32,895 nt of DNA, from contig PCWZ01000088.1 in NCBI GenBank assembly GCA_002796305.1, positions 17,857-50,751 of the forward strand, given 5' to 3'. Within the stretch, counting starts at the first letter, position 1; each line of letters opens with the position of its first letter. This document shows, one piece after another, positions 1-32,895 of this stretch. This DNA comes from Deltaproteobacteria bacterium CG11_big_fil_rev_8_21_14_0_20_49_13 (GTDB lineage Bacteria; UBA10199; GCA-002796325; 1-14-0-20-49-13). The translations under genes and the position numbers were made by a program. The notes under the pieces were generated by a model, which worked only from the letters and a program-made list of their open reading frames with translations, made no database searches and was not told where the DNA came from.

Positions 1-18
1 GTGCCCTTAATAGTTATA

Positions 19-55
19 TGTGATGAGTTTAACCCATCACTCATTACCCATTACC
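19..55. repeat. Short heptamer palindrome at the 3' end of mlaD
   Basis: CCCATCA, CTCATTA and CCCATTA (33-53) are tandem heptamers; GTGATG...CATCAC forms a hairpin with the upstream GTGATGAG. The mlaD stop (TGA, 37-39 on the plus strand as TCA) and the residues VMGNE are encoded here. The array may extend beyond what is recognisable. Confidence 0.6.
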
Positions 56-969
56 TTCTTGTCATTCTCGGCCAACGTGGACCTTATGACCGCTTTTAAT
101 AATCTATTCCTGTTGGCTCTCCCCATCAAGGACCTTAGGTCGTTATAGATCGAGGGATCGTTGACAAGGCCACCAATCGTACCCTGACCGTTGTTTATCC
201 TGTTCATGACGTCTTTCAGATCATCGGACGCCTGACGCAAATTCTTGAGTATCCCGCCAACGGCGGCCGTCTTTTTGTCTTCGTCGTCTACCCTGCCTAT
301 TATATCGCGCAACATCTTGAGGCTGGCTCCTATATCCGAGACCACATCTTTACCTTTTGGGTCATAGAGCATTGCTCCAACCAGTCCTTTGCCGCTTTTT
401 ACCTGTCCCAAAATATCGCGCATCGAGCGAAGGGTCTCTTTCATATCCTTCTTGGAAGATGACATGTCGGTAAAGAACTGGGCAACGGAGGTAGAGGCGT
501 TCTTCACATCTTCAAGTATCTCGCTGCTCTTTTCTGCAAAATCGTAGAGCGAAACGGTCTCTCTGCTCTCTATGGCATCATTATCTTTAAGGACAGGCTG
601 GTCCTCGCTTCCTACGCTTATATAGATGAACTTGTCGCCCAAAAGCCCCTGCGTATTGACCGTTGCTATGGAATCTTGCCTTATCCTTGTCTGAAATTTC
701 TTACTTATCATCAAGGTGAGCATTATATCTTTTGCGGCCAGGGATTCGGGGAACTTTACCTGGTCAACGAAACCAACCTTAAGACCGGCGAGCTGAATAG
801 GGGCGCCCGTTCTAAGACCGCTAATATCCCTGAAATTGGCAATTAATTTATAGCGCGATTCAAAGAGTTCTTTTTCGCCTCCCAGCATGAAGATTACATA
901 CATGGCCAAGATGAGCCCGAAAAATATGAATATTCCGACCTTTATCTGCGTCTTTTCCTTATTTATCAT
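37..969 (-). CDS. mlaD: MlaD-type MCE-domain substrate-binding protein of a lipid ABC transporter
   Basis: The 310-residue protein has one N-terminal membrane segment (about residues 8-28, VGIFIFFGLILAMYVIF) followed by an MCE/MlaD domain with the typical 'SGLRTGAPIQLAGLKVG' stretch, then a long helical C-terminal region. In the family it is anchored in the inner membrane and forms the periplasmic ring that carries phospholipid between the membranes with MlaE and MlaF. I chose the ATG at 969 because it overlaps the end of mlaF by 11 bp, typical of coupled translation; a longer frame to 1011 would add 14 non-homologous residues. It is the last gene of mlaE-mlaF-mlaD. Its last residues and its TGA stop lie in a heptanucleotide repeat. 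mlaB and mlaC are not in the window. Family assignment is firm; the substrate is inferred from the family. Confidence 0.93.
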   Translation of the reverse strand: MINKEKTQIKVGIFIFFGLILAMYVIFMLGGEKELFESRYKLIANFRDISGLRTGAPIQLAGLKVGFVDQVKFPESLAAKDIMLTLMISKKFQTRIRQDSIATVNTQGLLGDKFIYISVGSEDQPVLKDNDAIESRETVSLYDFAEKSSEILEDVKNASTSVAQFFTDMSSSKKDMKETLRSMRDILGQVKSGKGLVGAMLYDPKGKDVVSDIGASLKMLRDIIGRVDDEDKKTAAVGGILKNLRQASDDLKDVMNRINNGQGTIGGLVNDPSIYNDLRSLMGRANRNRLLKAVIRSTLAENDKKVMGNE

Positions 970-1711
970 TATCTTCCCCGATATAACCCTGAATAAAATG
1001 CTGCACAACACTATTCGAAGACTTTTTCGCCTCTTCTGTAGTGCCGACGAACTCTATGCGCCTATTATACAACATCGCAATTCTATCCGAAACTAAAAAA
1101 GCACTTTGCATGTCGTGAGTAACGACTATCGATGTTACATGAAGCTTTCTTTGAATTTCTCTTATGAGCCTGTTGATGCGCATCGTGTTGGCAGGATCGA
1201 GCCCTGTCGTCGGCTCATCGTATAAGATGACCGCCGGTTCGGTTGCAATGGCGCGCGCAAGCCCCACACGTTTTTTCATGCCGCCGGAAAGGTCGGCCGG
1301 CATCATATTAAGGATATCTGCAAGCCCCACAAGCTCCAGCTTGTCGGTTATGATCTTGTTGATCTTATCTTCCGGATATTTAAAGTGCTCCCTGACGGGG
1401 TAGGCAACGTTCTCAGCGACCGTGAGAGAATCAAAGAGCGCCGCCCCCTGAAAGAGCATTCCTATCTCTTTTCTGACCTCAATAAGCCCCCACTCATCCA
1501 TTTTGGTGATATCTTTTCCCCTGAAATAAACATGGCCGCTGTCTGGTGGAATGACACCCAAAAGAAGCTTTAAAAGCACGCTTTTACCAGAACCGCTGCC
1601 GCCTATTATGGTGGTCGTCTCCCCCTCGATTATATCGAGCGAAAGGTCTTCCAGCACCTGATTCTTCCCAAAGGCCTTATATAGCTTCTTGAACGAAATA
1701 ATTGGCGTCAT
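959..1711 (-). CDS. mlaF: MlaF-type ABC transporter ATP-binding protein
   Basis: A 250-residue ABC ATPase that powers the Mla lipid transporter from the cytoplasmic face. Walker A is GGSGSGKS (residues 37-44), the ABC signature is LSGGMKKRVGLARAI (about 141-155) and Walker B is VILYDEPTTGLDP; the switch histidine follows in VVTHD. Length is normal for the family (250-270). It starts 5 bp after the mlaE stop and overlaps mlaD, so the three genes form one translation-coupled operon on the minus strand. Identification rests on the motifs plus the flanking MlaE and MlaD proteins; alone it could only be called an ABC ATPase. Confidence 0.95.
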   Translation of the reverse strand: MTPIISFKKLYKAFGKNQVLEDLSLDIIEGETTTIIGGSGSGKSVLLKLLLGVIPPDSGHVYFRGKDITKMDEWGLIEVRKEIGMLFQGAALFDSLTVAENVAYPVREHFKYPEDKINKIITDKLELVGLADILNMMPADLSGGMKKRVGLARAIATEPAVILYDEPTTGLDPANTMRINRLIREIQRKLHVTSIVVTHDMQSAFLVSDRIAMLYNRRIEFVGTTEEAKKSSNSVVQHFIQGYIGEDNDK

Positions 1712-1716
1712 AAACT

Positions 1717-2502
1717 TTAGTAGAACAATATGAATATCTTCGTCAAAAAGAAGTCGGCAACAAAGATGAATATCGACGAATATACGACCGCCTTGGTCGT
1801 TGCCACGCCGACGCCTTCCGTTCCGCCCCTGGTGTTAAGCCCTTCATAACAGGCTATTATCCCCACAAAAAATCCGAAGAAGAAGGTCTTTCCGATGCCG
1901 GAAACAAGGTCTTCCATGACCACAGAACGCCATATCTGGTCCATAAAGAATCTGGAAGAGACGCCCGCCTCTCTTACGGTTATCACCATGCCTCCCAGAA
2001 CTCCGAGAGCACATGAAATTAAAGAAAGAATGGGCGTGGCAATTACACATGCCATGACCCGGGGCACAACAAGCTTCGATATCGGGTTCGCCCCCAGCGC
2101 CTCGATGGCAAGGACCTGTTCGGTAACTACCATGGAACCTAGTTCGGCGGCGATACCGCTCCCTACGCGCGCCGCTACCATGAGAGAAGTAAGCACCGGC
2201 CCCAGCTCGCGCATGATGGCGACGCCAATCACCTGCCCGACATACATTTGAAGCCCGAAACGAGCGAGGCCCACGGAGAACTGCAGCGCAAATACCATTC
2301 CGGTAAATATGGCAACAAGGCCTACTATGGAAAGCGACTTGTTGCCGACCTGCATAAGCTGTAAAGTAAGTTCACCGAAGTTCAGCCTGTGCCTGAAGAG
2401 TGCGGAGAACGTTTTTGATACAAGTCCGGCAACGCCTCCGATGTATAGAGCAAAGGATTGAAAGCGCTCGCCTATCAACTGAAATGTGGCTCTAATGGGC
2501 AC
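1717..2502 (-). CDS. mlaE: MlaE-type ABC transporter permease
   Basis: A 261-residue integral membrane protein of the MlaE (DUF140) permease family. The conserved block 'GVAIMRELGPVLTSLMVAARVGSGIAAELG' lies near residues 110-140 and is followed by 'EALGANPISKLVVPRVMA', the family's hallmark cytoplasmic loop. It is the membrane core of the lipid transporter with MlaF and MlaD. The chosen start is GTG at 2500-2502, because no ATG lies near the expected N-terminus; the Shine-Dalgarno is poor, the only purine-rich stretch (AGGATGAC) being part of the palindromic repeat just upstream. It is the first gene of the mla trio, about 77 bp after an upstream lipoprotein on the same strand. Confidence 0.93.
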   Translation of the reverse strand: MPIRATFQLIGERFQSFALYIGGVAGLVSKTFSALFRHRLNFGELTLQLMQVGNKSLSIVGLVAIFTGMVFALQFSVGLARFGLQMYVGQVIGVAIMRELGPVLTSLMVAARVGSGIAAELGSMVVTEQVLAIEALGANPISKLVVPRVMACVIATPILSLISCALGVLGGMVITVREAGVSSRFFMDQIWRSVVMEDLVSGIGKTFFFGFFVGIIACYEGLNTRGGTEGVGVATTKAVVYSSIFIFVADFFLTKIFILFY

Positions 2503-2510
2503 TCTTTATT

Positions 2511-2591
2511 ATGTCATCCTGAGCGCAAGCTAAGACTCCCGTGCAAACAGTTGTACGGGGATTCTTCGGCCTAGTGGCCTCAGAATGACAT
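2511..2591. repeat. Palindromic repeat, family A copy 1 (ATCCTGAGC type)
   Basis: The outer arms ATGTCATCCTGAG (2511-2523) and CTCAGAATGACAT (2579-2591) pair at 12 of 13 positions. An inner hairpin CCCGT...ACGGG sits in the middle. It fills the gap between the small lipoprotein and mlaE. The TGA at 2580-2582 that ends the lipoprotein lies in the right arm. Related copies are at 6652, 24147, 31572 and 32386. Confidence 0.8.
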
Positions 2592-3104
2592 GCCTAAATA
2601 AAACGTTTCGAAATCCGCAACTCCGTCCGCATAGCTTTCCGGCGGAGAGATATAGATAAAGTCGAACGTGCAGTTATCCTTTTTGATCACCACCGAATCG
2701 AACTTCAAAGGAACACCGTCGGTCGAACCGGTCGATATCGTTTTAAGCGCGCCCCGCTCGTCGAGCATGAACTCGGTCTCTTTCTTTATCTTAAGGTCTG
2801 TGGTCCCTGCAAAGAGCTGGCTGTTCAAGACCTTCAGAGGAAGGTCCTCAAAAGAGGAGCCGCAAAAGGCGTCGGTAGAGATGGTCGCGCCAAGAGATTC
2901 ATTATGAAAGGCAGCCGTTTTTGTATGCGTTTTTAGCCATTTCCATGAAGGGGGAAGCTCTCCGACCTTATAATAGAGGTCCTTTTTAAGAAAGACCATC
3001 TGATGCCTGTAACCGATGACCGAGGTCGACTGTCTCCCATGAAAACAGGCGGAAAGGATGAATGCGAAAAGAGCGACCCCAAAAAAAACGCTAGTCTTTC
3101 TCAT
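2580..3104 (-). CDS. Small lipoprotein of unknown function upstream of mlaEFD
   Basis: A 174-residue protein with a lipoprotein signal peptide: MRK, a hydrophobic core, and the lipobox LSAC with Cys at residue 20. The mature part is about 155 residues, with aromatic-rich segments and two further cysteines that could form a disulfide. I do not recognise a domain. It lies directly upstream of mlaEFD on the same strand, so a role in the cell envelope near the Mla system is a reasonable guess and no more. Its last residues (GMSF) and stop are encoded by the palindromic repeat, so the native C-terminus may have been replaced or extended. Confidence 0.75.
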   Translation of the reverse strand: MRKTSVFFGVALFAFILSACFHGRQSTSVIGYRHQMVFLKKDLYYKVGELPPSWKWLKTHTKTAAFHNESLGATISTDAFCGSSFEDLPLKVLNSQLFAGTTDLKIKKETEFMLDERGALKTISTGSTDGVPLKFDSVVIKKDNCTFDFIYISPPESYADGVADFETFYLGMSF

Positions 3105-3291
3105 ATGTTTGGATTTATAGCGGAAAAGACGAGAAAATACAAGGACTAACCGTATCCATTAAAGCATCAGACAAGGGGAAAAAGAGACCTCGACCTATGA
3201 TAGACGGTCCATAAACCCTTGCCAGAGATCTTATCCCAGAAACCCCTTCGAGAGACGGACAGGAGCAAACCCCATCATCCACATAATTTTC

Positions 3292-5958
3292 CTACTCAGC
3301 GCAAGCATCGGAGCCTTCTACAATTGTAATAATGAGTGAATAGCCTCTACCCAGGTCATCGCTTGAGGCAAGAAACGCCACACCTTGATAGAGCGTATTC
3401 GCCGGCAACGTTACACTCGTGCAATTACTGATAACATCGCCACTACGCACCCATGCACCAGAATCGAAGCTATCGCGTAATGTTGCTACGCTGTCATCAT
3501 TAACATCTTTGAATCCCAGATAATTGAGCTGATCGTATCCGAGTTTTCCGGCAGAACCGTTAAGCTCGGCCTGGATAGTATATGTCGCATCCGCATTGCC
3601 TGTTTTAAAATAGTCGACGGCGCTAACTGGAAAATTCGCCTCAAAATAAGTGACATGCGCCTCGCCCAGCTCCGCATAGCAATCCATTTCCGATGTCATA
3701 GTCAATCTCATTCTATCGCTGCCACTTCCACTGACGAAGATAATATTGTAGTTTACGCCCTCCTGGAGGTCATCTGCGCTAAAGGCGGCACAGCTTTTAC
3801 CGTTATCCATCCCTCTCATCGTAGAGACCGGGGTGATTGTCAGCACATTACTTGCTTGCGTCATGTTATATTCATGGGCAGCCATTCCTTCCAACGGATC
3901 CTTGATGATATCCAGCATAATAAAGTTCGTACCGCTAAGATCATCAAAAGACATGTGAGATCCTGCTAGAGCAATATATTCATCGCTCGGCGTCAACAGG
4001 TCTCCAACCAGGGCCTCACCGCCACCGTCACCGCCACCGTCACCGACAAGAGGAACAATCGTGCAGGCGTCTGCATTGGCTGCAGCAACAGCCATAGTGA
4101 CACAATTGTTGGTACCCAAATGCGGCCCGTTGGTATCATATTCTGCCTGGACAAGACACTCGACGTCACTATCAGTAGCTTCAATAAAATCCTTAATCGA
4201 TAAGAGATAGGCATATGTAAACGATGTCGAATCATTATCACATGCTACCCCTTGGTAGACGGTTGAACAGCCCTGCCCGCCGCAACCTAGAACCCCGCCG
4301 CCGCCACCGACATATTCATCACCCTGCTGGTCTCCGCAAATATCTGCCGCTGCATACTGGCTCGCTTTTAATACGCTTCCTTTGCTTATACTGTTGGCCC
4401 CGCCTCCGCCGTAGCACTGTTGCATGCACTGCTCATAGTTTATCTGACTGACGGCAACCCCTGCCGCCCCGTACTGATTCTGCATCTGATTCATACAGGC
4501 TTCGACTTCGCATTCGTTACCGCCGTTCACGACCGTCCCCACCTTGTTCTTCAGGTCGTCCCCTGAAAGACCGTTAAATTCTCCCTGTTGCATGTTGTAT
4601 TTATTTGACTCGTTTATCGCCAGGGGGTCCATACTGCCTGCGTACATCTGATCCTTGTACTGCTCCACCGCATAGGATGTAATGGTACCAAAATCATAGT
4701 TATCTTTCATGCTTGCGCCGGAAACGGGCACGTACGTGTGTGTCATCTGCATCAACGACGATCTGGTGGCGGGATCACTGAAATTCATCTGATCATTGGC
4801 GAACATGCCCACGAACATCGCCGCCTTGTGTTCATCGTCTATGATGTCATTGATATATCCGCCCGACTTGAAATCGCCTATCGTTGTTTGAAGGTCCCTA
4901 AAATAGTTCTGTTCAAACGCCATTGCGTCGTTAAAATATGCTGGTGGCATCTCACGGAAAGATGCCCCGTAGGCCTTAACATCATCTGTATCGAAGGAGC
5001 TGGACTTGAATGAACCCTTTATAAAATCCCCCATCTCGCCGCCCTGATCAAAGAGTGACCCGCTCAGGTCTAGGACGGTGTCCACCTTCAGAAGATCTCC
5101 GCAATAAGTGCGGAGCAGTTGGTTGAATCCGGCCTGTTCCCCGGCTCCAATTTTCTCCATACCGGTGGAGAACTTACGCCTGTAGACATCCTTGTCCGCG
5201 AATCCTCCTGCCGAAACTATCTGGTCGAATTTAACTCCCGTCTCTGAAAAACACTTATCCGTTACGAATTTGATCGCGCGCATCCAGCGCATCTTGGCTC
5301 CTACGGTACTTACTTCGCGGCTCAGACAGTTAGTAGTGAGGTCGGACTCGCTCCCCTTGAGGAGCGACACCTTAAGCAAGCTTATATCTTCACTCTTGTT
5401 GAAAAGTTGCCCGGCAAGCGTGAGGGCATTTCTTATGCACGCCTCATCCGTCGCTTCACAGCCAAGAGACGCCGCCATGTCAAGCATGGATGTCGTTGTT
5501 ACGTCCGTCGTACCTGTGTCTATAGCATCCGCAAGACTGGAAACCTCCATAATATTGCCGAGGTCCACGGAATCCCCATCGGTTATATTTATTTTGAGAT
5601 AAGAGCTTGCACCATACGGGTTCTCCATTGAGGCAACGACTTCATCCGTCATCGAAACGCTGAACGTGTAATCTTCGGCCAACGCAACACTGCCCACATC
5701 TTCCCCTGTGATGAAGTTTGTGATAACGGCCGATACGCCGGATGTATCTACCGCCTTATACCCTGAAAGATTTGCGCTTACGCTAAAGCTTGATGGAAGT
5801 TCGACCGTTCCGGTTATCGCCTTTGTTACCGCGGTAGTTCCGCCACCCGTCTCGTCAGGTGAAGAAACCACGTCTATGCCTGTCTTACAACCGGCGAGGA
5901 GCAAGAACGCCGCTATCATCCCCACCAGCCTTGTTTTATTATTGAGTCTCATAATCAT
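3292..5958 (-). CDS. Large Cys/Gly-rich lipoprotein of unknown function
   Basis: An 888-residue protein with a clear lipoprotein signal (MRLNNKTRLVGMIAAFLLLAGC; lipobox LAGC, Cys at about 24). After the signal comes a Thr/Ser-rich linker, then an N-terminal domain resembling bacterial carboxypeptidase-regulatory or Ig-like folds ('ITGTVELPSSFSVSANLSGYKAV'), a mixed helical middle, a Cys-rich stretch at roughly 480-640 with CxxxxC and CxxxC pairs (CEVEAC, CMQQC, CGGQGC) and a Gly/Asp linker (DGGGDGGG), then a C-terminal beta-rich domain ending in a Cys close to the terminus. I do not recognise the family. It is probably exported to the outer membrane and disulfide-rich. It stands alone, is preceded by a possible sigma-54 promoter, and starts at ATG 5958 or the ATG two codons later. 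Confidence 0.8.
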   Translation of the reverse strand: MIMRLNNKTRLVGMIAAFLLLAGCKTGIDVVSSPDETGGGTTAVTKAITGTVELPSSFSVSANLSGYKAVDTSGVSAVITNFITGEDVGSVALAEDYTFSVSMTDEVVASMENPYGASSYLKINITDGDSVDLGNIMEVSSLADAIDTGTTDVTTTSMLDMAASLGCEATDEACIRNALTLAGQLFNKSEDISLLKVSLLKGSESDLTTNCLSREVSTVGAKMRWMRAIKFVTDKCFSETGVKFDQIVSAGGFADKDVYRRKFSTGMEKIGAGEQAGFNQLLRTYCGDLLKVDTVLDLSGSLFDQGGEMGDFIKGSFKSSSFDTDDVKAYGASFREMPPAYFNDAMAFEQNYFRDLQTTIGDFKSGGYINDIIDDEHKAAMFVGMFANDQMNFSDPATRSSLMQMTHTYVPVSGASMKDNYDFGTITSYAVEQYKDQMYAGSMDPLAINESNKYNMQQGEFNGLSGDDLKNKVGTVVNGGNECEVEACMNQMQNQYGAAGVAVSQINYEQCMQQCYGGGGANSISKGSVLKASQYAAADICGDQQGDEYVGGGGGVLGCGGQGCSTVYQGVACDNDSTSFTYAYLLSIKDFIEATDSDVECLVQAEYDTNGPHLGTNNCVTMAVAAANADACTIVPLVGDGGGDGGGEALVGDLLTPSDEYIALAGSHMSFDDLSGTNFIMLDIIKDPLEGMAAHEYNMTQASNVLTITPVSTMRGMDNGKSCAAFSADDLQEGVNYNIIFVSGSGSDRMRLTMTSEMDCYAELGEAHVTYFEANFPVSAVDYFKTGNADATYTIQAELNGSAGKLGYDQLNYLGFKDVNDDSVATLRDSFDSGAWVRSGDVISNCTSVTLPANTLYQGVAFLASSDDLGRGYSLIITIVEGSDACAE

Positions 5959-6004
5959 TAACTCTGATGATTATCCCCAACAGAGCCTCCCCACCCTTAG
6001 GCGT

Positions 6005-6020
6005 TGCAAACCACATGCCA
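6005..6020 (-). promoter_or_regulatory. Possible sigma-54 (-24/-12) promoter for the 888-residue lipoprotein
   Basis: On the minus strand the sequence is TGGCATGTGGTTTGCA. It has the invariant GG (-24) and GC (-12) at the required spacing and matches the consensus TGGCAC-G-N4-TTGCA with one mismatch (T for C). The predicted start would leave a leader of roughly 35 nt before the ATG at 5958. Sigma-54 promoters need a bacterial enhancer-binding protein; the palindrome at 6182-6197 is a candidate upstream site. This is one motif match, not proof. Confidence 0.5.
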
Positions 6021-6181
6021 ACTATTTGAGTAGATGGGCATTATTAGACATATAAATATGTTGTTATTACATGACGTTACTAACGCAGTACGCACTATGC
6101 CCGATCGGGAGTGGGTATTTCCTCACCCGGTGGGTGTCGGAATGTTGACGTTTTTGAAATAATCATCAATATCGAAGTATT

Positions 6182-6197
6182 ACGATTTCAAAATCGT
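6182..6197. promoter_or_regulatory. Operator-like perfect palindrome
   Basis: ACGATTT-CA-AAATCGT is a perfect 7-bp inverted repeat with a 2-bp centre. It lies just upstream of a TTGACA box towards yggS and about 165-190 bp upstream of the sigma-54-like motif on the other strand. It could be a repressor operator or an enhancer-binding site; the bound protein is unknown. Confidence 0.4.
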
Positions 6198-6258
6198 CAT
6201 TTTATTGACACGTCAGCAACCTATTAAAATTGTTGTTTTTTAAATCGAAAAACAGAAA

Positions 6259-6286
6259 TTGACACTTTAACAAATAAGGTTAAACT
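6259..6286 (+). promoter_or_regulatory. Candidate sigma-70 promoter for yggS
   Basis: TTGACA (6259-6264), a 16-bp spacer, and TAAACT (6281-6286). Transcription would begin around 6293, leaving a leader of under 10 nt and no Shine-Dalgarno, so either the mRNA is nearly leaderless or the TTGACA at 6205 is the real -35 box. Confidence 0.35.
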
Positions 6287-6300
6287 GCCGCCTATCAACC

Positions 6301-7092
6301 ATGGGCATTAAAGAAAACATTACGATTGTAAGGGAAAAAGTTAACCGCGCCTGTTTAAATTCCGGGCGCGATCCATCTTCAGTTCGGCTCATTGCGGTCT
6401 CAAAGACAAAGCCTGTTGCCGATATTTTAGAGGCCGTTGATGCCGGACAACTTATCTTCGGCGAGAACTATGCCCAAGAACTGCGCGATAAGGCCAGGGA
6501 GTTAGAGGTTGCACCACGCACGGCGCACGACGCGCGGCGCACGGCTATCGAGTGGCACTTCATCGGCCATCTGCAAAAGAACAAGCTGAAATATATCCTG
6601 CCGGTGGCAAGCTGGACGCACACGATAGATTCGGTGGAGTTGCTTGAGACCATCCTGAGCAAAGCGAAGGATCTCATACTCAGAAACGAGGGAGATCCTT
6701 CGCCACCTGAGCCGGCTCAGGATGACAGGCGCGTTATCAACTCTCTTATCGAAGTGAACATTGCCGGCGAAGATTCCAAATCAGGCATATCCCCCGAAAA
6801 CGTCTTTGAACTTGTTAACGCCTTTTCTAAAGCCTGCAAGCCTGCCAACCTGCTAACCTGCAAACTCCGCGGTTTAATGTGTATGCCCCCCTTCTCCTCC
6901 GACCCCGAGACGGGCCGCCCTTATTTTAAGAAATTGAAAGACTTGCTTGATGAAATAAATTCACGTAATATATACCCCGAAAAGCTGACCGAGCTCTCCA
7001 TGGGTACGACACAGGATTTTGAAGTAGCGATAGAAGAGGGAGCAACTATGGTAAGAATAGGATCCGCGATATTCGGAAACCGAAACACGTGA
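6301..7092 (+). CDS. yggS: YggS/PLPBP-family PLP-binding protein with in-frame repeat insertions
   Basis: A 263-residue member of the YggS/PROSC family, a PLP-binding alanine-racemase-like barrel that balances vitamin B6 pools. Family blocks are present: [11 protein letters not shown] (PLP lysine), [61 protein letters not shown] and [10 protein letters not shown]. The usual length is about 225-235; the excess is explained by repeat-derived insertions: four heptamers at 6517-6544 (residues 73-82), a palindrome at 6652-6723 (residues 118-141), and perhaps four octamers at 6830-6861 (residues 177-187). All leave the frame open and the core motifs intact, so the protein is probably functional. 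No Shine-Dalgarno precedes the ATG. It leads yggS-yggT-yggU. Confidence 0.92.
6517..6544. repeat. Four tandem heptamers inside yggS
   Basis: CGCACGG, CGCACGA, CGCGCGG and CGCACGG lie end to end. They encode a basic [10 protein letters not shown]-like segment just before IEWHFIG, where the family normally has a short, variable link. Confidence 0.7.
6652..6723. repeat. Palindromic repeat, family A copy 2, in frame inside yggS
   Basis: Outer arms ATCCTGAGC (6652-6660) and GCTCAGGAT (6715-6723); inner arms GCGAAGGATCTC (6664-6675) and GAGATCCTTCGC (6692-6703), both perfect; and a 16-bp perfect palindrome at 6706-6721 (CCTGAGCCGGCTCAGG). The element is 72 bp, exactly 24 codons, and adds a [11 protein letters not shown]-type loop between a helix and the next beta strand of YggS. 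Confidence 0.85.
6830..6861. repeat. Four tandem octamers inside yggS
   Basis: AAGCCTGC, AAGCCTGC, CAACCTGC and TAACCTGC in a row. They encode KPANLLTC just before the conserved RGLMCMPP block. The period is 8, not 7, so this may be a separate kind of repeat or a chance low-complexity stretch. Confidence 0.5.
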
Positions 7093-7153
7093 TCGGTTAT
7101 CGGTAATCAGTGAACTAAATCACCGATCACTGATTACTGATTACTGATTACCA
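7091..7153. repeat. Heptamer palindrome, family B copy 1, between yggS and yggT
   Basis: The left half is ATCGGTT, ATCGGTA, ATCAGTG (7092-7112). After a 6-bp centre the right half is ATCACCG, ATCACTG, ATTACTG, ATTACTG, ATTACCA (7119-7153), the reverse-complement type. The first bases complete the TGA stop of yggS. The end lies only 6 bp before the yggT ATG, so no normal Shine-Dalgarno remains. Confidence 0.8.
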
Positions 7154-7159
7154 AAATCT

Positions 7160-7471
7160 ATGCACTCACTAGGTTATTTAGTATTAGCGATCGCCCGCAT
7201 GCTGGGCCTCATCATCAACATCTATACATTTGTGATCGCCGCGGCGGTCATTGTCTCGTGGGTCAATGCCGACCCATTTAACCCGGTTGTAAAGATCATT
7301 CGTTCCCTAACGGAACCCGCATTCAACATCTGCAGGAAGATCGTTCCCCAAAAACTATACAGAACAGGGTTAGACTTTACGCCCATCGTCGTATTGCTGA
7401 TACTCATTCTATTAGACACCATGTTGGTCAACACGCTCTTTGATGTCGGAAGAAGCATGCTCACTAAATAA
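7160..7471 (+). CDS. yggT: YggT family integral membrane protein
   Basis: A 103-residue protein of the YggT family (Pfam name), with two hydrophobic segments (about 4-35 and 70-95) around a loop containing 'SWVNADPFNPVVKIIRSLTEPAF' and 'DFTPIVVLLIL', the family's recognisable parts. In other bacteria the family is linked to membrane organisation, osmotic tolerance or cell division; the exact role is unsettled. It lies between yggS and yggU as in many proteobacteria. The region before the ATG is a heptamer palindrome with no ribosome-binding site. Confidence 0.88.
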   Translation: MHSLGYLVLAIARMLGLIINIYTFVIAAAVIVSWVNADPFNPVVKIIRSLTEPAFNICRKIVPQKLYRTGLDFTPIVVLLILILLDTMLVNTLFDVGRSMLTK

Positions 7472-7516
7472 CCAAATGGAAATTAATTCATTGGATATTC
7501 ATTTGTCATTTGGATC
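7472..7516. repeat. Degenerate repeat, family C copy 1
   Basis: The sequence CCAAATGGAAATTAATTCATT followed by GGATATTCATTTGTCATT closely matches the stretch at 15764-15801. It fills the gap between yggT and yggU. Units of the CATTNGA/CATTCAT type suggest a worn heptamer repeat. Confidence 0.55.
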
Positions 7517-7531
7517 CGGGTATTGGTAATT

Positions 7532-7786
7532 ATGTTTATTAAGGTCCACATACAACCCGGGGCAAAAAAGAACGAAATAGTCGGCCGTCACGGCGACGCG
7601 GTCAAGATAAGACTAAAGGCTCCGCCGGTCAACGGCAAGGCGAACGAAGCGCTTATCGCATTTCTGGCCAAAAAGCTTGACATCCCAGGGCCCGCCATCA
7701 CCATAAAGGCCGGCCGCGCCTCCCGCCAGAAGCTGCTGGAGGTGAATGTACCGGAAACGGCACTTAGGGTTTTGCTTGACTTGTAG
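7532..7786 (+). CDS. yggU: YggU/DUF167 family protein
   Basis: An 84-residue protein of the DUF167 (YggU) family. The whole domain is visible: IKVHIQPGAKKNEIVG, VKIRLKAPPVNGKANEALI, and IKAGRASRQKLLEV. The molecular function is not established. I take the ATG at 7532 rather than a TTG three codons earlier, because the family starts with a beta strand at MFIKV. It closes the yggS-yggT-yggU group. It ends with TAG, which shows TAG is an ordinary stop here. Confidence 0.9.
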   Translation: MFIKVHIQPGAKKNEIVGRHGDAVKIRLKAPPVNGKANEALIAFLAKKLDIPGPAITIKAGRASRQKLLEVNVPETALRVLLDL

Positions 7787-7837
7787 GGCATATTTCCTGT
7801 AGTTACGGCCCTTAAATTCTCAAGGAGGAAGCACCAT

Positions 7838-8095
7838 ATGTCGTTAAGCAAAAAATATACCTGGGCCGATTTTTTAAAGGCAAATCCGGAGCACAAGGCA
7901 AAAAAGACCAAAAGAACCTCAAAAGAGGGAGCAAAGGCCTTTGAAGCCGCCTATAAACAACATGTTAAGGAATATCTAAAGGCCCGCATGGCAAAGATCG
8001 ATAAAGAGTCAGCGCGTTGCCCCAAGAACAAGGCATACCTCGTAAGGCTTGAAACCTCAAAAGAGCGCGCAAAGATGCTCCAAAAGAACGTATAA
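7838..8095 (+). CDS. Small basic protein of unknown function
   Basis: An 85-residue Lys/Arg/Ala-rich protein (MSLSKKYTWADFLKANPEHKAKK...). It has a strong Shine-Dalgarno (AAGGAGG, about 8 nt before the ATG), the best in this gene group, which supports real translation. It appears mostly helical with no signal peptide or membrane segment, and could bind nucleic acid or ribosomes on charge alone. I recognise no family. It is convergent with smc, ending 21 bp from the smc stop. Confidence 0.7.
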   Translation: MSLSKKYTWADFLKANPEHKAKKTKRTSKEGAKAFEAAYKQHVKEYLKARMAKIDKESARCPKNKAYLVRLETSKERAKMLQKNV

Positions 8096-8116
8096 GATAG
8101 AACATTAGACATCTCG

Positions 8117-11734
<3,618 letters not shown>

Positions 11735-11805
11735 AATGCGACATATTATGCCTAACCATATGATATTTGTAAAGAATATTATTGAGTTTTTGCGAAAAAA
11801 AAGGC

Positions 11806-12948
11806 TTACGGGATGGTTGCGACCACGGTCAAGGTTGCCATGTCGATGATGGAGATCGTGTTATCATCTATGTTCCCTACATATAAATAAGCGTCAACAC
11901 CGGCCGGGGGGGGACTGTAAAGACCCATGCCGAACGGCTGGCTACCTACGGTTATGTCGGCCCCGCGGACATATCCGGGAATGCCTATGACTGATACCGA
12001 ATTGTCGCCGGTATTCGTCACAAAGATATAATCGGTGGCAATGACCATCTCCTGGGGGTCCGCGTTGGAATCGGCGCCGACGCCGATCGATGTAACTACC
12101 ACGCCGGCATCGTCCTTGGACATAACGGTCGCCGTCGTATTTCCGGTTATCGGTGGAAAAGCCGCAGGGTCCAGCACATAAAGGAGCGGGGTATATTGGT
12201 CGTCAATATACTCCACGTCCGTCATGTATACATAGGTCTCGTCATTGGTCGCCGCGCGGGGACTTAAGAAGTCGCTCACATAATAATCTATATTGTTCTC
12301 ATCAAGATCGAGGACGAACATGCCGCCGGTTGGAATAGTGATGAAGGCCTGTCTCCCGATTATCGTAAGATCGCGCATATCGGCACCGCCAAGTGTGGTA
12401 CCGTCAGAAAGGGCCAGATTGGCGACCGATATAGGGGTCATCGATGCCGGATCCGCCACCGGAAAATAATCTATGGTCGAGTTATATGCGGCAACGTAGA
12501 CGTTGGTGTTCGATGTGTCGCGCTCTATCCCGAACGGATTGGACCCATCCTCGAAATATTCCACTTTCAGAAAATCGGCCGAGGCCTCATCTACATTCAC
12601 ACGGATGATATTATCCACAAGGTCGGCATTGTTCGACGAATATCTATTGGCGACGAATATCACATTGGTCGCAGGATCATAATAGGTATGTCCGCTGAAG
12701 CTGGTTGTCGGGGCCGTGCCTACGAGAGCCGGGATGAGAGGGTCGGCGAGGTCATAGACCTGAAGTGAGCCGTTCTTGTAAAGGACCGTGTTATTGGAAT
12801 TAACAAGATAGAGTCTCTTCGTCGCGGAGTCTATGTTGATGCTAAGCGGGCTCGCGATGTTGTTGCCGATCTCCTTGAATATCTCGTCCCCGGCACAAGA
12901 AGAAAAGAACATGAGCCAGGAGGCAAGAAGCATGATAAAATGCAACAT
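11806..12948 (-). CDS. Lipoprotein with YVTN-type beta-propeller
   Basis: A 380-residue lipoprotein. The signal is MLHFIMLLASWLMFFSSC with the lipobox FSSC. The mature part has repeated blade-like units such as 'LSINIDSATKRLYLVNSNNTVLYKNGSL', 'TYYDPATNVIFVANRYS', 'IATDYIFVTNTGDNSVSVIG', 'AYLYVGNIDDNTISIIDMATLTVVATIP', as in YVTN/NHL-like seven-bladed propellers. It is probably a surface or periplasmic binding scaffold; the ligand is unknown. A longer frame to the ATG at 12996 starts 2 bp after the ppdK stop, but adds a hydrophilic segment made of heptamer repeats, so I prefer 12948, which has AGGAAAG just upstream. Shine-Dalgarno, start and hydrophobic core all lie in a repeat. Confidence 0.82.
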   Translation of the reverse strand: MLHFIMLLASWLMFFSSCAGDEIFKEIGNNIASPLSINIDSATKRLYLVNSNNTVLYKNGSLQVYDLADPLIPALVGTAPTTSFSGHTYYDPATNVIFVANRYSSNNADLVDNIIRVNVDEASADFLKVEYFEDGSNPFGIERDTSNTNVYVAAYNSTIDYFPVADPASMTPISVANLALSDGTTLGGADMRDLTIIGRQAFITIPTGGMFVLDLDENNIDYYVSDFLSPRAATNDETYVYMTDVEYIDDQYTPLLYVLDPAAFPPITGNTTATVMSKDDAGVVVTSIGVGADSNADPQEMVIATDYIFVTNTGDNSVSVIGIPGYVRGADITVGSQPFGMGLYSPPPAGVDAYLYVGNIDDNTISIIDMATLTVVATIP

Positions 12949-12985
12949 GGTCTTTCCTGTTTCCTGCTTCCTGATTCCTACCTCA
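12915..12985. repeat. Heptamer palindrome, family E copy 1, over the start of the propeller lipoprotein
   Basis: On the plus strand the left half is GCCAGGA, GGCAAGA, AGCATGA (12915-12935), then TAAAA and a short gap; the right half is TCTTTCC, TGTTTCC, TGCTTCC, TGATTCC (12951-12978). It shares GGCAAGA, AGCA(A/T)GA, TAAA with the copy at 25983. Read on the minus strand it provides the AGGAAAG ribosome-binding site and codons for the signal-peptide core (FIMLLAS). Confidence 0.75.
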
Positions 12986-12998
12986 GTTGTCTTCATTA

Positions 12999-15683
12999 TT
13001 ATTTAGTCTCCGATGCCGTCACTCCCTTTTCCTTCAGCACCGCCTGGGCCGCCGCAAGACGCGCGATGGGCACGCGATAAGGCGAGCAACTCACAAAATC
13101 GAGCCCTATCTGGTGACAGAACACTACGCTCTGCGCCTCGCCGCCATGTTCACCGCATATGCCTATCTCAAGGCAGGGCTTCGCCTTGCGCCCGAGCTCT
13201 ATCGCTATCTTCATTATCTTGCCAACGCCGCCCTGATCGATAGTAACGAACGGGTCGTCGGGGAGTATATGCTTTTCTACGTACTCTTTCAAGAACCTTC
13301 CGGCGTCGTCGCGCGAAAGCCCAAACGTGGTCTGTGTAAGATCGTTCGTGCCGAAAGAGAAGAAGTCGGCGAACGGAGCGATCTCGTCCGCGGTTATTGC
13401 GGCGCGAACAAGTTCTATCATCGTACCGATCTTATATGGGACCTTGGTGCCTGTGCGGGCTATTACCTCCTCCGCGACCTTTTCGCAGACGCCTCGCAGG
13501 AACTTGAGCTCGTTCACGTGAGAGACCAGAGGAATTTCGATCTCGGGTTTTGAATTGATGTTCTCTTCCTTCTTGAGCTCGCAGACCGCCTCCATGATGG
13601 CCTGCGCCTGCATGGCATAGATCTCGGGGTAAGTAACGCCAAGACGACAGCCTCGGTGCCCAAGCATCGGGTTGAACTCGTGGAGCGCCGACACCTTCTC
13701 GCGAAGCTTTTCAGGTGTGAGCCCTATTTTCTTCGCAAGGTCGATTATTTCGGATTCTTTGTGAGGCAGGAACTCGTGTAGCGGAGGATCGAGGAGTCTT
13801 ACCGTGACCGGCAGACCCTTCATGGCGCGGAATATCCCTTTAAAATCTCCCTTTTGATATGGAAGGAGCTTCTTTAGCGCCTTCTTTCGCAGATCGACAT
13901 CGCCCGCAACTATCATCTCGCGCATGGCATCAATGCGTTCCGGATCAAAGAACATGTGTTCGGTTCTGCAGAGGCCGATCCCTTCGGCGCCGAACTTCAA
14001 GGCAACCTCGGAATCGTGCGGAGTATCGGCGTTCGTGCGAACGCGGAGCCTGCGGATCTTGTCTACCCAGTCCATGAGAATGCCGAACTCGCCGGTAAGT
14101 TCCGGTTCAACAGTCCCAACCTTGCCGTTAAGCACCTCGCCGGTCGTTCCGTTGAGCGTTATCCAGTCCCCCTCTTTGAATGACATGGACTTCGTGTGAA
14201 ATTCTTTCTTGTTAACGTCTACCGTAATATCGCCGCAGCCGGCAACACAGCACTTGCCCATTCCTCTGGCAACAACTGCCGCGTGGCTCGTCATTCCGCC
14301 GCGCGCCGTGAGTATGCCCTGTGCCACGTTCATGCCGTGAATATCGTCAGGCGACGTTTCCAGACGGACCAATATCACCTTTTCACCGTTCTCGGTCCAC
14401 TTTTGTGCCTCATCGGCGGTGAATACTGCGCGCCCAACTGCCGCGCCTGGCGAAGCGGGAAGACCCTTCGCGACAACTTCCTTTTTGGCGTTCGGGTCTA
14501 TCATCGGATGAAGGAGCTGGTCCAGCTGAGCGGGCTCTACTCTGAGAATAGCCTCTTCTTTGGAGATAAGGCCTTCGTTCATCATATCGACCGCTATCTT
14601 AACGGCGGCCCTTGCCGTGCGCTTACCGTTACGGGTCTGGAGCATCCACAATTCCCCCTGCTGGATGGTGAATTCGATATCCTGCATGTCGCGGTAGTGT
14701 TCCTCCAGCTTCTGATATATCTTTTCGAGTTCAGCGTAGAGCTTTGGCATCACCTCTTCCAACGACCTCTCTGTGTCGTTCTTTTTGCCGACCAGATTGA
14801 TAGGCTGAGGCGTTCTGATACCGGCAACCACATCTTCTCCTTGCGCGTTCACAAGATATTCACCGAAGAACTTGTGGTCTCCCGTCGAAGGGTCGCGGGT
14901 AAATGCAACACCGGTGGCGCAGTCATCGCCCATATTGCCGAAGACCATCGCCTGAACGTTGACTGCCGTACCCCAGTGGGCCGGTATATTGTTAAGACGC
15001 CTGTATTCGATGGCTCGTTTGTTCATCCATGAACGAAAGACCGCCCCTATGGCTCCGTTAAGTTGTTCCCAAGGGTCATCAGGGAACGCGCGGCCGAGTC
15101 TCTCCTGAGCTAAGGTCCTAAACTTCTGGCAGAGGTCTTTTAAGTCCTCTGCGGTCAGGTCGGTGTCGAGCTTAACGCCCTTCGCCTTTTTCACCGCATC
15201 CATTATATGTTCAAAATGTTCGCGGTCTATCTCAAGAACAACGTCCGAATACATCTGGATGAAACGTCTGTAGGCATCGTAGGCAAAGCGTTCGTTTCCC
15301 GTGCGCTCGGCAAGACCGCGAAGAGTTTCGGGGTTAAGACCGAGATTTAATATCGTGTCCATCATGCCCGGCATGCTGGCGCGTGCGCCGCTTCTGACGG
15401 ACAATAAAAGAGGGTTCTGAGTATCGCCGAACTTTGCGTTCATCTTCTTTTCGGTGAACTCAACGCCTTCCTTTATCTCTTTATCGAGGCCCTTCGGGAA
15501 CTGATGGTCGTTGTTGTAATATTCCGTGCAAACTTCGGTGGAGATGGTGAATCCCGGAGGAACAGGTATCCCTAAGTTCGCCATTTCGGCCAGATTCGCG
15601 CCCTTTCCTCCAAGGAGGTCCTTCATCTTCGTGTTACCGTCGGCCTTTCCGGGTCCGAAAAGATATACATATTTCTTGGTCAT
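12999..15683 (-). CDS. ppdK: Pyruvate, phosphate dikinase
   Basis: An 894-residue PPDK, interconverting pyruvate + ATP + Pi and PEP + AMP + PPi. In order: N-terminal ATP-grasp domain (GGKGANLAEMANLGIPVPPGFTIS near the start; SVRSGARASMPGMMDT), swivelling phosphohistidine domain (TARGGMTSHAAVVARGMG, catalytic His near 464), and C-terminal PEP/pyruvate barrel (LDPPLHEFLP, MLGHRGCRLG, GTNDLTQTTFG, SCSPYRVPIARLAAAQA with the catalytic Cys). Length is normal. A good Shine-Dalgarno (AAAGGAGA) precedes the ATG. It lies downstream of glyS on the same strand; a 285-bp repeat-filled gap separates them. Use for gluconeogenesis or PPi-saving glycolysis is inference. Confidence 0.97.
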   Translation of the reverse strand: MTKKYVYLFGPGKADGNTKMKDLLGGKGANLAEMANLGIPVPPGFTISTEVCTEYYNNDHQFPKGLDKEIKEGVEFTEKKMNAKFGDTQNPLLLSVRSGARASMPGMMDTILNLGLNPETLRGLAERTGNERFAYDAYRRFIQMYSDVVLEIDREHFEHIMDAVKKAKGVKLDTDLTAEDLKDLCQKFRTLAQERLGRAFPDDPWEQLNGAIGAVFRSWMNKRAIEYRRLNNIPAHWGTAVNVQAMVFGNMGDDCATGVAFTRDPSTGDHKFFGEYLVNAQGEDVVAGIRTPQPINLVGKKNDTERSLEEVMPKLYAELEKIYQKLEEHYRDMQDIEFTIQQGELWMLQTRNGKRTARAAVKIAVDMMNEGLISKEEAILRVEPAQLDQLLHPMIDPNAKKEVVAKGLPASPGAAVGRAVFTADEAQKWTENGEKVILVRLETSPDDIHGMNVAQGILTARGGMTSHAAVVARGMGKCCVAGCGDITVDVNKKEFHTKSMSFKEGDWITLNGTTGEVLNGKVGTVEPELTGEFGILMDWVDKIRRLRVRTNADTPHDSEVALKFGAEGIGLCRTEHMFFDPERIDAMREMIVAGDVDLRKKALKKLLPYQKGDFKGIFRAMKGLPVTVRLLDPPLHEFLPHKESEIIDLAKKIGLTPEKLREKVSALHEFNPMLGHRGCRLGVTYPEIYAMQAQAIMEAVCELKKEENINSKPEIEIPLVSHVNELKFLRGVCEKVAEEVIARTGTKVPYKIGTMIELVRAAITADEIAPFADFFSFGTNDLTQTTFGLSRDDAGRFLKEYVEKHILPDDPFVTIDQGGVGKIMKIAIELGRKAKPCLEIGICGEHGGEAQSVVFCHQIGLDFVSCSPYRVPIARLAAAQAVLKEKGVTASETK

Positions 15684-15709
15684 TTTATCTTTCTCCTTTG
15701 TTTAGGCTT

Positions 15710-15810
15710 GAGTGTTCAATCACCAAAACCCAATGTCGAATGAAATTCCAAGCCTCAATGACCAATTGGGAATTGACTCATTGGACATTCATTCGTCATT
15801 GCAACTTGGA
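15710..15810. repeat. Degenerate palindromic repeat, family C copy 2
   Basis: Left-half AATG-type units (CCAATGTCGAATGAAATTCC) face right-half CATT-type units (GACTCATTGGACATTCATT, CGTCATT) across CCAATTGGGAATT. The right half matches the stretch after yggT at 7472-7516. Confidence 0.6.
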
Positions 15811-15964
15811 CATTAGGGCACCTCTAAAAACCCCTTGATGTGTCATTGCGAGGAGCCGCAGGCGACGAAGCAATCTCCATAAATCAAGCGTTTGCTTAGA
15901 GATTGCCGCGCCCCTTCGGGGCTCGCAATGACAGAGTAAGTAGGTTTTTAGAGGTGCCCATTAG
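15811..15964. mobile_element. 142-bp MITE-like element with 16-bp TIRs and 6-bp target duplication
   Basis: The element is 15817-15958. Its ends GGCACCTCTAAAAACC (15817-15832) and GGTTTTTAGAGGTGCC (15943-15958) are perfect inverted repeats. The direct repeat CATTAG flanks both sides (15811-15816 and 15959-15964), as expected for a target-site duplication. Inside is a second inverted pair, TGTCATTGCGAG and CTCGCAATGACA, with GCAATCTC/GAGATTGC further in, so the whole element can fold into one hairpin. No transposase is encoded; it would need one in trans. Confidence 0.85.
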
Positions 15965-15968
15965 TCAT

Positions 15969-17276
15969 TTATAGTTTGAATTTATTTTTTAAATACTCCA
16001 CAACGTTCTCCATAGCCACCCTCTCCTGCACCATGCTGTCGCGGTCGCGAACGGTCACCGCGTGGTCCTCTTCGGACTGGAAATCGTAGGTGACGCAGAA
16101 GGGAGTTCCTATCTCGTCGTGCCTTCTGTAGCGCTTGCCTATCGAACCGGCGCTGTCAAAATCGGAGACGAAATACTTTCTTGTCTCTTTTTCTATCTTG
16201 CGAGCGGGTTCGGATATCTTGTCCGAAAGCGGAAATACAGCCACCTGATAGGGAGCCATCGAGGGATGAAATCCCATCACCACCCTTGTCTCGCCCTTTA
16301 CTTCTTCTTCGCGATAGGCATCTACTAGTATGGCGAGCAGAGTTCTATCGACTCCAACGGATGTCTCGATGACGGAGGGGACGTATCTCTCCTTTGCCTG
16401 TTCATCGAACCATGAAAGGTCCTTGCCGCTCTCTTTTATATGTTGCGAGAGGTCGTAGTTTCCGCGGTTGGCGATGCCTTCCATTTCGGAAACTCCGAAC
16501 GGCATCTCGAACTCAACGTCCGTGCAGGATTTTGCGTAGTGCGCCAGTTCATCATGGCTATGGGGACGCAGACTTAGACTCTCTTTCTTTATGCCAAGAC
16601 CTAAGAACCAGTTGAAACGTTCCTTCACCCAGTATTCGAACCATTTTTCGGACTCGCTTTCGTGGCAGAAGAACTCCATCTCCATCTGTTCGAACTCGCG
16701 CGAGCGAAAGATGAAATTGCGCGGAGTTATTTCGTTACGGAACGCCTTCCCTATCTGAGCGATACCGAAAGGCATCTTTACCCTGCTAACGGAGCAGACG
16801 TTCTTGAACTGTGTGAATATGGACTGACAGGTCTCGGGTCTTAGGTATGCGAGCGATTTGGAATCTTCGGAGGCGCCGACGTGCGTCTGGAACATTAAGT
16901 TGAACTGTTTGGCCCCGGTAAGCTCGCCGCCACATTCGGGACACGTCCCCTTCTTGTATTTTTTACTCTCGGGGACATCGTCCGCGCGATAACGTTTTTT
17001 ACACTTCTTGCAGTCGACCATCGGGTCAGAGAAACTTGAAACGTGTCCGGAGGCTATCCATGTCTGGGGATGCGCTATGATAGATGTGTCGATACCGACC
17101 ACATTTTCGCGTTCTTGGACCATGTTCTTCCACCAAGAATCGCGTATCCTTCTCTTGAGTTCGGCCCCTATCGGCCCGTAATCCCAGAACCCGTTAATAC
17201 CGCCGTAAATTTCGGAGTTCTGAAATATAAAACCCCTTCGTTTACAAAGACTTACAATCTTATCCATGTCCACCAT
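15969..17276 (-). CDS. glyS: Glycyl-tRNA synthetase, single-chain dimeric type
   Basis: A 435-residue class II synthetase that charges tRNA-Gly, of the alpha2 (archaeal/eukaryal/Gram-positive) type, not the alpha2beta2 GlyQ/GlyS type. It has N-terminal 'YGGINGFWDYGPIGAELK', a zinc-binding CxxC/CxxC (Cys 89, 92, 112, 115), 'LRPETCQSIFTQFKN', 'AQIGKAFRNEITPRNFIFRSREFEQMEMEFF' and the motif 3 region 'PSVIETSVGVDRTLLAIL', then the anticodon-binding domain. I chose the ATG at 17276 because GGAGGAG sits at the right distance; a TTG frame to 17312 would be encoded by an inverted repeat. Length is normal (430-460). Confidence 0.96.
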   Translation of the reverse strand: MVDMDKIVSLCKRRGFIFQNSEIYGGINGFWDYGPIGAELKRRIRDSWWKNMVQERENVVGIDTSIIAHPQTWIASGHVSSFSDPMVDCKKCKKRYRADDVPESKKYKKGTCPECGGELTGAKQFNLMFQTHVGASEDSKSLAYLRPETCQSIFTQFKNVCSVSRVKMPFGIAQIGKAFRNEITPRNFIFRSREFEQMEMEFFCHESESEKWFEYWVKERFNWFLGLGIKKESLSLRPHSHDELAHYAKSCTDVEFEMPFGVSEMEGIANRGNYDLSQHIKESGKDLSWFDEQAKERYVPSVIETSVGVDRTLLAILVDAYREEEVKGETRVVMGFHPSMAPYQVAVFPLSDKISEPARKIEKETRKYFVSDFDSAGSIGKRYRRHDEIGTPFCVTYDFQSEEDHAVTVRDRDSMVQERVAMENVVEYLKNKFKL

Positions 17277-17289
17277 TTCTATCTCCTCC

Positions 17290-17349
17290 GGGGAGACACA
17301 CTTAATTAACAATTGAACGTTTAACGTTGCGAATTAAGTGTGCGTCCCC
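17290..17349. repeat. Inverted-repeat element touching the glyS ribosome-binding site
   Basis: Arms GGGGAGACACACTTAATT (17290-17307) and AATTAAGTGTGCGTCCCC (17332-17349) pair at 16 of 18 positions; an inner AACGT-TTA-ACGTT hairpin lies between. The end abuts the CTCCCCGGAGGAG sequence that holds the glyS Shine-Dalgarno. From memory, GGGGACACACTTAATT-like ends occur beside REP-associated tyrosine transposase genes in deltaproteobacterial genomes; I cannot verify that here. Confidence 0.7.
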
Positions 17350-17453
17350 TGCGAGGGGGTTGCTAACATGCTCAAGTTATTGCAGTCAAGAGATAAACTG
17401 GACGTTTGACAGGTCTTTAAAATGAGAATCCATCGTGATGACGATTGCTTCAC

Positions 17454-17493
17454 TATTAAGTGCCGCTGAATAGAATTAAGTGCCGCTGAATAG
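17454..17493. repeat. 20-bp direct tandem repeat, two copies
   Basis: TATTAAGTGCCGCTGAATAG (17454-17473) is followed at once by AATTAAGTGCCGCTGAATAG (17474-17493), differing only in the first base. It lies between glyS and the PAS gene, about 95 bp before the PAS start. It could be a paired binding site or a duplicated repeat end. Confidence 0.7.
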
Positions 17494-17586
17494 ATCATGG
17501 AATCTGCCGTGAGAATTTTAACCTTAATCCATTTTACAAGACAGGTTTTGAAGAGTATAGTGGCGAAGGAATATGGGGGTAAAAAT

Positions 17587-18141
17587 ATGGCATCGGAAAA
17601 CGAGCCTTTAGACAATGATGACTCTAAAGAAGTCGACCAGAGAATTGGGCGGTCGGAAATGTTCTTTAGGACGATATTCGAAGAGAGCCGCGACGCCATT
17701 TATATTGCCGATGCCGATACCGGACTACTTATTGACGTGAATAAGGCGGGGCTTTCGCTTGTCGGGCGTACGCGTGAAGAGTTGATAGGAAAGGACCATA
17801 CTATACTTCACCCGCCTGTTGAGGCCGAATATTACAGGACACAGTTCAAGCGGCACATTGAGGCAAGATATGCAAAACCGGAAGAGTCGCATATCATCAC
17901 CGGAAATGGAAAGATGGTGACGGTAGAGATAAGCGCAAGCACGACCATACTCCCCAACGGAAAGAAGATCATAATCGGAAATTTTAGGGATATTACGGAA
18001 CGTAAAATAGCAGAAGAAGATCTTAAAGAAAGGGTACACGAGCTCGAGATATTTAACAAGGCCGCGATGGGGCGTGAAGAGCGCATCCTTGAACTAAAAG
18101 ACAAGGTAAGGGCGCTCGAGTCTAGATTAAAAGAGAAGTGA
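17587..18141 (+). CDS. Orphan PAS-domain sensor protein
   Basis: A 184-residue soluble protein: an acidic N-terminal lead (about 1-20), one PAS domain (about 22-140: FFRTIFEESRDAIYIADADTGLLIDVNKAGLSLVGRTREELIGKD ... IIGNFRDITERK), and a C-terminal coiled coil (about 145-184, ending LELKDKVRALESRLKEK). There is no kinase, GGDEF, HTH or other output domain. It may act by dimerising or binding a partner, or be the surviving front of a longer kinase. I chose the ATG at 17587 because GGGGGT lies at proper distance and the upstream 30 codons look non-coding. Its 3' end overlaps the adenine-deaminase remnant on the other strand by 20 bp. Confidence 0.8.
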   Translation: MASENEPLDNDDSKEVDQRIGRSEMFFRTIFEESRDAIYIADADTGLLIDVNKAGLSLVGRTREELIGKDHTILHPPVEAEYYRTQFKRHIEARYAKPEESHIITGNGKMVTVEISASTTILPNGKKIIIGNFRDITERKIAEEDLKERVHELEIFNKAAMGREERILELKDKVRALESRLKEK

Positions 18142-18436
18142 ACCTTTGCATCGATACCTCAAAGAGCCCTTTGTCCGTGAGTTTGAACTCCGGTATCACG
18201 GGAAGCGCAAGGAACGAAAGAGCCATGAACGGATCGCTCACTCTGGAACCTAACTTTGCGCATGCCTTTTTGAGATGAACGGTGTCACTGGCGACGTCTT
18301 TGATATTTCCGTAGGACATGAGCCCCGCAAGCGGCAGTTTTAAAAGACCCATTATCTCGGAGCGATCCACCACCACCATTCCTCCGCCGCATTTAACAAG
18401 AGTCTCCACCGCCACGATCCTGTGTTCCAGTCTCAT
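18122..18436 (-). pseudogene. Adenine deaminase C-terminal remnant
   Basis: The 104 residues match the C-terminal end of adenine deaminase: 'VAVETLVKCGGGMVVV', 'LKLPLAGLMS' and 'DPFMALSFLALPVIPEFKLTDKGLFEV' are hallmark blocks. The family is about 550-600 residues with an N-terminal metal-binding amidohydrolase barrel, all of which is missing; upstream is an in-frame stop and then a structured repeat region. The fragment cannot deaminate adenine. It is therefore a 5'-deleted remnant, though a small reading frame with GGAG before its ATG could still be expressed. The adjacent structured elements mark the likely deletion edge. Confidence 0.82.
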
Positions 18437-18499
18437 TTCTCCGATTTAAATACCACATCTTGACATGCCGCACAACAAAATGTCCATTTCACGACCATC

Positions 18500-18661
18500 A
18501 AAGACCAGTAAGAGGGGATGGGATGTCTATCTCGGGTCCGGCGTTTTGCTCAGGCGCCGCAAAACGCCTGCAGCTTCGGACGCCGCATCTATCGTATGGC
18601 TTAGATAGCGTCATCCTCAGATGCCCCTCGACAGACATCCCATCCCCTCTTACTGATCTTT
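18500..18661. repeat. 162-bp foldback element with 29-bp arms
   Basis: The left arm (18500-18528) and right arm (18633-18661) pair over 29 bp with one mismatch; the inner 22 bp, starting AGTAAGAGGGGATGGGATG, are perfect. Inside are nested hairpins: GGCGTTTTGC/GCAAAACGCC and CTATC/GATAG. The arrangement suggests a mobile foldback element or a structured RNA. No transposase, reverse transcriptase or coding frame accompanies it. Confidence 0.8.
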
Positions 18662-18681
18662 CAACGACAACTACATTTTGA

Positions 18682-18831
18682 AGGGGCGGGTGAGGTGTGA
18701 GAGCGACGTCGCGGAGGACATGGCATCGGCCGCCCTTTCATAAATGCCATGGCCGAGCGGCCCTAGGTGCCGGATTTGCGGCGTTTGAGCAAATTCCTAC
18801 CACCGGTCGCTCAAACACCCTACCCACCCCT
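18682..18831. repeat. 150-bp foldback element with imperfect 26-bp arms
   Basis: The arms AGGGGCGGGTGAGGTGTGAG... (18682-18707) and ...CACCCTACCCACCCCT (18806-18831) pair at about 21 of 26 positions. Inner inverted pairs are CATGGCAT/ATGCCATG and GTTTGAGC/GCTCAAAC. It follows the previous element after 20 bp but shares no obvious sequence with it. Confidence 0.65.
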
Positions 18832-18887
18832 GAAAAATCAGTTGTATATTGGACATTATGGAAAGGATAGTGTAGGATCTCGCCCAG

Positions 18888-21800
18888 TTGAGCATAAGGG
18901 CATATAGATTAGCGAAAGAGATAGCACGGGAACCGAAGAGGACGATAGCGGTTGTAACGCCGACGGAAAGCCTGGCAAAGAGCTTTGCGAACGACCTCAA
19001 CTTCTTCATAAGCGGCCGCGCCGGTGGAGAGGTCTGCCTTTTTCCCGAACCGGACGCCATCCCCTACACCCATCTAACGACACAACCCGACATCTGGATA
19101 GACCGACTTCGCATCCTTAATAAACTCTACAGCGGCGACGTCCTTTATCTCACAACATCGATCCAGTCGTTCCTCCGAAAGTGCCCTCCTCCCTCGATAT
19201 TCGAAAGATATAAAAAGACCATATATCTTCATGACCTCGTTGACTGCGACGAGCTTTCAAAGTTCCTTATCGAGTGCGGGTACATCAACCAGCCGCTCGT
19301 TGAGGACGAAGGGGCCTTTTCTATAAGGGGCGGTATAATAGACATCTTCTCCCCCGCCATGGAGAGGCCCGTTCGAATAGATCTCGACGGCGACGAAGTG
19401 GCGTCGCTTCGGACCTTCGATGCCGTAACTCAGAGGTCATCTTTCAGCATCTCATCATTTGCCATAATGCCGGCAAGGAACGTCGTCTTGAACGATGAGA
19501 CAAAGGCAAGGGCCCTTGGCCAGCTCAAGGACCTTTGCGACAAGAACGATATCAAGCCAACGGAGCGCAGGGAATTTGCCGAAGGGATAGAGCACAACTT
19601 CTATGCGCAGGCGACAGAGACGCTGATGCCGTTATTCTATGACCATGTCTCGGGACTTAGCGAACAGCTGCCGAAGAACTCCGGCATCTATATTTATGAC
19701 GATATAGAGGTCGCCACAGAAAAAGACAAACTCTTCAAACGACTCCGCGAAGCCAGAGAGAACGCGAAGCATATCGAGCGGATAGTTGCACCGGAGATGA
19801 TATATGAAGCCGATGTCGGAGATCAGAAATCAGAGGTCAGATATCTTAGGTCAGATATCCGACTTCCGACCTCCGACGTCCGGCTTCAATCCGTTGGAAA
19901 AGATGCTATTCCGGCGATAGTTAAGAAGATCCAGAGCTGGCAGCAGCTTGGCCTTCGCATAATACTCACCTGTCACACCACTACCCAGGCGGAAAGGCTC
20001 CTGGACCTCATCCGCTGGCAGGGTCTTGCGGGAGAGATAACGGACAGACCGTTCGGCGAGATACTCACCCTTGGCAGGTCGAACATATGGATAGCGCTGG
20101 GAAAACTGTCGGGCAGTTTTGTCTCCGAGGAAGACAAGCTTGCCATAATAACCGACGAAGAGATATTCGGAAGCAAGACCTCTAAACGCTCGGCTCCGGG
20201 GGAGAACTTTGAGGCCTTCACCGATTTCTCGCAACTAACCGATAACGACCTCGTCATCCACAAGGACCACGGCATCGGGAGATATCTGGGCCTTAAGAAC
20301 CTGACCATAGCCGGAACAAAGAACGACTTCCTAGAACTTCAATATTTGGGTAACGATAAATTATTCCTCCCTGTCTGGAGGATAAACCTCATAAGCAGAT
20401 ACATTGGCGCCGGCGGCGAAGGAGGCGTTTCGCTCGACAAGCTCGGCGGAACAAGGTGGTCCAAGTCCGTTGAAAAGGTGACATCCGCCATAAGGACGAT
20501 GGCGATGGAGCTATTAAAGATCTACGCCACGCGAAAACTGGCAAAGGGCTACGCATTCTCGGCCAGAGACGAGCTCTTTGAAGAGTTCGAGGCGGCCTTC
20601 CCCTTCGATGAGACCCCCGATCAACTTAGGTCCATAGATGAAGTATTAAAGGACATGACCGACGAAAAGACGACCGACCGGCTCATTTGCGGAGATGTGG
20701 GCTACGGCAAGACCGAAGTTGCCATGCGCGCGGCATTCAAGGCGGCGGCCGACAAGAAGCAGGTGGCAATACTCGTCCCCACAACGGTTCTTGCCTTCCA
20801 GCACTATGAGAACTTCATGAGCCGCTTTGCCAACTGGCCGGTGCGTGTCGAAATGCTCTCGCGATTCCGCTCGCGAACGGAGCAAAAGCATGTGGTCGAT
20901 GAACTTTCGCGCGGGCTCGTGGATATCGTGATCGGCACCCATCGCCTCCTTCAACGCGACATCAAATTCGCGGATCTGGGACTCCTTGTTATCGACGAAG
21001 AACACCGCTTTGGCGTCGCGCACAAAGAGAGGATCAAAAGACTTCGCGTCTCCGTCGACACCATAACGATGTCGGCGACCCCAATTCCAAGGACTCTTCA
21101 CATGTCGCTATCCGGCATTCGTGATATCAGCATAATAAATACGCCGCCTGTGAACCGCCTTGCCATCAGGACATATGTCGCCGAGTTCGAAGAGACCCTT
21201 ATTCGCGGAGCTATTATGGCGGAGCTCTCCCGCGGAGGTCAGATCTTTTTTGTCCACAACAGGGTCGAATCGATAGAAAAGATGCACGAACTGCTCGTAA
21301 GACTCGTACCCGAGGCAAAGGTCGTCGTCGGTCACGGCCAGATGGAAGAGGATGATCTGGAAGATGTAATGATAAAGTTCCTTGAAAAAGAAGCGAACAT
21401 ACTCCTTTGCACGACCATCATTGAATCGGGGCTCGATGTGCCATCGGCTAACACCATCATTATAAACCGCGCCGATGCCTTAGGCCTTGCCCAACTTTAC
21501 CAGCTTCGCGGAAGGGTCGGGCGTTCTAACATTCAGGCTTACGCCTATCTTCTGACACCCGGCGACGAGGCGATAAGCCCCATTGCAAACAAGAGACTTG
21601 CCCTGCTTCAGCGTTACACGGAGCTTGGTAGCGGTTTTCAAATAGCCATGCACGATCTGGAGATAAGAGGCGCGGGTAATATATTAGGCGCGCAACAATC
21701 AGGCCACATAAACGCCATCGGTTATGAGATGTACACAGAGCTCTTAGAAAAGACCATCCGCCACATGCAGGGAAAAGATGACGATGAAAAGGAAGATATC

Positions 21801-22226
21801 GAGATAACGCTTCCCATACCTGCATATATCCCAACCGACTACATAGAAGATCAGGGACAGAGGCTTGTGCTCTATAGAAGGCTCGCTGGTGTCGAGTCTA
21901 ACGAGCATCTGGACGAGATATCCAAAGAGATGGAAGACAGATACGGCCCCATTCCAGAACTGGCAAAGAACCTCCTAAGCATTGTTGAAATAAGACTTCT
22001 TGCCAGAAAGTTAAGGATAGAATCTATTAACTATGACGGCAAGACCTTTGCCTATAAATTCGGCCCCAAGACTCCCGTAAAGCCTGAAACCATATTAGCC
22101 CTTGTAAAGAAGGAACCGAAAAAGTTCATCATCCGCCCGCCTGTTACGTTGCTACTGAAAATTGCGCTCACGAACACCAAAGAGATACTTTCAAGTGCAA
22201 GATCGTTCCTTTCAAATAACCTCTAA
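18888..22226 (+). CDS. mfd: Transcription-repair coupling factor Mfd
   Basis: A 1112-residue protein that displaces stalled RNA polymerase and recruits UvrA. The N-terminal UvrB-like module carries 'PEPDAIPY' and '[10 protein letters not shown]'; then come the RNA polymerase interaction domain ([16 protein letters not shown], about 455-470), a RecG-like translocase with Walker [10 protein letters not shown] (about 601-609), DEEHRFGV (about 702) and '[18 protein letters not shown]', the QLRGRVGRS motif, and the C-terminal TRCF domain. The start is TTG 18888, because the homologous reading continues upstream to an ATG at 18858 but is cut by an amber codon at 18873-18875. A nine-heptamer insertion adds 21 residues at about 312-333. 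Otherwise it is intact. Confidence 0.93.
19822..19884. repeat. Nine tandem heptamers (family D) in frame inside mfd
   Basis: ATCAGAA, ATCAGAG, GTCAGAT, ATCTTAG, GTCAGAT, ATCCGAC, TTCCGAC, CTCCGAC and GTCCGGC follow one another without a gap: 63 bp, 21 codons. The left units (TCAGA type) and right units (TCCGA type) are loosely reverse complementary around the centre, so the array is also a weak palindrome. It encodes a charged [20 protein letters not shown] loop. Confidence 0.8.
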
Positions 22227-22292
22227 TTTTCATTATCCACCGCAAATATAATAGACTCAATGACCTTATAAGGGCACTTTATTAAAACACCC

Positions 22293-22320
22293 CCCCCCTA
22301 AGGGGTCCGACCCTTTTATT
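22293..22320. terminator. Candidate terminator between convergent mfd and rlmE
   Basis: After mfd the plus strand reads CCCTAAGGGGTCCGACCCTTTTATTT: a short GC stem (GGGTC/GACCC with AAG/CTT around it) followed by TTTTATTT. A run of eight C precedes it. It overlaps the 3' end of rlmE. The stem is short, so efficiency is uncertain; the GGGGTCCGACCC core may itself be a small dispersed repeat. Confidence 0.45.
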
Positions 22321-22984
22321 TGGATTTAAATCCGAGAGCTACGATATATATCTCTTTTGAACCTTCGCGGGTGGCAGGGGGGAGGTACTGAGATACTTTT
22401 TTGAAGTGCTCGCGCAGGTCGCGCTTGAAATCCTCTGCCTCTTTCCCCTGAAATATCTTGGCGGCAAAGTTACCGCCTTCTTTTAACATCTTTTTGGCGG
22501 TGTCGAGCGCCATGGTACAGAGCTCATACGAAAGAAAACAGTCCCTGAATGCGACACCGCTGGTGTTGGGGGCCATGTCGGAGACGATGACATCGACCAA
22601 ACCTGTTATCGGTGATCGGTGATCGGCTATCGGTAACTTTTTTGCATCTGCTGATGACTGATCACTGATTACCGATGACATAATTATGTCTTTTAAACTA
22701 TCAATCGCCGCATCGTCATTGATATCTCCCTTTATAAATTTAACGTTGTGTTTAAGGCTTATCCTTATCGGCAGGATGTCTATTCCCACCACAAGCCCCT
22801 TAGACCCCACCATTCCTCCAAGCACTTCAAGCCAGCCACCTGGGGCGCATCCCAGATCTAAGATGAGATCGTTCCTCTGAACGATCCTAAACTTCTCCTG
22901 TATCTGCTCGAGCTTGTAGCTCGCCCTTGAAGCGCGGCCCTCGGCCTTTGCTTTCTTATAGTAATGATCTTTGCGATTATACAT
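22316..22984 (-). CDS. rlmE: RlmE (FtsJ) 23S rRNA 2'-O-methyltransferase with repeat insertion
   Basis: A 222-residue RlmE-family protein; the family methylates the ribose of U2552 in 23S rRNA. Visible: SYKLEQI with the catalytic Lys24, LDLGCAPGGW for S-adenosylmethionine (about 42-51), SDMAPNTSG with the catalytic Asp136, GGNFAAKIFQG with the second Lys, and EIYIVALGF with the Glu, so the K-D-K-E tetrad is complete. Residues 102-128 (SSVISDQSSADAKK...SPITG) are absent from the family and are encoded by a heptamer palindrome placed between 'SLKDII' and 'LVDVIVSDMAP'. I chose ATG 22984, 5 bp after the stop of the upstream HTH gene; the frame could run 30 codons further. Length without the insert is normal (about 195). 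Confidence 0.93.
   Translation of the reverse strand: MYNRKDHYYKKAKAEGRASRASYKLEQIQEKFRIVQRNDLILDLGCAPGGWLEVLGGMVGSKGLVVGIDILPIRISLKHNVKFIKGDINDDAAIDSLKDIIMSSVISDQSSADAKKLPIADHRSPITGLVDVIVSDMAPNTSGVAFRDCFLSYELCTMALDTAKKMLKEGGNFAAKIFQGKEAEDFKRDLREHFKKVSQYLPPATREGSKEIYIVALGFKSK
22604..22681. repeat. Heptamer palindrome, family B copy 2, in frame inside rlmE
   Basis: The left half is ATCGGTG, ATCGGTG, ATCGGCT, ATCGGTA (22608-22635) and the right half ATGACTG, ATCACTG, ATTACCG, ATGACAT (22654-22681). The arms 22608-22623 and 22661-22676 pair at 14 of 16 positions. It is the same family as the copy between yggS and yggT (7091-7153). Confidence 0.87.
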
Positions 22985-22989
22985 CTGGT

Positions 22990-23187
22990 TTAGACTGGCG
23001 GAAAAACCTTTTCTTTGTCCTTTAAGGTGAGCCCAAGGGCTAAAATGATCTTTCTCATGGTATCCATGCGGCATGGCATACCCTTTTCAATGCGGTCTAT
23101 CGTGAGCGCGGAGATACCGGCCTTTCTTGCCAGTTCTGCCTTACTGACCAAAAGATCTTCGCGGATCTTCCTGACATTATTTTTCAT
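22990..23187 (-). CDS. Small Xre-type helix-turn-helix regulator
   Basis: A 65-residue protein that is little more than one helix-turn-helix: VRKIREDLLVSKAELARKAGISALTIDRIEKGMPCRMDTMRKIILALGLTLKDK. It should bind DNA as a dimer. I chose the ATG at 23187, because GAGG lies 8 nt upstream; the frame is open back to 23259. A strong sigma-70-like promoter lies just upstream, and rlmE starts 5 bp after its stop, so the two are probably one transcript. The target is unknown; autoregulation is usual for such small regulators. Confidence 0.85.
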   Translation of the reverse strand: MKNNVRKIREDLLVSKAELARKAGISALTIDRIEKGMPCRMDTMRKIILALGLTLKDKEKVFPPV

Positions 23188-23217
23188 GGGCATCACCTCA
23201 CAGACTGAATGATGGGC

Positions 23218-23246
23218 ATAATACAGATTTTGAATATATGTTGCAA
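23218..23246 (-). promoter_or_regulatory. Sigma-70-type promoter for the HTH-rlmE pair
   Basis: On the minus strand: TTGCAA (-35, 23241-23246), a 17-bp spacer, and TATTAT (-10, 23218-23223). The surroundings are very AT-rich (23225-23335, many TATAAT/TTAATTA runs). The start of transcription would fall near 23211, giving a leader of about 24 nt with GAGG before the ATG. Confidence 0.6.
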
Positions 23247-23336
23247 GAATTTTCTTCAATTTTCAACCTGTTACTATAATTAATATATAATTGTATATAA
23301 TTAGTATTTATATAATTAACAATTATAACCAGTTAA

Positions 23337-24137
23337 CTAAAATAGACCTAAATACCAATTGAGGATCTTTTCTCCAAAGAAGAGATAAATATAGGCGGCG
23401 GCCACTAAAAAAGGGCCGAAGGGCATTGCGTATTTAAGGCCTTTCTTAAAGACTAACATTAGGGTGAGGCCAACTATCGAACCGAGCATGGAGCTTGCAA
23501 GTAGTATGAAAATAATGGCTTTCCACCCAAAGAAGGCCCCGAGCATGCAGGCAAGTTTTACGTCCCCTCCCCCCAAACCTTCCTGTTTTTTGAGCCATTC
23601 ATATCCAAGACCGACCAGGCAGAGGAACCCTCCGCCGACCAGTATGCCCAGGATTATATCAACTAAAACGGGGGTTACGGGTCCATGCATGAAGGCAAGT
23701 CTTGCCATGACCCCGGCGGCTATTCCGGGAATGGATATGACGTCGGGAATGAGCCTGTGTTCAAGGTCTATGAAGGTAACGACTATCAAAGGGGCTACAA
23801 GGAAGCAGAAATATATCAGATACTGCGGGATGCTCTGAAAGTGAAAATATGTGGCCACAGAAAGGAAAAGCGTCAAGAGTTCAACTATTAGGTAGCGTAG
23901 CGAGATCTTTGATTGACAGTGGCGGCACTGCCCCTGAAGGACAATATAGCTAAGGAGCGGCACGTTATCGTACCAGCTTAACTGTTTGTGGCATCTCGGG
24001 CAATGAGAGCGCGGCGCAACTACCGATCTTCCTAAAGGGAGCCTGTAGATGCAGACGTTTAAGAAGCTTCCAACACATGCACCGAATATTCCAGCCACCA
24101 GATATGCGAACCACGGTGGCAATTGTGTAATGTCCAT
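23337..24137 (-). CDS. pilD: Prepilin peptidase / type IV leader peptidase
   Basis: A 266-residue membrane protease that cleaves and N-methylates type IV pilin-like precursors. N-terminal 'FGACVGSFLNVCIYRLPLGRS' is followed by the cytoplasmic zinc module CPRC (46-49) and CRHC (71-74), then six or so hydrophobic segments with the catalytic aspartates in 'FIDLEHRLIPD' (Asp124) and 'GLGGGDVKL' (Asp192). I start at ATG 24137, which gives the family N-terminus; a longer frame (to 24200) would begin with residues encoded by a palindromic repeat (RQAQDERG). No pilus genes lie in the window, so its substrates are elsewhere. Confidence 0.93.
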   Translation of the reverse strand: MDITQLPPWFAYLVAGIFGACVGSFLNVCIYRLPLGRSVVAPRSHCPRCHKQLSWYDNVPLLSYIVLQGQCRHCQSKISLRYLIVELLTLFLSVATYFHFQSIPQYLIYFCFLVAPLIVVTFIDLEHRLIPDVISIPGIAAGVMARLAFMHGPVTPVLVDIILGILVGGGFLCLVGLGYEWLKKQEGLGGGDVKLACMLGAFFGWKAIIFILLASSMLGSIVGLTLMLVFKKGLKYAMPFGPFLVAAAYIYLFFGEKILNWYLGLF

Positions 24138-24146
24138 AGTCCCTCG

Positions 24147-24209
24147 CTCATCCTGAGCTTGTCGAAGGATGATCCGTTCATAGTTCGACACGCTCACCAT
24201 GAACGGATG
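24147..24209. repeat. Palindromic repeat, family A copy 3, upstream of the prepilin peptidase
   Basis: CTCATCCTGAGCTTGTCGAAGG is followed by ATCCGTTCAT (24172-24181) and, after a spacer with CGACACGCTCACC, ATGAACGGAT (24199-24208), a perfect 10-bp inverted pair. It sits in the divergent gap before pilD and gatC and would encode an AQDER segment if pilD began further upstream. Confidence 0.75.
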
Positions 24210-24275
24210 TTACTTGTTTAGCACATATCAAATTTATTGTAAACTTTTAGCTTGTATGTTAGCGAAACTGCTCGC

Positions 24276-24575
24276 ATGTCAAAAATAAGCAAAGAGACGG
24301 TTGAACACGTGGCGGGGCTTGCAAACCTCAAGTTTTCGCCGATCGAGCTCAAAAAATATACCGAAAAATTCGCAAGCGTCCTCCATTACGTGGAAAAACT
24401 GGATAAATTGGACACCAAGGGCGTTGAACCGACATCTCACGCGATAGCGAACGTGTCGATGACCCTTCGCGAAGATAAGGCGGTAGATTTCAAGACAGCC
24501 GACGATATCTTAAAGGACGCCCCGGCAAAAGAAGGAAGGCTTATTGAAGTGCCGAAGGTGATAGAAGAGAGTTGA
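24276..24575 (+). CDS. gatC: Asp/Glu-tRNA amidotransferase subunit C
   Basis: A 99-residue GatC, the small subunit that wraps GatA and GatB and stabilises the complex. Family pattern: 'ISKETVEHVAGLANLKFSPIELKKYTEKFASVLHYVEKLDKLDTKGVEPTSHA', then 'LREDKAV' and 'FKVPKVIEES'-like end. I use the ATG at 24276; a TTG frame to 24252 adds eight unlikely residues. It leads gatC-gatA-gatB on one strand and starts about 139 bp from the divergent pilD. Confidence 0.93.
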   Translation: MSKISKETVEHVAGLANLKFSPIELKKYTEKFASVLHYVEKLDKLDTKGVEPTSHAIANVSMTLREDKAVDFKTADDILKDAPAKEGRLIEVPKVIEES

Positions 24576-24585
24576 CTAAGTTGAT

Positions 24586-26013
24586 ATGGGAATAAGAGAG
24601 ATACATAATAGACTGATCAAGGGCGAGACGACCTCTGTTGCGCTTACCAAAGAACACTTGAATAAGGCGAAGACCTCCAAACTCAACACATTCATCACCG
24701 TCTGCGAAGAGAGGGCGCTTGTACAGGCCGAGGCCGCAGACAAAAGAATAAAAGAAGGAAATGCGCTTCCCCTCACCGGCATTCCCTTAGGCGTTAAGGA
24801 TCTGCTGACAGTAAGGGGCGTCAAGACCACCTGCGGTTCAAAGATACTTGAAAACTATATTGCACCTTACAGCGCCACCGTTGTGGAAAAACTTGAAACG
24901 GCCGGCGCCGTTATCTTGGGAAAGCTTAACATGGACGAGTTCGCGATGGGCTCATCCAACGAACATTCGGCCTTTGGCCCCGTTAAGAACCCGATAGACG
25001 AAACAAGGATACCCGGAGGCTCGAGCGGCGGGAGCGCTGCGGCGGCAGCTGCTGGAGAATGCATAGCGACCTTAGGCACGGATACCGGCGGTTCGATAAG
25101 ACAGCCGGCCGCCATGTGCGGAGTTGTTGGGCTAAAACCTACCTATGGCCGCGTCAGCCGCTACGGTCTCACCGCATTTGCTTCATCGCTCGACCAAATA
25201 GGACCTCTGGCGGCAAATGTAGAAGATGCGGCGATAATGCTCGAAACCATCTCCGGCCACGACCCGAAAGATGCAACATCTGTCAATAGGCCCGTTCCCG
25301 ACTACACCGTTGCCCTAAAAAAAGACGTTAAAGGCCTCAAGATAGGCGTTCCGAAGGAATATTTTATTAAGGGCCTCTCTGAAGAGATCGGATCTTCGGT
25401 TAAATCCGCTATTGAAGAACTGAAAAAGATGGGGGCGGAGGTGAAGGAAATATCGCTTCCTCACACGGATCATGCTCTGGCATGTTATTACATAATCGCA
25501 CCCGCCGAATGTAGCGCGAACCTTGCGCGTTTTGACGGCGTTCGTTATGGAAGGCGCGCGAAAGATGTAAAAGACATAAAAGAGCTCTATGAACGTTCCC
25601 GCGCCGAAGGTTTTGGCCCGGAGGTGACACTCCGGATAATGGTCGGGACCTACGTCCTCTCTTCCGGCTATTATGACGCCTACTATCGAAAGGCGCAGTG
25701 TGCGCGCACGTTGATAACCAAAGATTTTACGGAAGCATTCCAGAGGGTCGATGTTATAATGACGCCCACGACCCCCACAACGGCCTTTAAGCTCGGCGAA
25801 AAGACGGACGATCCGTTGCAGATGTATCTTTCGGATATATTCACGATACCGGTGAATTTGGCGGGGCTCCCCGCCATGTCGATGCCGTGCGGAAAGGACA
25901 AGCTGGGGTTGCCGATAGGGATGCAGATAATAGGCAGGCATTTTGACGAAGAGACTATTTTAAGGGTGGGATATAATTATGAGGCAGGAGGCGGGAGGCA
26001 AGAAGCAAGATAA
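24586..26013 (+). CDS. gatA: Asp/Glu-tRNA amidotransferase subunit A
   Basis: A 475-residue amidase that frees ammonia from glutamine for conversion of Glu-tRNA-Gln or Asp-tRNA-Asn. The Ser-cisSer-Lys triad is visible: Lys71 (GVKDLL), Ser146 (PGGSSGGS) and Ser170 (DTGGSIRQP), with the expected spacing. The C-terminus is odd: after '[14 protein letters not shown]' the family continues with a short helix, but here AGGGRQEAR and the TAA stop come from heptamer repeats (25983-26010), so the native tail was probably lost. The core is intact. Confidence 0.95.
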
Positions 26014-26049
26014 ATTCCTGCTTCATGCATCTTGTTTCCTGCTTCGGCA
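25983..26049. repeat. Heptamer palindrome, family E copy 2, across the gatA-gatB junction
   Basis: The left half is GGCAGGA, GGCGGGA, GGCAAGA, AGCAAGA (25983-26010), then TAAA, then the right half TTCCTGC, TTCATGC, ATCTTGT, TTCCTGC, TTCGGCA (26015-26049). The halves face each other. It encodes the end and stop of gatA and leaves only a few bases before the gatB start. Confidence 0.85.
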
Positions 26050-26052
26050 AAT

Positions 26053-27474
26053 ATGAGCTACGAGACAGTAATAGGACTTGAGATCCACGCGCAACTTTTA
26101 ACAGAATCCAAGATGTTCTGCTCGTGCAGGACCTCGTTCGGCTCCGAACCAAACACGCACATCTGCCCCGTCTGCACCGGCCAACCCGGTGCCCTCCCGG
26201 TTGTCAACGCATCGGCGGTGGAATTTGCGGTCAGGGCCGGCCTTGCCACGAGTTGCCGCATCAACAACACGAGCATCTTCGCCAGAAAGAACTATTTTTA
26301 TCCCGACCTCCCTAAAGGATATCAGATATCGCAACATGATAAGCCCCTCTGCGAACATGGCTTTATAAATGTCCCAAACGGGGGGCGCATTTCCATCACA
26401 CGCATTCACATGGAAGAGGATGCCGGAAAGTTCCTCCACGAAACCGGGAACGCCGAGACCAGTCATGTTGATTACAATCGAAGTTCTATTCCGCTCATCG
26501 AAATAGTTTCAGGCCCGGACATGCGCTCGCCGGCCACGGCTATAGCCTATCTCAAGGCGCTTCGGAATATCCTTATGTACCTCGAAATATGCAACGGGAA
26601 CATGCAGGAAGGCTCATTTAGGGTCGATGCGAACATATCCATAATGCCGAAGGGTTCAGATAAGTTCGGCACCAGAACAGAGCTCAAGAACATGAACTCA
26701 TTTAGGGCTATCGAGCGCGCGCTCAACTTTGAGATAGGGCGTCAGACAAAGGTCCTGGAGGGCGGCGGCAAGGTAATACAAGAAACTCTTCTCTGGAACG
26801 ATGGAAAAGGGGTTACTGAATCGATGCGTTCCAAAGAAGAGGCGCACGACTATCGCTACTTTCCCGAGCCGGACCTGCCCCCACTTATTATCACCGACGA
26901 ATGGATCGAGATGGTCAAAAAGGGTATTCCCGAACTGGCAGAGGCAAAGGCGGCCCGGTTTGTGAAGGACTTGGGTATACCCGAATACGATGCGAACGTC
27001 CTGACGCAAGATAAAGCACTTGCCGATTATTACGAAGAGACCATAAAGAATTTTAATTCACCCAAGAAGATATCGAACTGGATAATGACCGAGCTCCTGC
27101 GCGAAATTAAGAACGGTGAGGCAGATCTTAGCGAATGCAAGATAAAGCCTCAGGCGCTTGCAAAACTTGTGGAGATGGTAGAGACCGGAGCGATAAGCGG
27201 CAAGATAGGCAAGACGGTCTTTGAAGAGATGCATGCGTCCGGCAGAAAGCCCGAAGAGGTGATAAAAGAAAAGGGCCTTGCGCAAGTGTCGGACACATCC
27301 GCCATAGAAAAGATAATAGACGAGGTCCTTGCAAATAATGCCGGCAGTGTTGCAAAATACAGGTCGGGAAAAGCGGGGCTCTTCGGGTTCTTTGTAGGTG
27401 AGACAATGAAGGCGACCAAGGGCCGGGCTAACCCCAAAGTGGTGAACGAGATATTGAAAAGGAAACTAGGATAA
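26053..27474 (+). CDS. gatB: Asp/Glu-tRNA amidotransferase subunit B
   Basis: A 473-residue GatB, which binds the misacylated tRNA and activates the amino acid with ATP. Family blocks: 'YETVIGLEIHAQL', 'FCSCRTSFGSEPNTHICPVCTGQPGALPVVN' (zinc cysteines), 'KNYFYPDLPKGYQISQHDKPLCEHG', 'HMEEDAGKFLHE', 'VDYNRSSIPLIEIVSGPDMRSP', and the C-terminal YqeY-like tail domain. I take the ATG at 26053, as the TTG frame to 26032 is repeat sequence. No Shine-Dalgarno is visible because the region before it is a repeat; translation may depend on coupling to gatA. Confidence 0.96.
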   Translation: MSYETVIGLEIHAQLLTESKMFCSCRTSFGSEPNTHICPVCTGQPGALPVVNASAVEFAVRAGLATSCRINNTSIFARKNYFYPDLPKGYQISQHDKPLCEHGFINVPNGGRISITRIHMEEDAGKFLHETGNAETSHVDYNRSSIPLIEIVSGPDMRSPATAIAYLKALRNILMYLEICNGNMQEGSFRVDANISIMPKGSDKFGTRTELKNMNSFRAIERALNFEIGRQTKVLEGGGKVIQETLLWNDGKGVTESMRSKEEAHDYRYFPEPDLPPLIITDEWIEMVKKGIPELAEAKAARFVKDLGIPEYDANVLTQDKALADYYEETIKNFNSPKKISNWIMTELLREIKNGEADLSECKIKPQALAKLVEMVETGAISGKIGKTVFEEMHASGRKPEEVIKEKGLAQVSDTSAIEKIIDEVLANNAGSVAKYRSGKAGLFGFFVGETMKATKGRANPKVVNEILKRKLG

Positions 27475-27478
27475 AAAT

Positions 27479-28516
27479 ATGCCCATAATAAGAACAATCG
27501 AATGGAAGGACGACAAGGTAATAATGATAGACCAGCGAAAGCTTCCGTTGCAGGAGGTCTACAACACCTACGGTGATTATAAGGCCGTGGCGGACGCCAT
27601 AAAGCACATGGTGATAAGGGGGGCCCCGGCCATAGGCGTTGCAGGTGCCATGGGAGTTGCCTTAGGCGCCATGGGAAGCGCCGTCAAGACGTTCGACGAA
27701 TTCTATAAAAGGATAGTCAGGATCTGCGAGGTGATCGATTCCACAAGACCTACCGCCAGAAATCTTTTCTGGGCCACCGAAAGGATGAAGGCGGTCTGCC
27801 TCCTTCACAAGGAGATGTCCGTTGATCAATTGAAACAGCGACTCAAGGACGAGTCGTTGAAGATATTTCAGGAAGATGTGGATGCCTGCGAAAAGATAGG
27901 GAATAATGGCAAGATATTTTTTAAGGACCGCGACAACGTTCTTACACATTGCAACGCCGGGGCCCTTGCAACCGCGGGCACTGGAACCGCCCTCTCCGTT
28001 CTTTACGCGGCACAGGAGGACGGAAAGACGCTTCATATATATGCCGATGAGACGAGGCCCCTTTTGCAGGGGGCGCGCCTCACCGCGTGGGAGCTCCAGA
28101 AACACGGCATGAACGTTACCGTCCTTACCGATAACATGGCCGGCTACATGATGCGCAACGAAAATATAAGCAAGGTGATAGTTGGTGCCGACCGGATAGC
28201 CACCAACGGCGACACCGCAAATAAGATAGGGACCTTCCCCGTTGCGGTGCTTGCAAAGTATCACAATATACCTTTCTATGTTGCGGCGCCTACTTCGACC
28301 ATAGACCTGACAAAGAAGGACGGCAGGGAGATCCCCATAGAAGAAAGGGACGCGCACGAAGTGACCCACATCTTAAATCAGCAGATAACCCCTTCGCACG
28401 TAAATGTAAGGAACCCGGCGTTCGATGTGACACCTGCGGAGCTTATCACCGCCATCATAACCGAGAACGGAATTGCCGAGGCTCCATACGATAAGACTCT
28501 TAAAAACCTGAGTTGA
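27479..28516 (+). CDS. mtnA: Methylthioribose-1-phosphate isomerase (eIF2B-like family)
   Basis: A 345-residue member of the eIF2B/MtnA family; in methionine salvage it isomerises methylthioribose-1-phosphate to methylthioribulose-1-phosphate. Visible: IRGAPAIGVAGAMGV (about 47-61), 'STRPTARNLFWA' (88-99), 'HCNAGALATAGTGTALSV' with Cys158, 'ETRPLLQGARLTAWEL', and 'VGADRIATNGDTANKIGT' with Asp238, so the Cys/Asp pair is present. Length fits. It starts 4 bp after gatB. No other salvage gene is in the window, so a related purine-salvage isomerase role is also possible. Confidence 0.92.
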   Translation: MPIIRTIEWKDDKVIMIDQRKLPLQEVYNTYGDYKAVADAIKHMVIRGAPAIGVAGAMGVALGAMGSAVKTFDEFYKRIVRICEVIDSTRPTARNLFWATERMKAVCLLHKEMSVDQLKQRLKDESLKIFQEDVDACEKIGNNGKIFFKDRDNVLTHCNAGALATAGTGTALSVLYAAQEDGKTLHIYADETRPLLQGARLTAWELQKHGMNVTVLTDNMAGYMMRNENISKVIVGADRIATNGDTANKIGTFPVAVLAKYHNIPFYVAAPTSTIDLTKKDGREIPIEERDAHEVTHILNQQITPSHVNVRNPAFDVTPAELITAIITENGIAEAPYDKTLKNLS

Positions 28517-28632
28517 GAATCTGAGCCCTCTCTATACTGCCCCCGATTAAAGGTGGGTAAAAAATTAAGCTTAAATTGAGGATGAGAAGGAGAGAGTTAT
28601 CCATAGAGCACGCAAACCACAAGACGAAACCA

Positions 28633-28768
28633 AAAAACCACAAGACGGACTCAAAAGCGACGGGAATGCCACACTTTTGAATATGCCCGTGTCGCTCATA
28701 TTCAATAATTTCAAAATGTTATCACGATTCAGCCAGCGCACCCCAAATGAGTCTGTCTTGTGGGTTTT
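28633..28768. mobile_element. 136-bp MITE-like foldback element
   Basis: The 21-bp ends (28633-28653, core CCACAAGACGGACTCA; 28748-28768, core TGAGTCTGTCTTGTGGG) pair at 19 of 21 positions. Inside is a perfect hairpin TTGAATATG/CATATTCAA (28677-28685, 28697-28705). A 13-bp piece of the left end, AAACCACAAGACG, is also repeated directly at 28614-28626. No target duplication was seen with confidence and no transposase is present. Confidence 0.6.
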
Positions 28769-28848
28769 CGGACGCAGCATTGCTTATGTTTCGCCCGATG
28801 ATAATGATGGAAATTTGAAAATGTGGGAAAATACAGATTAGCCCGGAT

Positions 28849-28893
28849 GGGGTCCCCTATTTCAACTTGACACCGTTGCTAATGGGTGACCCC
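28849..28893. repeat. 45-bp inverted repeat
   Basis: GGGGTCCCCTATT (28849-28861) and AATGGGTGACCCC (28881-28893) pair at 11 of 13. The layout (GGGG ends, about 20-bp centre) recalls the element at the glyS start. No T-run follows on either strand, so it is not an obvious terminator. Confidence 0.5.
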
Positions 28894-28924
28894 CTAATGA
28901 CCCCATAACCATAGATAATAGCGC

Positions 28925-28953
28925 TTGACAGGGGTTATTCATGCATATATATG
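28925..28953 (+). promoter_or_regulatory. Sigma-70 promoter of argGH
   Basis: TTGACA (28925-28930), a 17-bp spacer, and TATATG (28948-28953). Transcription would start near 28960, about 50 nt before the argG ATG. The -10 box lies inside the first ArgR-like operator, which fits repression. Confidence 0.6.
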
Positions 28954-28996
28954 CACCTAATCATTAGATATGCATATTTTATGCATATAATATGCA
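28942..28996. promoter_or_regulatory. ArgR-like operator cluster before argG
   Basis: Three TGCAT...ATGCA palindromes: TGCATATATATGCA (28942-28955), TGCAT-ATTTT-ATGCA (28971-28985) and TGCAT-ATAAT-ATGCA (28982-28996). The first has the four-base AT spacer of the classic ARG box (TGAAT-N4-ATTCA) with C for A in each half, a form known for ArgR sites in actinobacteria. Placement on the -10 box and in the leader of an arginine operon suggests ArgR repression. No argR gene is in the window. Confidence 0.55.
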
Positions 28997-29012
28997 AAAG
29001 GAGGCCGTAAAA

Positions 29013-30275
29013 ATGACACAGAACGTGAAAAAGGTGGTGGTGGCGTATTCGGGCGGACTCGACACATCGATAATAATCCCATGGCTAAAAGAAAGATACA
29101 ACTGCGAGATAGTCGCATACACTGCCGATATTGGTCAGGGCGAAGAGCTCAACGGACTGCACGAAAAGGCAAAACTTTCCGGCGCAAGCAAAGTGTACAT
29201 AGATGACCTGAAAAAAGAGTTCTTAACGGATTACGTATTCCCGATGATCCAATCCGGCGCCGTCTACGAAGATAAATATCTCCTTGGCACGGCTATAGCA
29301 AGACCCCTTATCGCAAAGAAGATGATGGATGTGGTCGAAAAAGAGGGAGCAGATGCCGTCTGCCACGGATGCACCGGCAAAGGCAACGATCAGGTAAGAT
29401 TCGAACTCACATATAAAGCATTCGACCCGACGGTGAAGATCATCGCCCCGTGGAGACTCTGGGACATAAAGTCAAGAGAAGATGCTATTAAATATGCCGA
29501 AGACAGGCATATTCAACTGACCGTTTCGAGAGAGAAGATCTACAGCCACGATTCGAACATCTGGCACATCTCCAGCGAAGGCGGAGCGCTTGAAGACCCG
29601 TGGAACGCACCGCCGGATGAGGTCTACTCAAAGACCGTGTCACCGGTTAAAGCGCCGGATGAGCCGGGTTTGGTAGAAATATCGTTCAAGAGCGGTGTTC
29701 CCGTGGCCCTTAACGGGACCGGCATGGAACCGGTAACGCTTTTGGAAACACTCAACAAACTAGGTGGAAAGCACGGCATAGGGCGGGTCGATATGGTCGA
29801 GAACAGGCTCGTCGGCATGAAATCCAGGGGCGTTTATGAAACACCGGGCGGGACCATTCTCTGCGCCGCGCACAAAGAGGTGGAGTCGCTCGTCCTTGAT
29901 GCCGCAACGATGCACTACAAGGAATCGATCGCGCCAAAATATGCCGAGCTTATCTACAACGGTCTCTGGTTCACGCCTCTAAGAGAGGCCCTCGACGCCT
30001 TCGTCAAAGAGACCCAGAGGAACGTAACAGGCGACGCAAGGGTCAAGCTCTACAAGGGAAACTGCATGGTGGAAGGAAGAAGGTCGCCCTACTCTCTCTA
30101 CAGAGAAGACCTTGCAACTTTCGGCAAAGAGGATATATACGAACAAAAGGACGCCTGCGGTTTCATCAATCTTTACGGACTGCCCATAAAAGTAAGGGCC
30201 CTTCTTGAGATGGGCAAGGAACTGCATCAGATGGGATATCAGGCACCGAAGTTCAGCAGGTTCAAAAGGGATTGA
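29013..30275 (+). CDS. argG: Argininosuccinate synthase
   Basis: A 420-residue enzyme joining citrulline and aspartate with ATP to give argininosuccinate, the penultimate step of arginine synthesis. The PP-loop AYSGGLDTS is at residues 11-19; other blocks are '[12 protein letters not shown]', '[15 protein letters not shown]', 'IKSREDAI', '[14 protein letters not shown]' and '[14 protein letters not shown]'. Start: the ATG at 29013, with AAGGAGG at ideal distance; an ATG at 28992 overlaps the operator and lies before the ribosome-binding site. It is 4 bp from argH. Confidence 0.97.
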
Positions 30276-30279
30276 TCTT

Positions 30280-31581
30280 ATGGCCGTATGGAGTTCGAGA
30301 ATAAAGGAGAGCCCTTCGGATATAATGAAACGGGTGAATAACTCGCTTGCCATTGACATCCGGCTTCTCCCCTTCGACGCAAGGCTCACTCTTGCGTGGG
30401 GCGAAGAGATCTCAAGACTCGGCATTCTGAACGAAAAAGAGCTGGGAGCGATGAAGAAGGCGCTTCCTTTGATCGTTAAGAAATATTCGGGCCACGGAGA
30501 GCTTCCCGATGATGAAGATGTGCATTCGCTCATTGAGCGGGAACTGACAGAAGCGGCCGGGAACGTCGGCAGAAAGATACACCTGGGCAAGAGCAGGAAC
30601 GATCAGGTGGTGACAGGACTCATGATGTTCCTGAAAGAGAGCGTTACCTCCGTAAAAAGATCTCTTTTGGCCCTTGGACTGGCTCTCACCGAATCGGCGG
30701 AGAAGAACACCAGCGTCGTAATGCCGGGCTACACCCATTTAAGGCAGGCCCAGCCGGTAAGGTTTTCGCACTATCTTCTTTCATTCGCGGCAATGGTGGA
30801 AGAGGATATCCGCAGGCTCGACTCTTATACAGAAAATGAGCTCTCGGAATGCCCGCTTGGGAGCGGCGCCTTTGCCGGGACCACGCTTAAGATCGACAGA
30901 GACTCTCTTGCCAAAAAGCTGGGGTTCAAAAACGCGTCGCTTAACAGCATAAAATCGGTCAGCGACCGCGCGTTTGTCATCTCCCTTGCCTCCATTCTTT
31001 CGATAATCGCGATGCACCTAAGCCGCTACGCCGAAGACCTCGTCATCTGGAGCGGCTGCGAGTTCGGATTCTTGGAGCTTCCCGCATCGACCACCACCGG
31101 AAGCTCCATGATGCCACAGAAGAAGAATCCCGACTCTCTCGAACTGATAAGGGCCCTCACAGGCAGGACCAATGCTGCCCTCACGGGACTCCTTACCATA
31201 TCGAAGGGGGTCCCTTTAACGTACGCAAAAGATCTTCAGGACGATAAGAGGTTCATTTTCGACTCTATCGACGCTGTCTATGATGGCGTCAGGTTATTTA
31301 CAGAAGTTATCGAAGGCGCAAAGTTCCGTGCCGATAAAATGACATCTTCTATAGAAACCGCCGCACTCGCAACGGACGCGGCGGACCTCCTTGTAAGCGA
31401 AGGCATCCCGTTCAGACAGGCCTATGAAAAAGTGGCATCAAACATCGAAGGCATAAAAGAGCTCAACATCACACCAGAAAGCTCCGTTGAAAGAAGGGGC
31501 GCTAAGGGCGGAACATCACGATCTTCCGTTAAGGAACAGATATCATATTTTAGGAAGGTATTCGATAGTATGTCTTCCTGA
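30280..31581 (+). CDS. argH: Argininosuccinate lyase
   Basis: A 433-residue lyase that splits argininosuccinate to arginine and fumarate. The superfamily signature GSSMMPQKKNPD is at about 274-285; 'LPDDEDVHSLIERELTE', 'HLGKSRNDQV' and 'MPGYTHLRQAQPVRFSHYLLS' give the other active-site regions, including the catalytic His in the TH-L-Q block. I start at ATG 30280, giving the family N-terminus MAVWSSRI (usually MxxWGGRF). Its last residues (SS) and TGA stop fall in a palindromic repeat. Confidence 0.96.
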   Translation: MAVWSSRIKESPSDIMKRVNNSLAIDIRLLPFDARLTLAWGEEISRLGILNEKELGAMKKALPLIVKKYSGHGELPDDEDVHSLIERELTEAAGNVGRKIHLGKSRNDQVVTGLMMFLKESVTSVKRSLLALGLALTESAEKNTSVVMPGYTHLRQAQPVRFSHYLLSFAAMVEEDIRRLDSYTENELSECPLGSGAFAGTTLKIDRDSLAKKLGFKNASLNSIKSVSDRAFVISLASILSIIAMHLSRYAEDLVIWSGCEFGFLELPASTTTGSSMMPQKKNPDSLELIRALTGRTNAALTGLLTISKGVPLTYAKDLQDDKRFIFDSIDAVYDGVRLFTEVIEGAKFRADKMTSSIETAALATDAADLLVSEGIPFRQAYEKVASNIEGIKELNITPESSVERRGAKGGTSRSSVKEQISYFRKVFDSMSS

Positions 31582-31646
31582 GGCCGAAAGGCCGAAGGAT
31601 CTCCCGAATATATTTACTGGGGATCCTTCGCTTCGCTCAGGATGAC
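31572..31646. repeat. Palindromic repeat, family A copy 4, between convergent argH and kamE
   Basis: Outer arms GTCTTCCTGAG (31572-31582) and CTCAGGATGAC (31636-31646) pair at 10 of 11; inner arms CGAAGGATCTCCC and GGGGATCCTTCG pair almost fully. The TGA of argH is at 31579-31581, inside the left arm, and the kamE stop begins 2 bp beyond the right arm. As a large hairpin between convergent genes it might also end transcription. Confidence 0.85.
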
Positions 31647-31647
31647 A

Positions 31648-32376
31648 TCAATTTTGAGCCAGTTTCTTCACTATAAAAGTTGCCACATGCTCGGCATAGG
31701 TGCCACGCCCGAATCCTGCGTCAAATCCAAGTTCCAGCGCAAGTTTGTGGCTTATCCTGGGGCCGCCCACAACGACAATGAACTTGTCGCGGAGTTTCTC
31801 CGCCTCCAAGAGCTCCACAAGATTCGTCAGATTATGTATGTGGGCATCTTTTTGAGTGACTATCTGTGAAACGATAATGGCATCGGCCTTGTTTTTCTTT
31901 GCGAACTCAATGAGCTTTTCGTTGGGGACCTGAGCGCCAAGATTATGGGCGTTCATCATCTTATAACGCTCTAGCCCAAAATGATGGTTATATCCCTTCA
32001 TGTTCATGATGGCGTCGATACCTACGGTATGCGCATCGAACCCTGTAGCCGCCCCGACTACCATCACTTTGCGGCCTATCTTCTCCTTGATGAAGGCGTT
32101 GACGGCGTCCATCGTCATGACGTCGTCGTGATAGACGTTCTGCTCCACATGCACCTGATCGTAATCTATCCCCGTCTCGGTCTTGCCGTAGGCGACAAAG
32201 AAGGTAAAGTCGTCCGAAAGAGGCTCTGCGTGGACGATGTCGCATGTTGCAAAGCCCAGCTTCTGCACGAAGAGCCTTGCCGCTTCGTGGGCCTTGGGTG
32301 AATCGGCTACCGGAAGCGTGAAGGACAATTGCACCGCCCCATCGTTCAAAGTATCGCCATATGGTTTGATCAGCAT
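31648..32376 (-). CDS. kamE: Lysine 5,6-aminomutase beta subunit
   Basis: A 242-residue B12-binding subunit. Lysine 5,6-aminomutase moves the terminal amino group of D-lysine (or beta-lysine) using adenosylcobalamin and PLP, in lysine fermentation. Visible: KPYGDTLNDGAVQLSFTLP, the cobalamin motif DAHTVG (114-119), MNMKGY with Lys127 as the likely PLP-binding lysine, 'ERYKMMNAHNLGAQV', 'VSQIVTQKDAHIHNL' and 'VVVGGPRISHKLALELGFDAGFG'. Relatives have about 20 more residues in front of KPYGDT; here a palindromic repeat fills that place. I use ATG 32376; ATG 32424 would add 16 repeat-encoded residues. Confidence 0.93.
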   Translation of the reverse strand: MLIKPYGDTLNDGAVQLSFTLPVADSPKAHEAARLFVQKLGFATCDIVHAEPLSDDFTFFVAYGKTETGIDYDQVHVEQNVYHDDVMTMDAVNAFIKEKIGRKVMVVGAATGFDAHTVGIDAIMNMKGYNHHFGLERYKMMNAHNLGAQVPNEKLIEFAKKNKADAIIVSQIVTQKDAHIHNLTNLVELLEAEKLRDKFIVVVGGPRISHKLALELGFDAGFGRGTYAEHVATFIVKKLAQN

Positions 32377-32385
32377 ATAAATTCG

Positions 32386-32446
32386 TTCATCCTGAGCCGG
32401 TAGAAGGACGACGATCGTACTCATCCTTCGACAAGCTCAGGATGAG
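32386..32446. repeat. Palindromic repeat, family A copy 5, between kamD and kamE
   Basis: Arms TTCATCCTGAG (32386-32396) and CTCAGGATGAG (32436-32446) pair at 10 of 11; the inner AGAAGGA and TCCTTC also pair. It spans nearly all the gap from the kamD stop to the kamE core and, read on the minus strand, encodes VVLLPAQDER in frame with kamE. Confidence 0.85.
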
Positions 32447-32449
32447 CGG

Positions 32450-32895
32450 TCACTTGACCATAAGTTCTTTTACCAACAATTCTTCCACCGGGTTCCAGTA
32501 ATCTTTACCCTTTGCCACAACACCGTCAAGGCCCTTGCCGCCGCCGCGCATGCGTTTGACCTCGGCGAACATCCCCTTTTCTATCGCGCGGAAGAGCCCC
32601 GCTTTTTTGACGCCATCAAGGAACTTTAACGTCTCGTCCAACACCTTTTTTGCGCGCGTGACTATTATCCCGTTCTTCTTGAACTCCATCTCTTCCGAAA
32701 GTCCTTCGATATTGTTCATCACATATTTAGCATTGTCGATGGCCAAGAAGCGGTCCTGCAGATAAGGGGTGTGAATGGCCTCTGTAAGCATTCCCAAGAG
32801 ATGGATCCCCTGGTTCGTTGCCTTGGAGACAAAATTAAAGAGCGTATTCACGGCATATCCTTTGAACACGTTGCCGTTCATGAACTTGGTCGGCG
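32450..32895 (-). CDS. kamD: Lysine 5,6-aminomutase alpha subunit, C-terminal part (runs off the window)
   Basis: The reading frame enters from beyond 32895 and ends at 32450. The visible 147 or so residues match the C-terminal part of KamD: 'PTKFMNGNVFKGYAVNTLFNF', 'TNQGIHLLGMLTEAIHTPYLQDRFLAIDNAKYVMNN'. The alpha subunit supplies most of the PLP and substrate-binding TIM barrel; kamE follows in the usual kamD-kamE order. The visible part has no defect. An apparent internal Met start at 32881 is only a methionine codon within the frame. Confidence 0.92.
   Translation of the reverse strand, partial: PTKFMNGNVFKGYAVNTLFNFVSKATNQGIHLLGMLTEAIHTPYLQDRFLAIDNAKYVMNNIEGLSEEMEFKKNGIIVTRAKKVLDETLKFLDGVKKAGLFRAIEKGMFAEVKRMRGGGKGLDGVVAKGKDYWNPVEELLVKELMVK

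Follow-up and report, generated by a model that had tools for sequence, protein, structure and literature searches.

Many bacteria have an excess of heptamer repeats, the spread of which is without explanation. Another kind of short repeat, the Rickettsia palindromic elements (RPEs), was reportedly described by Ogata in 2000. RPEs measure 105-146 bp (PMC2229807). Geobacter metallireducens has Gmet_H4 elements of four heptanucleotides with the consensus GGACCGG, present in 49 copies, and a class 3 of paired heptads, MTYCTGA, whose arrays lie on opposite strands at variable distance (PMC2700814). TAACTGA repeats occur in Beggiatoaceae, cyanobacteria and Bacteroidetes (PMC4679880), and the heptameric repeats GGGAATC and GGGGAYT are known from Xanthomonas and Nostoc (PMC4692102).

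Here we analyse a heptad palindrome in the draft genome of Deltaproteobacteria bacterium CG11_big_fil_rev_8_21_14_0_20_49_13 (1.96 Mb, 92 contigs, approximately 96% complete). The window is a 32,895-nucleotide stretch of contig PCWZ01000088.1; together with approximately 289 kb of further stretches, mostly picked around matches, it makes up the 322 kb of DNA that we read. Because the heptads lie in frame in well-characterised enzymes whose close relatives lack them or carry other repeats at those positions, it becomes possible to measure directly how they arrived (by insertion or by replacement), what they cost the protein and how repeat families turn over.

A heptad palindrome lies in frame within rlmE

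The gene at 22316-23074 on the minus strand is rlmE, which encodes an FtsJ/RrmJ 23S rRNA 2'-O-methyltransferase of 252 residues (Pfam FtsJ, E 1.3e-47). Its true start is likely Met31, at 22984: read from there, the protein opens with MYNRKDHYY, and family-mates begin MYNRKD. Between 22606 and 22678 the gene holds four TNATCRG heptads that face four in reverse complement across a 17-nt loop. Arm 1 (22606-22633, plus strand) reads TTATCGG TGATCGG TGATCGG CTATCGG with a G before it, the central spacer occupies 22634-22650, and arm 2 (22651-22678, minus strand), also with a G before it, reads TCATCGG TAATCAG TGATCAG TCATCAG on the coding strand, or CTGATGA CTGATCA CTGATTA CCGATGA on the plus strand. 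The whole element is about 73-78 nt long, its arms pair over approximately 30 bp, and as single-stranded DNA it folds with z = -5.3, a value equalled by 0 of 200 shuffles. The first-pass annotation had reported just such a palindrome in frame, and it had placed the extra residues at 102-128, ahead of the SDMAPNTSG motif and with all four catalytic residues intact. Both descriptions held. The insert (22604-22681, minus strand) codes for MSSVISDQSSADAKKLPIADHRSPIT, 25-26 residues corresponding to 132-157 of the 252-residue frame, or to 102-127 if counting starts from Met31. Alignment to relatives shows that the catalytic K/D/K/E set is kept as K54, D166, K206 and E241.

RlmE proteins from two same-family genera (L015 and L016), 66% and 61% identical to this one outside the insert, lack it, giving a net gain here of 25 and 26 residues. 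Almost every other class member that we aligned is likewise without it, as are the more distant relatives. The sole exception is genome G018, in which the same RlmE loop bears an unrelated multi-copy repeat, matched 38 times within that genome, showing that the site is permissive. The genomes closest by RlmE are the deltaproteobacterial MAGs CAIPVD01 and JACPAJ01; a target-site duplication is not readable at the approximately 60-66% RlmE identity of the nearest relatives.

In an AlphaFold model of RlmE built with 33 relatives (mean pLDDT 87), the core blocks mostly exceed 93, and the lowest-confidence parts are the N-terminal 35 or so residues and the insert. The top PDB match by both sequence and fold is E. 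coli FtsJ (1eiz), with a TM score of 0.91 over the target. The model gives the insert itself as a loop, with block pLDDT of 58-72, that connects helix 121-138 to strand 160-165; judging by this model it appears to be a harmless surface loop on a confident FtsJ fold.

The same unit recurs across the genome

A three-heptad pattern matched the genome 97 times compared with nine for the reversed control, so the heptads are not a product of chance. Within the 322 kb we counted 33 clusters matching this pattern, a few of them sister motifs such as TGAACAG and TGATGGG; 17 lie in genes, 15 are intergenic and one is at an edge, showing that rlmE is not an isolated case. The genome holds about 35 heptad sites in all, approximately half of them in genes, with carB, ispF, folC, pyrK, accC, uvrD, comEC and hemN among the hosts of coding copies, and related stretches occur in approximately 15 other genes sampled from the same genome. 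An intergenic copy of the same family, also claimed previously, proved real and is placed at 7089-7151, where it forms a head-to-head palindrome between yggS and a YggT-like gene (fold z = -5.5).

The arms follow a strict plan. We worked from a curated list, a loose automatic heptad scan being noisy for runs of three. Exactly four heptads make up 26 of the 34 curated TNATCRG arms, and a G precedes 32 of them. Within the heptad, bases 2 and 6 are free to vary and the other five positions are nearly fixed; because copies differ freely at these two bases, no recent burst from a single master copy is visible. All TNATCRG palindromes in the cluster list read TNATCRG inward from both sides. The window alone contains seven arrays at period 7 compared with 0-1 at other periods except 14, while the period-7 excess over the sampled stretches is biased, those stretches having mostly been chosen around matches. 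Across the class, six of 46 genomes contain TNATCRG copies (a phylum-level search covered the same 46), a patchy pattern in which the two same-family genomes have none.

This recurrence bears on whether the rlmE insert could have a purely local origin: ordinary slippage in place, a natural insertion specific to this RlmE family, or an error of assembly. Slippage is a general tendency of tandem heptads, but one motif, with the same unit length and boundary, is found at approximately 35 unrelated sites, relatives do not conserve the insert, and on either side of it the reading frame and the catalytic motifs are undamaged. We therefore regard a local origin as very improbable, and reject random slippage and assembly error on the strength of the recurring sites and the intact frame.

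Coding copies are filtered for stop codons

Each forward heptad contains TGA or TAA and consecutive heptads pass through all three frames, so a forward run should close any gene. In the coding copies of rlmE, carB and pyrK, all five forward phase-0 heptads on the coding strand carry TCA instead, including the in-phase heptads of rlmE arm 2; out-of-phase forward heptads in the same three genes retain TGA or TAA, with one TTG. At the corresponding base 2, intergenic copies have G 26, A 18, T 16 and C 3 times. Reverse heptads in phase 2 are CCG in 13 cases and CCT in one, so that all 14 read CGA or CTA; intergenic counts at base 6 are G 31, A 27 and T 5. Coding copies lie mostly in the one stop-free orientation. 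An open frame requires such filtering, which therefore shows that frames are maintained and not, by itself, that the encoded stretch has a function.

Selection on the DNA or RNA could be imagined in another way, with the heptads serving as binding sites for a protein or RNA regulator or as mRNA hairpins. Such sites might be expected from a heptad with five of seven positions nearly fixed and two free, from the fixed count of four and its boundary, and from intergenic copies that adjoin genes, and a regulatory role has been proposed for the TAACTGA repeats of Beggiatoaceae (PMC4679880). On the other hand, roughly one in two sampled clusters is intragenic, mostly in the stop-free orientation and in genes that have no function in common, and a hairpin mismatch test of strand (G.T versus A.C) across 18 palindromes of mixed families gave a weak preference for one folding strand (P about 0.03). 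We consider a regulatory explanation unlikely.

Most single-arm copies leave protein length almost unchanged

Entry as an insertion, as pictured by the first-pass annotation, holds for rlmE (+25/+26 residues) and is matched by a net gain of nine residues over same-family orthologs in trmB, but it fails for most single-arm copies. These elements encode 10-14 residues, and yet the net change is 0/0 in ispF, +1 in uvrD, +1/+2 in pyrK, +1/-2 in bla, +2/+2 in comEC and +2 in bcr (compared with G002); within the folC loop it is approximately 0 compared with G002. IspF aligns without gaps across the element to the solved structure 5b8f, and AccC has two residues fewer than 9eb7 at its element. In an independent genome, G040, a LITDHQSPIT element sits in a hydrogenase-maturation protease of near normal length. 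The fit is poor for hemN, which is five residues shorter than in G001 and longer than in G002, in a loop whose length is variable in the family. The ispF site of G001 retains a decayed heptad pattern, and the ispF copy may predate the split between the genera. As far as sequence comparison can tell, most single-arm copies are length-neutral replacements of native codons, which simple insertion does not predict.

One response is that the repeats overwrite DNA instead of inserting, with a heptad tract copied over an approximately equal length of native sequence by templated repair, by single-stranded DNA annealing at forks, or by repair of a break in which the flanks are lost; in rlmE, trmB and carB, less native DNA would then have disappeared. 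The near-zero changes in ispF, uvrD, pyrK, bla, comEC, bcr and folC, the gap-free IspF alignment, the AccC difference and the G040 protease are all consistent with this, as is the completeness of the arms at four heptads, an outcome that is not favoured if insertions were trimmed afterwards. However, rlmE, trmB and carB (approximately 23 residues over the class norm) are plain gains, hemN loop length differs widely across the family, and selection may have re-trimmed loops to their native length. Our estimate is that overwriting is a rather doubtful account.

Relatives carry other repeats in the same loops

The carB site allows the same loop to be followed across genomes. The CarB stretch from NPRASR to KFPGVD is 61-63 residues long in 28 of 32 genomes and 85 residues here, where it contains the heptad palindrome. 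It is 83 residues in G002, with a GTCATTGCGAG...CTCGCAATGAC repeat, 70 in G001, with a CCCTCC...GGAGGG palindrome, and 69 in G029, where an ASEAKQSS segment resembles the G002-type repeat when compared by eye. G002 also has YATCAAC heptads in frame in pyrK, hemN and two further genes; the pyrK and hemN sites bear TTACAAG- and TGATCGG-type heptads here. YATCAAC matched G002 22 times, which is little more than the 12 of the reversed control, and the in-gene cases come from reading the sequence and not from this count. In the present genome, pyrK (L081:16968-17792) contains three repeat-like stretches, namely PLLCKEGRGEV...NPPLTKGREL, the TTACAAG heptads and a TNATCRG arm, and folC (L089:6550-7890) also has a VTGIPACAGTT-like stretch.

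Such reuse raises the idea that arms spread by length-conserving overwriting at a few permissive loops, each genus re-filling them with its own heptad motif or palindrome, with the seven-base step and the count of four set by common machinery and the motif turning over between lineages. We offer this as a conjecture, with low but not negligible expectation that it is right. Whatever their origin, these sites serve as a natural guide to where the loops of essential-type enzymes can accept 10-30 foreign residues.

A probable tolerated copy of a dispersed repeat

In our view the rlmE insert is probably a copy, in frame and tolerated, of a short palindromic repeat that is dispersed and specific to this lineage, two-armed, near-neutral and mobilised in trans. 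The arm would be the unit G(TNATCRG)x4, with two arms placed head to head on either side of a short spacer, and a complete two-armed copy would have entered rlmE at a solvent-exposed loop beside the catalytic SDMAPNTSG strand. The insert is presumably translated. Three features would account for its survival: the loop can accommodate additional residues, the added length is divisible by three, and heptads in the stop-prone phases carry TCA or CGA in place of TGA or TAA. The element would thus be a small non-autonomous repeat, neutral or nearly so for the host protein, spread by machinery encoded elsewhere. The earlier proposal that a mobile-like repeat had entered rlmE without breaking it gains support from the empty site in relatives, the many genomic copies and the modelled loop, with mobility as the part that we infer.

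Searches for a mobiliser covered two protein families. Eight Y1_Tnp/RAYT loci were found, four with some heptad array within approximately 1.5 kb; none of these arrays is TNATCRG and they have no consistent place. The loci of three RVT_1 matches to reverse transcriptases contained no perfect tandem heptad.

Other repeats in and near coding sequences

Several further repeats were noticed. A GAAGCAN-type heptad palindrome at 12913-12977 covers the start of a predicted lipoprotein gene (11806-12996, minus strand), in which the n-region GIRKQETGK and the hydrophobic core IMLLASWLM, preceding FSSC, come from the two arms of the palindrome; from the sequence, the signal peptide looks to have been built from the repeat. 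Predicted secreted proteins with heptads in the N-terminal or signal-peptide region are encoded at L080:3574-4443 (minus), L078:14395-15000 (plus) and L079:2364-3614 (minus), the heptad-coded stretches being ILLFASCFLLLSANA, FTVYCSLVTG and LITDNRSPFT, respectively. Repeats thus feed new coding sequence, apparently including signal peptides.

In mfd (19812-19887), a palindrome of another heptad family with 35-bp arms lies in frame and codes for 25 residues. In yggS there appear to be in-frame GCACGAC heptads coding for 12 residues (6511-6543) and, at about 6700-6770, a 19-residue stretch resembling a common dispersed repeat. A GAGGCAG/GAAGCAA heptad palindrome occupies the gatA C-terminus and the gatA-gatB junction (25981-26045), and an intergenic array of ten GTTCACT heptads lies at L074:11444-11522. 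Near their N-termini, the products of 23337-24200 (ILRQAQDERG) and 31648-32424 (VLLPAQDERI) resemble a dispersed RQAQDER-type repeat.

Comparison with known systems

The likeness to RPEs, proposed from the start, is one of behaviour: in both, a palindrome occurs between genes and in frame within conserved protein genes, where the protein tolerates it, and the AlphaFold loop on an intact core suggests a surface position compatible with the fold here. The element is not a Rickettsia element. It is approximately 73-78 nt long compared with 105-146 bp for RPEs (PMC2229807), it is made of 7-nt units, often as a single length-neutral arm, and it belongs to a deltaproteobacterial MAG lineage; the two are set apart by host and length.

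In its unit the repeat is closer to the heptad arrays. It shares with Geobacter H4 a run of exactly four tandem heptads found both between and within genes (here 26 of 34 arms and 17 of 33 clusters), with the consensus TNATCRG in place of GGACCGG; the Geobacter heptads are read as regulatory, and the available part of that source describes no analysis of ortholog length or frame (PMC2700814). One array here, TTATCAG x4 at L074:4134-4161, is the reverse complement of a TAACTGA array, although most other arms are degenerate. The TAACTGA repeats are mostly direct, with one indirect, and lie just upstream of start codons, whereas about half of the copies here are in genes; their ORF copies are mostly at protein ends, and none is described as a loop insertion in a conserved enzyme (PMC4679880). 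The Xanthomonas and Nostoc repeats are likewise heptameric, mostly of four units and with some inverted pairs, but they are G-rich, presented as intergenic and putatively quadruplex-forming (PMC4692102).

REP/REPIN sequences and bacterial MITEs are also short, non-autonomous, high-copy palindromes. The arms here have no GTAG/CGTC tag and no linked RAYT, none of the eight Y1_Tnp genes being flanked by TNATCRG. Of MITE traits, inverted arms are present, no parent could be tied to them in the Y1_Tnp and RVT_1 searches, and a duplication is unreadable at approximately 60-66% identity. The limited literature consulted did not describe, in combination, internal in-frame copies across many conserved enzymes, replacement without change of length and loops that unrelated repeats use again, and we do not claim priority for it. 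The simplest account is that the element is functionally RPE-like but belongs to the heptad class known from Geobacter, Beggiatoaceae and Xanthomonas/Nostoc, and it appears to represent a type of 'coding selfish repeat' that is already known, here in a form that is new and unusually pervasive.
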